Source: Serratia liquefaciens ATCC 27592 (GTDB lineage: Bacteria > Pseudomonadota > Gammaproteobacteria > Enterobacterales > Enterobacteriaceae). Taken from it: DNA of 64,000 bases. Under the pieces are notes generated by a model. The model was not told where the DNA came from and made no database searches. It saw only the letters and a program-made list of their open reading frames with translations. The translations under genes were made by a program, and so were the position numbers. Of this stretch, positions 1-64,000 are shown piece after piece. Where the stretch lies: contig NC_021741.1 of NCBI RefSeq assembly GCF_000422085.1, positions 3,038,001-3,102,000 of the forward strand. The letters run 5' to 3'. Position 1 is the first letter of the stretch. Each line of letters begins with the position of its first letter.

Positions 1-2
1 TG

Positions 3-278
3 GCAAGGACTGCTGCTCATTTCGCAGCCTTCAACCCACCATGCCCCGATCATCTCCTACCACCTGAACGCAGGCCATTCAGTAGGGATAACCCCTACAC
101 ACCTACAGCAAGTGAACCAACCGGACAAGTACAGACGGTTGTTCGGATTGTTGGTACCTGCTGGGAGTTCCCTGACGGTACGAGAATCCCAAAATTTTGG
201 GCCGCCGACCAGAAAGCCAAGTCACTCGGAATGGTGCTGGAGAAACGCAAAGACTGGCGATTCAGCGTCAACGAATAA
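3..278 (+). CDS. C-terminal part of an unidentified prophage protein
   Basis: The third frame is open from the left edge to a TAA at 276-278, giving about 91 codons of a protein that starts outside the window. The tail reads like real coding sequence: it contains VRIVGTCWEFPDGTRIPKFW and ends in DWRFSVNE. The first frame is also open here (it runs into the next gene), but its composition looks random. The stop lies 19 bases before the next gene, in the same orientation as the other prophage genes. I do not recognise the family. Confidence 0.5.
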   Translation, partial: ARTAAHFAAFNPPCPDHLLPPERRPFSRDNPYTPTASEPTGQVQTVVRIVGTCWEFPDGTRIPKFWAADQKAKSLGMVLEKRKDWRFSVNE

Positions 279-297
279 CTCCACTCCGGAGGTCATC

Positions 298-1143
298 ATG
301 AGCACCCACCCTCTTCATGCGAATAACTTTCGCAGAGAAGCCCTTTCTCACGGAAACGTGATGACGTCTCCGGGGAAGGTTATTTCTGCATTCAAGCTGG
401 AGAATCTCAGTCGGGAGTCACCGCTGGCTAAACTAGGCTGGACGCAGTACCTGCCAGTCGATGGACTGCACTCCCCTGACGGCAATTACACCTACGTCTA
501 TCAGCTATTCACTGACAGCTACAGGGTGATTCACACGGTCGTCAAAGAGGATGACCTACCCTGCAGCAAGCTGATGCCTGGTGAAGTCCAGTACCTGAAC
601 CATCTACTGATTAACGTAGGCAAAGACAAGCCAGATATGGCTGAGCTGCGTTTTAAGGCATCTATCTTTCTGGGAGAAGAACTGGCGTCAATCGTCAATC
701 CATTCTCGTTTAACACAGCCATTAAAAACGCTATCCAGCGCGGATATCGGCTAACGCCAACCCAGATAGAGCAGCAGTTGGTTAGCTTTGACGGCTACTC
801 AGCTGAAGAAATTAAGTTCATCACCGAGCGACTCGGAAAGGTATCCGCTGCAGAAATAGCCAAGGTATGCCAGCGACCCTATCAGTCAATTGTCACATGG
901 GCTAATGAGCACGGTTTCTCCTCGGCATTCCACTATCAAGCGTGGAGCCAGGACGACGAAGACCAACTCGCGACCCTCTATCAGGCAGGTTATTCCATCA
1001 GCCAAATAACCGAAATTATGAGCCGTGATTCCAAACGAATCGTCAGTCGCATTGCTGTGCTCATCGCCAGTGGACGGTACCCAGATATGAAGCCAAGGCC
1101 ACGCGGCCGCATGCCAAAAATCAAACACGAAAATCAAGGGTGA
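298..1143 (+). CDS. Prophage protein with two putative C-terminal HTH-like segments
   Basis: The frame is open further upstream, but the ATG at 298 has a good ribosome site (GGAGG ending 6 bases before it) and lies just after the preceding gene, so I start there (281 aa). The first about 150 residues match nothing I know. The C-terminal half has two short similar helical blocks, one around YSAEEIKFITERLGKVSAAE and one around WSQDDEDQLATLYQAGYSIS. Both look like SANT/HTH-style repeats (acidic helix, then a recognition-helix-like segment), and the tail is basic (PRPRGRMPKIK). DNA binding is therefore likely, but this is inference. It is the first complete gene of the rightward prophage string, with a 3-base gap to the next gene. 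Confidence 0.65.
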   Translation: MSTHPLHANNFRREALSHGNVMTSPGKVISAFKLENLSRESPLAKLGWTQYLPVDGLHSPDGNYTYVYQLFTDSYRVIHTVVKEDDLPCSKLMPGEVQYLNHLLINVGKDKPDMAELRFKASIFLGEELASIVNPFSFNTAIKNAIQRGYRLTPTQIEQQLVSFDGYSAEEIKFITERLGKVSAAEIAKVCQRPYQSIVTWANEHGFSSAFHYQAWSQDDEDQLATLYQAGYSISQITEIMSRDSKRIVSRIAVLIASGRYPDMKPRPRGRMPKIKHENQG

Positions 1144-1146
1144 ACA

Positions 1147-1602
1147 ATGAACGTATACGAAACAAAACGATATGAACCTGGTTTCAGCTATGAGTCAGGA
1201 CTCCCCGGCATGTTTGAAACTTCGAAGGGCGGCTACGTGGCACACGGTGACTATGCAACGTTGTTTTCTGAGCTGGAAGGTGTGAAAGCTGAGCGCGATG
1301 CGCTGGCTGTGGAGAATGCGGCGTTGAAGGAATCTTCCGCCGATCTCCGTAGGCAGGCATTCAACGGTTGCCGAAACTCTCACAACTGCGGCCCATTCCA
1401 ATACTCGGATCTGTGCGAGTCGATTATTGAAGCGACCAAGACCGAAACCCCAGCCACTGACGCAGCACTTGCAGCTATCCAGGCGCAGGGGGTGGAGAAG
1501 GCCATCGAACGCCTGATGAATATGTTCGCAAGCACTGGGCACATTGGCATCCCTGTCATGGCTCTTGAATGTCTAGCTAAAGAGCTGCGGGAGGCCAAAT
1601 GA
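1147..1602 (+). CDS. Prophage hypothetical protein, Ea22-like coiled coil
   Basis: 151 aa. The start at 1147 follows an AAGGG ribosome site that overlaps the end of the previous gene. Residues about 40-75 form a heptad-rich stretch (LFSELEGVKAERDALAVENA) typical of Ead/Ea22-like proteins in lambdoid early regions. The C-terminus (AIERLMNMFASTGHIG) is probably helical. It ends by ATGA overlap with the next gene, so it is translationally coupled. No enzymatic motif is visible and the function is unknown. Such accessory early-region proteins are highly variable between phages. Confidence 0.65.
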   Translation: MNVYETKRYEPGFSYESGLPGMFETSKGGYVAHGDYATLFSELEGVKAERDALAVENAALKESSADLRRQAFNGCRNSHNCGPFQYSDLCESIIEATKTETPATDAALAAIQAQGVEKAIERLMNMFASTGHIGIPVMALECLAKELREAK

Positions 1603-2129
1603 AAATCACCGAAACCAAAGTTCAGAGCCTCGAAATCACAGAAGTCGAACGCCTTGACCCTATCCGCGTTATGGCTGAGAACTACGAGCCAGGCAAAGGC
1701 CGCATCACTATCACCTGCTATGGCAAGGCATGGACGTCTGCATGGTTTGCGATGGGTGGCGACACCGTACAGGCGTTTTTCATTCGCGTATCGAATGACT
1801 ATCTGATCGGCAATTTTGCCCCGCAGCTAAACAGCGAAGTCGATGACGACAACGAAGCGAACCTGGAGTTTGTGAAGCAGGAAATCTGCAAGCTGCGTCG
1901 TGATGACGAACTATCGCGTGCTGACGCTCGCAAACTATGGGGTGAATGCGAATACACCGACGACGTAAAGGAATACGTCTGCTCAAGGGGTGTTTCTTCG
2001 CCAACGTGTTTATTTGGTGATGACCCTTGGTATGCGCGCTGGCCTACCGTCCCTAATCACGAATACCAGTACCTGGAACGAATTCTGGATGTTGTACGTG
2101 AAGCACTGAAGCAAGTGGAGGCCAAATGA
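1599..2129 (+). CDS. Prophage hypothetical protein
   Basis: 176 aa. The start overlaps the previous stop (ATGA, 1599-1602) and has a GGGAGG ribosome site. The N-terminus (MKITETKVQSLEITEVERLD) and a Trp-rich middle (CYGKAWTSAWFAMGGD) resemble a conserved hypothetical protein that I associate with enterobacterial lambdoid prophages, but I know no function. There is no signal peptide, membrane segment or recognised domain. It overlaps the next gene by four bases. Confidence 0.65.
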   Translation: MKITETKVQSLEITEVERLDPIRVMAENYEPGKGRITITCYGKAWTSAWFAMGGDTVQAFFIRVSNDYLIGNFAPQLNSEVDDDNEANLEFVKQEICKLRRDDELSRADARKLWGECEYTDDVKEYVCSRGVSSPTCLFGDDPWYARWPTVPNHEYQYLERILDVVREALKQVEAK

Positions 2130-2503
2130 AAGAGCGCGACATCGAAAATCTTAATGACCACGAACTTGCCGACCTGAAAAGCGGCGTGGAGCGTGAACTC
2201 AAACGCCGCGAAGACGGACCGAAAGTAATCACGTATTACGTGCTTTCCTGCATCACCGAGGTTGAACATTTCGTTGATATGGATTCCGCACTGCGTTGCT
2301 TAGCCTTTCGCACAGAAGGCCTACAGAAATGGGTTGCCGAAGGCCAGGAAGGCCGTGATTACGTGAATAAATGCACGGGTATCGTCGGCGTTACGTTCCG
2401 AGTTAAAGAAATGAACCTCGACCATTTCAACATGCAAGTAGCTGCGAAATATTTCGATGACATCTGCTATCCGGATCCGGAGGTGCGTGATGCCAGCAAA
2501 TGA
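2126..2503 (+). CDS. Prophage hypothetical protein
   Basis: 125 aa. The ATG at 2126 overlaps the previous TGA. The ribosome site and spacing (GGAGGCCAA then ATG) are nearly the same as those of the preceding gene, which suggests modular assembly of this segment. The N-terminus is a charged helix (NDHELADLKSGVERELKRRE) followed by a mixed alpha/beta region. No family recognised. Confidence 0.6.
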   Translation: MKERDIENLNDHELADLKSGVERELKRREDGPKVITYYVLSCITEVEHFVDMDSALRCLAFRTEGLQKWVAEGQEGRDYVNKCTGIVGVTFRVKEMNLDHFNMQVAAKYFDDICYPDPEVRDASK

Positions 2504-2708
2504 ACTGAAGCCCTGCCCGTTCTGCGGTGCGGGTGAAACGTTTATAGCTCCTAATCAGAACTGGACTGGCATGCGCTACGCAATTCACTCGTATGCGTTG
2601 CGCCATATCTGCACCGATCGAGCAGTAATAACTATGACCCGCAACACTGAGGTGCTGCTTATTGCTGCATGGAACCAGCGGGCCGAGGCCCAGGAGAAAG
2701 CATTATGA
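2490..2708 (+). CDS. Lar-like restriction alleviation family protein
   Basis: 72 aa with the start at 2490, chosen because GGAGG precedes it at good spacing and because the N-terminus then begins MPANELKPCPFCGAG. The ELKPCPFCG opening and a closing AAWNQRA are hallmarks of the Lar family (Rac prophage Lar reduces host type I restriction) and of many related phage zinc-ribbon proteins. The second cysteine pair of a full ribbon is not obvious: one Cys is seen in HICTD. Anti-restriction activity is therefore family inference only. It overlaps both neighbours. Confidence 0.7.
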   Translation: MPANELKPCPFCGAGETFIAPNQNWTGMRYAIHSYALRHICTDRAVITMTRNTEVLLIAAWNQRAEAQEKAL

Positions 2709-2938
2709 GCAAGATAAAAACGATGGGTGCCAGCCCGCTGACCGGGAATATTTATTACGGCACGGTAGACATGGATAAGTCCCGTTACGTAGGAAAGAAA
2801 ACTGATGTGACAGATATGGCATGTGAGGCTGTTGCTGAACACCTGTTTCACACGCAAAAGAGCAAGGTTTACCGCCTCAAGGATGGTCGTGAATTGGTGA
2901 TAAGCGTACAGGTTCGGGAGGTCAAAGATGGACAATAA
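2705..2938 (+). CDS. Small prophage protein, DUF7446-like
   Basis: 77 aa. The ATG at 2705 overlaps the previous TGA and follows GGAGAAAGC. The sequence MSKIKTMGASPLTGNIYYGT followed by KKTDVTDMACEAVAEHLFH recalls the small phage family named DUF7446 (SPLSGTIYAGTV...KTDVTDEA pattern). I am relying on memory of the family, and its function is unknown. It overlaps the next gene by 11 bases. Confidence 0.6.
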   Translation: MSKIKTMGASPLTGNIYYGTVDMDKSRYVGKKTDVTDMACEAVAEHLFHTQKSKVYRLKDGRELVISVQVREVKDGQ

Positions 2939-3551
2939 GCTGAGCGAACTGAAAGCGGCAGCCGCGAAATATTCTCTGACGCTCAAGGCTCATCGGGAAA
3001 ACCCAAGAGATATCGATTCTATTAAGGCTTGGGACGAAGCAGATGCCGAATTATCCCGGCTCACAAGCCACGATGAAACAAACATCATCATCGCCCTGCT
3101 GGCAGACAATGAGGCGAAGGATAAGCGCATCGCCGAGCTTGAGCAAGACGAACTAGCAACGCGGGCCTCTAGTCGTGCGGTGCATGAAGCACAGGAAAAC
3201 CATATCAACCAGCAGCAGGACATAATCGAATCGCTTGAGAAGAAAAACGTCGATTTAGGGCGAGCGTTGGGAGCGGCAGAAAAGCGCATCGCCGTGCTGG
3301 AACGTGAACGCGATAATTGGCAGGCGGAAACTTTGGCAATGCGTGATTCCTGGCGTGAAGAACGCGCCGAGCTGGAAGCCAAGCTGGCTACGCCTGTAAG
3401 TAGCGGTTACAAATTGCCAGCAGACTGGCGGCTCGATGAATCAACGGGCGCTAAAATTCTCATGTACAAGGACTGCAGCGTTATCGAAGACCAGCAAGCT
3501 GAGTATGTCCTATCGCTTATTCAGGCAGCGGCACCGGAGGGCGGCAATTGA
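2928..3551 (+). CDS. Ea22-like coiled-coil prophage protein
   Basis: 207 aa with a GGAGGT ribosome site. Residues about 55-155 are a long predicted coiled coil with many Glu/Arg/Leu heptads (AKDKRIAELEQDELATRASS, EKRIAVLERERDNWQAETLA). The C-terminal about 45 residues form a short globular part (LPADWRLDESTGAKILMY...). Ead/Ea22-type proteins of lambdoid phages are built this way. The function is unknown. It ends just where a new LexA-boxed promoter begins. Confidence 0.65.
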   Translation: MDNKLSELKAAAAKYSLTLKAHRENPRDIDSIKAWDEADAELSRLTSHDETNIIIALLADNEAKDKRIAELEQDELATRASSRAVHEAQENHINQQQDIIESLEKKNVDLGRALGAAEKRIAVLERERDNWQAETLAMRDSWREERAELEAKLATPVSSGYKLPADWRLDESTGAKILMYKDCSVIEDQQAEYVLSLIQAAAPEGGN

Positions 3552-3575
3552 CTCTCACACCACCGTATTTATACT
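3548..3575 (+). promoter_or_regulatory. Promoter overlapping a LexA operator
   Basis: A -35-like TTGACT (3548-3553) and a -10-like TATACT (3570-3575) are spaced by 16 bases, each one mismatch from the sigma-70 consensus. Transcription would start near 3582, inside the LexA box, and lead into the gene at 3609. Confidence 0.6.
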
Positions 3576-3591
3576 GTATGTATAAACAGTA
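3572..3591. promoter_or_regulatory. LexA (SOS) box
   Basis: TACTGTATGTATAAACAGTA matches the E. coli SOS box consensus (TACTGTATATATATACAGTA) at 18 of 20 positions and keeps the invariant CTG-N10-CAG core (3574-3589). It covers part of the -10 element and the predicted start site, an arrangement that gives LexA repression released by DNA damage. Confidence 0.8.
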
Positions 3592-3608
3592 TTTATTGTG
3601 GTGTAAGC

Positions 3609-3869
3609 ATGACAACAAAAAACGGACTCGGCTATCAAGTCGTCTATCGCGGCGAAACTCTTCCCAATTTCGTAGAAGGTGGATGGGTGTTCTTCCAGCG
3701 CCTCAAGGAGTACGGCGGCGGCTACTGGCTCGGGCGAACCTATCACGATGTGTTCATTCTGGAGTATGATCGACCAACTTCACTGTACGACGGGATATTG
3801 TTCATTTTCGAAATGAAGAGAGTCGAGCGAGGCTACACTGCATTCGACGATGACTTTACCCTTACATAG
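3609..3869 (+). CDS. SOS-regulated small prophage protein, unknown function
   Basis: 86 aa, starting 17 bases after a LexA box. The sequence is acidic and aromatic-rich (VEGGWVFFQRLKEYGGGYWL, YDGILFIFEMKR) with no signal peptide and no domain I recognise. In temperate phages the genes placed directly under LexA include antirepressors such as Tum of phage 186 and DinI/TisB-like products. That context makes a role in induction or the damage response plausible, but nothing in the sequence proves it. A 73-codon frame starting at 3548 on the same strand overlaps it and is rejected. Confidence 0.65.
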   Translation: MTTKNGLGYQVVYRGETLPNFVEGGWVFFQRLKEYGGGYWLGRTYHDVFILEYDRPTSLYDGILFIFEMKRVERGYTAFDDDFTLT

Positions 3870-3878
3870 GATTTGGCT

Positions 3879-4133
3879 ATGTCATACAACCTAGGCGACA
3901 AGTCGCCAGAAGAGCGTGAGAAGGTTAACGTAGATTTGGCGGCATCAGGCGTGGCATACAAGGAGCGTATGAATATGCCAGTGATAGCTGATCAGGTTGA
4001 GTCTGAGCAGCCTGAAAGCCAGCGTGAGTATTTCCGCGAACGCCTGCAGCACTATCGCGGAGTTAGCGCTAAGCTTCCAGGGCCAAACGATCCGCGCTAT
4101 CAGCAGATGACTGATGCTAACGGAAAGAAATGA
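3879..4133 (+). CDS. HolE/Hot-like DNA polymerase III theta subunit homologue
   Basis: 84 aa starting at the ATG at 3879 (AGGA ribosome site; the upstream TTG at 3873 is less likely). The core, with KVNVDLAASGVAYKERMNMP followed by VIADQVESEQPE and YFRERLQHYR, closely follows E. coli HolE (KVNVDLAAAGVAFKER.NMPVIAEAVEREQPE..R.WFRERL). The N-terminus MSYNLGDKSPEERE resembles phage P1 Hot more than HolE. Theta binds the epsilon proofreading subunit of the Pol III core and stabilises it; P1 Hot can replace HolE. A phage copy would act in the host replisome. The call is strong on sequence memory; activity is inference. Confidence 0.85.
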   Translation: MSYNLGDKSPEEREKVNVDLAASGVAYKERMNMPVIADQVESEQPESQREYFRERLQHYRGVSAKLPGPNDPRYQQMTDANGKK

Positions 4134-4156
4134 CCGCAACAAAAGGAGAGGTAGTA

Positions 4157-4435
4157 ATGGAAGTAGATTATTTGCTCATCGAAGCTGATAAGACTGCCTC
4201 GATTCATCGAGCAGAGAGAAATGACAATGTGGTTTATGTACCCCAAGTGAATAATCAGGATATGGAGGATGGAAAGGAACCTATATACAGGAATGGATTC
4301 AAGACTTATGGAGTTCATATTCACAAATCCGGGGATGGCAATCGTTATCTTGTTGGGGTTTCCGGAGGACAGATAGATAGCCATGAGATAGATCAGATTT
4401 TATTCGCTATAAAGAATAAGCCTGCCCCACTCTAG
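4157..4435 (+). CDS. Prophage hypothetical protein
   Basis: 92 aa with the start at 4157, directly after a strong AGGAGAGG ribosome site. An upstream in-frame ATG at 4130 overlapping the previous stop is possible but has no site of its own. The protein is mixed alpha/beta with a regular pattern (YLLIEADKTASIHRAERNDN, HIHKSGDGNRYLVGVSGGQI). No family recognised. A terminator follows 21 bases after the stop. Confidence 0.55.
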   Translation: MEVDYLLIEADKTASIHRAERNDNVVYVPQVNNQDMEDGKEPIYRNGFKTYGVHIHKSGDGNRYLVGVSGGQIDSHEIDQILFAIKNKPAPL

Positions 4436-4456
4436 TTCATAAAAGGTTCGATGCAG

Positions 4457-4478
4457 CCTCGCATTTGCGGGGTTTTTT
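4457..4478 (+). terminator. Rho-independent terminator
   Basis: CCTCGC (4457-4462) pairs with GCGGGG (4467-4472, one G-U pair) across a 4-base loop and is followed by six T's (4473-4478). It ends the transcript carrying the theta-like gene. Confidence 0.7.
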
Positions 4479-4503
4479 ATTACCAAAAATCTAGGAGCAC
4501 ATC

Positions 4504-4665
4504 ATGACAGACACTTTTGAAAAGTGGCTGGATGAGCTTATTCAAAATCCAGCAACAGGGTTAACCGAAGCGCGGAGAAGGGTTCTGAGCATCCCCCGCA
4601 CAGACTTTGCGCGTGAAGTATGGAAAGACTGCCTCAAGGCCAGGAAAGGCAAGGCAGCCAAGTAA
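4504..4665 (+). CDS. Small prophage protein (53 aa)
   Basis: ATG at 4504 with the ribosome site TAGGAGCAC, stop TAA at 4663-4665. The product (MTDTFEKWLDELIQNPATGL ... WKDCLKARKGKAAK) is a charged, probably helical 53-residue protein with a basic tail. It lies after a terminator and before another small gene, in the style of the region. No family recognised. Confidence 0.55.
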   Translation: MTDTFEKWLDELIQNPATGLTEARRRVLSIPRTDFAREVWKDCLKARKGKAAK

Positions 4666-4685
4666 CCTCTCTCGGAGTATCCCTT

Positions 4686-4865
4686 ATGACAATTCACAAC
4701 CTACCTACTGAGAAGCGATTCCCAGTAGAGCGTGAGCTTGGCCTGCGTATAGCCGAGCTAATCAGCGAATACCACGGCCAGTTGTCATCGGTGGCCACCG
4801 TCGTAATTTTAGAAGTCGTCAAAAACGATTTGTTGAATAAAGGTGGGAAAGAAAATGTGCGATGA
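4686..4865 (+). CDS. Small prophage protein (59 aa)
   Basis: Start at 4686 after CGGAGTATCCCTT. The product begins MTIHNLPTEKRFPVERELGL and is predicted mostly helical (IAELISEYHGQLSSVATVVI). It overlaps the next gene by 11 bases in another frame. No recognised family. Confidence 0.5.
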   Translation: MTIHNLPTEKRFPVERELGLRIAELISEYHGQLSSVATVVILEVVKNDLLNKGGKENVR

Positions 4866-5070
4866 ATTCGAAGCAGCAAGCGAGTTGGAAACATTTTTGC
4901 GTGATGTGGCGCTGGCAAACAGAAAGCCACCGGTGACGTTTACTGGGTTCTGTGCAAGCGAGTGGTGCAGGGAAAAGATAGCTAAAGGGATGTTCTGTGA
5001 TGAAGGGTGCCGGGAAGATCACCGGCTACAACAGCTGGAGAAGATAAACAAACGGAGGGTGGCAGCATGA
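4855..5070 (+). CDS. Small Cys-rich prophage protein, putative zinc ribbon
   Basis: 71 aa from the ATG at 4855 (AAGGTGG upstream; a GTG at 4843 would add four residues). Four cysteines in the pattern FCASEWC...MFCDEGC look like a short treble-clef or zinc-ribbon site, followed by a basic helix (LQQLEKINKRR). Small proteins with this layout are common in enterobacterial prophages. Metal binding is inferred from spacing only. The stop overlaps the next ATG. Confidence 0.55.
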   Translation: MCDEFEAASELETFLRDVALANRKPPVTFTGFCASEWCREKIAKGMFCDEGCREDHRLQQLEKINKRRVAA

Positions 5071-5159
5071 TTATCAAAAGTTCATGTCTGGATGCTGTGG
5101 TTACTGTGGCATTGCTAGTGATTTGCGTGATTGTGCTGGGCTGGGGATTCTATGGATAG
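5067..5159 (+). CDS. Single-span membrane peptide (30 aa)
   Basis: ATG at 5067 overlaps the TGA of the previous gene (ATGA), with GGAGGGTGG upstream; stop TAG at 5157-5159. The product is MIIKSSCLDAVV followed by a hydrophobic stretch (TVALLVICVIVLGWGFYG), that is, a short N-terminus and one transmembrane helix. The coupling and ribosome site support expression. The function is unknown. Confidence 0.5.
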   Translation: MIIKSSCLDAVVTVALLVICVIVLGWGFYG

Positions 5160-5168
5160 GATGCTGCA

Positions 5169-5390
5169 ATGGATACAACGATAGAGAACGCTATCAGGTC
5201 TGTAGCCCGACGATGCAGGACTGAAATCATTGCCCAGACCGAAGGCAAGCCGAAGCAACTGCACGACCCTATCACCACCGAAATTCTAAACTCTCACGCC
5301 AAGAAAATCACCGCAATTCCTCCAGGTAAATTCAGCGCAAAATTATGGCTGAGTTATTACGTGCATCTCATAGATAAGGAGTCTCATTAA
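5169..5390 (+). CDS. Prophage hypothetical protein
   Basis: 73 aa, start at 5169 after GGATGCTGC. The product is basic and helical at the N-terminus (IENAIRSVARRCRTEIIAQT). Its last base is shared with the ATG of the excisionase-like gene (TAATG), so the two are probably co-translated. No family recognised. Confidence 0.55.
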   Translation: MDTTIENAIRSVARRCRTEIIAQTEGKPKQLHDPITTEILNSHAKKITAIPPGKFSAKLWLSYYVHLIDKESH

Positions 5391-5644
5391 TGAAAGCAGA
5401 AGAAATGTTAACCAGCGAAGACATCCGGTCTCTGCTGAAAATTTCCAACTCGTCAATGCACAGACTGCGACATAGAGACGTAAATCCATTCCCTGAGCCT
5501 GATTTTTACGGCGTCGGTTCAGCTAACAAATGGTTTACTTCAAAAGTCGCAGAATGGCAGCTTGCAGAGAGTCAGCGAGCTAAGATCAAGCCAGCCGAGC
5601 ACTTACACGAAAAAACTAGGCGGTTTTCTCGTCGCGCTGCTTGA
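5390..5644 (+). CDS. AlpA-type DNA-binding protein, putative excisionase
   Basis: 84 aa with an AAGGAG ribosome site. The sequence MLTSEDIRSLLKISNSSMHR...FPEPDFYGVGSANKWFTSKV is a MerR/AlpA-like winged helix: helix-turn-helix at residues about 8-30, and a wing with the usual FP.P pattern before a tryptophan helix. Proteins of this type beside an integrase act as excisionases (Xis) or as regulators of integrase (AlpA of CP4-57). Its 3' end overlaps the 3' end of the convergent integrase by 29 bases, consistent with a xis-int module. Confidence 0.75.
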   Translation: MKAEEMLTSEDIRSLLKISNSSMHRLRHRDVNPFPEPDFYGVGSANKWFTSKVAEWQLAESQRAKIKPAEHLHEKTRRFSRRAA

Positions 5645-6839
5645 ACTCGACAACATCCGGATTAACGATCGCCATCAGCTTAGCGAGCCACCTATCATAA
5701 GCAACAGTCATTTCCTTCATGTAGTCATGCCTATCATAGACAGACCACACGCCAGGGAGTTTGTGCCCAAGCATAACCTCAGCAACGTGTGGCTCAGTGA
5801 TACTAGACCACATCGTCCGCGCTGTACGCCGCAAATCGTGAATAGTGAAGGGCTTAAACTCTGGGTGGTTCTTTCTTATCGCCTTGTTAAGCCCTGCTAT
5901 CACCGTCACGTGAGCACTTGCCTTTAAAGGTATCTCTTTGGTGGAAAAAACGAACCTACCCGGAGATGCCTTCACCCTTCTTTTTACTATCTCCCCAACA
6001 AATTCATTCATTGGCCTAACTATGGGCCGTTTGGTATCCAGTCCAGTTTTGTGATTCTCTGGAGGGACTGTCCATGTCATCTTGTCAAAATCAAAATGGC
6101 CCTCCTCTGCCAGCCTGAGCTCTCCAACGCGGCACCCATAAAACAGGCATAGCCTGATAAGGTCTTTGTTGCTTTGCGTTATCCTGCCACCATCTATGGC
6201 ATGCCAGGCGATAGAAATCTCTTCAGCAGACAGCGAGCGTTCGACAGATTTTGGTTTGATGCCAAAGTCAGAAGCGTTTATCTCCAGCAATGGGTTTTCA
6301 TCGACTAACTGTCGCTTCTTGGCCCATGAATAGCACCGCTTCGCATTTGATATCAGCTTTACTGCGGTTTCTGCTTGTGACTTCGCAACCCTTTCCAGTG
6401 TAGTGATCCAAGTATGGATGGTGATTCTGCTCGCAGGGAGGTCGCCAATAATCGGAAAAATGTGGATTTCAAACGTTCTGAGAATTTGATCTCCGGTTAC
6501 TGTCGTCGATTTTAGCAACCCATGCCATTCACGATACAGGCTCTCGAAAGACTGCCCCCTCCTCGTCTCATCAATCAGTTTTGAGTGCTTTGGGCTGTCA
6601 CCGTTAGCCACAAGAGTAGAAAACCTTGCAGCTTCCGCCCTTGCATCTTTCAGCCCAATTGCGGGGTAACTCCCAATCGTCACCTTGTCAGCCTTGCCAT
6701 TCAGCCGGTACCGATAGAAGAATGTAATAGAGCCCTTGACTGAAATTCGCACCCACAGACCGTCGCGATCAGACTTCTCTTCAATCTTGTCACGCGCCTT
6801 ACCAAGCTTGGATTTTAAGAATGAGTCAGATAGAGCCAT
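5616..6839 (-). CDS. int: Tyrosine-type phage integrase (P4-like)
   Basis: 407 aa with the start set at 6839 (MALSDSFLKSKLGKARDKI), which matches the usual N-terminus of the family; an ATG four codons upstream is possible. The arm-binding domain (DUF4102 type: GLWVRISVKGSITFFYRYRL, IGSYPAIGLKDAR) occupies residues about 1-90. A core-binding domain follows, then the catalytic domain with R237 (GCRVGELR), K264, H334 and R337 (IHDLRRTAR), H359 (LGHK) and the nucleophile Y368. All residues of the active site are present, so it should be functional. It carries out site-specific integration and excision with the neighbouring AlpA-like protein. It reads toward the prophage and sits next to the host porin gene, so one attachment site should lie between about 6840 and 7068; I cannot define its core. 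Confidence 0.92.
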   Translation of the reverse strand: MALSDSFLKSKLGKARDKIEEKSDRDGLWVRISVKGSITFFYRYRLNGKADKVTIGSYPAIGLKDARAEAARFSTLVANGDSPKHSKLIDETRRGQSFESLYREWHGLLKSTTVTGDQILRTFEIHIFPIIGDLPASRITIHTWITTLERVAKSQAETAVKLISNAKRCYSWAKKRQLVDENPLLEINASDFGIKPKSVERSLSAEEISIAWHAIDGGRITQSNKDLIRLCLFYGCRVGELRLAEEGHFDFDKMTWTVPPENHKTGLDTKRPIVRPMNEFVGEIVKRRVKASPGRFVFSTKEIPLKASAHVTVIAGLNKAIRKNHPEFKPFTIHDLRRTARTMWSSITEPHVAEVMLGHKLPGVWSVYDRHDYMKEMTVAYDRWLAKLMAIVNPDVVEFKQRDEKTA

Positions 6840-6965
6840 TGTTAGCACCATATTCGCAGAAAGAAAATTCTAACGAGTATAGGCAATGGACATACGGATG
6901 GACACAACCAATGAGGATTATATATAAAATGTGGTGGGATGGGTTGGGATGCCATAAAAAGAAAA

Positions 6966-7028
6966 GGCCCGCTCCATCTCGTCTCAACACCAATTTTTGG
7001 CATGGGTTGATAATGAGTAGAGCGAGCC
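6966..7028 (-). terminator. Probable terminator of the porin gene
   Basis: On the minus strand GGCTCGCTC (7028-7020) can pair fully with GAGCGGGCC (6974-6966, one G-U pair) and is followed by TTTTCTTTTT. The loop of about 45 bases is unusually long and contains smaller inverted repeats. Termination is therefore plausible, and the region also lies where a prophage attachment site is expected. Confidence 0.45.
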
Positions 7029-7068
7029 ACCTCGTCCCGACACAGGAAGAAGGTAATGGTGTTGAAAC

Positions 7069-8151
7069 TTAGAAACGATAGGTCAGGTTCACTGCCACGA
7101 CGTCGTCGGTGCTCAGCTTCAGTTTGTTATCGTCGTTCAACTGGTTGATTTTGTAGTCAACGTAGGTGTACATGTTTTTGTTGAAGTAGTAAGTCGCACC
7201 CACTTCCACGTATTTCACCAGATCAACATCGCCAATCCCTTCGATATCCTTGCCTTTAGACTGCACGTAGGCCAGAGAAGGACGCAGACCGTTTTCGAAC
7301 TGGTACTGGGCCACAACTTCGAAGTTCTGCGTTTTGTTGGCGAAGCCAGATACGCCATTGCCGCTGATTGGCGTCATGTTGCGCGTATCGGCGTACATGG
7401 CAGCCAGGTAAACCTGGTTGGCGTCGTATTTAATCGCTGTGGTCCAGGCCGTTGCGCTGTCGCCTTTACCGTAATCAGATTTTTTCTGATCGCTGGTGCG
7501 GTTAGAATCCGAGAATGCCGCCGCTACGCCGATACCGGAGCCGCCGATGTCCTGGTAATCCAGGGACATGCCGTAACCGTCGCCGTTCTGTTTGGTCACG
7601 CCGCGGCTGTCGCTGTCGTTTTTGCCCTGGTACTGCAACGCCAGGTTCAGGCCTTCCACCAAGCCGAAGAAGTCGCGGTTACGGTAGGTAGCCAGGCCGT
7701 TGGAGCGCGCGGTCATAAAGTTGTCGGTGTAGCTGTAGGAGTCGCCGCCGTATTCCGGCAGCATGTCGGTATAGGCTTCTGCGTCGTACACCACGCCGTA
7801 GTTACGGCCGTAGTCGAATGAACCGTAGTTGGCGAATTTCAGGCCGGCAAAGCCCAGACGGGTTTTGGTGCCGGCAGTGCCCTGCGCTTCATCGTGGTTG
7901 GCCTGGACGTTGTATTCCCACTGGCCGTAACCGGTCAGTTGGTCATTGATTTGCGTTTCGCCTTTAAAACCGAAGCGGACATAAGTCTTGTCGCCATCTT
8001 CGGATTTGTCATCGCTGAAAACATGTTTGGCGGCTACGCGACCGTACAGGTCGAGTTTATTGCCATCTTTATTATAAATTTCTGCCGCGTTGGCAAAGGA
8101 GGTCATTGCCCCTAAGGCAATAGCTAAGGCTAATACACTGCGTTTCATCAT
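7069..8151 (-). CDS. OmpC/OmpF-type general porin
   Basis: 360 aa. A signal peptide ([14 protein letters not shown]...ANA, cleavage after residue 22) is followed by the classical mature start [16 protein letters not shown]. The constriction loop L3 carries PEYGGDS (residues 132-138), followed by [20 protein letters not shown], and the chain ends in ...VAVNLTYRF with the terminal Phe needed for BAM-dependent assembly. The length fits a 16-strand trimeric porin that passes small hydrophilic solutes. L3 and the NFM...RGNG-like stretch look closer to OmpC than OmpF, but I do not commit to a symbol. It is a single gene with a long AT-rich upstream region, as expected for OmpR-controlled porins. 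Confidence 0.95.
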
Positions 8152-8187
8152 TTATTTTCCTAGATATTATAATTTTAATTTCTGCCC

Positions 8188-8218
8188 ATCACGCCCAATT
8201 TATGGTTTGGGCTGTGAT
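8188..8218 (-). promoter_or_regulatory. Hairpin in the porin mRNA leader
   Basis: ATCACGCCCAA (8188-8198) is complementary to TTGGGCTGTGAT (8207-8218) with one bulged base and an 8-base loop. It ends 36 bases before the porin start codon and has no T-tract, so it is a leader structure, not a terminator. It could affect mRNA stability or small-RNA access. Confidence 0.5.
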
Positions 8219-8416
8219 CTTTATCATTTAGTGTTTTATGAGCGCCTCTAATTAAGAAGCCATGTGACATTAGCATCATGAATCCAAACTTAAAATAAAA
8301 AAGTTCATAAAACACCGTGGATAAAGCATGTTTATTTGTAACTAAATATTACAACAAAGAGGTCAATCAACCCATTGATTCATATTGATATTTATTACAT
8401 ATCTTATAACCAATTT

Positions 8417-8439
8417 GGTGCAACGCACCATAAAGGTGC
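8417..8439. promoter_or_regulatory. NtrC-like palindrome upstream of the porin
   Basis: GCACC-ATAAA-GGTGC (8425-8439) has the form and spacing of NtrC sites at glnA (GCACC-N5-GGTGC). A preceding GGTGC (8417-8421) makes a second, interleaved inverted repeat. I see no matching sigma-54 promoter close by, so the regulator is uncertain. Confidence 0.35.
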
Positions 8440-8735
8440 AATTTAGTTTCCTTTTGTATGCTTTCCATTCGATTCATAAATACCATGAATCTTAGCATGG
8501 TTACTAATAACGTTACTTATTTCACATTTTTATCTGAGTAAAGTCATTGCGGTAATTTAGTGCGTTTCACCACGCTTTAAGCAAGTCTTTTACCGCTTCG
8601 AATAATTAAATCGATTCAAACCATCAAAAAATGACGGCAAAAATAAATTCAACATAAAATATAAGTTTCGATAGAGAGACTATAAAGAAGGGGAAGTAAC
8701 AGGAATTAGCAGCAGGATATACCACCGTTATTTAA

Positions 8736-8760
8736 GGTTGCAGCCGACATCGCTACAACC
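8736..8760 (-). terminator. Possible terminator of the ast operon
   Basis: On the minus strand GGTTGTAGC (8760-8752) pairs with GCTGCAACC (8744-8736) with one G-U pair over a 7-base loop, 41 bases after the astE stop. The following stretch TTAAATAA is only weakly T-rich, so termination may be partial. Confidence 0.4.
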
Positions 8761-8801
8761 CTAAATACTGTAAGTATAAAACCGTATTCGAAACTGGCAG
8801 G

Positions 8802-9785
8802 TTAATACAGCGTGCTGCGCGGCGCTTCAATTAGCACCATACCGGCGCGCAATCCAAGTGCGACCTGGGGATTAGGGAATAAAATCCATTCTCTGGCATG
8901 CTGAACCCGGTACTCCTCCCCCGGTTGTTCGCACAGTAACGTCCCCTGCTCCAGCTCGGTAAAGTTGGCGGTATCATCACTGAGATGCAGTTTGAACGCT
9001 TCGCTACGTTTGATCAGCGATCGCTCAACGCGGAACACCCGCAGAGCCTCTCCCATTCGCTGCGGCAAGGCTTCGCCACTGACTGCCGCCTGCAGTGCAC
9101 GGTTAATGGCCGCAAATTGCTGTAAATCATTGCTACCAAACGGCCGCGCCTTGCCCAGTTCCAGCGTACAGCTGGCGGCGCCGGCATGTTCACTGGTGAA
9201 ATTACTGAAGGTGCCGCCCGGCGCACTGTGGATCACCAACGCATCCAAATCGGCCGCGTCCAGCAATGCCAGCATCTCGGCACTGTAAGGCCCGGTCTGG
9301 AAAGGAAGAATCCCGAAGCGCGGTAAGCGTGAATCACGAATCGCCGTATGCAGATCATAATGGAAACGTGTCGCTTGCTCACCGTCGAAAAACGCGGCGA
9401 CGACCTGCTCCAGCTGCTGCGCCCGCATGGTTTCGTCGCTGTGGCTGAAATCGCGATAGCGGCCGCCAAACATCCGGTTCATGTCGCTGTGCAGGTACCG
9501 TTTATTGGCGCGCATTGACGGTGGGTTGCCCAATATCACCAGCAGCCGAACCGCCAAAGTTCGCTCGCCGCCAAGCAGATCCTTGACCAGTTGATTGAGC
9601 AGCTCAATCGGCGCCGTTTCATTGCCGTGGATCCCCGCCGACAGCACCACCGCCTGCCGGTATCCCCGGCGCGGTGTGATTTCCAGCAGGCCTTCCGCCA
9701 GCCAACGCCAGTGTAAATCCGCATTTTCGCCCCGTTGCTCTTCGGGCGTTTGCCCTTCCAGCGTCAGAGCCAACAAATCAAACAT
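8802..9785 (-). CDS. astE: Succinylglutamate desuccinylase
   Basis: 327 aa, last step of the AST pathway: N-succinylglutamate is hydrolysed to glutamate and succinate in the cytoplasm. It is an M14-type zinc hydrolase of the AstE/aspartoacylase family with ligands H53 and E56 (AGIHGNETAPIE) and H147 (HYDLHTAIR), plus the later CTLELGKARPFG segment that usually holds the catalytic Glu. The length is as expected (about 320-330). It is the last gene of a leftward astCADBE operon, 11 bases after astB. No oddities seen. Confidence 0.95.
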   Translation of the reverse strand: MFDLLALTLEGQTPEEQRGENADLHWRWLAEGLLEITPRRGYRQAVVLSAGIHGNETAPIELLNQLVKDLLGGERTLAVRLLVILGNPPSMRANKRYLHSDMNRMFGGRYRDFSHSDETMRAQQLEQVVAAFFDGEQATRFHYDLHTAIRDSRLPRFGILPFQTGPYSAEMLALLDAADLDALVIHSAPGGTFSNFTSEHAGAASCTLELGKARPFGSNDLQQFAAINRALQAAVSGEALPQRMGEALRVFRVERSLIKRSEAFKLHLSDDTANFTELEQGTLLCEQPGEEYRVQHAREWILFPNPQVALGLRAGMVLIEAPRSTLY

Positions 9786-9796
9786 GATGACATCGC

Positions 9797-11137
9797 CTAT
9801 TGTTGGAAAGGATAAACCGATCCCAGCCCGAGGATGGTCGTCAGGGTATCCAGCGCATCGCGCCCTTCACGCAGCAATTGCGGATCAGCCAAGTCGTTCT
9901 GCGTCAGACGATCTCGGTAATAGCGGTCAACCCAGTCATTGAGCGTAACGAACAGCGTATCGTTCATCATCACGCGCGGATTGACCGCCCGCAATTCCTG
10001 CTCGTTCAGCGCCACACGTAATCGCAGGCAGGCAGGCCCACCGCCATTGCGCATACTTTCACGCAGATCGAACACCTTGATTTCATCAATTGGTCCGCCA
10101 CTGGCCACCATCTCGCTCAGATAGCCCCACACGCCGCGATGCTGGCGCGACTCTTCCGGCACCACAATCATCATCTTGCCGTTAGGCTTGGTCAGAATTT
10201 GGCTGTTGAACAGATAGGTCGCTACCGCATCCGCCACGGAAACCCGCTCCGTCGGCACCTCAATCGCCACCAGTTCGCTGTCCAGCGACGCCATTTTGCG
10301 ACGCACTTCATCCAGCGCCTGCTGCTGCTGATAAAACGCTTGCTGATGGTGGAACAATACATTCTGGTTACTGACGGCGATAACGTCGTTGTGGAATACG
10401 CCCTGATCGATCACCGCCGGATTCTGTTGCACAAACACCGTATGTTGCTCATCCAACTGGTGCAGACGGGCAATCGCCTCCCCGGCCTCGCGGGTCTGGC
10501 GTGCCGGATAGCGAGTTGGGGCGATTTCTCCGCCAAACTCCTGTCGGCCGTAGACGAACATCTGCACGCTACGCTTGCCATAATCGCCGCCCAGTCGGTT
10601 GTGGTTGGCCGCGCCTTCGTCACCAAACAGCGCCACCTGCGGCAAAGCCTCATGGTGGGCGAAATGGCGTGGATCGTTGAAAATCGCCCGCAGCACGCCG
10701 GTGGTGGTCTCGGCCTCAATCGCACGATGGAATTTGTTGTTCAGATTGGCCGCGGTGAAATGCACTTTGCCATCCGCGCTGTCCGCCGAAGGTGAAACCG
10801 TGGCCGCATTGGCGGTCCACATGCAAGAAGCCGAGCTGAGCGCAGACAGCAGGCGCGGAGACTGCTTCATCGCCTGCGCCAAGACCGTTTCGTCGCTGCC
10901 GCTGAAACCCAACTTACGCAGCATCGGCAGGTGCGGTCGTTCCTGCGGCGGCAATACCCCCTGCTGAAAGCCGAGATCCGCCAGCGCCTTCATCTTCAGC
11001 AGACCCTGTTTGGCCGCCAGTTTCGGATTCGACACGCTGTTTTGATGCTGGGTCGAGGCCTCATTGCCAAATGACAACCCGGCATAGTGATGCGTCAGGC
11101 CCACCAGACCATCGAAATTGACTTCATATCCTGACAT
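9797..11137 (-). CDS. astB: N-succinylarginine dihydrolase
   Basis: 446 aa. Converts N2-succinylarginine to N2-succinylornithine, CO2 and two ammonia, the nitrogen-releasing step of the AST pathway. It belongs to the guanidine-modifying pentein superfamily. The N-terminus [20 protein letters not shown] is typical of AstB. The catalytic His is visible in [13 protein letters not shown], and the nucleophilic Cys lies in [14 protein letters not shown] near the C-terminus. The length matches the family. It is separated from astD by a 180-bp gap occupied by an ERIC-type repeat, the only large gap inside this operon. Confidence 0.96.
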
Positions 11138-11179
11138 GCTTTTCTCCTGGGCCCAGCAAGCTCGGCCCTACTCAAAACA

Positions 11180-11313
11180 TACCCTATGAATTTCAAGTTG
11201 CAGCCAGGCGAGCAGCTTGCTCATCCCCAGTTATTGTAGGGGCGCTACATGCTGTGCCCGCGTTAAACGGGGCGAACTTATTCGCCCCGCTGCGGCTTGA
11301 AAGGCGACGGGTA
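11180..11313. repeat. ERIC-type element carrying a second palindromic repeat
   Basis: The ends are inverted repeats: ACCCTATGAATTTCAAG... at the left and ...GGCTTGAAAGGCGACGGGT at the right, followed inward by GCAGC/GCTGC. The same ends occur at 50391-50513, where the interior is typical ERIC. Here the interior after GCTCATCCCCAG is replaced by a GTAGGGGCGC...CGCCCC palindrome (11236-11288) related to the repeats at 22541 and 50788. The element lies between astD and astB and will be transcribed with them. Confidence 0.75.
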
Positions 11314-11317
11314 AAAT

Positions 11318-13824
<2,507 letters not shown>

Positions 13825-13845
13825 AATGCGAACCTCGTCTGAATC

Positions 13846-13871
13846 AGGCTGCGCCGGTAAGGGCGCAGCCT
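13846..13871 (-). promoter_or_regulatory. Perfect hairpin between astC and astA
   Basis: AGGCTGCGCC (13846-13855) and GGCGCAGCCT (13862-13871) form a perfect 10-bp stem with a 6-base loop in the 52-base gap after the astC stop. No T-tract follows on the minus strand, so it is more likely an mRNA-processing or stabilising structure than a terminator. It could keep astC mRNA more abundant than the distal genes. Confidence 0.6.
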
Positions 13872-13876
13872 GTGTG

Positions 13877-15106
<1,230 letters not shown>

Positions 15107-15351
15107 TCAGCAAAGACTGAATTTTGACTGTAAGGGCCGCTCCAGCCTGGATGGTCCACAACAAAACATAAAAAACCGCGCCGTTCGATCCGTTTTTTAG
15201 CCGGTGATAACTCTGCCTTTCACCGCCTATTCAGAAACAAATCTGTTACATCATTCGCGTTTTTCGCTATTTATGCCGGGTATCAGGTCCTGTAACGGGG
15301 AATAAATGTTAACGAGCAGTTAAAATACATGCCGTTTGATAAAGAGTGTAG

Positions 15352-15367
15352 AGCAGCTATCGTGCCA
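15352..15367 (-). promoter_or_regulatory. Sigma-54 promoter of the ast operon
   Basis: On the minus strand TGGCACGATAGCTGCT matches the sigma-54 consensus (TGGCACR-N4-TTGCW) at all but one position and keeps the invariant GG and GC ten bases apart. Transcription would start near 15340, giving a leader of about 250 bases. Sigma-54/NtrC control of astC is established in E. coli. Confidence 0.75.
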
Positions 15368-15420
15368 AAACGGGATTTTTGGCGAAAAACGCGGTTTTTT
15401 TCGGTAAAACAACGGCTTAT

Positions 15421-15459
15421 AATGCATACTTATTCAATAAATATGCATTGCTAATGAAT
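15421..15459. promoter_or_regulatory. ArgR-like double box upstream of astC
   Basis: Two 18-bp imperfect palindromes (15421-15438 with core TGCATACTTATTCA, and 15442-15459 with core TGCATTGCTAATGA) are separated by 3 bases, as in paired ARG boxes (TGAAT-N4-ATTCA). The first has two mismatches, or one if TGCAT is accepted as a half site; the second is weaker. ArgR-arginine activates astC in enterobacteria, and the position upstream of the sigma-54 promoter fits. Confidence 0.5.
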
Positions 15460-15731
15460 AATTGGAAAAATAAGGCGAAAAATCATCATTGGCTGCGAAA
15501 TCCTATTCAATGACAAAAAACTTCGATATTTCTGATCGCGCTCGCAAAAATAATTTGGCCTGATTTGCTCCCCATCACACTTTTGCCCCATTCAGGTGCA
15601 GAAAATGCACCGGATGCGGGCAAACCCGCGTCATTACAGGCTCTGCGTGCCCCTGTATGGGCCAAAATCGGGCGTGAACCTGGGCAACTGCCGCGTCAGA
15701 TCTCATATTTGTTAACTTGCCGAACAAAATG

Positions 15732-15760
15732 TTGACAGTCTGCTGACGCGATAATAGGTT
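15732..15760 (+). promoter_or_regulatory. Putative promoter of the sugar ABC operon
   Basis: A perfect -35 TTGACA (15732-15737) is followed at 17 bases by a poor -10, TAGGTT (15755-15760). The start site would be near 15767, immediately before the LacI-type operator. The weak -10 makes the assignment tentative. Confidence 0.45.
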
Positions 15761-15767
15761 AATTTCA

Positions 15768-15785
15768 ATGGAACACGTGTTCCAT
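15768..15785. promoter_or_regulatory. LacI-family operator (copy 1)
   Basis: ATGGAACACGTGTTCCAT is a perfect 18-bp palindrome with a central CG, the usual form of a LacI/GalR operator. It sits at the predicted transcription start of the ABC operon. An identical 18-mer lies upstream of the glycosylasparaginase gene (23631-23648). The LacI regulator at 21544 is the obvious candidate ligand-controlled repressor. Confidence 0.8.
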
Positions 15786-15831
15786 GATGAAAAAACACAC
15801 ACCACATCGACTGCACAGGATCGGGGTTATC

Positions 15832-17106
15832 ATGGCTCAAGTCTGCTTGCGTAATAATAAAAGAATCACCGGGGTCGCACTGGCCGTGCTGCTGGGCCTG
15901 CCTCTTTCCGCCAGTGCCAACACCAGCATTACCTTCGCCAACTATTTGCCCAATGATTACATCAACAAAGTGATTAAAGACTTTGAGGCGGCGCATCCGG
16001 ACATTCAGGTGCAGTCGATCAAATGCGGCTTCGCCGACTGTCATCAAAAGCTGACCACCGCGTTGGCCGTTGGCCAAGGCGCCGCCGATATCTTCAGCGT
16101 CAGCACCATCAAACTCGGCAGCTTCGCCAACTCCGGCGGCCTGAATAACCTGAGCGCCCCGCCGTTCAGCATTGATAGCCAGGGCTGGCAGTTCGATCCT
16201 TCGATGATCAGCCTGGCTAAGGGTAATGACGGCAATATCTATGGCGTGCCTTACGACACCGGGCCGGTGATCATGATCTACCGTAACGACATGGTTCAGA
16301 AAGCGGGTGTAAAGATTGAGGACATCACCCAAAGCTGGGACAGCTTTATCGCCTTCGGTGAGAAGCTGAAAAAAGAGCAAGGCGCCTATCTGCTGCCGGC
16401 GGCCACCAGCCTGATCAATCCGCTGGTGGTAGGCATGAACAGTGAGCCGGGTAAGCCGGTATACACCAAAGACGGCAAGCCCAACCTGGATTCACCGCAA
16501 ATCAAACAGCTGATGACGGTGATCAAAACGCTGTATGACAAAGGGCTGGCAGCCTCCCTGGACGGCTCCACCAACTCGCAGGAATACATCAAACTGTACC
16601 GGCAGGGGAAACTGTTCGCCGATATCGATGGCCCGTGGGACGAAGGCCGCATCGAGCAAGAACTGGATCCGGACGGTGCGAAAGCCGGTCTGTGGCGGGT
16701 GACGGGCGTGCCGGGCAATATCAAGGTCAACGCAGGCGGCACCACGCTGGTGATCCCCAAGCAAAGCAAGAATGCCCAGGCGGCCTGGCAGTTCATTCAA
16801 TACTTTATGCAGCGTGACGTGGTGATCGACGCCGCGAAAACCGCCGGCACCTTGCCTGCACGCCTCGATGTGTATAACGCGCCTTACTTCGATACGCCCA
16901 GCAGCATTCTCGGCGGTCAACACTCGATGCGCTATTACGCCAGCCTGGTGCCTGACCTCAAGCCCGTAGCTTCCTCACCGGAAGACAATATCGCCAACGA
17001 AATTCTCAACGAAGCGGCGAAGAAGATCCTGGTGCAGCATCAGGACATCGACAGCACTCTGCGCGATGCCAATAAGCTGCTGGAGCGGCGGATGCGCGCC
17101 CTGTAA
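15832..17106 (+). CDS. Sugar-type ABC transporter substrate-binding protein
   Basis: 424 aa from the ATG at 15832, chosen because the frame then starts with a good signal peptide (MAQVCLRNNKRITGVALAVL...SASA, cleavage near residue 29); the ATG at 15784 would bury it and lies in the operator. The mature part is a family 1 extracellular solute-binding protein (MalE/UgpB type): ITFANYLPNDYINKVIKDFE, GQGAADIFSVST, GKLFADIDGPWDEGRIE and the C-terminal AAWQFIQYFM segment. It captures a solute in the periplasm for the two permeases that follow. The neighbours (aminopeptidase, glycosylasparaginase) suggest a glycosylated amino acid or glycopeptide, but the ligand is not readable from sequence. Confidence 0.88.
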   Translation: MAQVCLRNNKRITGVALAVLLGLPLSASANTSITFANYLPNDYINKVIKDFEAAHPDIQVQSIKCGFADCHQKLTTALAVGQGAADIFSVSTIKLGSFANSGGLNNLSAPPFSIDSQGWQFDPSMISLAKGNDGNIYGVPYDTGPVIMIYRNDMVQKAGVKIEDITQSWDSFIAFGEKLKKEQGAYLLPAATSLINPLVVGMNSEPGKPVYTKDGKPNLDSPQIKQLMTVIKTLYDKGLAASLDGSTNSQEYIKLYRQGKLFADIDGPWDEGRIEQELDPDGAKAGLWRVTGVPGNIKVNAGGTTLVIPKQSKNAQAAWQFIQYFMQRDVVIDAAKTAGTLPARLDVYNAPYFDTPSSILGGQHSMRYYASLVPDLKPVASSPEDNIANEILNEAAKKILVQHQDIDSTLRDANKLLERRMRAL

Positions 17107-17118
17107 TCATCAGCCAAC

Positions 17119-17142
17119 GGCGGCTTACCGGCCGCCTTTTTT
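17119..17142 (+). terminator. Intra-operon terminator/attenuating hairpin
   Basis: GGCGGC (17119-17124) and GCCGCC (17131-17136) with a 6-base loop, followed by six T's, 13 bases after the binding-protein stop. In ABC operons such structures give partial termination, so that the binding protein is made in excess over the permeases. Confidence 0.7.
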
Positions 17143-17167
17143 CGTTTTCCGTCGGTTCGGGGAGTCT

Positions 17168-18109
17168 ATGCGTAAGCGATTTTTCAAAGGGCTGCTGCAC
17201 GATCACCGCACCGCCTACCTGCTGCTGCTGCCTTTCATGCTGCTGTTTGCGGTGTTCAACGCCTTCCCGATCTTCTTCTCGGCGTTTCTCTCATTCCAAT
17301 CCTGGAACCCGGTAAAAGGCCTGAGTTCGATGAAGTTTGTCGGGCTGGATAACTTTTACTATGCCTTCACCGATGACGCCTTCTGGGTGTCGCTGGTCAA
17401 CACCATTAAAATCACGTTGGTGTCCGGCCTGTGCCAACATCTGTTCGCCATCACCCTGGCTTATTCGCTGCTGCACATCATCGTGCGCGGCAGGCGTTTT
17501 TTGAAGGCGGCGATCTTCCTGCCCTACATCACCTCTTCCGTTGCCGTCAGCCTGATCGTGTTCAACCTGTTCTCGCCGGTCGGCATGGTCAACGAGCTGT
17601 TAAGCGAATTGGCCGCCAAGCTGCACCTGAGCGCGCTGGCCGCCGCGTTGCCGATCAACTTCTTTGACAGCGACTGGATCCGCTTCACCATCGCCAATCA
17701 GGTGACCTGGAAGTTCACCGGTATCAATACGGTGATTTACATGACCGGTCTGGCCTCTATTTCGCCGGACCTGTACGAAGCGATCGAGCTGGACGGTGCT
17801 GGCCGCTGGCAAAAATTCCGCTATATCGCACTGCCGCTGCTGGCGCCCTTTATCTTCTTCGCCACGCTGATGACGCTGATCGGCAACATGCAGCTGTTCA
17901 ATGAGCCCATGATCCTGACGCAGGGCACCGGCGGTGTCGACAACAGCGGCCTGACGGTGTCGATGTACGTCTACAAGACCGGCTGGTCCTATCTGGATAT
18001 GGGCACCGCTTCGGCCATCTCCTGGATCCTGTTCCTGCTGATTGCGCTGGTGAGTGCGCTGGTGTTTTGGGGTTTCGGCAACCGTGGAGGACTCAAAAAT
18101 GATCGCTGA
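17168..18109 (+). CDS. Sugar ABC transporter permease (MalF/UgpA type)
   Basis: 313 aa starting at 17168, where GGAG precedes the ATG at 4 bases. About six transmembrane helices, the first at residues about 16-37. The EAA loop that contacts the ATPase is seen as EAIELDGAGRWQKFRYIALP, in the usual place in the last third. It forms the inner-membrane channel with the next permease. Its 3' end overlaps the next start by 11 bases. Confidence 0.9.
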   Translation: MRKRFFKGLLHDHRTAYLLLLPFMLLFAVFNAFPIFFSAFLSFQSWNPVKGLSSMKFVGLDNFYYAFTDDAFWVSLVNTIKITLVSGLCQHLFAITLAYSLLHIIVRGRRFLKAAIFLPYITSSVAVSLIVFNLFSPVGMVNELLSELAAKLHLSALAAALPINFFDSDWIRFTIANQVTWKFTGINTVIYMTGLASISPDLYEAIELDGAGRWQKFRYIALPLLAPFIFFATLMTLIGNMQLFNEPMILTQGTGGVDNSGLTVSMYVYKTGWSYLDMGTASAISWILFLLIALVSALVFWGFGNRGGLKNDR

Positions 18110-18932
18110 GGGCCGCCGTTTCGACACCGGCAAGCTGGTGATTTACCTGTTGGTATCGCTGTTCGCCTCGCTGTCGCTGTTCCCGTTCTATTGGTCGGCG
18201 TTGCTGGCGACGCAGGACACCCGCAGCATCATGGGCATGTCGCTGCGCTTCGGCAGCCACCTGCTGGAAAACTACCGGGGGCTGGAGCAACAGGTGCCTT
18301 TCACCCGCTCGCTGCTCAACACCCTGTATGTCACCGCCATGGCCACCCTGACCAGCGTGTTGGTTTCCGCCGCGGCGGGCTACGCCTTCAGCGTCTATCA
18401 GTTCAAGGGCAAAAAGGTGTTATTCACCACCCTCATGTTGACCATGATGGTGCCCAGCGTGGTCAACCTGGTGCCCTACTTCTTCGTGATTAAAAGCGTT
18501 GGCCTGCTCGACCAGTTTGCCGCCGTCTGGCTGCCCGCCGGGGTGAATATCTTCGGGATTTTCCTGGTGCGGCAATACGTCAGTTCCTCACTGCCCAGCG
18601 AAATACTCGACAGTGCACGCATGGACGGTCTGAATGAACTGCAGATATTTTTGCGTATCGGCCTGCCGCTGATGCGCCCGGCACTGCTGACGGTAGCGAT
18701 CGTGGTGGTGGTCGATACCTGGAACAACTTTATGTTGCCGCTGGTGGCATTGCAGTCGCCGGACAAGCAAATTCTCCAACTGGTGCTGCGCAGCCTGAGC
18801 GGCGCTACCGCCACGCCATGGAACCTGGTGATGACCGGCAGTTTCCTGGCGATCGTCCCACTGCTGATCGCCTTTATCTTCTCGTCCAAACAAATGATGG
18901 AAAGCCTCACCCGTGGGGCGGTCAAAGGGTAA
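18099..18932 (+). CDS. Sugar ABC transporter permease (MalG/UgpE type)
   Basis: 277 aa with a GGAGG ribosome site. Six predicted transmembrane helices. The EAA motif appears as SARMDGLNELQIFLRIGLPL, and the C-terminus SSKQMMESLTRGAVKG is characteristic of MalG-like permeases. Translationally coupled to the preceding permease; four bases separate it from the aminopeptidase gene. Second half of the membrane channel. Confidence 0.9.
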   Translation: MIAEGRRFDTGKLVIYLLVSLFASLSLFPFYWSALLATQDTRSIMGMSLRFGSHLLENYRGLEQQVPFTRSLLNTLYVTAMATLTSVLVSAAAGYAFSVYQFKGKKVLFTTLMLTMMVPSVVNLVPYFFVIKSVGLLDQFAAVWLPAGVNIFGIFLVRQYVSSSLPSEILDSARMDGLNELQIFLRIGLPLMRPALLTVAIVVVVDTWNNFMLPLVALQSPDKQILQLVLRSLSGATATPWNLVMTGSFLAIVPLLIAFIFSSKQMMESLTRGAVKG

Positions 18933-18936
18933 CCTT

Positions 18937-20349
18937 ATGCAATTCATTGATATTTACATTGAAAACGACACTGCGGCGCGCCAGCAAATCACCCTGTTTA
19001 CCGCTGCGGAAGGTTCACTGCCGGTAACGCTGCAAAATGCCAGCCTGCAACAAGCCGCCGTCGGCGTGCTTTATCCGCTGGGTGACGGCCGTTTTGCGCT
19101 CAATATCGGCCCTGCCCTGACTCCCGCAGCCCTACAGGATGCCGGTGCCGGTATCGCCGTCGGGCAAAAACACTTCGGGCTGCAGCACCTGCGCCTGACA
19201 CTGGATGAAGGCTCATCGGCCAGTACAGAAACCTGGCGCTGGCTGCTGTTCGGCCTGCGTCTGGGCGCTTATCGCTATCAGCATCATGCCAGCGCTACGC
19301 TGACCGACCCGACCCAGCCGTTAGCCAGTCATGATGCGACAACGCAGGCGCTGTGCGACTGGGCCAATCTGCATGCCGAGGGCGTGATCATCGGACGTGA
19401 GCTGATGAATAAGCCGGCCAATATTCTCTATCCGCAAAGCTTCGTGGCGGCCGTCGCGCAATTGCCCTTTACTCATGTGCGCCAGGAGGTGCTGGATGAA
19501 GAGCAGATGGCACAGCTTGGCTTCGGTGGCCTGCTGGGCGTTGGTCAAGGCAGCGCCCGCGCATCGCAATTACTGATCCTCGATCACCATCCCGCCAACG
19601 CACGCCATACTCTGGCGCTGGTGGGTAAAGGTGTCACCTTCGACAGCGGTGGCATCAGCATCAAAGGTGCGGCACGCATGAGCACCATGAAGTTCGACAT
19701 GGGCGGTGCGGCTGCGGTGGTGGGCGCCATGCGTATCATCGACGCGCTGCAACTGCCGATCCGCGTGTTTGGCCTGTGCGGCCTGGTAGAAAACATGCCC
19801 TCCTCCCGCGCACAGCGCCCCGGCGACGTGGTGACCATGCACAACGGCAAGTCGGTGGAAATCATTTCAACCGACGCCGAAGGCCGCATGGTACTGGCGG
19901 ACGTCATCAGCTATGCCCAGCAGCGCTTCCAGCCCGACTTTTTACTCGATATCGCCACCCTGACCGGCGGCGCAGGCGTGGCGCTGGGCAAGGAGTATGC
20001 GGCCATGATGGGTAACGACGACGACTTTCTGGCGCAGGTCACCCAGGCGGGCAAGGCCAGCGCCGAGCCGGTGTGGCCAATGCCGCACGGCGGCTGGTAT
20101 CGCGGGGTATTGAAGTCTGAATTTGCCGATTACCGTCACGGCGGTGAAGATCCGCACGGCAGCCCGTGCGTGGCGGCGACCTTTATCGGCGAGTTCGTGC
20201 AGCCGGGCCAGCGCTGGGCGCACCTGGATATTGCCGCCATGTCTACCGATATGCCGCACCGCAAGCTGTACGCCAACGGCGCGTCCTCATTCGGCGTGCT
20301 GCTGCTGGCGCGATTGAGCGCCCTGCTTGCCCAGACGGAGTGCGAATGA
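18937..20349 (+). CDS. M17 family leucyl aminopeptidase
   Basis: 470 aa. Cytosolic two-metal aminopeptidase that removes N-terminal residues from peptides. The catalytic C-terminal domain shows the full M17 signature: VGKGVTFDSGGISIK, MKFDMGGAAAV and STDAEGRMVLAD (usually NTDAEGR; the Asn-to-Ser change is outside the metal ligands), plus the closing HLDIAA. The N-terminal domain is divergent from PepA, so this is a paralogue, not the housekeeping enzyme. It is embedded in an ABC sugar-transport operon (start 4 bases after the permease, ATGA overlap with the ATPase). That suggests it trims an imported glycopeptide or aminoacylated sugar. Confidence 0.88.
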   Translation: MQFIDIYIENDTAARQQITLFTAAEGSLPVTLQNASLQQAAVGVLYPLGDGRFALNIGPALTPAALQDAGAGIAVGQKHFGLQHLRLTLDEGSSASTETWRWLLFGLRLGAYRYQHHASATLTDPTQPLASHDATTQALCDWANLHAEGVIIGRELMNKPANILYPQSFVAAVAQLPFTHVRQEVLDEEQMAQLGFGGLLGVGQGSARASQLLILDHHPANARHTLALVGKGVTFDSGGISIKGAARMSTMKFDMGGAAAVVGAMRIIDALQLPIRVFGLCGLVENMPSSRAQRPGDVVTMHNGKSVEIISTDAEGRMVLADVISYAQQRFQPDFLLDIATLTGGAGVALGKEYAAMMGNDDDFLAQVTQAGKASAEPVWPMPHGGWYRGVLKSEFADYRHGGEDPHGSPCVAATFIGEFVQPGQRWAHLDIAAMSTDMPHRKLYANGASSFGVLLLARLSALLAQTECE

Positions 20350-21482
20350 TGGCTTACGTAGAACTGGTTGATATCAACAAACGCTATGACAACGGTTACC
20401 AGGCCGCCAGCGACGTGAATCTGCAGGTAGAGAAAGGTGAGTTTGTGGTGCTGCTCGGCCCGTCCGGCTGCGGCAAGTCCACCACGCTGCGGATGATAGC
20501 CGGGCTGGAAACCCTCTCCTCCGGCGAACTGTTGATCGACGGCGAACGCATGAACGAGGTGCTGCCCAAATACCGTGATATCGCCATGGTTTTCCAGAGC
20601 TATGCGCTGTACCCGCATATGACCGTCTATGAAAACATGGCGCTGTCTTTGAAAATCAAAGGAATGGCCAAAGCGGAGATTGCCACGCAGATTGCCGCCG
20701 TGGCCGAAATGCTGCACCTGACGGAATTCCTGAAGGTCAAACCCGGCCAGCTTTCCGGTGGTCAGCGTCAGCGCGTGGCGTTGGGCCGGGCGATCGTTCG
20801 GCGGCCCAAGGTGTTTCTGTTTGACGAACCGCTCTCCAACCTCGATGCCAAACTGCGCAACCGCATGCGTCAGGAGTTGTCTGCACTGCATAAGGCGATC
20901 GGCGCGACCATCATTTACGTCACCCACGATCAGGTGGAAGCCATGACCATGGCGGACAAAGTGGTCATCATGAATCAGGGGAAAGTGCAGCAGATCGGTA
21001 CGCCGCTGGATCTTTATCATCGCCCGGTTAATCGCTTTGTCGCCGAGTTTATCGGTTCGCCGCAGATGAATCTGTTTGACGTGCAGGTTCTGGTGCAGGG
21101 CGAGCAGATCGTATTGCAGGGCGACTCTGGTTTGCTGCTGCCCTTGAGCGCCGCCGAATTCCCGGCGCTGGCAGCAAGAGGAGGCGACTGGCTGACGCTG
21201 GGCTGTCGTCCGGAAGCGTGCAGCATCAGCGCGCCACGGGCAGAACCCCACTTGAGTGGAACACTGGTGTACAGTGAAAACCTGGGCGCTGAGAGCAACC
21301 TGTTCGTACAGGGTGACAACGGTGCGCAGTACATCGTCAAACAGCACGCCCAACTGCAGTATGCCCAGGGCCAGCCGCTGGCCATTACGCTGGATATCAC
21401 CGCCCTGCACTTTTTTGATCCGCATAGCGGTCAACGGGTAGCTCAAAGCGGGGAAACAGTGTTGCCGGCCGGCATTCTGTGA
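20346..21482 (+). CDS. ABC transporter ATPase (MalK/UgpC type)
   Basis: 378 aa starting at 20346 (ATG ATG; the stop of the aminopeptidase is within it). Walker A GPSGCGKST at residues 38-46, signature LSGGQRQRVALGRA, Walker B VFLFDEPLSNLD and the switch His in VTHDQVEAM are all intact. The C-terminal about 130 residues form an OB-fold/TOBE regulatory domain as in UgpC and MalK (GCRPEACSISAPRAE, HFFDPHSGQRV). It energises the two upstream permeases. Last transport gene before the regulator. Confidence 0.92.
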   Translation: MMAYVELVDINKRYDNGYQAASDVNLQVEKGEFVVLLGPSGCGKSTTLRMIAGLETLSSGELLIDGERMNEVLPKYRDIAMVFQSYALYPHMTVYENMALSLKIKGMAKAEIATQIAAVAEMLHLTEFLKVKPGQLSGGQRQRVALGRAIVRRPKVFLFDEPLSNLDAKLRNRMRQELSALHKAIGATIIYVTHDQVEAMTMADKVVIMNQGKVQQIGTPLDLYHRPVNRFVAEFIGSPQMNLFDVQVLVQGEQIVLQGDSGLLLPLSAAEFPALAARGGDWLTLGCRPEACSISAPRAEPHLSGTLVYSENLGAESNLFVQGDNGAQYIVKQHAQLQYAQGQPLAITLDITALHFFDPHSGQRVAQSGETVLPAGIL

Positions 21483-21543
21483 GACCATATCGCCGCTGCG
21501 TGCCTCTGCCGCAGCGCCCCGTTTTCCGTTGAGTAGCTGCCGT

Positions 21544-22536
21544 ATGCCGATGAAAAAAGTCACCTCTCACGATGTCGCCCGCGTGGCCGGCGTTTCACGC
21601 ACCGTGGTGTCACGCGCCTTTTCCAATCAGGGCCGGGTCTCGCAAAAGAACCGCGATCTGGTGATGCGCGTCGCCAGTCAGTTAGGCTATGCGCCAGACG
21701 CCATCGCCCAGAGCCTGCACAGCGGCAAAACCGGCTTTGTCGCGGTGGTAGTGAACCACTTTCACGATTTGTCTGACCTGGAGTTTTTCGATCGTCTGGT
21801 TGAACAACTGCAGAAGAGCAACCGGCAGGCGGTGATGATCCGCCTGGAAGGCATTGACGATCCGGCCAACTACCTGAAGCAAACCATCTCTTACCATGTC
21901 GATTCTGCCGTGGTGTTCGCCGACAACATCAGCGCGCGTGCAGCAAAAGATCTGTTTCGCATCGCTACGCCCATTATGCTCAACGGTTTGGCGGGCGACG
22001 CCCTGTGCGACGCTCTCAACGCCGATGAGTCACCCAGCCTGCAACAGCTGGCGGCACTGATGGCGCAAAAGGGTCAACGCCGCGTGGCGCTGCTCGGTGG
22101 CCGCAGCAGCGCCCACGGTGAACAGCTGCGTCAACAAACCTTTCTGGCTCATGCCGCACAGCAGCAGTTAGAGATTGTCGCGCAGCTGAGCGGCGACTAC
22201 AGCTACCTGAGCGGCTTTAACCTCGCGCCGCAGCTGCTGGACGCGCTTCCGGCTCCGCAGGCCATTTTCTGCACCGCAGACTCCATGGCGATGGGGGTGA
22301 TGGACTATATTCGTTTGCACACTTCGCTGCAGATCCCTCAGGACGTCGCGGTTTACGGCTTCGACGATATCCCGATGGCAGCCTGGCCGAGTTACCAACT
22401 CACGTCGGTACGCCGCGATATGGACGCAATGATCGCCGCCATCGTTCGGCTGGTCGAACTGCGCAGCGGCAGCCCCCAGGCTGCGCCGCAGCAGATCACC
22501 ATTCCCACCGAGTTGGTGGTTCGCGCGTCTTGCTAA
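21544..22536 (+). CDS. LacI-family transcriptional regulator
   Basis: 330 aa from the ATG at 21544 (another ATG lies two codons later). The N-terminal helix-turn-helix VTSHDVARVAGVSRTVVSRA and the hinge helix AIAQSLHSGKTG are classical LacI/GalR. A periplasmic-binding-protein-like effector domain follows (FVAVVVNHFHDLSDLEFFDR, YGFDDIPMAAWPSYQLTSVR). It lies 61 bases after the ATPase on the same strand and is probably co-transcribed. It most likely represses from the two identical palindromes at 15768 and 23631. The effector is unknown; a glycoasparagine or its breakdown sugar would fit. Confidence 0.92.
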   Translation: MPMKKVTSHDVARVAGVSRTVVSRAFSNQGRVSQKNRDLVMRVASQLGYAPDAIAQSLHSGKTGFVAVVVNHFHDLSDLEFFDRLVEQLQKSNRQAVMIRLEGIDDPANYLKQTISYHVDSAVVFADNISARAAKDLFRIATPIMLNGLAGDALCDALNADESPSLQQLAALMAQKGQRRVALLGGRSSAHGEQLRQQTFLAHAAQQQLEIVAQLSGDYSYLSGFNLAPQLLDALPAPQAIFCTADSMAMGVMDYIRLHTSLQIPQDVAVYGFDDIPMAAWPSYQLTSVRRDMDAMIAAIVRLVELRSGSPQAAPQQITIPTELVVRASC

Positions 22537-22540
22537 ACCG

Positions 22541-22611
22541 GTAGGGGTGAGCCTGTTCGGCCCGATTTAACGCATTGATGATGCTATTGGGCGCAGCATG
22601 CCGCGCCCCTT
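22541..22611. repeat. Dispersed palindromic repeat (GTAGGGGC family), copy at 22.5 kb
   Basis: It starts GTAGGGGTGAGCCTGTTCGG and ends GGGCGCAGCATGCCGCGCCC. Flanks and body match the copy at 50788-50860 almost base for base (shared inner stretch CATTGATGATGCTATTGGGC). Two internal hairpins. It fills the gap between the convergent lacI-type and glycosylasparaginase genes and may act as a two-way terminator. Confidence 0.75.
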
Positions 22612-22633
22612 CCATAAACCACCGAGCAGCGGG

Positions 22634-23560
22634 TCACCGGGTGGTTATAATCTCCGCGTCGCGCAATTCCGGCGCTGCCATACCGCTCTGCCACAGCCAA
22701 TACTGAATTGGGCCCGGGCAGTTAAGGCTGACGACCTTATGGTTTCCGTCCTTATCGATGGCGTGAATAGTCACCCCTTCGGTGTAGCCATCTTTCAGGT
22801 AATTCAGATCCTCGATGGCCTCGTACACCGCCTGTTCCAGCGTCATGCCCATCTTCATATACAGCACCACTGCGCGGCTGGTACCGCAGCGAATGGTCAT
22901 TTCCCCGGTGTGGGTACAGGCACAGGCGCCATAGCGGCTGTCGGCATAGGAGCCGCTGCCGATGATCGGGCTGTCCCCCAGCCGCCCCGGGTATTTCCAC
23001 GCCCAGCCTGACGTTGACGTCGCCGCGCTGAGCGTGCGCCCACCATCCATGGCTAAAAATACCGTGGTGTCGCGCACCCGTTCTGGATCGGTGGCATTAT
23101 TCGACAACCCTGCCAGTGGGATATTCGGCCAGTTGCGAAGCTGTTCGGCGTCCATCGCCTGCTCCAGTTTTTCCCACCAGACACGCTTGGAGTCGGCAAT
23201 CAGGTTGTCACCCGCCAATGCGCCGATCTCAGCGGCGAAACGTGCCGCTCCGGCGCCCACCAGGATTTCATGGTTAAGATCTTCCATTACCCGATAAGCG
23301 ACTTCCACCGGATGCAGATAGCCTTGTAACGCTCCCACCGCACCGGTGCGCAAGCTGTCGCCGTCCATCACCGAAGCGTCCAGCTCCATCTCACCCAGCA
23401 CGTTGGGCCAGCCGCCGAAACCCACCGTACGTACGCTCGGGTCCAGCTCCACCAGCTTGATGCCCTCAACGATGGCACGCAGGCCATTCTGCCCCTGTCG
23501 TAACCGTTCGGCAGACAGACCGATACCCGGATGTCCTTCAGAGTTTGCAATCACAATCAT
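22634..23560 (-). CDS. Glycosylasparaginase (N4-(beta-N-acetylglucosaminyl)-L-asparaginase)
   Basis: 308 aa, Ntn-hydrolase of the aspartylglucosaminidase/isoaspartyl peptidase family. The autoproteolysis site is DT at 164-165 in VRDTTVFLAMD, making T165 the nucleophile of the beta subunit. Substrate-site blocks GRLGDSPIIGSGSYADSRYG and THTGEMTIRCGTSRA are those of glycosylasparaginases rather than of isoaspartyl aminopeptidases. It would split GlcNAc-Asn to the glycosylamine and aspartate. No signal peptide is seen, so it acts on imported substrate. The operator upstream (23631-23648) is identical to that of the ABC operon, so the two units form one regulon. Confidence 0.85.
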   Translation of the reverse strand: MIVIANSEGHPGIGLSAERLRQGQNGLRAIVEGIKLVELDPSVRTVGFGGWPNVLGEMELDASVMDGDSLRTGAVGALQGYLHPVEVAYRVMEDLNHEILVGAGAARFAAEIGALAGDNLIADSKRVWWEKLEQAMDAEQLRNWPNIPLAGLSNNATDPERVRDTTVFLAMDGGRTLSAATSTSGWAWKYPGRLGDSPIIGSGSYADSRYGACACTHTGEMTIRCGTSRAVVLYMKMGMTLEQAVYEAIEDLNYLKDGYTEGVTIHAIDKDGNHKVVSLNCPGPIQYWLWQSGMAAPELRDAEIITTR

Positions 23561-23630
23561 AGGGTTATGTTTCCCGCACGGCGTTCAGCGCTAAAAGAAA
23601 GGCACCGGTGATGACCGGTCATTCGCATCA

Positions 23631-23648
23631 ATGGAACACGTGTTCCAT
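23631..23648. promoter_or_regulatory. LacI-family operator (copy 2)
   Basis: ATGGAACACGTGTTCCAT, identical to the 18-mer at 15768-15785. It is centred about 80 bases upstream of the leftward glycosylasparaginase start and about 180 bases upstream of the rightward esterase gene. The leftward gene is the likely target because of its functional link. Confidence 0.8.
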
Positions 23649-23819
23649 GGTGATTAAAAAATATCGCTGCCCACCTGAAAAGTCAAACCGAAGCGGTGAA
23701 AAGCGTGGCGTGACGCGCCTTTTCCAACAGGGCACACACCACTAAGCCCACAGGCACATTGTTCTACTACACTGTGATCTCACCAGAAGATTTCATCCCC
23801 CTGTGCCAGAGGAATCAAG

Positions 23820-24794
23820 ATGTCCAAGAAAACTGTTGATCTCACCCAGCCTGCAGCACAGCACGATATCCGTACCTTTCTTGATGCGCTGAACTCCAGT
23901 GACGCCAAACCCCTGGAGCAGTTGAGGCCGAAAGAAGCGCGTAAGGTGATGGAGGGCCTGCAAAGCGGTACCGAAGTCCCTCTGCGTGAAGTCGAAATCA
24001 GCGAAAAAACCATTCACGTCGATGGCCAGGATATCCTGTTGCACATCGTGCGACCGGCCAAAGCAAAGGAGAAGCTGCCGGTATTCATGTTCTTCCATGG
24101 CGGCGGCTGGGTGTTGGGGGACTTCCCGACCCACGAACGGCTGGTGCGCGATCTGGTCCACAGCTCCGGCGCAGCTGCGGTGTTCGTTAACTACACCCGA
24201 TCGCCGGAAGCCCCTTACCCTGTCGCCATCAATCAGGCCTACGCGGCGACCGAATGGGTGGCCGAGTACGGCGAGAAAATCAACGTTGACGGTTCACGTC
24301 TGGCGGTCGTCGGCAACAGCGCCGGCGGCAATATCGCGGCGGTGGTCAGCCTGATGGCGAAAGATAAAGGCACGCCTGCCCTGCGCAGCCAGATCCTGCT
24401 GTGGCCAGTGACCCATGCCAATTTCGATACCGAGTCTTACCACCAGTTCGGCGAAGGCTATTTCCTCACCCGCAATATGATGAAATGGTTCTGGGACCAC
24501 TACACCACCGATAAAGCCCAGCGCAAAGAGATCTACGCCTCGCCGCTTAACGCCACGATGGAACAGTTGAAAGGCCTGCCACCGGCGCTGGTGCAAACCG
24601 CCGAGCTGGACGTGCTGCGTGACGAAGGCGAAGCCTACGCCCGCCTGCTCAACGCCGCCGGAGTCGAAGTCACCTCCACCCGTTATAACGGGCTGATCCA
24701 CGACTATGGCTTGCTCAACGCGATCGCAGAAGTCCCGGCGGTGCACTCGGCCATCCATCAGGCCGGGCGCGCGCTAAAACATTATCTGGCCTAA
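23820..24794 (+). CDS. Alpha/beta hydrolase, hormone-sensitive-lipase type esterase
   Basis: 324 aa with an AGAGGAA ribosome site. HSL-family features: the oxyanion motif HGGGW at 93-97, nucleophile S167 in GNSAGG, acid D264 in AELDVLRDEG and H294 in LIHDYG. The N-terminal about 60 residues form the cap, with an Asp/Glu-rich start lacking a signal peptide, so it is cytoplasmic. The substrate is likely a short-chain ester. Its stop is two bases from the convergent peptide-transport operon. It shares its upstream region with the LacI operator, but I see no firm functional link. Confidence 0.88.
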   Translation: MSKKTVDLTQPAAQHDIRTFLDALNSSDAKPLEQLRPKEARKVMEGLQSGTEVPLREVEISEKTIHVDGQDILLHIVRPAKAKEKLPVFMFFHGGGWVLGDFPTHERLVRDLVHSSGAAAVFVNYTRSPEAPYPVAINQAYAATEWVAEYGEKINVDGSRLAVVGNSAGGNIAAVVSLMAKDKGTPALRSQILLWPVTHANFDTESYHQFGEGYFLTRNMMKWFWDHYTTDKAQRKEIYASPLNATMEQLKGLPPALVQTAELDVLRDEGEAYARLLNAAGVEVTSTRYNGLIHDYGLLNAIAEVPAVHSAIHQAGRALKHYLA

Positions 24795-24796
24795 GC

Positions 24797-25765
24797 TCAG
24801 CCGACATAATGGCAGGCCACCCGATGTCCTGCCGCTACCTGCCGCAATGCCGGGGCCTGTTCCCGGCATTGCGCAGTGGCCTGCGGACAGCGAGTGTGAA
24901 AGCGACAGCCTTGCGGCGGTTGGGCAGGGTCAGGTAATTCTCCCCGGGCCATCGCCTGCGGCTGACGGTGCGGGTCCAAACTGGGTACCGCGGCCAACAG
25001 TGCCTGAGTGTAAGGGTGCAGCGGCCGACGAAACAGCGCATCGCGATCGGCGCTTTCTACAATCTGCCCGAGGTACATTACCGCTACGTCCTGACACAGA
25101 TGCTCCACCACCCCAAGATCGTGCGAAATAAACAGGAAAGTCATCCCCTGCTGTTCCTGAAGATCGGAAAACAGGTTGATGATCTGCGCCTGAATAGAGA
25201 CGTCCAGCGCCGAAATCGGTTCGTCGGCGACGATAAACTCCGGCTGCAGGATCAGCGCGCGGGCTACGCCGATGCGCTGGCGCTGGCCGCCGGAAAACTC
25301 GTGCGGGAAGCGCCCGTAATGCTGTGCCGACAACCCGCAGATTTCCAGCGTGTCTATCACCCGGTCTCGCAGCTCGCTCTTTTGCGCCAAACCGTGCTGC
25401 AGCAGCGCTTCGCCAATCGCATCGCCTACCCGCATTCTCGGATTCAGAGAGCTGTACGGGTCTTGAAACACCAGTTGCATCTTCGGGCGCATCGCGCGCC
25501 GCTCGCGGGCGCTGAGCGCATCTAACGCCTGTCCGTTGAACAGTACCTCACCGGCGGTCTTTTCATGCAGCCCCAGCAGGGTTCGGCCTACGGTGGTTTT
25601 ACCGCTGCCGGACTCCCCCACCAGGCCAAAAACCGTTCCCCGGCGAATGCTGAAGCTGACATCATCCACCGCCCGCAGTTGCCCGGTGGTCTGACCGAAT
25701 AGCCCTTCACGCAGCGGGAAATATTTCTTCAGCCCTTTTACCTCCACCAAGGGTTCAGCCAACAT
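24797..25765 (-). CDS. Peptide ABC transporter ATPase (DppF/OppF type)
   Basis: 322 aa from the ATG at 25765 (an upstream ATG adds six residues and has no ribosome site). Walker A GESGSGKTT, signature FSGGQRQRIG, Walker B FIVADEPISALD, switch His in FISHDLGVV. The C-terminal oligopeptide-transporter motif HPYTQALLAAVPSLDP and a Cys-containing CRFHTRCPQATAQC tail are typical of DppF/OppF, where the cysteines can hold an Fe-S cluster. Overlaps the preceding ATPase gene by 11 bases; last gene of a five-gene leftward operon. Confidence 0.92.
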   Translation of the reverse strand: MLAEPLVEVKGLKKYFPLREGLFGQTTGQLRAVDDVSFSIRRGTVFGLVGESGSGKTTVGRTLLGLHEKTAGEVLFNGQALDALSARERRAMRPKMQLVFQDPYSSLNPRMRVGDAIGEALLQHGLAQKSELRDRVIDTLEICGLSAQHYGRFPHEFSGGQRQRIGVARALILQPEFIVADEPISALDVSIQAQIINLFSDLQEQQGMTFLFISHDLGVVEHLCQDVAVMYLGQIVESADRDALFRRPLHPYTQALLAAVPSLDPHRQPQAMARGELPDPAQPPQGCRFHTRCPQATAQCREQAPALRQVAAGHRVACHYVG

Positions 25766-26741
25766 GAATACGCCCCCCGGCATTCAGGAAACAGGCGGAT
25801 TGCCGCCGCCGATCGCCATACAATGGCGGAATACCATCACGGCAGCGGGCGCTCGCTTTGTCACAGCGTTCGGCAAAGGCGCAGTAGTCCGGCAAACTGG
25901 CCAGATCGGGCACCTGACCGGGGATCGAATACAACCGCCGCCGTCGCTGCCCCGCCACCGGCCGCGAGGCCATCAATCCCTGAGTGTAAGGGTGTTGCGG
26001 GTTGGCCAGCACTTCATGCGTGGCCCCCTGCTCGACAATACGCCCGGCGTACATCACCACCAGCCGATCCGCCATCTGGGCAATCACCCCGAGATCGTGA
26101 GTAATCAGCATCATCGCCATATTGTGCTTACGCGCCTGCTCGCGCAGCAGCGCCAGAATTTGCGCCTGCACGGTGACATCCAATGCGGTAGTGGGTTCGT
26201 CGGCAATCAGCAACGCCGGCCGGCAACTGATGGCCATGGCGATCATGATGCGCTGCAGCATGCCACCGGAAAGCTGGTGCGGATAGCTGGTCATCAGCTG
26301 TTCGGCGCGTGCCAGTCCGACCTCGGTAATCAGCGCCGTGGCCTCCCGCCAGGCCGCTTTGGGCGCAGTCCCCCTATGGCGGATTAGCGGCTCAACCAAC
26401 TGCTCGCCGATGGTCAGCACCGGGTTCAGCGCACTCATCGGCTCCTGAAAGATCATCGCCAAACGGTTACCGCGTAAATCGGCCATCTGTTGCGGCCGCA
26501 GTTTCAGCAAGTCCTGGCCGTCGAAGTGAATTTCACCGCCGTCGATTTGCGCCAGCGGTTGCGGCAACAGCCCCATCAGCGCCATCGCGGTCACGCTTTT
26601 ACCGCAGCCGGACTCACCGACGACCCCCAGCGTTTGTCCGGCATAAAGGTCAAAACTCACCTGTTGCACCGCCCGCACCCGCCCTTGTTCGCCCTGGAAG
26701 GCTACCGACAGTTGATTAAAGGCCACCAGCGGTTGGCTCAT
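25755..26741 (-). CDS. Peptide ABC transporter ATPase (DppD/OppD type)
   Basis: 328 aa. Walker A GESGCGKS, signature [12 protein letters not shown], Walker [17 protein letters not shown], then [20 protein letters not shown] and the C-terminal [12 protein letters not shown] with a [14 protein letters not shown] cysteine tail. Together with the next gene it forms the heterodimeric ATPase of a Dpp/Opp/Nik-type importer. Its start overlaps the end of the permease gene by four bases. Confidence 0.92.
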
Positions 26742-27688
26742 CGTCTTACCCCGTTCATTTTTGGATCAAGCGCGTCTCGCAGGCCGTCGCCGAGAATATT
26801 AATCGCCACCACGGTGATGAAAATCGCCAACCCCGGCGGCATCCACAGCCAGGGGCGGCGTTGAAAATCGATCAGGCTGTTGGCGGCGTCCATCATGTTG
26901 CCCCACGACGGCATTGGCGGCACCACGCCCAACCCCAGATAGCTCAGGGCCGATTCACTGAGAATGGCATTAGCGACGCCCATGGTGGCCACCACCACCA
27001 GGATCGGAATGGTATTGGGCAGCAGGTGGCCGAAGATACGCCGCGAGGTGGATAACCCCAGCACCTCAGTGGCCAGCATGAAGTCACGCTCGCGCAACGA
27101 CAAAATTTGCCCACGCACCAGCCGCGCCAGCGACGGCCAGCCCAGCAGGCTGAGCATGATCATCACCATGTAAATACGGTAGTCCGGCGAAACGTCCAGC
27201 TCCGACAGCATCGCTCCCATGATGATCAGCAGCGGCAGGCTGGGAATGGTCATCAACAGATCGGCAAAGCGCATAATCAGCTTATCCACCACGCCGCCAA
27301 GATAGCCGGAGAGCGCCCCCAGCAGGTAGCCGAGCGTGACTGACAACAGCATCGACACCAGGCCAATGGTCAGCGAAATACGCCCCGCCAGCAGCAGGCG
27401 GGTATAAATATCGCGACCGAGAAAATCGGTGCCCAGCCAGTGTTGCGCGCCGGGTGCCTGATTGATACTCAACGCATCGCCGGCATCGTCCTGCCAGGGC
27501 GACAGCATCGGGCCGAACAGGCACAGCACCGCCATCAACACCAACAGCAGCAGTGAAATCATCGCCAGGCGGTGACGCCGCAGCCGCTGCCAGGCCTGGG
27601 CGGTCGGCGGTGGCGATAGCTGCGCCAGCGCCGGGAGTTGCGCTTGCCGCCAACGGCGACGACGCCCGAAAAACAAGGATGCCAACAT
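26738..27688 (-). CDS. Peptide ABC transporter permease (DppC/OppC type)
   Basis: 316 aa. Long cytoplasmic N-terminus (RRRRWRQAQLPALAQLSPPP) before the first helix, the OppC_N feature with GTDFLGRDIYTRLLLAGRIS, and about six transmembrane segments. The EAA-like loop near FMLATEVLGLSTSRRIFGHL is shared by the family. Two bases separate it from the preceding permease. Confidence 0.9.
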   Translation of the reverse strand: MLASLFFGRRRRWRQAQLPALAQLSPPPTAQAWQRLRRHRLAMISLLLLVLMAVLCLFGPMLSPWQDDAGDALSINQAPGAQHWLGTDFLGRDIYTRLLLAGRISLTIGLVSMLLSVTLGYLLGALSGYLGGVVDKLIMRFADLLMTIPSLPLLIIMGAMLSELDVSPDYRIYMVMIMLSLLGWPSLARLVRGQILSLRERDFMLATEVLGLSTSRRIFGHLLPNTIPILVVVATMGVANAILSESALSYLGLGVVPPMPSWGNMMDAANSLIDFQRRPWLWMPPGLAIFITVVAINILGDGLRDALDPKMNGVRR

Positions 27689-27690
27689 AG

Positions 27691-28647
27691 TTACCTCAAA
27701 CGAATGCGCGGGTCGGCATAGGCGTACAAAATGTCCGCCAGCAGATTGCCTAAAATGGTCAATACCGCCAGAAACAGCGTAAAGCCCATCAATACCGGGT
27801 AGTCGCGCGCCGCCAGCGAATCGAGATGGATGTGCCCGGCACCCGGCCAGTTGAAGATTTTTTCGGTGATCAGCGCACCGGAAAACAGCGCGGGTAGCTC
27901 AAAACCCAACAAGGTGATGATCGGCAACAGCGCATTACGCAGCGCATGCCGCAGGATCACCGTCTTTTCCTTCAGCCCCTTGGCGCGTGCGGTACGGATA
28001 TAATCCATGCGGATCACATCCAGCATACTGGCGCGGAAATAGCGCGTCAGGGTGCCGGCCTGCAGCATCACCAACGCCAGCACCGGCAGCAACAGGTGCG
28101 CCGCCACGTCCAGTGCCCACGCCAATCCGCTGGCTTCGCTACCGGTGCGCAGCATGCCACCCGCAGGCAGCCAGTGCAGATCGACGGCGAACCATTTGAT
28201 CAGCAACAGACACAGGAAAAAGGTGGGAAACGACATGGCACCGAAAACCGCCACGGTCACCAGATGATCGAACAGCGAATAGGGTTTCATCGCCGAGGCG
28301 ACACCTACCGCCAGCGCAATGCCCCAGTACAGCACCAGCGCTACCGACGCCAGCAGGAAGGAGTTCCAGATGTACTGGTTCAACAAGGTACTGACCGGGA
28401 TCTGGTATTGCAGCGAGAAACCGAGATCGCCCTGCAGCAGTTGACCGAGCCAGTGCAGATAACGGCTGAACAACGGCTGATCCAGCCCGTACAGCGCCCG
28501 CAGCTCAGCCGCGCGCTGCGGCGTCAGGTTGATGTTGCCGTCGATAAAGTCACCGGGGGTCAGCGCGAAAATAAAGAAAATCAGCAGCGATGCCAGCAGC
28601 ATCATCGGAAGGGTTTGCAGCAAGCGGCGCAGGATAAAATTTCTCAT
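27691..28647 (-). CDS. Peptide ABC transporter permease (DppB/OppB type)
   Basis: 318 aa from the ATG at 28647 (preceded by GGAAA; an in-frame GTG lies five codons upstream). N-terminus MRNFILRRLLQTLPMMLLAS and the periplasmic block PGDFIDGNINLTPQRAAELR...LYGLDQPLFSRY are DppB/OppB hallmarks. The EAA loop is DYIRTARAKGLKEKTVILRH. About six transmembrane helices. Forms the channel with the next permease. Confidence 0.9.
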   Translation of the reverse strand: MRNFILRRLLQTLPMMLLASLLIFFIFALTPGDFIDGNINLTPQRAAELRALYGLDQPLFSRYLHWLGQLLQGDLGFSLQYQIPVSTLLNQYIWNSFLLASVALVLYWGIALAVGVASAMKPYSLFDHLVTVAVFGAMSFPTFFLCLLLIKWFAVDLHWLPAGGMLRTGSEASGLAWALDVAAHLLLPVLALVMLQAGTLTRYFRASMLDVIRMDYIRTARAKGLKEKTVILRHALRNALLPIITLLGFELPALFSGALITEKIFNWPGAGHIHLDSLAARDYPVLMGFTLFLAVLTILGNLLADILYAYADPRIRLR

Positions 28648-28695
28648 GGTGTTTTCCGTCACCGCTGCCCAAACCGGCGCAGCGGTGCCTTACCG

Positions 28696-30384
28696 TTACT
28701 GAGCGATCTTGACGTCCGGCAGGCTGCCGGTCAGGCCGTTGTATACGTCCGGTTTAAAGCCGGTGACGCGTGCGCTGCTGGCGCTGAGCACTTTACGGTT
28801 CCCCAACAGGATCACCGGCGGATCTTCAGCCAGCACCTGATACAGATGGTGATACAGCGGCTTACGCTGCTCGATGTCCAGCGTGGCGTTAGCCTCGCCA
28901 ATCAGCTTGTCCACCTGCGGATTGCTATAGCCGGTTTCACTGACCTGACTGATGAAATCGCGTACCCCGTCGTGCGGATCATTCAGCCCGCTGGTACTGA
29001 GCGACGCCAGATCGTAATTACCGGCCTTGCGTTGCGCCAGCAGCGCATTGAAATCCAGCACCTGCGGCTTCAACAGCACGCCAATCTGCCGATAGTTATC
29101 TTTGGCAATCGGCACCAGCGCGTCGTTAATCAGCTTTTTGGTCACCAACAGCGTCAGCTCCAGCTTTTTACCGTCCTTCTGGCGAATGCCGTCCGCTCCC
29201 GGTTTCCAACCGGCCTGATCCAGCAGTTGCTTGGCTTTGTTGACATCGTAAGCATAGGGGTTGATCCCCTTGGGATCATAAGCCCAGGATACGGGTGAGA
29301 TCGGCTGATTGGCGACCGAACCGTAACCCTGGTAGACCACGGTGATCAGCTTTTGCCGATCCAGCCCGTAAATCAGCGCCTGACGCACACGCGCATCCTG
29401 CAGTGCCGGGCGTTTAAAGTTGAAATCCACCCGGCTGTAGTCGCTCGAGCTGTACAAATTGATATTGGCGAAGCCGAGCAGCTTCAGCTGTTCAATATCA
29501 TCCGGTTTGGAAGTAAAGGCGTCGTAGTCGGTTTCACCGGTCTGGAACAGCTGGAAGTTGGTAGAGGGGTTGGTCACGCGGTAAATAAAACGCGCCACCG
29601 CTGGCTTACCGAGATAGAAGTTCGGGTTGGCGTGAAAACGGATCTCCTGACCCGGCACGTATTTGTCGTAAATATAAGGGCCATTGCCTAACGGCTTGCC
29701 GTTCAGCGCACGCACGCTGTCCAGCTTACCGCGCTGGTACTCCTTGCCGTAATAGGCTTTCGACAGCACCGGCCCGCCGATCAGCTGTAGCGTAGTCGCC
29801 CCCGGCTGGGTGGTGGTGATTTGAAGCGTACGATCGTCGATCACCTTTAGCCCGCTGATGCTGGGGGCAGTTCCGTTCTTGTACTCCGCCCCGCCCTGAA
29901 TGTGCGCCGGAGTAATGTCGGTCTCTCCGTCATAGGCCGGGTCATGCAGCAGCGTCAGGGTAAAGGCAATATCTTCGGCCTTGATTGGCGAGCCGTCGCT
30001 GTTGACCAGATTAGGCCGCAGTTTAATGGTGTAGACCCGGTTGTCCGGGCTGACCTGCCAGGACTCTGCCAGCCGCGCCACCGGCTTGCCCTGGCTGTCC
30101 AGACCAATCAGCCGGGTAAAGATCACGTCGGTGACGTTCTCATCCCAGCCATTGCTGAACAGATAGGGATTGAAGTTACCCTGAGGTTCAAGAATACCGG
30201 CCACCACGGTGTCTTTACGCAACTTGGCCGCCGCCGGCACCAGGCTGGCATCGCTGGCCGGGGTAATACCTTCCGCCAAGGTTTCCGCCTGCACGCTAAA
30301 TGCCAGCCCCACGGCACAGACGATCGCCAGCGTAACCAGTCGCTTTTGTAAAGGTTTGATTGCCTTGTTTTTTATTTTTCTCAC
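28696..30384 (-). CDS. Peptide ABC transporter substrate-binding protein (SBP_bac_5)
   Basis: 562 aa with a GTG start at 30384. Basic N-region and signal peptide (KRLVTLAIVCAVGLAFSVQA, cleavage near residue 33), then a family 5 binding-protein fold: NPYLFSNGWDENVTDVIFTR, VYTIKLRPNLVNSDGSPIKA, DARVRQALIYGLDRQKLI, and a C-terminus ending in ...SLPDVKIAQ. Family members bind di/oligopeptides, nickel chelates, opines or glutathione; the ligand here cannot be read. First gene of the operon, followed by permeases and ATPases. An inverted repeat lies about 110 bases upstream. Confidence 0.9.
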   Translation of the reverse strand: MRKIKNKAIKPLQKRLVTLAIVCAVGLAFSVQAETLAEGITPASDASLVPAAAKLRKDTVVAGILEPQGNFNPYLFSNGWDENVTDVIFTRLIGLDSQGKPVARLAESWQVSPDNRVYTIKLRPNLVNSDGSPIKAEDIAFTLTLLHDPAYDGETDITPAHIQGGAEYKNGTAPSISGLKVIDDRTLQITTTQPGATTLQLIGGPVLSKAYYGKEYQRGKLDSVRALNGKPLGNGPYIYDKYVPGQEIRFHANPNFYLGKPAVARFIYRVTNPSTNFQLFQTGETDYDAFTSKPDDIEQLKLLGFANINLYSSSDYSRVDFNFKRPALQDARVRQALIYGLDRQKLITVVYQGYGSVANQPISPVSWAYDPKGINPYAYDVNKAKQLLDQAGWKPGADGIRQKDGKKLELTLLVTKKLINDALVPIAKDNYRQIGVLLKPQVLDFNALLAQRKAGNYDLASLSTSGLNDPHDGVRDFISQVSETGYSNPQVDKLIGEANATLDIEQRKPLYHHLYQVLAEDPPVILLGNRKVLSASSARVTGFKPDVYNGLTGSLPDVKIAQ

Positions 30385-30489
30385 CCACTGCCCCTCGTTT
30401 ACCCGTTGATAAATGTGACAAAATTTATCGCAGAGTAATCGCCGGCCGGGAGGCTGTCTAACAACGAAACCGGCATTCTATTGCCGGAA

Positions 30490-30517
30490 ATCGCAATATG
30501 AATTTTTCTATTGCGAT
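30490..30517. promoter_or_regulatory. Inverted repeat between the MocR gene and the peptide-transport operon
   Basis: ATCGCAATA (30490-30498) and TATTGCGAT (30509-30517) are perfect 9-bp complements with a 10-base spacer, flanked by further GCCGG repeats. No T-tract follows on either strand. It lies just after the MocR-type gene and upstream of the binding-protein gene, so it may be an operator or an mRNA 3' hairpin. Confidence 0.4.
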
Positions 30518-30537
30518 AGCCGGCCGTTGGGGGGAGT

Positions 30538-31956
30538 TCAGCCTGCCGGCTCGAGCTGCCGGATAAGTTTGGCTAAGGTCTGGATAGCCGCTTCATGCTT
30601 GTCGCTCCAGTCGAAAGAGGCGTTCAATCGGAAGCAGTGGTTGAAATGGTTGCCGGTGGTGAACATCCTGCCCGGCGCGATACTCACCCCCAGCGCCAGC
30701 GCGCGCTGATACAGCTCCATCGACGACAACGCCGGATCCAGCTCTACCCACAAAAAGTAACCGCCATCTGGCTGGCTGACCTTTACGGTCGGAGGGAAGT
30801 GGTGAGCAATCGCCTGACGCATCATGCTCTGACGCTGAGCCAGCAGCCGACGCAAGCGCCGCAGATGGGTATCGTAGCCACCGTGTAGCAGATAATCAGC
30901 GATCGCCAACTGGGTGGGCACGCTGGTGGATACCGTGCTCATCAGTTGCAAACGCTGGATCTGCTGTGCGTAGCGCCCGGCAGCCACCCAGCCCACGCGA
31001 AAGCCCGGCGCCAGACATTTGGAAAACGACGAACAGTGCAAAATCTGTCCGCCCTGGTCTGATGCTTTGGCCGGCTGCGGGCGCTCAGCGCTGAAGTACA
31101 GTTCGCCGTAAACATCGTCCTCAATCAGCGATATCTGCCGCTCGCGCAACATGCCCACCAGCCGCTGTTTATTCTCTGCCGGCATCGAGGCGCCCAATGG
31201 ATTCTGGAAGTAGGTCATCAGCCAGCAGGCCTTGATCGGGTACTGTTCCAAGGCATGTTCCAACGCATCCAGATCGATGCCGTCCTGCGGATGGGTCGCG
31301 ATCGCCACCGCCTTTAACCGCAGCCGCTCCAGCGCCTGCAATGCCCCGTAAAAGGCCGGGGACTCGATCGCCACGTAATCCCCCGGCTGCGTCACCGCTT
31401 GCAGGCTAAGGCTCAGCGACTCCATGGCTCCGGCGGTAATCACGATTTCATCCGGGGCGACCTGCATGCCGCTTAAAGCATAACGCTGGGCAATGTTGCG
31501 GCGCAGCGCGTCGTTGCCGGGCGGCAGGTTAGCCAGCGAACTGTGCGGGGTAAATTTGCGCGCCACGCTGCTCAGCGCCCGCGCCAGCTTCGGCTGAGCA
31601 AACAGCGTAGCATCGGGAAAGGCCGAACCGAAAGGGACAATGCCTGGGTCTTTGCACGCCTGCAGCACGTCGAAGACAAAGGTGTTGATGTCTACCTGCT
31701 CGCTCAGCAGCAGTTTCTCCCCGCGTGCCGGCTGCGGCAGCGGCTGCGGACGCGCCGCCACGTAATAACCGGACTGCGGGCGCGCAACGATCCAGCCCTG
31801 GCTCTCCAGCAGTTGATACGACTGCACCACCGTCATCAGACTCAAGCCGGCGCGTTTACCGCTTTCCCGCAGCGAAGGCAGCTTGTCCCCCGCCCGCCAT
31901 ACCCGGTTCTGGATCTGTTCACGAATTTGTTGTGCAAGCTGCTCGTATCTGGTCAT
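30538..31956 (-). CDS. MocR-type (GntR-aminotransferase) regulator
   Basis: 472 aa. N-terminal GntR winged helix (MTRYEQLAQQIREQIQNRVW...LPSLRESGKRAGLSLMTVVQ) at residues 1-75, a linker, then a fold-type I aminotransferase domain with the PLP lysine in HCSSFSKCLAPGFRVGW and AGAMESLSLSL for phosphate binding. MocR proteins sense amino acids or vitamers through PLP. Placed upstream of and collinear with the peptide transporter (153-base gap), it may control that operon or the divergent oxidase genes. The target is not proven by sequence. Confidence 0.9.
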   Translation of the reverse strand: MTRYEQLAQQIREQIQNRVWRAGDKLPSLRESGKRAGLSLMTVVQSYQLLESQGWIVARPQSGYYVAARPQPLPQPARGEKLLLSEQVDINTFVFDVLQACKDPGIVPFGSAFPDATLFAQPKLARALSSVARKFTPHSSLANLPPGNDALRRNIAQRYALSGMQVAPDEIVITAGAMESLSLSLQAVTQPGDYVAIESPAFYGALQALERLRLKAVAIATHPQDGIDLDALEHALEQYPIKACWLMTYFQNPLGASMPAENKQRLVGMLRERQISLIEDDVYGELYFSAERPQPAKASDQGGQILHCSSFSKCLAPGFRVGWVAAGRYAQQIQRLQLMSTVSTSVPTQLAIADYLLHGGYDTHLRRLRRLLAQRQSMMRQAIAHHFPPTVKVSQPDGGYFLWVELDPALSSMELYQRALALGVSIAPGRMFTTGNHFNHCFRLNASFDWSDKHEAAIQTLAKLIRQLEPAG

Positions 31957-31991
31957 AGGCCTTAACTGTTATATGAAAAAGTGAAATAACT

Positions 31992-32009
31992 GTCACTATT
32001 ATAGTCACT
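31992..32009. promoter_or_regulatory. Direct repeat in the MocR-cioA intergenic region
   Basis: GTCACT occurs twice with a 12-base period (31992-31997 and 32004-32009), each flanked by the same ACTGT/CTGTA context. A third ACTGT lies near 31965. MocR-family operators are often direct repeats, so autoregulation or control of cioAB is possible. Confidence 0.35.
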
Positions 32010-32100
32010 GTACTCCGTGCTTAACTTGACGCCAAGCTTTCCACAAAAAAATTACAGCTATACTGAAGAGGTTATTTTATGTCCAACCCAAGGAGGCGCC

Positions 32101-33501
32101 ATGCTGGGTCTTGATGCACTGGAACTTGCCAGAATACAGTTCGCCTTCACCGTTTCTTTCCATATTATTTTTCCTGCAATCACCATAGGTTTAGCCAGTT
32201 ATCTGGCGGTGCTGGAAGGGTTATGGCTGAAAACGCGCAATGAAGCCTATCGCGATTTGTACCATTTCTGGTCAAAAATTTTCGCCGTCAACTTCGGCAT
32301 GGGCGTGGTTTCCGGGCTGGTAATGGCCTATCAGTTCGGTACCAACTGGAGCTTCTTCTCTGAGTTTGCCGGCAGTATTACCGGCCCGTTGCTGACCTAT
32401 GAAGTGCTGACCGCCTTCTTCCTCGAAGCCGGTTTCCTTGGGGTGATGCTGTTCGGTTGGAACCGCGTCGGGCCAGGGTTGCACTTCTTCGCGACCTGCA
32501 TGGTGGCGCTGGGCACCCTGATTTCCACCTTTTGGATCCTGGCTTCCAACAGCTGGATGCAAACGCCGCAGGGCCACGAAATCATCAACGGCCAGGTGGT
32601 ACCGGTCGACTGGCTGAAAGTGATATTCAACCCGTCATTCCCCTACCGTCTGTTGCACATGTCGACCGCCGCCTTCCTGTCTTCGGCCTTCTTCGTGGGC
32701 GCTTCCGCCGCCTGGCACCTGTTGCGCGGGCGTGATACGCCGGCAATGCGCAAAATGCTGTCGATGGCGATGTGGATGGCGCTGATCGTCGCGCCGGTAC
32801 AAGCCCTGATTGGTGATGCGCACGGCCTGAATACGCTGAAGTACCAACCGGCGAAGATTGCCGCCATTGAAGGCCACTGGGAAAACCCGCCGGGAGAGGC
32901 CACGCCGCTGATCCTGTTCGGTTGGCCGGACATGGAGCGTGAAGAGACTCGCTTCAAGCTGGAAGTGCCCTATCTTGGCAGCCTGATCCTGACTCACAGC
33001 CTGACCGAACAGGTCCCGGCGCTGAAATCCTTCCCGCCGGAAGATCGCCCCAACTCCACCGTGGTGTTCTGGTCGTTCCGCATCATGGTGGCGCTCGGCA
33101 TGCTGATGATCCTCGCTGGGGTGTGGAGCCTGTGGCTGCGCTGGCGCGGCGGGCTGTACCAGTCGCGTCCCTTCCTGTACTTCATCCTGTGGATGGGGCC
33201 ATCGGGGCTGCTGGCGCTGCTGGCGGGTTGGTTCACCACCGAAATCGGCCGACAGCCGTGGGTGGTCTATGGCCTGCTGCGTACCAAAGATGCGGTCTCT
33301 GCGCACGGTGATTTGCACATGAGCATCAGCCTGCTGGCGTTTATCATCGTTTACTGTTCGGTGTTCGGCGTGGGCTACTCCTACATGATGCGTCTGATCC
33401 GTAAGGGACCGCAGCAGCATGAAAGCCATGAAGACGACACGGACGGCAGACCGGCTCGCCCGCTGTCTGCGGTAAAAGAAACTCTGGATGACAGGAGCTG
33501 A
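32101..33501 (+). CDS. cioA: Cyanide-insensitive (CIO) cytochrome bd-type quinol oxidase, subunit I
   Basis: 466 aa from the ATG at 32101, behind AAGGAGGCGCC. Binds the three hemes. Early His ligand in ARIQFAFTVSFHIIFPAITI; the quinol site GRQPWVVYGLLRTKDAVS is present. The Q-loop between helices VI and VII is short, which together with the overall length (CydA is over 500) places it in the CIO/short-Q-loop class rather than E. coli CydA. Such oxidases are often cyanide-tolerant and low in heme d. Multi-pass inner membrane protein. Forms an operon with cioB (2-base gap) and a DUF2474 gene. Confidence 0.92.
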   Translation: MLGLDALELARIQFAFTVSFHIIFPAITIGLASYLAVLEGLWLKTRNEAYRDLYHFWSKIFAVNFGMGVVSGLVMAYQFGTNWSFFSEFAGSITGPLLTYEVLTAFFLEAGFLGVMLFGWNRVGPGLHFFATCMVALGTLISTFWILASNSWMQTPQGHEIINGQVVPVDWLKVIFNPSFPYRLLHMSTAAFLSSAFFVGASAAWHLLRGRDTPAMRKMLSMAMWMALIVAPVQALIGDAHGLNTLKYQPAKIAAIEGHWENPPGEATPLILFGWPDMEREETRFKLEVPYLGSLILTHSLTEQVPALKSFPPEDRPNSTVVFWSFRIMVALGMLMILAGVWSLWLRWRGGLYQSRPFLYFILWMGPSGLLALLAGWFTTEIGRQPWVVYGLLRTKDAVSAHGDLHMSISLLAFIIVYCSVFGVGYSYMMRLIRKGPQQHESHEDDTDGRPARPLSAVKETLDDRS

Positions 33502-33503
33502 GC

Positions 33504-34511
33504 ATGGGCATTGATCTTCCGTTGATTTGGTTTGTGATCATCGTGTTCAGCACCATGATGTACGTGGTAATGGACGGCTTTGATTTGGGTATCGGTATCC
33601 TGTTCCCCTGGGTCAAGGACAGCGGTGACCGCGATGTGATGATGAACACCGTCGCACCGGTGTGGGACGGCAACGAAACCTGGCTGGTACTGGGCGGTGC
33701 GGCGCTGTTTGGCGCCTTCCCGTTGGCCTACGCGGTGATCCTCGATGCGCTGGCCATCCCGCTCACCCTGATGCTGTTCGGGTTGATTTTCCGCGGCGTG
33801 GCCTTTGAATTTCGCTTCAAGGCCAAGGAAGAAAAGCGGCATATCTGGGATAAGGCGTTTATCTGGGGCTCTCTCTTCGCCACCTTCAGTCAGGGGGTGG
33901 TGGTGGGTGCCATCATCAACGGCTTCCCGGTCAACGGCCGTAGCTATGCCGGTGGTGCTCTAGACTGGCTGACGCCGTTCGCGCTGTTTTGCGGGTTGGG
34001 GCTGGTGGTGACCTATGCACTGCTGGGCTGTACCTGGCTGGTGATGAAGACCGCCGGGGATCTGCAGGCACGCATGTATCGGTTGGCAACGCCGCTGCTG
34101 ATCACTCTGCTGCTGGTGTTGGCGGTGGTCAGTATCTGGACGCCGATTGCCCATCCCGAGATCGCCAGCCGCTGGTTTACGTTGCCAAACCTGTTCTGGC
34201 TGCTGCCGGTGCCGGTATTGGTGTTGCTCAGCGCCTGGGGTATCCAGCGCGGCGTGAAAAACGCGGCGCACTATTCGCCGTTCTTGCTGACCCTGCTGCT
34301 GGTGTTCCTCGGCCTGAGCGGCTTGGGCATCAGCATCTGGCCGCTGTTGATCCCACCGTCCATCACCCTGTGGGACGCCGCAGCCCCACCGCAAAGCCTG
34401 GGCTTTATGCTGGTCGGCGCGCTGTTTATCATCCCGATTATCTTGGTCTACACCTTCTGGAGCTACTACGTGTTCCGCGGCAAGGTCAGCCATGAACAGG
34501 GTTACCACTGA
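33504..34511 (+). CDS. cioB: Cyanide-insensitive (CIO) quinol oxidase, subunit II
   Basis: 335 aa, CydB/CioB family: N-terminal MGIDLPLIWFVIIVFSTMMY, the conserved VMDGFDLGIGILFPWV and APVWDGNETWLVLGGAALFG, and about eight to nine transmembrane helices. It holds no heme itself and pairs with subunit I. Directly follows cioA; a small membrane subunit gene follows after 14 bases. Confidence 0.93.
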   Translation: MGIDLPLIWFVIIVFSTMMYVVMDGFDLGIGILFPWVKDSGDRDVMMNTVAPVWDGNETWLVLGGAALFGAFPLAYAVILDALAIPLTLMLFGLIFRGVAFEFRFKAKEEKRHIWDKAFIWGSLFATFSQGVVVGAIINGFPVNGRSYAGGALDWLTPFALFCGLGLVVTYALLGCTWLVMKTAGDLQARMYRLATPLLITLLLVLAVVSIWTPIAHPEIASRWFTLPNLFWLLPVPVLVLLSAWGIQRGVKNAAHYSPFLLTLLLVFLGLSGLGISIWPLLIPPSITLWDAAAPPQSLGFMLVGALFIIPIILVYTFWSYYVFRGKVSHEQGYH

Positions 34512-34525
34512 TGAGGGAAGACATT

Positions 34526-34675
34526 ATGCAAAATAAAACCGCATCCGCTCCGGCCCCCTGGTGGAAGCGCGTTGGCTGGCTGGTGATTATCTGGAGCGCC
34601 AGCGTACTGGGGCTGTTCCTGGTCGCCTCGATGTTCCGCCTGCTGATGACCGCCGCGGGCATGAAATCGGAATAA
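34526..34675 (+). CDS. DUF2474 small membrane subunit of the CIO-type oxidase
   Basis: 49 aa. ATG at 34526 with AGGGA upstream (an in-frame ATG at 34511 gives 54 aa); stop TAA at 34673-34675. The sequence MQNKTASAPAPWWKRVGWLV followed by IIWSASVLGLFLVASMFRLL has one transmembrane helix behind a PWWKRxGW motif. This is the signature of DUF2474 proteins that sit after cioAB, as CydX sits after cydAB. Probably needed for stability of the oxidase; that role is by analogy. Confidence 0.8.
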   Translation: MQNKTASAPAPWWKRVGWLVIIWSASVLGLFLVASMFRLLMTAAGMKSE

Positions 34676-34683
34676 GTTGAGCG

Positions 34684-34950
34684 CTATCTGGCCGAAGTAT
34701 TGGGGAAGTAGAAGGAAATAACCAGCGTTACCAAGGGTAGTGCACCAATTTTCAACAGCTCGAACACTTGCCTGATAGGCTCGCTTTGATCCCAATAAGC
34801 GTGGGCGGTAAAAACGCCCACGCTTATCACGAAGATCCCGCACAGCACCTGACGCGCCAAGCGCAAACGTTCCATTTCATCGAAGACCAATATCTCCTTC
34901 AGGTACCCCTTTGCGGCCTCATCGTGCAGGTTTACGTTTTCGGTGCTCAT
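34684..34950 (-). CDS. Small membrane protein paired with an RHH gene
   Basis: 88 aa. A charged, helical N-terminus (NLHDEAAKGYLKEILVFDEM) precedes two transmembrane helices (VLCGIFVISVGVFTAHAYW and LLKIGALPLVTLVISFYF). I recognise no family. The start overlaps the stop of the upstream ribbon-helix-helix gene by four bases, so the two are translated together. The layout (DNA-binding protein first, small membrane protein second) is reminiscent of toxin-antitoxin or regulator/sensor pairs, but no homology supports either reading. Its 3' end faces the oxidase operon 8 bases away. Confidence 0.65.
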   Translation of the reverse strand: MSTENVNLHDEAAKGYLKEILVFDEMERLRLARQVLCGIFVISVGVFTAHAYWDQSEPIRQVFELLKIGALPLVTLVISFYFPNTSAR

Positions 34951-35171
34951 GGGAAGATCCCCACGACTCGCCCCACGGCCTCCAGCTCTTTGCCATTCTC
35001 CCGCACGATGCCAAGGGACGTTCCGTTCTGTTTCATCCAGTGCTTATCGGCTATGGCTATCAACGCAAAGGCCATCTTGATCACCTCGGTTTTCTCCATC
35101 CCATGGCGCCGGGCTATATCATTCAGATCGTCATCAATCTTATTGGATAAACGGATCGGCAAACTGCGCAT
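34947..35171 (-). CDS. Ribbon-helix-helix (CopG-like) DNA-binding protein
   Basis: 74 aa with an excellent AGGAGGTGG ribosome site. MRSLPIRLSNKIDDDLNDIA is the DNA-contacting beta strand and first helix of an RHH fold; RHGMEKTEVIKMAFALIAIA is the second helix. The remaining residues (WMKQNGTSLGIVRENGKELE) form a short C-terminal extension that could bind its partner. A CTGAC-T-GTCAG palindrome lies in its promoter region, consistent with autorepression. Confidence 0.75.
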   Translation of the reverse strand: MRSLPIRLSNKIDDDLNDIARRHGMEKTEVIKMAFALIAIADKHWMKQNGTSLGIVRENGKELEAVGRVVGIFP

Positions 35172-35187
35172 ACTCCACCTCCTGTGG

Positions 35188-35198
35188 CTGACTGTCAG
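35188..35198. promoter_or_regulatory. Putative operator of the RHH gene
   Basis: CTGACTGTCAG is an 11-bp palindrome with a central T, 17 bases upstream of the RHH start and next to its ribosome site. Short inverted repeats of this size are typical RHH operator units. Confidence 0.4.
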
Positions 35199-35296
35199 TG
35201 AGATAGAGTTTACGTGAGCCGCACGGCCTGTTCAATTAGTGAACTGCGTAACGTCTCGCAAATTCAATATGTTGCAAGACTTGCGTTTAGCCACGA

Positions 35297-36397
35297 TCAG
35301 CTGGGCTTACGCCCCATAGCGCTGAGAAAACGTTGCTGTAACCGCAGCAGCTCCCTCAGTTCAAGGACCCGATAATCAATGCCAAAACGCGGGGCAACCT
35401 CTTCAATGATGCGACTCAATGCCGGGTAGTGCCGGTGATTCCAATGGGGAAACAGGTGGTGCGTCAGGTGCAGGTTAGCCCCGCCAAGCCAATACCCCAG
35501 CCACGCCGGTGAAGCTTGCCAGTCAAAGGTGGTGGCAAAAACGTGCTGATACCAACCGTGCGCCAACCTTCCCTGTTCGGGGGCCTGATAAAAGTTGGCT
35601 TTGGCCCAGTGGGTGCCGACAATCAGCATCACAAACACCAGCGACGACAGCATCTGGCTGAGCAGATAGGTCAGTAACACCGTGCCGACACCGATCGTCG
35701 GCGGCGTGAGCCACAGCGGAACGGCCAGCGCCAGGGTAAAATGCGCCAGCTTGCCCAACAGGAAAATCCCCCATCCCTTCCGGCCATGGAACATCATCTT
35801 TGGCGTCATGCGGGTTTTACCGGCGCGATCCAACCAGTCGAACAACCAGATGTAATAAGGGAAAGTCAGCGCCGCGACGATCGGCCAATAGTAAGGCTGA
35901 AGGCGCATAAACGCCTTGCGGTGCTGGAACGGCGTTTGGCGCAACACCCCGTTGGGTTCAATGTCCGGATCGTAACCTTCGATGTTGTTATAGGCGTGGT
36001 GGAAAATGACATGCCGCACTCGCCAGCAGTCGGCATCCAGCCCCAGGGGCATACTGACAAAGAAGTTAAGCCAGTGATTTAACCGTGCGCGTTTGAAAAC
36101 GGCATTATGCGAGGCGTCGTGTACTACATTCACCGTTAGCATCATGGCGGAAAAAATAAAGCCGACGTAACAGCCGAAATAGCCCCAGAAATGTTGCTGC
36201 TGCAGGCTCAGCGCGTAAAAACCGGCGCACAGCAGTATTAGCGCCAACAGCTTGGCGAACATTCTGCCGTCGGCAAAACGGTGATCGCCGCGCGTCGCCA
36301 GGTAGGCCTGGCTAGCCCGCATCAGCTCCTGATGGATCTCACTCGCCTCTCGCTGGAACGCCAAAGGCGGCAGCGGTGTGGTATCCGGCATTTTCAT
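35297..36397 (-). CDS. Membrane fatty acid desaturase (paralogue 2)
   Basis: 366 aa. Three histidine clusters of the FADS family: HDASH at 93-97, HVIFHH at 129-134 (HxxxHH) and HLTHH in LHLTHHLFPHWNHRHYPALS near residue 315. About four to six transmembrane helices. It would introduce a double bond (or act as a related di-iron oxygenase) on an acyl chain at the inner membrane. It is clearly a duplicate of the next upstream gene (shared FRQTPFQ/LRQTPFQ, YWPI/YWPL and FDW.DR.GKT stretches). Last gene of an eight-gene coupled operon; its start overlaps the previous stop (ATGA). Confidence 0.88.
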   Translation of the reverse strand: MKMPDTTPLPPLAFQREASEIHQELMRASQAYLATRGDHRFADGRMFAKLLALILLCAGFYALSLQQQHFWGYFGCYVGFIFSAMMLTVNVVHDASHNAVFKRARLNHWLNFFVSMPLGLDADCWRVRHVIFHHAYNNIEGYDPDIEPNGVLRQTPFQHRKAFMRLQPYYWPIVAALTFPYYIWLFDWLDRAGKTRMTPKMMFHGRKGWGIFLLGKLAHFTLALAVPLWLTPPTIGVGTVLLTYLLSQMLSSLVFVMLIVGTHWAKANFYQAPEQGRLAHGWYQHVFATTFDWQASPAWLGYWLGGANLHLTHHLFPHWNHRHYPALSRIIEEVAPRFGIDYRVLELRELLRLQQRFLSAMGRKPS

Positions 36398-37485
36398 TGT
36401 GGTGGCTGCCCCATAGCACGTAAAAAACGTTGCTGCTGTCGCAACAATTCACGATAACCGATACAGCGATAATCCATGCCGTGTCGCGCCGCCGTCTCAG
36501 CCAATATGGCAGCCAGCGCCGGATAATGGCGATGATTCCAGCCGGGGAACAGATGATGAGTAAGGTGATAATTCAGCCCGCCGGTCAGATGGTGCAAGCT
36601 CTTCGGCGAAGTTTCCCAGTCGCAGGCGGTGGCGAAGTTATGCCGATACCAGCCCTGCGGCATCTGGCTGCCTGCCGGCACCGCATAAAATTCGGCTTGC
36701 GCCCAGTGCGTGCCCAACAGCAAAAAAACCACCAGTAACGAGGCCAGCATTTGGCTAATCAAATAGGCAATCAGTACCGTTTGCCAGCCGATGCCATTTT
36801 GTTGTGCCACCACCAGCGGGATCACCAGCACCAGCAACAGGTGACACAATTTCCCGGCAATGAACATTGCCCAGCCCTTACGCCCCGGCAATACGTCCTT
36901 GGTCACCAACGGTGTTTTGCCCAAGCGATCCGACCAATCGAACACCAGCGCAATGTACGGCAGCGACAGCGCGGCAATCAGCGGCCAGTAAAGATGTTGA
37001 TAGCGCATATAAGCCCGCCAACGTTGGAACGGGGTTTGGCGGAAAAAGCCGTTCTCTTCCGTATCCAGATCGTAATGTTCGACGTTGGCATACACATGGT
37101 GATAGCTGACGTGCCGGGTTCGCCAGTAATCCGGATCGACGCCCAGCGGCAAAGTCACCAGCCGCCCGGCCAGACGATTGACCCACGGCGTGCGGGCGAA
37201 GGCGTTGTGCGAAGCATCGTGATTAACGTTGACGTTCAGCAACATGCCCATCATGACAAAAGCGAAGTAACTCAGCATAAAGGCCAGAGCCTGGTGCTGC
37301 ACCAAACTGAGCAGGTAGAAGCCAACGCAAAGCAGCAACAAAATCGTGGCCTTGGCCCAACGGGCCGCATCGGCAAAGCGGTGATCGTCGCGACCGCTCA
37401 GATAAGCATGCGCCCGTCGTTTCAATTCCCGATGAAACGCCTGTTCCCCCGCGACGGGGAAACTCAGCGGCGGCAAATCAGCCAT
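36394..37485 (-). CDS. Membrane fatty acid desaturase (paralogue 1)
   Basis: 363 aa from the ATG at 37485, chosen for its AGGAGG ribosome site. His boxes HDASH (89-93), HVSYHH (125-130) and HLTHH (in YHLTHHLFPGWNHRHYPALA). Same architecture as the downstream desaturase, so a tandem duplication followed by divergence is likely; the two may act at different positions of one acyl chain. Overlaps the fatty acid hydroxylase gene by 8 bases. Confidence 0.88.
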   Translation of the reverse strand: MADLPPLSFPVAGEQAFHRELKRRAHAYLSGRDDHRFADAARWAKATILLLLCVGFYLLSLVQHQALAFMLSYFAFVMMGMLLNVNVNHDASHNAFARTPWVNRLAGRLVTLPLGVDPDYWRTRHVSYHHVYANVEHYDLDTEENGFFRQTPFQRWRAYMRYQHLYWPLIAALSLPYIALVFDWSDRLGKTPLVTKDVLPGRKGWAMFIAGKLCHLLLVLVIPLVVAQQNGIGWQTVLIAYLISQMLASLLVVFLLLGTHWAQAEFYAVPAGSQMPQGWYRHNFATACDWETSPKSLHHLTGGLNYHLTHHLFPGWNHRHYPALAAILAETAARHGMDYRCIGYRELLRQQQRFLRAMGQPPQ

Positions 37486-38596
37486 ACGCGGCCTCCTTTT
37501 GGCGTCCCCAACCGACCGTGACAGCGCAACCGTGCAACACCATGCCACCGGCTACGCACCACCAGAGAGCAGACTGCCCATCGGGCATGCTCAATAACCA
37601 CAGGGGGAATGCCAACGTCACCAACAGCCAAACGCCTACGCCCCAGCGGCGACCTTCAGCCATCCCACCCAAGGCTATCGCCCCGGCCGCCAACAACACA
37701 AACAACGCCGCCTGCTCGCCGGTCACCCCGCCATACCCGTAACCAAAACGATAAACGTAACCCAACACCAGAGCGAACAGCAGCATCGCCCCGCTTACCA
37801 GGCAGCCGGCGGAACAGCGGAAATGCCCGCTCTTGCTCGAAGGCTGGAAAGGCAGCTTGAAGTAGCGCATAAACGGCAGGTTACTGGCCCAAAACGGGTT
37901 GGCGGAAGATTTGTCGCCACGCACGCCATAGGTAAAGGGCTCCGTCGGCAGCGCCGGGCAAAAGGTGCCAAACAGCTTGTCCCAGAAGATAAAGCTGCCG
38001 CCAAAATTCCGGTTGGAATAGGCCAAATCTTTAACGTGGTGCACCCGATGATGCGCCGGTGTCACCAGGATGTGCTCCAGAAAGCCGAGTTTGGGGGTTA
38101 CCGAATTATGGTTAAACAGTTGAATGCTGTAATGCAGGATAGAAACGGTGATGAACACCGACAGCGGCACGCCCGCCAATGCCAACAGCATAAAGAACGG
38201 GATCGAGGTCAGTGACGAATACCACGAGTTGCGCACGCCCAGCGACAGATTGAAATGCTCGCCCTGGTGATGCACCACATGCACCGCCCACAGCAGGCGA
38301 AAACGGTGGTGTAACCGGTGCAGCCAGTAAAAGCCGAAATCCCACGCCAGTATCGCAAACAGCCACATCAGCACCGGCGGCCAACCGTCCAGCCAGCCTT
38401 GATTAAAATGCGTGACCACGTAGCCGTAGCAGGCTATCTCCAAACCGCGAAACAGCCACAGCATGATATGCCCGGAGTTGAGGTTGAAAATCACGTCATG
38501 CCAATCCACGCTGCCCTTGCGCCGCCACTGTAGCCACAGGGCTTCCCCCAGCACCACCAACAGCATAAACACGATAGGTATCACCAGATCGATCAT
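37478..38596 (-). CDS. Sterol desaturase / fatty acid hydroxylase superfamily protein
   Basis: 372 aa with the start at 38596 (GGAAGAG upstream). The di-iron histidine pattern is complete: HRLHH, HVVHH (in WAVHVVHHQGEHFNLS), then HNSVTPKLGFLEHILVTPAHHRVHH with HH.VHH. The C-terminal about 120 residues add four more hydrophobic helices. Family members hydroxylate or desaturate lipid tails or sterols at the membrane; a bacterial acyl-chain hydroxylase is most likely here. Coupled to neighbours by 4- and 8-base overlaps. Confidence 0.87.
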   Translation of the reverse strand: MIDLVIPIVFMLLVVLGEALWLQWRRKGSVDWHDVIFNLNSGHIMLWLFRGLEIACYGYVVTHFNQGWLDGWPPVLMWLFAILAWDFGFYWLHRLHHRFRLLWAVHVVHHQGEHFNLSLGVRNSWYSSLTSIPFFMLLALAGVPLSVFITVSILHYSIQLFNHNSVTPKLGFLEHILVTPAHHRVHHVKDLAYSNRNFGGSFIFWDKLFGTFCPALPTEPFTYGVRGDKSSANPFWASNLPFMRYFKLPFQPSSKSGHFRCSAGCLVSGAMLLFALVLGYVYRFGYGYGGVTGEQAALFVLLAAGAIALGGMAEGRRWGVGVWLLVTLAFPLWLLSMPDGQSALWWCVAGGMVLHGCAVTVGWGRQKEAAYG

Positions 38597-39210
38597 GACT
38601 CTTCCCCCTGCCGTACGCCCCAGCCAATCCCTTGAACTCGCTGGCAGACGTAGCCCACGCCCCATGCCAACGCCGCCCCACTGAGCAAATCCACAAACAG
38701 GTGCCGACGCAGTTGCAAGATAGAAAAGGCAATCGCCAGCCCCCAGACGATCAGCAACGCGCTGCGCAGTTTTTTGCGGCTTTCCGCCGCTGCCCACACC
38801 GCCAACACCGTCAAGGCGATATGCAGTGAAGGCAGGCAGTTTTGCGACGAATCGACGCTGATCAACCTCGCCAGTAAATCGCCGCTCACCGAATCGGACG
38901 GAACGATCGGGTAGTTCATCGTCGTCGGCCACAGCAGATAAATGGCTCCCGCCAGCAAGGCGCTAAGCTGCATGGTACTTCTGAGCCATTTTAACCGGTT
39001 TAACGGGCAAAGCAGATAGCACAGCGGGATAATCAGGAAAAACGACAGATACAGCCAGATGGCGTGCGGGCTGAACGGGATCGCTCGGTCGACCCAACCT
39101 GGTGTCAGCAGGTGGCCGGCACCTTGCCAGCGATCGCTACCGTGGTAGATGACCCCGACAAATCCCCACCCCAGCAGCATCTGCCATAAGCGATAAACAA
39201 CGAGTTTCAT
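38593..39210 (-). CDS. PAP2-type lipid phosphatase
   Basis: 205 aa, start at 39210 with GGAGG. About five transmembrane helices. PAP2 motif remnants: NCLPSLHIALT (PSxH) and LQLRRHLFVDLLSGAALAWG (SRxxxxxHxxxD-like, with the catalytic His and Asp). The first PAP2 motif (KxxxxxxRP) is not clear, so it may be a divergent InsP-type member. It would remove phosphate from a lipid phosphate, or act as a lipid phosphotransferase. ATGA overlaps on both sides. Confidence 0.75.
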   Translation of the reverse strand: MKLVVYRLWQMLLGWGFVGVIYHGSDRWQGAGHLLTPGWVDRAIPFSPHAIWLYLSFFLIIPLCYLLCPLNRLKWLRSTMQLSALLAGAIYLLWPTTMNYPIVPSDSVSGDLLARLISVDSSQNCLPSLHIALTVLAVWAAAESRKKLRSALLIVWGLAIAFSILQLRRHLFVDLLSGAALAWGVGYVCQRVQGIGWGVRQGEES

Positions 39211-40493
39211 CCGGCCTCCGGCATGCGAACAATGCGGCGACGCTTGGCATCGAACTGCGGCATGATCGCCTGCGCTTGCAGGCGCCACGTCAATTGCTCC
39301 GTAGCAATACCTTGCTGTTCGAACAGCGCGATCAATTGCCGTTGGCAATTCGCCAACGCCTCCGGGTTGCAATCGGCCATCAGATGCAGCTCGCTGTCGC
39401 CCCGTTGCGTCAGCCGATAATCCGCCACCGCCGGCAACGCATTGGCTATCACGCGGCGACACAGGTCCGCGAAGACCCGCTGCATGGCGCCCTGCCTGGC
39501 CGGTAACAGCAGTTGGTCATCGCAGCGCCCTTCGATACGATCCAATGCCATGGTCGCCAGCCCGCAGGGACAGGGCTGTTCGCGCCTCACCAGAATATCG
39601 TCCAGGCGATAACGCACTATCGGTTGGGTACGGCGGGTAAAATCGGTAATCAACGGGATAAAACGCCGCTCGTCGATCCACTGCGGTTCGACATGAATAA
39701 ACTCTTCGTTCAGATGCAAAGTGCCGTGGCTACAGGTCGCGGCCAAAAAACCTTCGGTGGCTTGATACACTTCTCCCACCTGCGCAAACGCCCGCTGCAG
39801 GCGCTGGCGATCCTGCGGTTCCAGCACTTCGGCCACTGAAATCACTTTTTTGACGCTGAGCTTGAGTTCGCCGCCTTCAACGGCATCAGCCAGGGCGCAC
39901 AATACCTGGGCCGGGGCCACGATAATCGTCGGCTGTTCACGTTCAATCTGCGGCAAATGTTCGGCAAAGGGAGCGAACAGATCGTAAAACGACAGGCTCA
40001 GCCAACGGTTATTGACGCTGTGGTACAGGTTGTTGTCGGCCCGCAGGAACAGCGCGACCTTCTCCCCGGCAAACACCCCCTGCGGCAACATTTTTGCCAG
40101 CATGCCCCCGGCCCAAATCTGCTGCTCCTGCGGGCTGACGACGAACACGCCGCGCCGCCCAGAGGTACCGGTAGATAAACCGACGCTGTAGTTGCCCACT
40201 TTAGGGCTGAAATCGCGATCGCTTTCGCTGCGCCGGGCACAGGCCAAAAGCGCCTCCAATCGCAGACCGGCGGTGTTCATCCGATCGAAATTGGCCATCA
40301 TCACCGCCTTGTCCATCGTTGGCCACGCGGTCAGAGGCAATGAACTATAGGGCTGATAATAGGGACTGTTCGCCAATACGCGCTGGGCAAACCGCTTCAG
40401 CTGGCGCGCCTGATAGGCCTCCAGCGCCGCCCGTTGGGTAAAGCGCAGTCGCCGCGCGCGCAGGTAGTGCCATAACGTCATCAGCGGGATCAT
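39207..40493 (-). CDS. PaaK/F390-synthetase-like adenylate-forming enzyme
   Basis: 428 aa. Adenylation motifs: the P-loop GLSTGTSGRRGVF, the A5-like YQATEGFLA, and the A7-like PIVRYRLDDILVRREQ followed by a CPCG pair seen in PaaK/CoF-synthetase relatives. N-terminal ...QLKRFAQRVLANSPYYQ is also typical. It should activate a carboxylic acid as acyl-AMP, with CoA, an amine or an internal hydroxyl as acceptor. In this operon it could activate the product of the KAS III-like enzyme. It is not an OleC-type ANL enzyme by length, but could do analogous chemistry. Confidence 0.82.
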   Translation of the reverse strand: MIPLMTLWHYLRARRLRFTQRAALEAYQARQLKRFAQRVLANSPYYQPYSSLPLTAWPTMDKAVMMANFDRMNTAGLRLEALLACARRSESDRDFSPKVGNYSVGLSTGTSGRRGVFVVSPQEQQIWAGGMLAKMLPQGVFAGEKVALFLRADNNLYHSVNNRWLSLSFYDLFAPFAEHLPQIEREQPTIIVAPAQVLCALADAVEGGELKLSVKKVISVAEVLEPQDRQRLQRAFAQVGEVYQATEGFLAATCSHGTLHLNEEFIHVEPQWIDERRFIPLITDFTRRTQPIVRYRLDDILVRREQPCPCGLATMALDRIEGRCDDQLLLPARQGAMQRVFADLCRRVIANALPAVADYRLTQRGDSELHLMADCNPEALANCQRQLIALFEQQGIATEQLTWRLQAQAIMPQFDAKRRRIVRMPEAG

Positions 40494-41296
40494 AAATCCC
40501 CCTCATGACACAGGCGGATCTCCGCAGCGCCGCCAAGATAGAGCTGGTTGAGCGCGCCCAGGGTGTCGTAATAGCTGCGCGGATTGTCCATGATCAGGTT
40601 AGCCAACCGCGAAGGGCCACGCAGTTGCTGATAGTTCAGCGGCGACCAGGCGGCATCGCTGGCCAGCAGCGTCCAACCGGCATCGGTCAGGACAAAGGCC
40701 CCAAGGTGCCCGGCGGCGTGCCCCGGCAGCGGCACGATAACAATTTCTCCACCGCTGCCCGGCAGCACATAGCCCTGTTGGAAGGGGGCCAATGCGGCAG
40801 GCAGGCTTTGCTGCGGAAATGCCTCGACGAACTGCAGCGCAGATTCAAAACCTTCCGGGATCAATCCTGGCACAAACGCCCTTTTCAACGCGGCAAAACC
40901 GCGCAGCTCTCGGGTTTGCTGCCACCCTTCGCCGGAGCAAATCATCTTCAGGCTGCTGAAGTCTCGCAGACCGGCAATGTGGTCCGCATGAAAGTGCGAA
41001 ATGATCACCGCCTCGATATCGCCAGTGTTCAGCCCCAGACTGCGCAACTGTTCCAACAGTGCCTGCTGCGGACTGAAATAAACCGGCGTCACCTGGCGAT
41101 AAAGCCGAAAAATGCCGCTGGCGGTGTAATGTTCAAAATGGCTGGCATAACCGGTATCCCACAGCCAGCGGCGCTCGCCAACTTCCAGCAGATAGGCCCG
41201 GGAAGGAAATTTACAAGTGCGCATCGCCGAACCGCGCAGCGCCATGCAGCCCAGATGAGTGCAATAACCGATTTCAAAGGTCGTGATATTAGCCAT
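40490..41296 (-). CDS. Metallo-beta-lactamase fold hydrolase
   Basis: 268 aa. Zinc motif HFHADH at 101-106, with further ligands in LPGHAAGHLGAF and ASDAAW, and a C-terminal His in RLCHEGD. The layout (long N-terminal region before the first ligand, no signal peptide) resembles AHL-lactonase/thioesterase-like members. In the operon it may hydrolyse a thioester or lactone intermediate, the place taken by OleB in olefin clusters. Substrate unknown. Overlaps both neighbours (4 and 8 bases). Confidence 0.85.
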   Translation of the reverse strand: MANITTFEIGYCTHLGCMALRGSAMRTCKFPSRAYLLEVGERRWLWDTGYASHFEHYTASGIFRLYRQVTPVYFSPQQALLEQLRSLGLNTGDIEAVIISHFHADHIAGLRDFSSLKMICSGEGWQQTRELRGFAALKRAFVPGLIPEGFESALQFVEAFPQQSLPAALAPFQQGYVLPGSGGEIVIVPLPGHAAGHLGAFVLTDAGWTLLASDAAWSPLNYQQLRGPSRLANLIMDNPRSYYDTLGALNQLYLGGAAEIRLCHEGDL

Positions 41297-42305
41297 CTGC
41301 GCTCATCCCCTGCTGCTTTAACCATTGCGCCGTCAGTTCGATCCCCTGCTCCAGGCTGTAGCGCGGCCGGTAACCCAGCACCTCTATCGCCTGGGTATTA
41401 TCCAGCGTCATGTCGAAATAGGCTGCCGCAACGCTATAGCGGGTCAGCATCGGTTCTTTACGGGTGACGTGCGCCAACAGCTCCATCCCCGCCGCAACGC
41501 CCGACAATAAGGGATAAGGCACCGCTTTGACGGCGTATTGCCAGCCCAGCTGCCGGTTGAGCAACTGGTGCAACATATCGGCCAGCCGCTGCGGCTGTTG
41601 GTTGGTGATATTGAAAATGCTGCCGGACGGCAAACCTGGTTGACGGCTGGCGAGATCCATCGCATGCACCACGTTGAGCACAAAGGTAAGGTCCAGATAA
41701 GCCGAACCGCCGCCCGGCAAACGCAACAGGCCTTTATCGCCCTGCAGCTGCGCCAGTATCCTGGGCACAATCACCCGGTCATGGGGGCCGAACAGGCCGC
41801 GAGGGCGCAAGATCAGGTAGGTGGTTTGCGGATAATCAGGCAGCAGCGCCGCAATACGTTGCTCGGCAGCAAACTTACTGGCGGCATAGTGATTGGCAAA
41901 GCGTGGGGAAACATCCGCTTCGGTCACGTTGTGACGATGACTGAAATCGAAATAAACCGCCGGCGTCGAAATATGAATGAACCGCTGCACTGCGCAACGT
42001 CCGGCGGCATGGGCCAGTTTTTCCGTCACGCGGGTATTGGCTTGATAAAATGCCTGGCGGCTCCCCCAGGGAGAAGATTTTGCGGCGCAGTGCCAGACAA
42101 TATCGTAGCCCGCCATTAACTGCTCACACTGCCCGTCGTCGGCGAGGGTCAGATCCAGCGCGGTAAACTTGGCGCCCCGTGCCGCCAACTGCCGTCCAAC
42201 GGCAACGTCCCGCCCGGTGGCATGCACCTGATGCCCGGCGGCCAGCAGCCACTCGGCGGCGTTGCGCCCCAGCCCGCTGGTCGCTCCGGTGATCAACACT
42301 CTCAT
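41289..42305 (-). CDS. NAD(P)-dependent epimerase / 3-beta-HSD-like reductase (OleD-like)
   Basis: 338 aa extended SDR. Rossmann motif GATSGLGRN at 7-15; active site Tyr140-x3-Lys144 (NHYAASKFAAEQR); substrate region RPRGLFGPHDRVIVPRILAQ. These are the features of the 3-beta-hydroxysteroid dehydrogenase subgroup to which OleD (2-alkyl-3-oxoalkanoate reductase) belongs. It could reduce the beta-keto product of the neighbouring KAS III-like enzyme. Start overlaps the KAS III stop by four bases. Confidence 0.82.
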   Translation of the reverse strand: MRVLITGATSGLGRNAAEWLLAAGHQVHATGRDVAVGRQLAARGAKFTALDLTLADDGQCEQLMAGYDIVWHCAAKSSPWGSRQAFYQANTRVTEKLAHAAGRCAVQRFIHISTPAVYFDFSHRHNVTEADVSPRFANHYAASKFAAEQRIAALLPDYPQTTYLILRPRGLFGPHDRVIVPRILAQLQGDKGLLRLPGGGSAYLDLTFVLNVVHAMDLASRQPGLPSGSIFNITNQQPQRLADMLHQLLNRQLGWQYAVKAVPYPLLSGVAAGMELLAHVTRKEPMLTRYSVAAAYFDMTLDNTQAIEVLGYRPRYSLEQGIELTAQWLKQQGMSADG

Positions 42306-43309
42306 GGCAGCAGTACCATGCCGCCCAGCGTTAAACCGGCGGCGGTGCCGATCAGCATCACCGGACGTCCGGCGTGCAGCCTGCCGGTGATCGCCGCTTG
42401 GTGCAGGGTCGAAGGGATCGAAGCCGCCACCTGATTGCCCCGATAACGATAGATATCCACCAGGGCCTGCGGGGAAACGTGCAGCCGCTTGCGCATATGT
42501 TCCAAAGAGAGATGGCTGGCCTGATGCGGTACCACGGTGGCGATTTGCGCCAGGTTTAGCCCCGCAGCCGACAACAAGCGGCCAAGGAAGCTTTCGATCA
42601 GCGCCGACGCCTGGCGGAACAGCTGCTTGCCCTTCATATGGAACAGAAAGTCACTGTCGTTCATGCCGGCACGCGGATTACAGCGCGTCCCCCCAGCCCT
42701 GATTTCACACAGATCGCTGCCTTCCGGGTGGGTTTCCATCAGGTAGGACAAAATACCGCTACGCCCGTCACCGCGTTCGACAATGGCACAGGCCGCGCCA
42801 TCACCGAAGATCAATGAAGACTCTTCGTCTTCCCAGTCGATACCGCGCGAAGCAATATCGGCAGAGACAATGGCAATACGCCGATAAACACCCGTATTGA
42901 GTAACCCCGCCGCCACCTGCAATGCGGAAATAAAGCTCACGCAGCTGGTGTTGATATCAAAGCCCGCAATACCCGGCCGCAGTCGTGCCAGTTTAAGAAT
43001 ATGGGCGGCGCTGAAAGGCAATGCCTGCACCGCGATGGCCGAGGCAGAGATCAGCAGATCGATGGAATCTCGCGGGATCGCATGGCGGGCAAGAGCATCG
43101 TCCAGCGCGGCAACGGCCAGTTCAGCCTGGCTGGCATCATTGTCGGCATGGAAACGATGAATAATGCCCGAACGTTTTTCTACGTAACCTGCCGACTTGT
43201 TCAAGCGACGGTCCAGCGCCGAGGATTCGACGCACTGCGGCGGCAACGCCGCGCCGGTCGCAATAATTTTAAGAGGCAATAAGCTTTGGGAAAGGCTATT
43301 TAGGGTCAT
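42302..43309 (-). CDS. KAS III-like beta-ketoacyl synthase (FabH/OleA-like)
   Basis: 335 aa thiolase-fold enzyme with the full Cys-His-Asn triad: C123 (DINTSCVSFISAL), H262 (VVPHQAS) and N292 (RGNQVAAS). The usual GDGAAC and C-terminal GTAAGLTLGGMVLL motifs are present. It is not the housekeeping FabH, because it sits at the head of an eight-gene operon with no other fab gene or acyl carrier protein. It probably condenses an acyl thioester with malonyl-ACP or with a second acyl thioester (as OleA). First gene of the operon; 322 bases separate it from nar. Confidence 0.85.
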   Translation of the reverse strand: MTLNSLSQSLLPLKIIATGAALPPQCVESSALDRRLNKSAGYVEKRSGIIHRFHADNDASQAELAVAALDDALARHAIPRDSIDLLISASAIAVQALPFSAAHILKLARLRPGIAGFDINTSCVSFISALQVAAGLLNTGVYRRIAIVSADIASRGIDWEDEESSLIFGDGAACAIVERGDGRSGILSYLMETHPEGSDLCEIRAGGTRCNPRAGMNDSDFLFHMKGKQLFRQASALIESFLGRLLSAAGLNLAQIATVVPHQASHLSLEHMRKRLHVSPQALVDIYRYRGNQVAASIPSTLHQAAITGRLHAGRPVMLIGTAAGLTLGGMVLLP

Positions 43310-43631
43310 TATCGTTGTTCAGCCTGTGTGTCCATTATTCCGTTGGCCGACGCTCAAGCGCGGTTAATGATTCAAACCCCGCTATCCACAGCCACACCCT
43401 TGTTTGACATCAGTATAAAGAAAAACCTAAGTGGCATTCTTACTGATTGATTCCGTTCATTTAACTGAGCCGATAAATCACGTCTGTTTATCCGGCCACA
43501 GCCTAGAGCAAGGTCGAACGGAGATCTACAGGAACTCACTCAGGGGAGATGAATTAAGAATAGGTGGAAAACAACGGAGAAGCAGAAAAGCGGCAACACC
43601 TGGCAGGCATTGCCGCTATGTAGGCGAGGAA
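43310..43631. other. Intergenic region between the lipid operon and narI
   Basis: 322 bp with no gene seen. Its right end holds the nar terminator (43589-43617). The rest must contain the promoter of the lipid operon (minus strand). A TATACT lies near 43411-43416 on the minus strand but its -35 is poor, so I do not assign a promoter. No regulatory palindrome stood out. Confidence 0.5.
43589..43617 (-). terminator. Terminator of the nar operon
   Basis: On the minus strand AGCGGCAA (43617-43610) pairs with TTGCCGCT (43596-43589) and is followed by TTTTCTGCTT, 15 bases after the narI stop. Confidence 0.65.
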
Positions 43632-44309
43632 TTAACGGCGGTTACGCACCAATTGGTAGCGACGGGTCAGGTATTCCACCGGCACACTCCAGATATGCAC
43701 CAGGCGGCAGAACGGGAACAGCACGAACAGCGTCATGCCCAGCACCATATGCAATTTGAAGATCAACGCAACGCCGGTCAAATGCTGTGACGCCCCGGCG
43801 TGGAAAGTCACCACTGCCTGCGCCCAGGCCACCAGCTTCATCATCTCGCTGCCGTCCATATGCTGGGCGGAGAACGGAATGGTCAGCAACCCCAGACACA
43901 CCTGCACCACCAACAGCGTCAGGATCATGATGTCGGCAAAGCTGCTGGTGGCCCGCACTCGTGGGTTGGTCAGGCGGCGTTTCAGCAACAGCGCCCCGCC
44001 AACCAGCGTCATCACGCCGCAGGCACCGCCGGCGATCATCGCCAGTTTCTGTTTCACGTCGATCGGCAGGAAGGCTTCATACATCCAGTGCGGCGTCAGC
44101 ATGCCGAGGAAGTGCCCGGCGAAAATACCCAAAATACCGATATGGAACAGGTTGGAAGCCAACCGCATGCCCCTTTTATCCAGCATTTGGCTGGAGCCGG
44201 CACGCCAGCTGTACTGCCCGTAATCGTAACGCAACCAGCTGCCTATCAGGAAAATCGCTCCCGCCAGATAGGGGTAAATATCGAAGAAGAATTGATTTAA
44301 AAATTGCAT
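43632..44309 (-). CDS. narI: Respiratory nitrate reductase 1, gamma subunit (cytochrome b)
   Basis: 225 aa, five transmembrane helices. Takes electrons from menaquinol/ubiquinol through two b hemes to NarH. Visible family features: N-terminal [20 protein letters not shown], the heme-ligand histidines in [20 protein letters not shown] and in the last helices ([24 protein letters not shown]), and the basic end. Last gene of narGHJI, 2 bases after narJ, followed by a terminator. Confidence 0.96.
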
Positions 44310-44311
44310 GA

Positions 44312-45049
44312 TTAGCGTCCTTTGGTTCCGGTTAGCGCATCCGTCAGGTCCAGGTACTGTGGCGCCACCGCGCCGGCAAAACGCCGCTGATGCGCCGTTT
44401 GCTGTGCCGAAGCGCAGCCTTGATCACCGGGACCGCCCTGGGAAGTGAATCGTATCTGCTCCTCTTCCCAGACCGCGTCCAGCGCCTGCGGCGTGTCGTC
44501 CCTGGCTTCTCCCGCCACCTGGCTTTCCAGGCTGGCGCTTTTCACCTCGGTACCGGACAGCACCAGCAACAGGTCAAACAACACCGCGTACGGGCTTTCC
44601 CTCTGCTGTAAACGTGCGCCCAACAGCGCCAGGATCGGCGCGATGTCCTGCAAGCCACCGCGCGCCTCCGCTGGGCTGCGGCTGGCCAGGTATTCCAGAT
44701 ACAGCGGCAAAAAGTCCGGCAGTTCACGACTGTCGATCTCCAGGCCCGCTTCACGGTATTGCGCCATCAAATCGACCATCGCCTGGCCGCGATCGCGCGA
44801 TTCACCATGCACGTGCTCAAACAGCAGCAGCGAGGTGGCGCGACCACGGTCAAACAGTTCGCAGTATTCGGCCTGCACGTCCAACAACGGGCGAGCGCAA
44901 AATCGACGAATAAACAGGATCAACTGCGCGCTGTGGTGCAAATCCAGTTCGCTGGCCGGCTCCAGTGCCTCTACCAGCGCCTGCTGATGGTCAAATAACG
45001 CCTGCTCCGGATAATCCAGCAGGCGGGCAATCACTTTCAGGCTGATCAT
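44312..45049 (-). CDS. narJ: Nitrate reductase molybdenum cofactor assembly chaperone
   Basis: 245 aa, soluble all-helical TorD/NarJ-family chaperone needed to insert the Mo cofactor and Fe-S centre into NarG before membrane attachment. Recognised by [39 protein letters not shown] and [11 protein letters not shown]. Length as expected. Start overlaps the narH stop by four bases. Confidence 0.95.
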
Positions 45050-46590
45050 GAGGCATCCTCCTGACGGGCGGTTTTTTGCGTCACATCGATGGCGTCAATA
45101 CGGCGGCTGTTGAACAGGTTGAATTTACCGTCGCTGCCGTGGCAGCCGTCACCAAAGCTGAAGCCGCAGCCTTTGCTTTCCGGGAAAGCCTCACGCGCCA
45201 GTTCGCGGTGGCTGGACGGGATCACAAAGCGATCTTCATAGTTGGCGATCGCCAGATAACGGTACATCTCCTGCGCCTGCGCTTCGCTCAACCCCACCTG
45301 CTCCAAGGCACTGGTGTCCAGCACGCCGTCAACGGTTTCCGCCCTTTTGTAGTGGCGCATCGCCAGCATGCGTTTAAGCGCCAACAGCACCGGCGCGGTA
45401 TCCCCGGCAGTCAGCAAGTTGGCCAGATATTGCACCGGAATACGCAGGCTCTCCACGTCCGGCAATACGCCGCTGTGTGCCAGCTCACCGGCATCGGCGG
45501 CGGATTGGATCGGTGACAATGGTGGCACGTACCACACCATCGGCAGCGTGCGGTATTCCGGGTGCAGCGGCAGTGCCAACTTCCAATCCATCGCCATTTT
45601 ATACACCGGCGACTGCTGTGCGGCCTCGATAACCCCTTGTGGAATACCATCCTGCAACGCCTGGGCAATCACCGCCGGGTCGTGCGGATCCAGGAAGATA
45701 TCCAACTGGCGCTGATAAAGGTCTTGTTCGTTTTCGGCGGCGGCGGCCTGCTCAATGCGGTCGGCGTCATACAGCAACACGCCAAGATAGCGAATACGGC
45801 CAACGCAGGTTTCCGAACACACCGTCGGCTGGCCGGATTCGATACGCGGGTAGCAGAAGATACACTTCTCGGACTTGCCGCTCTTCCAGTTGAAATAGAT
45901 TTTCTTGTACGGACAGCCGGTCAGGCACATGCGCCAGCCGCGGCATTTATCCTGATCGATCAGCACAATGCCGTCTTCGCCACGCTTATAGATGGCGCCG
46001 CTTGGGCAAGTAGCGACACAGGCCGGGTTAAGGCAGTGTTCGCACAGGCGCGGCAAATACATCATGAAGGTGTTTTCGAACTGGCCGTACATCGCCTTCT
46101 GCATATTGTCGAAGTTTTTGTCCTGCGAGCGTTTTTCGAATTCACCGCCGAGGATCTCTTCCCAGTTCGGGCCGCTTTCAATCTTCTTCATGCGCTGGCC
46201 GGTGATCAGCGAGCGCGGACGAGCGATCGGCTGATGTTTCCCCTGCGGCGCGGTATGCAGGTTCTGATAGTCGTAGTCGAAAGGCTCGTAATAATCGTCC
46301 AGCGCCGGCACGTCCGGGTTGGCGAAAATCTTCGACAACAGGCCGACGCGGCTGCCCATGCGCGGTTCCAGCTTGCCGTTGATTTTACGGATCCAACCGC
46401 CCTTCCATTTTTCCTGATCTTCCCAGGCGTGCGGGTAACCGACGCCGGGTTTGCTTTCAACGTTGTTGAACCAGGCGTACTCCATGCCCTCGCGGCTGGT
46501 CCATACGTTCTTGCAGGTCACCGAACAGGTATGGCAACCGATGCATTTGTCCAGGTTCAGCACCATGCCGACTTGTGAACGAATTTTCAT
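45046..46590 (-). CDS. narH: Respiratory nitrate reductase 1, beta subunit
   Basis: 514 aa electron-transfer subunit with four Fe-S clusters. Cysteine groups are all visible: CIGCHTCSVTCKNVW near the start, CEHCLNPACVATCPSG, CRGWRMCLTGCPYKK (Trp in place of one Cys, the [3Fe-4S] site) and CIFCYPRIESGQPTVCSETC. Start MKIRSQVGMVLNLDKC as in the family. Four-base overlaps with narG and narJ. Confidence 0.97.
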   Translation of the reverse strand: MKIRSQVGMVLNLDKCIGCHTCSVTCKNVWTSREGMEYAWFNNVESKPGVGYPHAWEDQEKWKGGWIRKINGKLEPRMGSRVGLLSKIFANPDVPALDDYYEPFDYDYQNLHTAPQGKHQPIARPRSLITGQRMKKIESGPNWEEILGGEFEKRSQDKNFDNMQKAMYGQFENTFMMYLPRLCEHCLNPACVATCPSGAIYKRGEDGIVLIDQDKCRGWRMCLTGCPYKKIYFNWKSGKSEKCIFCYPRIESGQPTVCSETCVGRIRYLGVLLYDADRIEQAAAAENEQDLYQRQLDIFLDPHDPAVIAQALQDGIPQGVIEAAQQSPVYKMAMDWKLALPLHPEYRTLPMVWYVPPLSPIQSAADAGELAHSGVLPDVESLRIPVQYLANLLTAGDTAPVLLALKRMLAMRHYKRAETVDGVLDTSALEQVGLSEAQAQEMYRYLAIANYEDRFVIPSSHRELAREAFPESKGCGFSFGDGCHGSDGKFNLFNSRRIDAIDVTQKTARQEDAS

Positions 46591-49500
46591 TTTGCTTTCT
46601 CCTGCTGGCTACCCTGCGAGTCGTCGTTGCCTTCACCGTCTAACCAATCGATGCGGTTCATTTTGCGTACCACCACAAACTCGTCACGGTTCGAGCCGAC
46701 GGTGCCGTAATAGTTGAAACCGTAGGCCAGCTGCGCGTAGCCGCCGATCATATGGGTCGGTTTCGGGCAGACGCGGGTCACCGAGTTGTGAATACCACCG
46801 CGCTGGCTGGTGATTTCCGAACCGGGGATATTCACGATACGTTCCTGCGCGTGGTACATCATGGTCATGCCTGCCGGAATACGCTGGCTGACCACCGCCC
46901 GTGCGGTCAGTGCGCCGTTGGCGTTAAAGGCCTCGATCCAGTCGTTGTCCTCAATGCCCAGCTCTTTGGCGTCGTCTTCACTCATCCAGACAATTGGCCC
47001 GCCGCGCGACAGGGTCAGCATCAACAGGTTGTCGCTGTAGGTGGAGTGGATGCCCCACTTTTGGTGCGGCGTCAGGAAGTTCAACGCCTTCTCCTTGTTG
47101 CCGTTCGGCTTCTGGTTCAGCAACGGCTGCGCGGCGCGAGTATCGATCGGCGGACGGTACACCAGCAAACTCTCGCCAAAGGCGCGCATCCACTCGTGGT
47201 CCTGATACAGCTGCTGGCGGCCGCTGATGGTGCGCCATGGGATCAGCTCATGCACGTTGGTATAACAGGCGTTATACGACACATGTTCGTCTTCCAACCC
47301 TGACCAGGTAGGGCTGGAAATGATTTTGCGCGGCTGGGCCTGAATATCGCGGAAGCGAATTTTTTCGTCTTCCTTGTTCAGCGCCAGGTGGCGGTGATCG
47401 CGACCGGTCATTTTACCCAGCGCGTCCCACGCCTTGACCGCCACCTGCCCGTTGGTTTCCGGCGCTAACGCCAGGATCACTTCGGCTGCGTCAATGGCGC
47501 TTTCAATTTTCGGCCGCCCCGCTGCCGGGCCGGCGGTTTTGACGTAGTTGAGCTTTTTCAGGAAGTCGACTTCGTCCTGGGTGTTCCAGCCAATGCCTTT
47601 CCCGCCGTTACCCAACTTATCCAGCAGCGGCCCCAGCGAAGTGAAACGCTCATAGGTGGCCGGATAATCGCGTTCTACCGCCATAATATGCGGCGCGGTT
47701 TTGCCCGGGATCAGGTCACACTCGCCTTTTTTCCAGTCTTTGACGCCGTAAGGCTGCGCCAGCTCTGCGGCAGAGTCATGCTGGATCGGCAGCGTCACCA
47801 CGTCGGTTTCCTGCCCCAAATGCCCGACACAGACTTCGGAGAAGGCTTTGGCGATGCCCTTGTAGATTTCCCAGTCGCTCTTCGAGTCCCAGGCCGGATC
47901 GACTGCCGCCGACAGCGGGTGAATAAACGGATGCATATCCGAGGTATTCATGTCGTCTTTTTCGTACCAGGTAGCGGTCGGCAGCACGATGTCGGAGTAG
48001 AGGCAGGTGCTGGACATACGGAAATCGAGGGTCACCACCAGATCCAGCTTGCCTTCACCGCCGTTTTCCAGCCATTCCACTTCCTGCGGTTTGGCACCGC
48101 CCTGCTGGCCCAGATCCTTGCCCTGAATCCCGTTTTCGGTGCCCAACAGGTATTTGAGCATGTACTCATGGCCCTTGCCGGAGGAACCCAGCAGGTTGGA
48201 GCGCCAAACGAACAGGTTACGCGGAAAGTTCTGCGGGTTGTCCGGCTGCTCGGCGGCAAAGCCCAACGTCCCTTTTTTCAAGGCGTCGACGGTGTAATCC
48301 ACCGGCGATTGTCCTGCGGCTTGTGCCTGCGCCGCAATATGCAGCGGGTTAGTGCCCAGCTGCGGTGCGGACGGCAACCAGCCCATGCGCTCGGCACGCA
48401 CGTTGAGATCGATCAGGCTACCGCCAAAGCGTGATTTGTCCGCCATCGGCGACAACAGCTCTTCGGTGCCTACGGTTTCGTAGCGCCACTGGCTGGAATG
48501 GTTGTAGAAGAACGAGGTGCTGTTCATATGACGCGGCGGACGTTGCCAGTCGAGGCCAAACGCCAGCGGCAGCCAGCCGGTCTGCGGCCGCAGCTTTTCC
48601 TGGCCGACGTAGTGCGCCCAGCCGCCACCGCTCTGGCCGACGCAGCCGCAGAAGATCAACATGTTGATCAGCCCACGGTAGGTCATGTCCATGTGGTACC
48701 AGTGGTTGACACCGGCACCGACGATAATCATCGAGCGACCATGGGTTTTTTCGGCGTTGTCGGCAAATTCGCGCGCAATGCGGATGATGTTGTGGCGGGA
48801 AACGCCGGTGATTTGCTCGGCCCAGGCCGGGGTATAGGCTTTGATATCGTCGTAGTCGGTGGCGCAGTTGGCGTCGTTCAGGCTGCGCTCGAGGCCATAG
48901 TTGGCCAGGGTCAAATCATACACGCTGGTCACCAGCGCTTCGCTGCCGTCCGCCAGACGCAGGCGTTTGACCGGCAGCTTGTGCAGCAGGATCTCGTCCA
49001 GCGCCACGCTGTTGAAGTTCCCGCCCTCGGCAGCGCCGCTTTTGATGCCGCCAAAGTAAGGGAAACCCACCTCGGCCACGTCGTCATGTGCGCCCAGCAT
49101 GCTGAGTTGAAACTCCACTTCCTGCGCGTCTTGGCCGGCGCGTTGTTCCAGGTTCCATTTGCCCTGTTCGCCCCAGCGGAAACCGATCGACCCCTGCGGA
49201 GCAACCAGCTCGCCGCTGCGTTGATCTATGGCGACGGTTTTCCATTCAGGGTTATTTTCTTCCCCCAGGCCGTCAACCAAATCGGCGGCGCGCAACAGAC
49301 GACCGGCAGCGTAATGCCCTTCTTCGCGCGGCTCCAATATGACCAGCATCGGCATGTCGGTATAACGACGTACGTAATCGCGGAAATAACCCACCTCACG
49401 ATCCAGGTGGAACTCTTTCAGCATCACGTGGCCCATCGCCATCGCGCTGTCGGTGCCCTGCTTCGGATTCAGCCACTGGTCGCACAGCTTGGCAACTTCG

Positions 49501-50357
49501 GCGTAGTCCGGCGTGACCGCCACGGTCTTGGTGCCTTTGTAACGGACTTCAGTAAAGAAGTGCGCGTCCGGGGTGCGCGTCTGAGGCACGTTGGAACCCC
49601 AGGCGATAATGTAGGAAGAGTTATACCAGTCGGCGGATTCCGGCACGTCGGTCTGTTCGCCCCAGGTCATTGGCGAGGCCGGTGGCAAGTCACAATACCA
49701 GTCGTAGAAGCTCAGGCAGGTGCCGCCAATCAGCGACAGATAACGGGCGCCGGCGGCGTAAGACACCATCGACATTGCCGGGATTGGCGAGAAGCCGATG
49801 ATGCGATCCGGACCGAAGGTTTTGGCGGTGTAGACGTTGGAAGCGGCGATCAGCTCGTTAACCTCCTGCCAGCTGGAACGCACAAAACCGCCGCGCCCGC
49901 GCGCCACTTTGTAGCTTTTGGCTTTTTCAGGATCGCTGACGATCGAGCCCCAGGCATCGACGGGATCGCTGTGCAGCGCCTTGGCTTCGCGCCATAGTTT
50001 GATCAGGCGTTTGCGCATCAACGGGTATTTCAGGCGGTTAGCGCTGTACAGATACCAGGAATAGCTGGCGCCACGTGGGCAACCGCGCGGTTCATGGTTT
50101 GGCAGATCGGGACGGGTACGTGGGTAATCGGTCTGCTGGGTTTCCCAGGTGACCAGGCCGTTTTTCACATAAATTTTCCAGCTGCAGGAGCCGGTGCAGT
50201 TGACCCCATGGGTGGAGCGCACAATCTTGTCATGCTGCCAACGGCTACGGTAGCCGTCTTCCCAGTCGCGGTTGGTGTTCAACGTCTGGCCATGATCGCC
50301 AGAAAAGGGTTCCGCCAACTGCTTAAAATAGCGGAATCGGTCTAGAAACTTGCTCAT
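46587..50357 (-). CDS. narG: Respiratory nitrate reductase 1, alpha subunit
   Basis: 1256 aa from the ATG at 50357 (MSKFLDRFRYFKQLAEPFSG), preceded by AGGAG; a longer frame to 50453 exists but reaches back into an ERIC repeat and is rejected. Mo-bis-MGD enzyme that reduces nitrate to nitrite on the cytoplasmic side. The FS0 cluster ligands are in HGVNCTGSCSW (His plus Cys), and the conserved YVKNGLVTWETQQTDYPRTR follows. Full length. First gene of narGHJI, under a perfect FNR box at 50565-50578. Confidence 0.97.
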   Translation of the reverse strand: MSKFLDRFRYFKQLAEPFSGDHGQTLNTNRDWEDGYRSRWQHDKIVRSTHGVNCTGSCSWKIYVKNGLVTWETQQTDYPRTRPDLPNHEPRGCPRGASYSWYLYSANRLKYPLMRKRLIKLWREAKALHSDPVDAWGSIVSDPEKAKSYKVARGRGGFVRSSWQEVNELIAASNVYTAKTFGPDRIIGFSPIPAMSMVSYAAGARYLSLIGGTCLSFYDWYCDLPPASPMTWGEQTDVPESADWYNSSYIIAWGSNVPQTRTPDAHFFTEVRYKGTKTVAVTPDYAEVAKLCDQWLNPKQGTDSAMAMGHVMLKEFHLDREVGYFRDYVRRYTDMPMLVILEPREEGHYAAGRLLRAADLVDGLGEENNPEWKTVAIDQRSGELVAPQGSIGFRWGEQGKWNLEQRAGQDAQEVEFQLSMLGAHDDVAEVGFPYFGGIKSGAAEGGNFNSVALDEILLHKLPVKRLRLADGSEALVTSVYDLTLANYGLERSLNDANCATDYDDIKAYTPAWAEQITGVSRHNIIRIAREFADNAEKTHGRSMIIVGAGVNHWYHMDMTYRGLINMLIFCGCVGQSGGGWAHYVGQEKLRPQTGWLPLAFGLDWQRPPRHMNSTSFFYNHSSQWRYETVGTEELLSPMADKSRFGGSLIDLNVRAERMGWLPSAPQLGTNPLHIAAQAQAAGQSPVDYTVDALKKGTLGFAAEQPDNPQNFPRNLFVWRSNLLGSSGKGHEYMLKYLLGTENGIQGKDLGQQGGAKPQEVEWLENGGEGKLDLVVTLDFRMSSTCLYSDIVLPTATWYEKDDMNTSDMHPFIHPLSAAVDPAWDSKSDWEIYKGIAKAFSEVCVGHLGQETDVVTLPIQHDSAAELAQPYGVKDWKKGECDLIPGKTAPHIMAVERDYPATYERFTSLGPLLDKLGNGGKGIGWNTQDEVDFLKKLNYVKTAGPAAGRPKIESAIDAAEVILALAPETNGQVAVKAWDALGKMTGRDHRHLALNKEDEKIRFRDIQAQPRKIISSPTWSGLEDEHVSYNACYTNVHELIPWRTISGRQQLYQDHEWMRAFGESLLVYRPPIDTRAAQPLLNQKPNGNKEKALNFLTPHQKWGIHSTYSDNLLMLTLSRGGPIVWMSEDDAKELGIEDNDWIEAFNANGALTARAVVSQRIPAGMTMMYHAQERIVNIPGSEITSQRGGIHNSVTRVCPKPTHMIGGYAQLAYGFNYYGTVGSNRDEFVVVRKMNRIDWLDGEGNDDSQGSQQEKAK

Positions 50358-50390
50358 CCGGAATTCTCCTGAGGGCTTTTTAATATTTTT

Positions 50391-50513
50391 TACCCTATGG
50401 ATTTCAAGTCGCAGCCAGGTGGCCAGTTCGCTCATCTCCAGGCGCTTACTCAAGTAAGTAACTGGAGTGAGCTAACGCAGGTAACAACGCTGCGGCTTGA
50501 AATACGGCGGGTA
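50391..50513. repeat. ERIC element in the narG leader
   Basis: About 123 bp with inverted ends (TACCCTATGGATTTCAAG... and ...GGCTTGAAATACGGCGGGTA). The interior includes CTTACTCAAGTAAGTAACTG followed by GAGTGAGC, which matches the ERIC consensus region used for ERIC-PCR (AAGTAAGTGACTGGGGTGAGCG-like). It lies between the predicted narG start site and the ribosome site, so its hairpin is part of the narG mRNA. Confidence 0.85.
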
Positions 50514-50536
50514 GTGACGTTGCTCAATCTGCCGCC

Positions 50537-50578
50537 AGCCTACTGAGGCCAGAAGTTGGGCAAATTGATTGCGATCAA
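50537..50578 (-). promoter_or_regulatory. FNR-dependent narG promoter
   Basis: TTGATTGCGATCAA (50565-50578) is a perfect FNR box (TTGAT-N4-ATCAA). If its centre is at -41.5, transcription starts near 50530. The -10 window (50542-50537, minus strand) then reads TAGGCT, an acceptable hexamer. This class II layout is the one known for narG in E. coli. Confidence 0.8.
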
Positions 50579-50713
50579 GAGAACGGGGGGAGAATAACGG
50601 CGGCAACGGCAAGCCTACCCCTAAAGTATCAGTGCATGAAATTGATTTAATTACCTGAAAATAATGTAGAAATTTCGATGGAGTTATTCTGTGACGGAGT
50701 GTGCTGAACGAGG

Positions 50714-50730
50714 TGGGGTATTTGGGGGTA
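50714..50730 (-). promoter_or_regulatory. NarL-like heptamers upstream of narG
   Basis: TGGGGTA (50714-50720) and GGGGGTA (50724-50730) each differ by one base from the reverse NarL heptamer (AKRRGTA). A full match TACCCCT lies at 50616-50622. The pair falls about 185-200 bases upstream of the predicted start, where E. coli narG has its key NarL site. Confidence 0.4.
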
Positions 50731-50787
50731 GGAAGCGGACTGATGCCCGCCTCAGACTGCTGACAAACCAGCGAAAGGGCTAAACCG

Positions 50788-50860
50788 GTAGGGGCCGAAC
50801 ATGTTCGACCCGATTTAACCCATTGATGATGCTATTGGGCGCAGCATGCAGCGCCCCTAC
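50788..50860. repeat. Dispersed palindromic repeat (GTAGGGGC family), copy at 50.8 kb
   Basis: Starts GTAGGGGCCGAACATGTTCG and ends GGGCGCAGCATGCAGCGCCC followed by CTAC, so the outer 8 bases are perfect inverted repeats. Two internal palindromes (GAACATGTTC and GCATGC-centred). Nearly identical to 22541-22611, including the flanking TAAACCG on the left and CAT.AAAC on the right. Confidence 0.8.
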
Positions 50861-50933
50861 CATTAAACTTTGTCAACGGTCTCAAACGGGCTGATTCCCG
50901 CTTCCGATTCGGTGAAGTGATTAAAAAAGCGCA

Positions 50934-52187
50934 TTAGCCTAAATCCATCTCATGCCCTATCCACTCGCCGCTGTCGCGGTTGATAAATTGCAGATACTGC
51001 TCATATTCCTGTTCGCCATAGAACAGGTTCAGCAGCGGCGTTTTATAGAACGACTGCCACATCTGCCCCAGCATGATCGGGCGACGCGGAACGTAAATGT
51101 TCTCTATCAGGTTATAACCGGTGGCCATCAGCATAAAGCACAGGAAGAAGTAGTTAAATCTGCCGCGGATGAACGATCCCCGATGAGCCACGTAATAAAA
51201 CAGCAAGAACACCGAAGCCACGCTGGCATAACGGCTGGCCGCCTGCAGCGAGCTGGAACACAGAAACACAAACACCACCAGCCATGCCGCGTAGTTTTTG
51301 ATGTCCCCCATCTGATTGCGCATCGGGTTAGCGAGCATAAACACGCCGAGAAACAGCGCCGGGAATAACACGATCAGGAAGTTAATCATGCCGTTGGCGT
51401 TGCCGGATGTCAGGTAGTCGCTGGCGTACATGCCGGAGGTATAGACGTCGGAGTAACTGTTGATGCCGGAGATCGTAATATGGGAAACGATAAACGGCAG
51501 CGCAAACTTGGCGGTCAGGAAGGCGATGGCGCTGAACACCACCGTCAGCAGGCGGTTCAGGCGCATCACCCGGCTGCACAGAAACACCCCCACCAGCAGC
51601 ATGCTGGAAAAATGGGTCAACATGGCGAATAGCATCAGGCCCGCGGCAAGCGGACGGTTAAGCTTATGGCAAAACAGCACCATCGCCAGGGTCATCACCG
51701 CCATCGAGAAGCCAAAGCGCAGCCCCATGGCAATGATAAACGGGTTAATCAAAAACAGCACCGCCAGATGCAGCAGCACAAACTGCCGCGCCGTGAACGC
51801 CTTGCCGGAATGCAGCATGACGATATTCAGCGCGCTGAGATAGCAGTAAACCGACAGCGCGACGTACAGCCCCGGAATAATGAAAAAGGGGATCCCCAGC
51901 GTTTTGAAAATATAGAAATTGGCGTACAGCACCACGTCCACCTTGCCCTGAATGACATCACTCAGGCGGGTCGCCGAATTGATGGCATCGTAGTTGGCAA
52001 AGTGGCGGTAAAGGTCCGCCAGCGGCGGAATTTTAATGAAGAAAAAGAAAAAACACAGCGCAATCAGCACATAAGCTGCCGAGTTTTTCTTTCCTGCCCT
52101 CAGCGTGCCTATGCTGTGCAACAAGGCGAAAAGCGGTACCGTCAGCAACAGTACGCTGCCGATCAGCGTCGAACGTTCAAAGCGCAT
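50934..52187 (-). CDS. Wzy-like/EpsG-family polysaccharide polymerase
   Basis: 417 aa from the ATG at 52187, the second of two ATGs, which has AGAGG at the right distance. About eleven to twelve transmembrane helices with a larger loop around SHITISGINSYSDVYTSGMY, as in EpsG/Wzy proteins that polymerise repeat units in the periplasm. Sequence conservation in Wzy is low, so the call rests on topology and on being the only polymerase candidate beside a Wzx-type flippase. Last gene of the visible exopolysaccharide operon. Confidence 0.7.
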   Translation of the reverse strand: MRFERSTLIGSVLLLTVPLFALLHSIGTLRAGKKNSAAYVLIALCFFFFFIKIPPLADLYRHFANYDAINSATRLSDVIQGKVDVVLYANFYIFKTLGIPFFIIPGLYVALSVYCYLSALNIVMLHSGKAFTARQFVLLHLAVLFLINPFIIAMGLRFGFSMAVMTLAMVLFCHKLNRPLAAGLMLFAMLTHFSSMLLVGVFLCSRVMRLNRLLTVVFSAIAFLTAKFALPFIVSHITISGINSYSDVYTSGMYASDYLTSGNANGMINFLIVLFPALFLGVFMLANPMRNQMGDIKNYAAWLVVFVFLCSSSLQAASRYASVASVFLLFYYVAHRGSFIRGRFNYFFLCFMLMATGYNLIENIYVPRRPIMLGQMWQSFYKTPLLNLFYGEQEYEQYLQFINRDSGEWIGHEMDLG

Positions 52188-52243
52188 AATCATCCTCTGA
52201 AAGGGGGAATCTCTTAAGGGTAACGGAGTACGCGAAACGCATC

Positions 52244-53146
52244 TCAGAATGGCACGCCGCGGAAAAACACATTGCGGATGATATTTTTCATATACACCCC
52301 CGCCATCAAGCCGCTATTAACGTAAACAATGCCCTTCAACCCATAGAAAACGCCTGCCAGGCGACTCTTGCCGTCGGTAATGATGCGCGAAGTAATGCAG
52401 GTATGGCGCAGACGCATGATCTTGCGTGCCCGGGGTGACACCTGCGGCATCAGCCGCTGCTCAAACTGCATTTTGTTGCGGTAGCCAATAATGCCCTTCG
52501 GACTGGAGGTGATGCGTTCGCCGTCATGGTCGTTGTGCACCGCCAGTCGTTCGTGCAGCGTACCGATCTTCGCTCCGGCCGCCAGCAGCCGGTAGAGGAA
52601 GATATGATCCTGGTAGCGAGGAGTGTTGAAAAAACCCCGTACCGCAATCGCCGTGCTACGGCGCATCATGATCATCGGCGTGTAGGCTACGCCGGCCAGC
52701 ATAAAGTCCTCCAGCCCTTCGCAACGCGCGCGGTAGTAATGCTGGGCGCTGATCTGCCCGTTTTTCAGAATATCCATATCGCACAGGCTGACGTCGTAAT
52801 CGCCCTGCTGCATAAACGCCAGTTGACGGGCGATTTTCTGTGGGTGGTAGTAATCGTCATCATCCAGAAAGCTGATGTACTGACCGCTCGAACGCAGGAT
52901 CCCGCTATTACGTGCCAGCGCGCCGCCGCCATTGCGCCTGCGCGGGTAATAGATAATCTCACCCCGCTCAATGTAGCCGGCCAGGCGTTCGCGGGTCGCC
53001 AGGCGATGGGCGTCGCCCTGCGGGTTGTCATCCACCACGATGATTTCCAACGGGCGATGGGTTTGTGCCAATACGCTATCGATGGCGCGTGCCAGCAGTT
53101 CGCTGCGGCCATAGGTGGGTATGATGACGCTGACGGTGATACTCAT
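52244..53146 (-). CDS. Family 2 glycosyltransferase
   Basis: 300 aa from the ATG at 53146 (MSITVSVIIPTYGRSELLAR); the frame extends 16 codons upstream into a repeat-like sequence, which I leave out. GT-A fold: nucleotide-binding EIIVVDDN, then the DxD-type metal site in ISFLDDDDYYHPQK, and the acceptor region YQDHIFLYRLLAAG. Transfers a sugar to the lipid-linked exopolysaccharide unit at the cytoplasmic membrane face. Sugar unknown. Confidence 0.85.
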   Translation of the reverse strand: MSITVSVIIPTYGRSELLARAIDSVLAQTHRPLEIIVVDDNPQGDAHRLATRERLAGYIERGEIIYYPRRRNGGGALARNSGILRSSGQYISFLDDDDYYHPQKIARQLAFMQQGDYDVSLCDMDILKNGQISAQHYYRARCEGLEDFMLAGVAYTPMIMMRRSTAIAVRGFFNTPRYQDHIFLYRLLAAGAKIGTLHERLAVHNDHDGERITSSPKGIIGYRNKMQFEQRLMPQVSPRARKIMRLRHTCITSRIITDGKSRLAGVFYGLKGIVYVNSGLMAGVYMKNIIRNVFFRGVPF

Positions 53147-53165
53147 AGTTTTATTCTGCCTGTTG

Positions 53166-53210
53166 GGGGCGAGAGGGCTCGCCCCAATTGACATGGGTGC
53201 AGCATGCTGC
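53166..53210. repeat. Degenerate relative of the GTAGGGGC repeat family
   Basis: GGGGCGAGAGGGCTCGCCCC is a hairpin like GGGGCGAACTTATTCGCCCC inside the 11.2 kb element, and is followed by GGGTGCAGCATGCTGC, similar to GGGCGCAGCATGCAGC of the full copies. It lies in the 103-base gap between two glycosyltransferase genes. Confidence 0.45.
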
Positions 53211-53249
53211 TGCTTTGACGAAAACGGGAAAGAAGCGAATGCTGTGCCG

Positions 53250-54236
53250 CTAGCCGCGCAGGTTGTACAGCCGGGCCATCAGGTAGTAAGCCAACGGGCT
53301 ACGGTAAAACAGCCGGTTTTTACGGCTCAGCATTTTACGCTCCTCGCCGCGCAGGCCGGAATAACGGCGCTTCAGCTCGCGGGTTTCGCGCAACGCATCA
53401 CGCGGCCCGAAAAAGTCCAACCCCACCAACAAGCGCGCTTTCAGGGTGGTGACGTAGAGAATCGAGTAAAGCCCATGCCCCAGTCCCTGCCGTCGCCCGC
53501 TGTCAGCGCCGTCGAGTGCGTAATCCAGATCGTCCAGATCGCGTCGCTTGGGCGCGCGCGTAATGCCATTCGGGTTAGCGCGGTATCCCACCAACGGCGT
53601 ATCGCAGACCACGATGCGTTCGGCCTTCAGGTAAAGCTGCGGGATCAACTGAATATCCTCAAAATTGCGCCCCGCCGGGAAGCGAGCCTCATCGAACAGC
53701 GTTTTGCGATAAATCCTCGCCCAGGCGTACCACATGCTGCGGTTAAAGCTGTCTGCCAGCAGCGCCATATGCTCATCACGCTGCTGCGGAGCCGCATTAC
53801 CGGGCACGATAGCCATGGTTCCGTCCGGTTGGATCTTGCCGTTATTGATAGTCGAAAAGCGCTGAGCGTTGAAGGCCACAATGTCGGCCAACGGATTATC
53901 CGCCAACAAACGCCCCAAAATGCTGAAGTAGCCCTCCAGCAGTACGTCGTCGGAGTCCAGGAAGCCAATGTAGTTCCCCTCGGCATGGTCAATGCCGTTG
54001 TTGCGCGCCTGGCTTAACCCCTGATTTTCCTGGCGCAGAATGCTGACCCGCCGTTTGTGCTGCGGGTAGCGACACAGCATCTCTTCGGCAATGCCGATGG
54101 CACCGTCCGGGCTGCCGTCATCCACGATGATCACTTCCGCCCAGTCAGGTAACTGTTGCAGCACCGAGTCAAGACATGCCTCGATGTAAGCCTCGACCTT
54201 GTACACAGGAATAATCAGGCTCAGGGTAATATTCAT
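53250..54236 (-). CDS. Family 2 glycosyltransferase
   Basis: 328 aa. N-terminal SLIIPVYKVEAYIEACLDSV, EVIIVDDGSPDG and YIGFLDSDDVLLEGYF are the standard GT2 blocks (the DSDD is the metal-binding DxD region); NFEDIQLIPQLYLKAE carries the ED catalytic-base motif. Six bases after the glycoside-hydrolase-like gene. Adds one sugar of the exopolysaccharide repeat. Confidence 0.87.
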   Translation of the reverse strand: MNITLSLIIPVYKVEAYIEACLDSVLQQLPDWAEVIIVDDGSPDGAIGIAEEMLCRYPQHKRRVSILRQENQGLSQARNNGIDHAEGNYIGFLDSDDVLLEGYFSILGRLLADNPLADIVAFNAQRFSTINNGKIQPDGTMAIVPGNAAPQQRDEHMALLADSFNRSMWYAWARIYRKTLFDEARFPAGRNFEDIQLIPQLYLKAERIVVCDTPLVGYRANPNGITRAPKRRDLDDLDYALDGADSGRRQGLGHGLYSILYVTTLKARLLVGLDFFGPRDALRETRELKRRYSGLRGEERKMLSRKNRLFYRSPLAYYLMARLYNLRG

Positions 54237-54242
54237 GACCGG

Positions 54243-56128
54243 TTATCCTTTATCTTCTGTTTGACGTTGCACCCATACCGCACGGCTGCCCATCGAAGGC
54301 AATTCCGCCTCAATCTGCCGTTGCCCCTGAGCCTGCCAACCGGCAGGCAGATCAAAACGTGCCGACATTTGACGGTAATAAGGGTTGGCTATCAGTACCA
54401 GGCCGCGATCGCCGCGGATAAACAGCCGGGCCGGGATGGCGGTATTGTTGCCTTGCAACAACCGGCTTTCACCGGAAAGCAGGTAAGGCTCAAAGCTGAC
54501 AATCTGCTGTGCTACGCCGGAGACGCCGCGCCAGATAGCGTCAAACTCCTGCTGACTGAAGCCGCCACGCTGGCGCTTGTAGAACAAGTCGGTATAGGAA
54601 TAAAACAGGATGCCTCTGGCCCCGCCGATCAGCCCTAGCCAGGCCTGATTGCGGATCTCCGCCTCGGTAGGCTGACGCGGTTTGCGGCCGGGGCGTAAGC
54701 GGCATGATCCATAATTTGCATCACCAACCAGGCTCCTTTTGCCTGGCGCGCCACCTGGCTGGTAATACGGCTGTACTCCAGCGTTCGCGTCAGATCGGCG
54801 TCTCTGCCGACCGGATAAGGGTCGCTGGCCAATACGTCCGAACTGTTGAAATAGGCATTGAGCGTCCCGGTCTTGTCCAACACCTGGAACGTCAGGTGAT
54901 CCGGATCCAACTTCTTGACCTGCAGGTGTTTTTGCTCAATTTGCGGCACATATTCCGGGCCCAGTTCGTCGTTGATGTACCAGGCGAGCAGGTTTGGTTG
55001 ATGCTTGAACTTCTCCACATAGCTGGCCGTCAGCTGCGGATAGCTCATTTTGGTTTCCGGCGCAAAGCGGGTGCCGGCGTACATATCCTTGAGCGAAAAA
55101 ATCACCTGCAAACCATATTGCTGGGTTTTGCGGAAATAGTTATAGGGGTCGCGGCCGGTGCCGTAGTTGTAATTGAGCAAGGTATTGAAACCGGCATCGC
55201 GGATGCGCGCCAGGTGTTCGTCCGTCGCCATCTCGCCGTACATGTAGATGCCGAGCGGGAAGAAGCGCTTACCTTGCTTCAAAACGTAACCCTGAGCATC
55301 CAGCGCTACCTTGGGCTGCGGGCGACCGACGCTGATCGGCATTTCGCTGCGCTGACTGCGTTGCGTGGCCACGTCCGTCACCTGCTGCTGCAGGCGGTAC
55401 TCGCCGGCAGCCAAATCGGCCGGCAGCGGAAACTCCACCTGCTGTTTTTCGCTGATGGCATAACGGCGGCTGTCATGTTTGACGGTGGTATTCTTGTCGT
55501 CGACCAGGGTACTGTCCACCTGCACCTGCTGCGGATCCACCACTTCAATCAGGCTGGAGGCCGCCTCCTTGCCGCTGCGCATCTGGTACAACTCCGGCGC
55601 AACGGGTTGCAGGCAGGCGTAAACATCGTCAAACCAGGCACTGCCGGTGGTGCCCTGACGCAGATAAACGCCCAGCACCACTTTCACCGCCCGTGGTGGC
55701 ACCCGAAAATCGCCGGTCACCGGCTGCCAGCCGCTGGTGCCCAGCAGCCCCTGCGGATAGCTGCCCGCCAAAAAACGCCCTTGGTCGTCATAGCTTTCGA
55801 CAAACACGCCGGCGCCCTGATTTTCGCCCTTGCCCCTGAGATTTTCACCGCGAACCCAGGCACCAAAAGCCAGCTGTTGACCCGGTTTGACCGACAGGGT
55901 TTGCAGCATATTGTGGTAGTTGGCCGGGTTGTGATTTTGATAAAACAGGCTGCTCTGACCGCCGTGGCCACCCGCGACCACCTGCGCCGAGGCCAGCGAC
56001 CACCCGGCACCACCCTGCTCGAAGCCGGGATCCTTGAGCAGGTTGCTGTCGCAGCCGGCCGCATTGGCCAGCCCCGCCCAGCCGGCGCTCGCCAGCAGGC
56101 AGGCCGAGGTTAGTTTGCTGAAATTCAT
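54243..56128 (-). pseudogene. Frameshifted glycoside-hydrolase-like secreted protein of the exopolysaccharide locus
   Basis: Reads MNFSKLTSACLLASAGWAGL (signal peptide, cleavage after NAA) from 56128, then a carbohydrate-binding-like beta domain (NLLKDPGFEQGGAGWSLASA ... GSAWFDDVYACLQP, residues about 25-180), a linker domain, and a TIM-barrel-like catalytic part (FFPLGIYMYGEMATDEHLAR; LLAWYINDELGPEY with a plausible acid Glu). After MQIMDHAAYAP the frame breaks and soon stops. The next frame continues sensibly (QPTEAEIRNQAWLGLIGGAR, then GILFYSYTDLFYKRQ) to a stop at 54243. One base missing in the G4 run at 54690-54693 explains this. It is a recent mutation, phase variation, or a sequencing error. 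The start overlaps the previous stop by four bases. Confidence 0.75.
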
Positions 56129-56868
56129 TGTCTTTTCATCACCGCGCTGTACAGATAGGAGAAGAACAGATAACAGGACTTCTGATAGGAAAGCCCCAGA
56201 TGGCGGCGATATATCTGCCACTGCCAGTCGGCCGCGCGGAATTTATTGCCGGACAGCGACTGCGCCGACAGGCGATAAAAGGCCAGGGGTTCGGGGATGC
56301 AATAAGCCATGTGGTTCCGCGCCTTCTCCAGCACCGACAGCCACATCACGTAATCCTCGTGGCCCACTTTGCTCTGGTACACCTTGCCGACCTGTCGCTG
56401 GTTGTACATGCCGGTCAGATTGCCAATCCAGTTGCTTTTCAACATGTCTTTATAGGCGATGATTTCGCCGGCGCCGCGGTAGTTTTTCACCCGCGTCGGG
56501 TCATCTTCAAAGGTGTAATAATGGGAGCACACCACGTCGTAGCGGTTGGTCTTGAGAATACCGACCTGACGCGCCAGCTTGTTCGGGTGCCAAACGTCAT
56601 CACTGTCGCAAAACGCAATATAATCGCCGCGTGCGGCTTCAATCGCGATGTTGCGGGTTTCGGCTACGCCCTGATTGGTGTTGTTGCGGATGTAAGTCAG
56701 ACGATCGTGGATGAACGGTTTCACCACCTCGGCGGTATGATCCGTGGAAGCATCGTCGATCACATACAGGTGATAATCCTGGTAAGTCTGGTTCAACACC
56801 CCGAGGATCGACTCTTTGATAAAGCCCGCGGCGTTGTAAGCCGGCATGATAACTGAAACTTTTTCCAT
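56125..56868 (-). CDS. Family 2 glycosyltransferase
   Basis: 247 aa. SVIMPAYNAAGFIKESILGV, YVIDDASTDHT and YIAFCDSDDVWHPNKLARQV give the GT2 core with the DSDD metal site; VGHEDYVMWLSVLEKA holds the ED motif. Resembles WcaA/AmsB/AmsE-like enzymes of colanic acid and amylovoran clusters. One base from the upstream GT4 gene and overlapping the next start. Confidence 0.87.
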   Translation of the reverse strand: MEKVSVIMPAYNAAGFIKESILGVLNQTYQDYHLYVIDDASTDHTAEVVKPFIHDRLTYIRNNTNQGVAETRNIAIEAARGDYIAFCDSDDVWHPNKLARQVGILKTNRYDVVCSHYYTFEDDPTRVKNYRGAGEIIAYKDMLKSNWIGNLTGMYNQRQVGKVYQSKVGHEDYVMWLSVLEKARNHMAYCIPEPLAFYRLSAQSLSGNKFRAADWQWQIYRRHLGLSYQKSCYLFFSYLYSAVMKRQ

Positions 56869-56869
56869 C

Positions 56870-57931
56870 TTAACCTCCAGCGATAAGCTGTTGCCATTGG
56901 GGATAAATACGCTCGGGAATGTACTGCTGCGCCCGCGCCAACGAGTGCAGAGAGAAGCGCTGACGCAACTCGCCGTCGCCTATCAGCGCCAGCGTTCGTT
57001 GGCTGAAGGCCTCGATATCGTCCTCCGCCACCAGATAACCGTTTTTACCGTTATCGATCAGCTCAGCCGGTCCGGTCAGACAGTCATACGCCACCAGGGG
57101 CAGACCAAAACTCATCGCTTCAATCAGCACCATCGGCAAGCCTTCGTAACGCGAGGTCATCAATAGCATCGCGGCCTGACGGTAGTGACTGGCGATGTCC
57201 GCCGTCGCCGGCAACAGTTTCACCTGATCACCCAGACCGGCGGCGTCAATCTGTTGTTGCAACGTTTCGCGGTCCGGACCGTCGCCAACGATATGCAATT
57301 GCCAGCCTGGCGCTTGTGGCGCTATCCGTTGCCAGGCGGCGATCAAGCGGTCAAACCCTTTCTGCCGGCATAACCGCCCCACCGCCAACGCCACCGGCTG
57401 TTGCTGAGCCGGTTGTGGCGGTTGCACCGGGAAGGGCGAAACGTTTTCGATCACCCGACATTTGCGGTCAGGCACCCAACGGCTGATGGTCGCCAAATCT
57501 TTCTTCGTCAGCAGAACCGTACGGTCACCGAGTCGGTACACCAGTACCTTCAACCACTTCATCGGCCAGGGGTACTGATGGAAACTGACGTGCTCACTCA
57601 GCAGCAGCCGGCTGTGCGGGCACAGCAAGCGCAGGTACGGCACAATAATCGACGAGAGTTTGCCCATCGAAACGGTGATAATTGCGTCATAGCGGCCGCG
57701 CCGTAAAAACCATGCCAGTCGCCAGGGCCACAGCAGCGTTCTGCCGCGCATAAAGCGCAAATTCACCGCCGGGTCCAGCGGGTAAAACGCCCGGTCACCG
57801 CTGATCGACACCAGATCCACCTGATGCCCTAAACGCGTCGCCAGCGCATTGGCCAAACTGCTGGCCACCCGCTCGGTACCGCCTTTTTCGGCGATATTCT
57901 CAATCACAATCGCTACTTTTCGTTGCTGCAT
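56870..57931 (-). CDS. Family 4 glycosyltransferase (GT-B)
   Basis: 353 aa. N-terminal VIENIAEKGGTERVASSLAN (glycine loop), C-terminal VGRLCRQKGFDRLIAAW and the GT4 signature SRYEGLPMVLIEAMSFGLPL with the E-x7-E pair. Similar in layout to AmsD of Erwinia amylovoran synthesis. Retaining transferase acting on the lipid-linked oligosaccharide. One-base gaps to both neighbours. Confidence 0.9.
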   Translation of the reverse strand: MQQRKVAIVIENIAEKGGTERVASSLANALATRLGHQVDLVSISGDRAFYPLDPAVNLRFMRGRTLLWPWRLAWFLRRGRYDAIITVSMGKLSSIIVPYLRLLCPHSRLLLSEHVSFHQYPWPMKWLKVLVYRLGDRTVLLTKKDLATISRWVPDRKCRVIENVSPFPVQPPQPAQQQPVALAVGRLCRQKGFDRLIAAWQRIAPQAPGWQLHIVGDGPDRETLQQQIDAAGLGDQVKLLPATADIASHYRQAAMLLMTSRYEGLPMVLIEAMSFGLPLVAYDCLTGPAELIDNGKNGYLVAEDDIEAFSQRTLALIGDGELRQRFSLHSLARAQQYIPERIYPQWQQLIAGG

Positions 57932-57932
57932 G

Positions 57933-58838
57933 TCATCTCCGAAATCCCTCGCGAGCGGTACGCAACAGCCGTCCGCCCAGTGGAAACAGCCCCAGTCTGG
58001 CCAGACAGTCGCCGTACAGTTTTATCGCCCTGAATTTGCTGCTCAGGGCATCACGCTCAGTGCGCGATGAGTAATAGTTAAAGGCCTGCAGATTTTCGCT
58101 GTAGAGCGAGGCCAGCAGGTGTTTGCAGGCAAAACCACTGATATAGCGGCCGCTGGCATTGAGATAAGCGTCAATAAACTGTTCGCTGGCGTCGATATTC
58201 ATCCGGCAGCGGTCCGTATCGGCATCACCGCAGCGGATAAACACGCCGCGTCCCTCGTCAAAGGCCACTTTGGCTCCCAGGTTGGTGGCATTGACCAAAA
58301 ATCCCCAATCCTGGTACTTATAAAGAAACTCCGGAAATAAAAACCGACGGTCATCCCTTTTGCGCAGGCTGATGGTTGAGGTGCGGATATCGCCCATGTC
58401 GATAAATAAAAAATCCGCCCCCGTTGCACCTTCTTTATAATCGAATCGATAGCTGCGTACATTCCTGTCACTTACCGTAACGTAGTTACCAAAAATAATG
58501 TCTATACGGGTGTCCTGATGACGTTTCAGGCGGCGGATAATATAGTTGGTGTTAAACGAATCCTCCGGTTCCAGAAAGAAAACCACTTCCGCTCGCGCTA
58601 ACCGAAAACCGGTATTGCACGACGCCGCGGTATTACGGCGAACTTTATTTTCATGCAACCGCGCCCGACGATTTGCAACCAACAGGCTACGCATATTATC
58701 CAGCTCTTGTTTATCCGACGCATTATCCACCACGATAATTTCATAATCGAATCCGGAGCAGGCATTAGTCATCCTGACTAATGTAGTGGCCAGGCTGGCT
58801 GAGTTATTAAAAACGGGCATGACAATCGATAAGTCCAT
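57933..58838 (-). CDS. Divergent family 2 glycosyltransferase
   Basis: 301 aa. The GT2 start is clear (MDLSIVMPVFNNSASLATTL, YEIIVVDNASDKQEL, AASCNTGFRLARAEVVFFL). The DxD position reads EPEDSF rather than DSDD, so metal binding may be altered. The C-terminal half matches no pattern I know. It could be an active transferase of another subgroup or a weakened one. A 139-base gap to the next upstream gene contains no obvious promoter. Confidence 0.75.
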   Translation of the reverse strand: MDLSIVMPVFNNSASLATTLVRMTNACSGFDYEIIVVDNASDKQELDNMRSLLVANRRARLHENKVRRNTAASCNTGFRLARAEVVFFLEPEDSFNTNYIIRRLKRHQDTRIDIIFGNYVTVSDRNVRSYRFDYKEGATGADFLFIDMGDIRTSTISLRKRDDRRFLFPEFLYKYQDWGFLVNATNLGAKVAFDEGRGVFIRCGDADTDRCRMNIDASEQFIDAYLNASGRYISGFACKHLLASLYSENLQAFNYYSSRTERDALSSKFRAIKLYGDCLARLGLFPLGGRLLRTAREGFRR

Positions 58839-58977
58839 TTATTACCTCAACAATATATTATCATTTGGCAAAACAACGCTAATGCCAACGGAATAGCTTG
58901 TTATCCCAGAATGTCCTTGTCCGGTTACTCCCCCCGTCCTGACGCGGTGAAATACGCGCAGCCCACCGGTTACTCAA

Positions 58978-59826
58978 CTACTCCTGGAAATAACCTCCCC
59001 ACTCCTGTTCAATAATTTCCGGTGTAAATCGTTGCAGGCCGGCTCCGGGAGTAAATGTCAACTCGCCAAAATAGATCCGTTCCTGCACCTGATAAAAATC
59101 GACACGCACATAGGAGAACTGCTCTGCCACCTGGCGTGCCAGCTTCAGCATCTGTTCTAAACGGCAAGGTTTCTCCATCGGAACATCGCTGTTAGGCACC
59201 CCCATGCGGATTTCCGTGCGGTTCCAGTGGGCGTCGAAGAAGTCGCGGCGGTGGTCGATAAAGCGCTGGTAATCAATCTGAATGAAAAAACGCACCTCTC
59301 CATTGCGATTAAAACAGTGGATCTTGATGTCGTTCGGCGTCTTGCCGTCTTCCAGCAACATCTTTTCCACCATGATGCAGGGCGAAATATCCTTATAATG
59401 TCGCTCGCGATAGACTTGATAAAAATTCTGTCGCAACCAACTGTTGGTCAATACCCTTAACTCATTAAAACTGGTCTGGCTTTTATCAAACACCAGCTTA
59501 TTATAACCGCTGCCGTGATTCGCCTTGATAACGAAGGTATTCGGCAATGACTCATACATTTCCTCAGTTAATTTTTTACCCTGTGCATAGAGTTCGATGA
59601 GGTATTCTTTTCCCCACAGCCGTTCAATGTACTCTCTGACCAGATATTTATCGGACAGTTGAGTATACATTGCCAGAGGATAGACTTTTCTGCGCATCAG
59701 TTTCTCGCTATACCCCACCGGTTTAGCAAGATGTGGCACCTTGCGAAAAAATAAGGCGTATTTTAACTGATGATATAATGCATCGGGTATATTACGGTAA
59801 AAACCCTTCACCAGATTATTTAGCAT
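58978..59826 (-). CDS. TupA-like ATP-grasp protein of the exopolysaccharide cluster
   Basis: 282 aa. FVIKANHGSGYNKLVFDKSQ (nucleotide-binding strand with HGSG), PCIMVEKMLLEDGKTPNDIK and IHCFNRNGEVRFFIQIDYQR, and the metal-binding YVRVDFYQVQERIYFGELTF match the ATP-grasp TupA family. TupA-like enzymes in polysaccharide clusters are thought to ligate an amino acid or another carboxylate to a sugar. That would give this polymer a non-sugar substituent; this is inference. Overlaps the flippase gene by 11 bases. Confidence 0.8.
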   Translation of the reverse strand: MLNNLVKGFYRNIPDALYHQLKYALFFRKVPHLAKPVGYSEKLMRRKVYPLAMYTQLSDKYLVREYIERLWGKEYLIELYAQGKKLTEEMYESLPNTFVIKANHGSGYNKLVFDKSQTSFNELRVLTNSWLRQNFYQVYRERHYKDISPCIMVEKMLLEDGKTPNDIKIHCFNRNGEVRFFIQIDYQRFIDHRRDFFDAHWNRTEIRMGVPNSDVPMEKPCRLEQMLKLARQVAEQFSYVRVDFYQVQERIYFGELTFTPGAGLQRFTPEIIEQEWGGYFQE

Positions 59827-61105
59827 AAAGTTCTCGCACCTTCCCTATTAGTTGCGGTAAACAACGGTAGCAGGTGACCTGCAGCCGGGTAATTTGTCCT
59901 TTTTTAAAAAAGCCATTAAGTACAAAAAACGAAATAAATTCGGTAATAAATGTTGATATCGCCGCGCCCAAAATGCCATAACGCGGGATCAACACCAGAT
60001 TCATCAGCACGTTGACCAAAGCGGCCAAAGGCATTTTTATCGCGATAAACCGATAACCGCCAAACAACACGATCGCCCGGTAAGAAACAGTGCCCATCAC
60101 CGAGAACAGTGAAGTCACCGAGCACAGCGCCAGAATGGCGGCGGTTTCACGGTAACTGTCGCCAAACATCAGCTTCACTATCGGGCCCGGGAACAGCGAC
60201 AGCAGTAATATCACTGGCATAGAAAGCAGCAGAACCACCAGATACAGCAGTCGGATCCGCCCTTCCTGCTCGCTTAAGGAACCGGCGTTGGCCACCCCCG
60301 GCATCATCGAGGTAATCAGCGCAATGGGCACGAAGACCCATCCCTGACTCAAAGTGATGGCGGCACTGTACAACCCAACGCTGTGTTCCCCGAGGTAGTT
60401 ACCGATCATGATCTGATCGATACGCGTATAGATGACAATCGATAACCCGGACACGGCCAACGGCAGCCCCACCTTCAGCAGATAGCGGCCATAGCGCCGT
60501 TGATGACGCAGGCTGATGGGCCGCATGCCCCCTTGCTCGCGGCGAAACAGCAGCCAACGTACCCCGTAGGGGATCAGGCTGCTCAGCACATAGGGCACCG
60601 CGAACCACTCCAGCGGCAGCTTGGCATGCACCAGCGCCAACCGCATCACAATCGACAACAGCAGCGCCACATTGTTGATCAGCGTGTTCAGCTTCGATTT
60701 CAACAGGGCGTCGTAATAAATTTTATAAACGTCCTGTACCGAGAAATATGCGCTGACCAGCATTAGCGCCATCATGATCTGGCTGGTGCGATCCTGCGTT
60801 AACAATGCCCAGGCCATCAGCGGCACCGCGATCAGCGCAAAGAGTTGCCGCCGCAGACGCATCGAGGCCAACATCAGCCGAATGCCGCTGTGCCGCTGGC
60901 GGGCTACGCGATTGAACAACACCGCATCGGCCCCCAGTTGCACCAGCGGAACCGCGATGGCAATCACCGACAGCAAATAGTTAATCAGCCCGTACTGCGC
61001 CGGCCCAAGATAGCGCGCGACGTAGACCGAAACGAAAATCCCCGACAGGCTCAGCGATACTCGCTCCAACATTAACCACAGGGAGTTCATCAGCATCGCT
61101 TTCAT
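59816..61105 (-). CDS. wzx: Wzx-type polysaccharide flippase
   Basis: 429 aa with the start at 61105 (MKAMLMNSLWLMLERVSLSL); the frame extends further into the wzc gene. About twelve to fourteen transmembrane helices and the Polysacc_synt features YVARYLGPAQYGLINYLLSV and AALVNVLMNLVLIPRYGILG. It flips lipid-linked repeat units to the periplasmic face. Starts 4 bases after the wzc stop. Confidence 0.88.
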   Translation of the reverse strand: MKAMLMNSLWLMLERVSLSLSGIFVSVYVARYLGPAQYGLINYLLSVIAIAVPLVQLGADAVLFNRVARQRHSGIRLMLASMRLRRQLFALIAVPLMAWALLTQDRTSQIMMALMLVSAYFSVQDVYKIYYDALLKSKLNTLINNVALLLSIVMRLALVHAKLPLEWFAVPYVLSSLIPYGVRWLLFRREQGGMRPISLRHQRRYGRYLLKVGLPLAVSGLSIVIYTRIDQIMIGNYLGEHSVGLYSAAITLSQGWVFVPIALITSMMPGVANAGSLSEQEGRIRLLYLVVLLLSMPVILLLSLFPGPIVKLMFGDSYRETAAILALCSVTSLFSVMGTVSYRAIVLFGGYRFIAIKMPLAALVNVLMNLVLIPRYGILGAAISTFITEFISFFVLNGFFKKGQITRLQVTCYRCLPQLIGKVRELYAK

Positions 61106-61109
61106 AGGG

Positions 61110-63290
61110 TTACTGGACCTTTTCCTGGTGGCTCGGGTAAGCAAAGGCATAGTAACCGGCGTCGGTAGCGGTTTTCTTCACCATGCCGTTGAGGATCACC
61201 CCTTTAATGGTGACACCATTTTGTTCGAACCGGCGGATGCTGGTCTCAATCTGCCTGACGGTGTTGACCTCAAAACGCACCACCATCAGTGCCGTACCGG
61301 CGTGGTGCCCGACAATGGCGGCATCGGTCACCGCCAACACCGGTGGTGTGTCGATCAGCACCAGATCGTAGTTCTGGCCCGCCCAACGCAGAAAATCGGC
61401 AAAGCGCTGGTGCATCAGCAGTTCGGACGGATTAGGTGGCACCTGCCCGCGCGGCACAAAATCCAGGTTGGCGATATCGGTCTTTTTCACCGCCATCTCT
61501 GGCGCAATCAGCCCTGACAGCATGTCTGAAAGGCCTTCCTTGGCGCTGTTGTTCAACCAACGGTGCAAGAAGCCTTTGCGCATATCGGCATCAATCAGCA
61601 ACACCCGCTGCCCTGCCTGAGCGATCACCACCGCCAGGTTGGTGCTGGTGAAACTTTTACCACTGGCAGGGCTGGCACCGGAAACCATCAGAATATTGTT
61701 TTTGGCCTCCATCATGGCGAAATGTAGGCTGGTGCGCAGGCTGCGGATAGCCTCAACGGATAAGTCTTCCGGTTCTTCCTGCGCCAGGATCGGCAGTTTG
61801 CCGCTGCTGTGTTTGGTCAACAGCTGCTGCTGAACTCGATTGCGCTTTTGCTGCCATGGCGACAACGGCACCGTGGCATAGACGCTGATCCCACGTTTTT
61901 CCAGCGTATCGGTATCGCTGATGCCGCGATGAAGCGCAGCACGCAGTACCACCACTGACGCCGACAGCACGCCCCCCATCAACAGAGCGAAGAAAACGAT
62001 CATCGCTTTCTGCGGCTGTACTGGCCGCAGACCGGTTTCGGCCTCATCGATAATGCGGATGTTGCCCACGGTACCGGCCTTGCTGATGCTCAACTCCTGC
62101 TGCTTGTTCATCAGCTGCATATAAACCTGCTGATCCACCTGCACGTCGCGGGTGAGGCGCAAAATTTCCTGTTGGGTTTTCGGCAAGGTTTGTACCTGTT
62201 TACCGAGCCGCGCCTTTTCAGCCTCCAGCGTGGCGCGTTTTTCCAACAGTGCGCGGTAGGCTGGGTGCACCCGGGTATAGAGCTTGGAAATTTCCGCCTC
62301 TTTGAAGGTCAGCTCATTGAGTTGCCCTTCAAGTTGCACCTGGGTGTCCAGCACCGACTTGGCCTCCAGCGACAGGTCTACCGAGTCGTTCTGCTGACGG
62401 AATTGATTAAGCTGGTTCTCGGCGTTATTGAGCGAGGTCTGGGTCCGCGGCAACTGCTCGTGCAAGAAAGCCAGCATGCGCTGGGCCTCTTCAGTTTTGC
62501 GATCCACATTCTGCTGCAGGTAGTTATCGGTGATGCTCTTGAGCACCGCTTCCGCACGCTGCGGATCCTCTCCCGCCAGGCTGAAGGTCATGATGCCGCT
62601 TTCCTTGCCGCCAGGTGCGACATCCAGAATATTGCGCAGATCGTCCACCGCTTTTTGGCGCGGCACGTTAACCACGGTGAAGGTGGTGCCCGGCAGCGCC
62701 TCAAGCTCGCTCACGTTGACCGACCAACCGCCCTGCTGCAGCGTTTGCCCCACAACGCCGCTGAACAAGGTTTTGCCGTCATGACTCAGGCTGTAATGCT
62801 GCGGATCATCGACGGTCAGGGTCAGTTCCTGGCCCTGCATCACCGCCGGCACCTTCATGGAAGAAATACGCAGTACCGGCGTCACTTCGCCACTCAGGCG
62901 AGCGATGCCCTTGCCGAACAGCGGGAAATAGTCCGGGCTGATGCGCACCGTCAGGCCGAGGTCGTCGACGGTTTTGCCAATTACGTAACGTGATTTCGCC
63001 AGCGAGACCTCGTCCTGGGTCGCCGAGTTCTGGCCGACTCCGCCGATCGAACTGTCCAGCGTTTCGCGCAGCAGCGAGTCGCCCGAAAGTTGTTTTTCCA
63101 CCTGCACCAAAGCCGTGGCCTGATAGATTGGCGTTGCCATCAACGCATAGGCACAGCCCAGGATCCCGGCTACGCCGGTCACCAGCAGAATGCGCCAGCG
63201 GTTGTCCCACAGCGGGCCAATCAAGCGCTCCCACTCCAATTTGTCGTCCTGCTCAGCCATCACAATCGGCAATGCATTGTTCTTCATCAT
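61110..63290 (-). CDS. wzc: Polysaccharide co-polymerase / tyrosine autokinase
   Basis: 726 aa from the ATG at 63290 (GGAAG upstream). Wzz-like periplasmic domain between two transmembrane helices (RILLVTGVAGILGCAYALMA and KAMIVFFALLMGGVLSASVV), with coiled coil at about 270-400. Then the BY-kinase: Walker A SGASPASGKSFTSTN, Walker A' LLIDADMR, Walker B LVLIDTPPVLAV. The C-terminal tyrosine cluster is short (GYYAFAYPSHQEKVQ, three Tyr), against the longer cluster of E. coli Wzc. Controls chain length and export with Wza by cycles of phosphorylation. Starts 28 bases after wza, with no wzb between. Confidence 0.94.
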   Translation of the reverse strand: MMKNNALPIVMAEQDDKLEWERLIGPLWDNRWRILLVTGVAGILGCAYALMATPIYQATALVQVEKQLSGDSLLRETLDSSIGGVGQNSATQDEVSLAKSRYVIGKTVDDLGLTVRISPDYFPLFGKGIARLSGEVTPVLRISSMKVPAVMQGQELTLTVDDPQHYSLSHDGKTLFSGVVGQTLQQGGWSVNVSELEALPGTTFTVVNVPRQKAVDDLRNILDVAPGGKESGIMTFSLAGEDPQRAEAVLKSITDNYLQQNVDRKTEEAQRMLAFLHEQLPRTQTSLNNAENQLNQFRQQNDSVDLSLEAKSVLDTQVQLEGQLNELTFKEAEISKLYTRVHPAYRALLEKRATLEAEKARLGKQVQTLPKTQQEILRLTRDVQVDQQVYMQLMNKQQELSISKAGTVGNIRIIDEAETGLRPVQPQKAMIVFFALLMGGVLSASVVVLRAALHRGISDTDTLEKRGISVYATVPLSPWQQKRNRVQQQLLTKHSSGKLPILAQEEPEDLSVEAIRSLRTSLHFAMMEAKNNILMVSGASPASGKSFTSTNLAVVIAQAGQRVLLIDADMRKGFLHRWLNNSAKEGLSDMLSGLIAPEMAVKKTDIANLDFVPRGQVPPNPSELLMHQRFADFLRWAGQNYDLVLIDTPPVLAVTDAAIVGHHAGTALMVVRFEVNTVRQIETSIRRFEQNGVTIKGVILNGMVKKTATDAGYYAFAYPSHQEKVQ

Positions 63291-63318
63291 CGGTCTTCCT
63301 TTAGTCACCGTTACGGGA

Positions 63319-64000
63319 TTACCAGTTACGTACCCGCAACGTGGCCTCACTGAGGTCGTTGAAGCTGGAAATGGTCGGTACCAGCTGGCTAATCAAGCGG
63401 TTCCAGCGTGCGACCGGTGCCGCGGTGACGTACACCACGTCATAAGGCTCCAACTGGAATTCGGTGCCCATCGCCAGTGCGGCGGCATCAGACAGGTCGA
63501 ACTGGTACAGCGACGCCAGCCGTTTTGGCTGCTTGCCGCCGTTTGGACGGATCACGAACACCCCGGTAGCATCGGCCACCGTCTGGCTGATCCCTTCGGA
63601 ACTGCCCAGGGCTTCGGTCAGGGTCATGCCGCTGCGGTCCATTTTCAGCGTCGACTGCTTACCAACCTCGCCCATCACAAACACTTTCAGTTCGTCGTTG
63701 CGCGGCACATAGAGAATGTCGCCAGGCGTCAACAAATGGTTCTGGCTGATGTCGCCGCGCTGCATCAATGCCTGCAGTGAAATCGGCTGTTCTTTGCCCT
63801 GGTGCGTCAGCACCACGTTGCGCCAGTCGGCGTTATCGGTCAGCCCGCCGGCGGCGTTGATGGCATCCAGAATGGTCAGCGGCACGTTGGTCACGGCCTG
63901 CTGCCCAGAGGTTTTCACCTCGCCAGTCACATACACCTTTTGCGAGCGGAACGCGGCGATACTGACGTCCACCTGGGGACTTTCCACATAGGTCGCCAGG
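63319..64000 (-). CDS. wza: Outer-membrane polysaccharide export protein, partial (5' end outside)
   Basis: About 227 C-terminal residues; the frame is open to the right edge. Contains SLBB-domain features ([73 protein letters not shown]) and the C-terminal amphipathic segment [13 protein letters not shown] that forms the Wza alpha-barrel in the outer membrane. It ends in [12 protein letters not shown]. Secretes the polymer with Wzc. First visible gene of the leftward cluster; the promoter and any initiating transferase lie beyond the window. Confidence 0.93.

Follow-up and report, generated by a model that had tools for sequence, protein, structure and literature searches.

Organization of the operon

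Which product is made by eight overlapping genes of Serratia liquefaciens ATCC 27592, and which of these genes form a conserved unit? The genes are located on the minus strand at positions 35297-43309 of the window, which is the whole stretch of 64,000 nucleotides that was analysed. A sequence-only reading had described them as an eight-gene operon with a 4- or 8-base overlap at every junction. We recomputed the overlaps and found that all eight frames were complete and free of stops, with 4, 8, 4, 4, 4, 8 and 4 bases shared at the seven junctions from the KAS III-like gene to the second desaturase gene. These values refer to ATG starts; the overlapping ATGs were used as starts, and the longest-ORF starts of PAP2, the hydroxylase and desaturase 1 lie further upstream. 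The families of the operon proteins were assigned with Pfam and NCBIfam, and those named in the sequence-only reading were confirmed. The KAS III-like enzyme (KAS) carries the C123-H262-N292 triad as had been described, the two desaturases are indeed paralogous (52% identical), and the reported lack of an acyl carrier protein was reproduced, as none of the eight proteins matched such a family in Pfam.

Directly upstream of the operon lies narI (43632..44309, minus strand), which is context outside the pathway; the same neighbour precedes KAS in both E. coli records examined and in 19 of 80 loci, which were chosen by similarity of the F390-like protein as the best 80 of 368. A terminator-like hairpin of 13 pairs is present between narI and the operon (43589..43617, minus strand; one found versus 0.6, sd 0.8, in shuffled sequences), which hints that the operon is separate from narGHJI read-through.

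A conserved four-gene core

The first four genes, all on the minus strand, encode the KAS III-like condensing enzyme (335 aa, 42302..43309), an extended SDR similar to OleD, 3-beta-HSD and NSDHL (338 aa, 41289..42305), an MBL-fold hydrolase similar to AHL lactonase and pyridoxolactonase (268 aa, 40490..41296) and an F390-synthetase-related, PaaK-like adenylate-forming enzyme (428 aa, 39207..40493). The ACP_syn_III and ACP_syn_III_C domains together with Cys-His-Asn place the first protein in KAS III (FabH superfamily), and the fourth belongs to TIGR02304 with a score of 593.6 bits (cut-off 251.9).

The order of these four genes was kept in 80/80 loci (the best 80 of 368) and in 21 of the 24 further loci examined. 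The pairwise distances of the four proteins correlated with r = 0.96-0.97 (103 rows). As evident from the alignment of the window and 103 loci, the catalytic residues of the core were nearly invariant; in particular, S113-Y140-K144 of the SDR, the seven MBL metal ligands (HxHxDH-H-D-H) and K417 of the F390-like protein were present in 104/104 rows. The synteny in relatives that had been at issue for all eight genes was found for the first four. The earlier view of the eight genes as a unit stands insofar as they form one operon, but the conserved unit comprises the first four genes; the other four form a tail, of which several interchangeable kinds exist.

The core was found in Pseudomonadota, Bacillota and Fusobacteriota, and the Ketogulonicigenium copy is carried by a conjugative plasmid. 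Two exceptions were observed: the F390 gene stands by itself in one Pseudomonas megaplasmid stretch, and the four core genes are scattered over about 10 kb on another. A phage origin was rejected, since the F390-like protein had no match at E 1e-20 among 50,697 phage records and neither it nor KAS matched a PHROG.

Nearest relatives of the core enzymes

The nearest solved structure to KAS was the ketosynthase 4v2p (142.6 bits), which we take to be MxnB; the FabH enzymes scored 133.8 bits, and CorB (4yuc), the third solved relative, scored 133.7 bits. Because the FabH scores nearly equal those of MxnB and CorB, KAS could also use primers other than fatty acyl chains. The nearest solved relative of the SDR was NSDHL, and the OleD models were its two best NCBIfam matches, with 139.8 and 139.6 bits; beta-hydroxy or beta-keto acids are the substrates of enzymes of the OleD/NSDHL type. 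The nearest solved relatives of the MBL hydrolase were mostly lactonases, of the AHL-lactonase-like kind.

Comparison with Ole systems

The sequence-only reading had drawn a parallel to OleA-D-B-C. In the accessible text of PMC7064751, the Ole olefin/beta-lactone pathway shares its roles with the operon, namely a thiolase-superfamily condensation, an OleD-like SDR, an ANL-superfamily activation and a hydrolase. The logic of condensing, reducing, activating and hydrolysing held, but the enzymes themselves were found to be different. The controls were the ole clusters of two genomes; the OleA and OleC models were applied to one of them, and the other was judged by OleD score and alignment. KAS scored 95.4 bits against the OleA family NF006720 (cut-off 285), in contrast to 463.2 bits for a genuine OleA control, to which it was only 25% identical. 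The accessible text of the same report describes the catalytic Glu (E117 in X. campestris) and a Pro right after it in all but two aligned OleA proteins (PMC7064751), whereas the operon has Leu-Pro or Ile-Pro. At the Glu position we found L in 94, I in 8 and a gap in 2 of the 104 rows (L97 in the window), so that Glu was replaced in 102/102 readable rows; both OleA controls had E, and the organism's own FabH had F.

Similar differences were present in the other enzymes. The OleC models NF045785 and NF045786 were absent from the six NCBIfam matches of the TIGR02304/PaaK-like enzyme, and BLASTP revealed no significant similarity between this protein and a genuine OleC (OleC model score 1007.6). 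Although its two best models are OleD models, the SDR remained far below the cut-off of NF042422 (139.6 versus 580 bits), which the OleDs of the control genomes exceeded with 641-642 bits. The hydrolase has an MBL fold with HxHxDH, whereas the control OleB is a haloalkane-dehalogenase-like alpha/beta-hydrolase, and no OleB-type hydrolase occurs among the eight proteins. Additionally, the operon has tail genes that the Ole systems do not share.

Strict Ole membership was rejected on these grounds. The operon may function like OleA-D-C, yet it is no Ole system. An Ole-like pathway, which would be consistent with the agreeing order of roles, the OleD-like SDR and the lactonases of the MBL family, is unlikely in view of these differences; the product may still be a beta-lactone.

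Exchangeable tails and distribution

In the window, the core is followed on the minus strand by tail A, which consists of a PAP2 superfamily membrane protein (205 aa, 38593..39210), a protein of the fatty acid hydroxylase/sterol desaturase superfamily (372 aa, 37478..38596) and membrane fatty acid desaturases 1 (363 aa, 36394..37485) and 2 (366 aa, 35297..36397). The PAP2 protein passed the Pfam cut-offs of both PAP2 and PAP2_3, which makes the superfamily certain; PAP2_3 also includes phosphatases. PSLH and RH-x3-D were present in 67/67 PAP2 rows, and K-x6-RP in 0/72. The motifs of PgpB/LPP-type lipid phosphatases are K-x6-RP, PSGH and SRx5Hx3D (compare the accessible text of PMC5798408), and the lack of K-x6-RP sets the PAP2 protein apart from this type. 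Of the earlier proposal that the last four genes tailor an acyl chain and remove phosphate, the second half is thus in doubt, as the protein may instead be a transferase of head groups.

The sole NCBIfam match of the hydroxylase was OlsE, with 80.6 bits and far below the cut-off of 475; membrane desaturases and OlsE-like hydroxylases can alter acyl lipids. Solved-structure searches with the PAP2, hydroxylase and desaturase profiles returned nothing useful.

Elsewhere, the core was accompanied by tails of other kinds, including an SDR with a GT21 glycosyltransferase, a sulfotransferase, DUF3419 and ATP-grasp/GNAT proteins. The tail GT21 scored 120.5 bits (cut-off 21.7) and was accompanied by a weakly matched GT28/GT1-like protein; its nearest NCBIfam model was HpnI (91.1 bits, cut-off 310). 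Desaturases and the hydroxylase were lacking in 20 of the best 80 of 368 loci, where tails were assigned by score thresholds and a rough ORF caller, independently of curated annotation: 10 had tail B alone, and 10 (nine Xenorhabdus and one Snodgrassella) had no downstream tail. In these tailless loci, what the core makes may already be final or may be completed elsewhere. The locus tree was built with FastTree and has several long branches; tail labels were set by hand, with six rows left unlabelled and two truncated loci entered as tail A. Eight of the 20 scanned proteins flanking distant cores (3/10 and 5/10) had no Pfam match, which leaves many tails unread. We also observed an MFS protein near the core at one distant locus and an outer-membrane efflux protein at another. 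The Fusobacterium locus had a GT21-c15 tail and no relative of the window hydroxylase or desaturases within its 19 kb, as expected for an anaerobe. The presence of tail B elsewhere in the S. liquefaciens genome was rejected, since the only GT21 matches were two weak ones (38 and 27 bits) in frames of 873 and 876 aa.

A seven-gene version was present in 671/5426 complete E. coli genomes, a collection biased to clinical strains. The carriers include a Nissle derivative, ATCC 25922 and ST131, and the site is empty in K-12 MG1655 and BL21. In this collection, roughly every eighth complete E. coli genome, among them a probiotic derivative and a standard quality-control strain, accordingly carries the complete enzyme set. 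Should the set make a lipid, this lipid is missing from E. coli lipidomes derived from K-12.

Proposed pathway and alternative explanations

On balance, we regard the operon as a dedicated pathway for a lipid or lipid-like metabolite, in which the four core enzymes are fixed and the tail can be exchanged, and we give this reading moderate confidence. Gene content, overlaps, families, residues and the division into core and tails were computed; the chemical steps, their order and the product are what we infer. The core would make and activate a beta-hydroxyacyl chain, and the tails would modify this chain or add a head group. KAS would couple a malonyl- or beta-ketoacyl-thioester with an acyl thioester. 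The MBL hydrolase would release the resulting beta-keto acid by thioester or lactone cleavage, and the SDR would reduce it to the beta-hydroxy acid. The PaaK-like enzyme would adenylate the carboxylate and pass it to a hydroxyl, an amine, CoA or its own beta-hydroxyl, which would give a beta-lactone. The tail of the window would hydroxylate and desaturate the chain, and PAP2 would transfer or remove a phosphate-containing head group. The tail families (GT21, sulfotransferase, DUF3419, ATP-grasp/GNAT, and PAP2_3 with hydroxylase and desaturases) fit head-group or chain changes.

A bolder extension, which we put forward tentatively and consider rather unlikely, is that the core builds an undescribed lipid class with a KAS III-derived hydroxylated backbone. 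Lineages would swap the finishing modules, giving phospho, glycosyl, sulfo, betaine-like or aminoacyl heads and a hydroxylated or desaturated chain. Such lipids would be a nitrogen-free counterpart of ceramide chemistry, made unnoticed by part of E. coli, Nissle and ST131 included. The fixed core with swapped tails amounts to a natural experiment, in which the shared part of the products should show the output of the core.

As improbable as an Ole-like pathway is one for a signal or antibiotic, in which KAS would make a pyrone- or lactone-like molecule in the manner of PpyS, MxnB or CorB, the MBL lactonase would turn it over and the tail would merely decorate it. The relationship of KAS to MxnB and CorB, the AHL-lactonase-like hydrolase, the patchy distribution with a plasmid-borne copy, and the transport-type proteins near two distant cores are consistent with this explanation, and KAS shares with MxnB and CorB the absence of the glutamate held by PpyS and OleA (accessible text of PMC4578411). 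However, the similarity to FabH is nearly as high, no exporter or receptor was found between narI and the operon end, and the desaturases, hydroxylase, PAP2 and GT21 would be better suited to membrane lipids.

Ordinary remodelling of phospholipid acyl chains, for example in cold adaptation and without a new product class, is less probable still. The desaturases and the weakly OlsE-matching hydroxylase could serve such a role, but a quarter of the best 80 of 368 loci have the core without them, the distant tails differ in kind, and KAS, the MBL hydrolase and the adenylating enzyme would be superfluous. Chance adjacency of unrelated genes has a negligible probability: the superfamilies are broad and each is common alone, but the conserved order, overlaps, correlated distances and occurrence in several phyla refute it for the four core genes.

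Comparison with known systems

We compared the operon, read as a dedicated pathway for a lipid or lipid-like metabolite, with other described systems. No description of the operon or its pathway was found in the accessible open-licence literature, in agreement with the sequence-only reading, to which no described pathway with this gene set was known. The pyrone ketosynthases MxnB, CorB and PpyS have the KAS III fold in common with the operon enzyme, and their near-equals in score are the FabH enzymes; the accessible text of PMC4578411 mentions no SDR-MBL-F390 core. The ladderane clusters of anammox bacteria contain radical SAM enzymes, divergent FabF copies and phytoene-desaturase-like proteins (accessible text of PMC2649909), and none of these markers occurs among the eight genes; the operon is distinct by gene families from both the ladderane and the ole clusters. 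The Pbo cluster of P. syringae combines KAS III with adenylation domains, but is of the NRPS/PKS type with other genes (accessible text of PMC8473136).

Several proteins share the annotation of the fourth enzyme. A P. aeruginosa 'coenzyme F390 synthetase' appears as a table line in the accessible part of PMC5467263, and a transposon mutant of P. syringae pv. actinidiae with reduced virulence was annotated 'Coenzyme F390 synthetase' (PMC9823363), for which the accessible text establishes no tie to the operon. An Acinetobacter 'coenzyme F390 synthetase' from a phenol study is not described as part of such an operon in the accessible text of PMC5501837. The F390-like protein itself matched FlxY only weakly in NCBIfam (24.3 bits, cut-off 520). 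Clusters for flexirubin and dialkylresorcinol have a KAS III-like enzyme, and flexirubin clusters have the PaaK-like ligase FlxY; the operon differs from them, as genes for an ACP, an aromatase or an aromatic starter are missing among its eight. A polyyne cluster, which would call for both an ACP and an acyl-AMP ligase, was rejected. The KEGG number of the Acinetobacter protein is presumably that of phenylacetate-CoA ligase.

The finishing enzymes of sphingolipids include the GT21 ceramide glucosyltransferase, the IPC and sphingomyelin synthases of the PAP2 branch, ceramide hydroxylase and desaturase. Sphingolipid systems differ from the operon, which has no serine palmitoyltransferase-like gene among its eight, and the PAP2 protein shares only the absence of the first motif with IPC and sphingomyelin synthases, enzymes that move a phospho-head group from one lipid to another. 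The same superfamilies nevertheless recur in the tails, as Glyco_transf_21, PAP2_3 without K-x6-RP, fatty acid hydroxylase and fatty acid desaturase.

Eight-gene operon and its catalytic residues

The operon lies on the minus strand at 35297-43309 and encodes a KAS III-like enzyme (42302-43309), an SDR (41289-42305), an MBL hydrolase (40490-41296), an F390/PaaK-like adenylating enzyme (39207-40493), a PAP2 protein (38593-39210), a fatty acid hydroxylase (37478-38596) and two desaturases (36394-37485 and 35297-36397). The eight overlapping genes of the sequence-only reading were borne out: all are real and complete with stop-free frames, and the seven junctions overlap by 4, 8, 4, 4, 4, 8 and 4 bases. 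All eight families were confirmed by Pfam and NCBIfam, and the adenylating enzyme passed TIGR02304, a family named merely 'F390 synthetase-related', at 593.6 bits (cut-off 251.9).

Residue conservation was counted across 104 rows, made up of the window and 103 loci. All 102 readable rows kept the Cys of the KAS (two gaps), and the KAS His and Asn, SDR S113/Y140/K144, the seven MBL metal ligands and K417 of the F390-like protein were each kept in 104/104. Other motif positions of the latter were only slightly more variable (T110 and G112 in 102, D284 in 99 and R294 in 101 of 104). The PAP2 motifs PSLH and RH-x3-D were present in 67/67 rows, and eleven hydroxylase histidines were kept in 63/63. 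This near invariance marks the cluster as an enzyme set under selection and not a decaying one.

narI is located upstream of the operon, 322 bases off, with a candidate terminator-like hairpin in between, a single such site being not above chance. Downstream, on the plus strand at 32017-34511, two adjoining membrane proteins resemble a cytochrome bd-type oxidase pair, as read by eye from the translations. Among the matches listed, the closest named relatives were from Serratia. The source genome contains one TIGR02304 protein, one desaturase-family gene beyond the operon's two, and a second OleD-like SDR (G000:C1:1671459-1672436), which scored 136 bits against the OleD model and did not reach the cut-off of 580.

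Constant four-gene core with variable tails

Genome contigs were scanned for relatives of the F390-like protein; 368 were found, of which the best 80 were analysed. The KAS-SDR-MBL-F390 core had the same order and strand in 80/80 of these best loci. The proposed unit of eight genes held in part: in the best 80 of 368, the four-gene core was constant, whereas the last four genes varied as exchangeable tails.

Tail A (PAP2, hydroxylase and desaturase) followed the core in 58 of the best 80 loci, 52 times alone and six times with tail B; 37 of these 58 had two desaturases and 21 had one. Tail B, whose marker is a GT21 glycosyltransferase, was found in 16 of the best 80, 10 times alone and six times behind tail A. 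With it came another SDR downstream of the F390-like gene (16/16), a weakly matched GT28/GT1-like protein (15/16) and the small protein c15, here of 180-200 residues (12/16). Ten of the best 80, from nine Xenorhabdus and one Snodgrassella, had no downstream tail; in four of the nine Xenorhabdus loci, a PAP2 gene was upstream of the core. Two of the 80 ended at a contig edge after PAP2 and hydroxylase. In Pseudomonas caricapapayae (L033 7155-8200), the KAS was present as two separate frames scoring 152 and 338 bits, which may reflect a broken gene or an error in the sequence.

Pairwise distances of the four core proteins correlated at r = 0.96-0.97 over 103 rows (0/500 permutations as high for every pair) and at 0.87-0.93 inside the 80 loci plus window. 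On the core tree, the hand-assigned tail types required at least 13 changes, so the tails seem to have been exchanged on a stable core. narI was directly upstream of the KAS gene in 19 of the best 80 of 368 (13 with tail A or other, three with B and three with both), and its presence across tail types suggests exchange at one ancestral site.

The TIGR02304 family is rare across broad samples, exceeding its cut-off in 9/197 genomes of the order, 2/369 of the class and 7/398 of the phylum, the window's genome included in each; of the 14 control genomes, Deinobacterium chartae alone passed. Of the 91 mutants with reduced virulence listed for a kiwifruit pathogen in PMC9823363, one (row IYO_RS29540) has its transposon in a gene called 'Coenzyme F390 synthetase', which may or may not be a member of this operon.

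Further loci and other tail genes

We opened 24 additional loci, comprising 16 of the 43 plasmid-collection records found and eight genomes. All four core genes occurred together in 22 of them, in the usual order in 21; in the Fusobacterium locus, KAS was the last core gene, and in three loci an ATP-grasp gene was inserted between KAS and SDR. On the Pseudomonas megaplasmid pBASL58 (L133 1-9245), the four core genes were spread over about 10 kb among hypothetical proteins, and on pMPPla107 (L113 8968-10266), the F390-like gene was alone within the stretch opened.

Extra genes encoded a sulfotransferase (three loci), DUF3419 (two loci), which we take to be the BtaA betaine-lipid family, and ATP-grasp, GNAT and Rieske oxygenase proteins, the ATP-grasp match of locus L125 being below its cut-off. 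The Fusobacterium locus contained GT21 and a c15 homologue (65.4 bits to the c15 profile). In a Pfam scan of 20 proteins flanking distant cores, eight had no match; proteins of 589 and 536 residues without a Pfam match were directly behind the core at L128 9697-11466 and L132 9289-10899. c15 (180-215 residues; for example, L073 13351-13944 and L114 6181-6828) was conserved beside GT21 and the core in Enterobacteriaceae and Fusobacterium. The copies tested had no match in Pfam and NCBIfam; a conserved Ser and His suggest an alpha/beta hydrolase.

The E. coli version

The E. coli operon contained KAS, SDR, MBL, F390-like, PAP2, hydroxylase and one desaturase (E. coli LF82, L120 6001-12882) and was located between narI and purU in both of the E. 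coli records inspected. The seven genes were present at ≥ 80% coverage in 671/5426 complete E. coli genomes and the core in 672/5426. Among the matches listed, the Nissle derivative NissleGFP_pZE21, ATCC 25922, JJ1886 and ST131 strains carried all seven genes, LF82 carried the operon and ABU 83972 the core; we take all of these to be phylogroup B2. A query from narI to the purU side was 96-100% matched in eight operon-bearing rows among the matches listed. In the K-12 MG1655, BL21 and O157:H7 rows, the site is empty, with narI and RtT RNA or tRNA-Tyr matched within about 1.1-1.2 kb. An FA_desaturase family protein was absent from the one control E. coli genome, which makes the desaturase of other E. 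coli strains notable. The 385-kb 'plasmid' record of E. coli KE48 (L107, NZ_CP141085.1) has narGHJI, purU, galU and hns next to the operon and is therefore probably a piece of chromosome.

Proposed mechanism and role of PAP2

The mechanism as a whole is one that we infer. Among solved structures, the SDR is closest to NSDHL, and the named models nearest to it are those of OleD; both enzymes act on beta-hydroxy or beta-keto acids. The MBL hydrolase is nearest to lactonases, and the adenylating enzyme would be expected to activate a carboxylate. From these relationships, condensation would yield a beta-ketoacyl thioester, the MBL hydrolase would release the product, the SDR would then reduce it, the F390-like enzyme would adenylate and transfer it, and the tails would either attach a polar head or alter the chain.

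PAP2 passed both PAP2 Pfam models, so its sequence is compatible with both a phosphatase and a transferase. The K-x6-RP motif was found in 0/72 PAP2 rows, and sphingomyelin synthases likewise lack it according to a passage in PMC5798408, which makes head-group transfer a real alternative to phosphatase activity.

Relatives of the window's hydroxylase and desaturases were not found in the 19 kb that make up the Fusobacterium locus, where the tail is of the glycosyl type. Fusobacterium is an anaerobe, and hydroxylase and desaturase enzymes need oxygen.

Comparison with Ole and other condensing enzymes

The sequence-only reading knew of no described pathway, and none was found for this gene set in the open-licence literature (titles and selected passages), although a description elsewhere could be missed. 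A new lipid class is a clear possibility for the product.

As controls, we used the ole clusters of two genomes. Both passed the OleD model (641-642 bits), and control L121 passed OleC at 1007.6 bits and has a PRK09258-type OleA (463.2 bits). In contrast, the window KAS reached 95.4 bits against the OleA model and 25% identity to the L121 OleA. MxnB (presumably structure 4v2p) and CorB rank among the solved KAS enzymes nearest to it, with FabH enzymes scoring nearly equal. A passage in PMC7064751 describes the OleA glutamate as essential, with just two of the aligned OleA proteins lacking it; of our 102 readable KAS rows, 94 have L at this site and 8 have I, and MxnB and CorB also lack the glutamate according to a passage in PMC4578411.

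The F390-like protein had no significant similarity to OleC, the window SDR was far under the OleD cut-off, and an OleB-like gene was absent among the eight. A strict Ole system was thus rejected on the features of all four Ole proteins, while the earlier parallel stands as a possible similarity of working: the operon may work like OleA-D-C while not being one.
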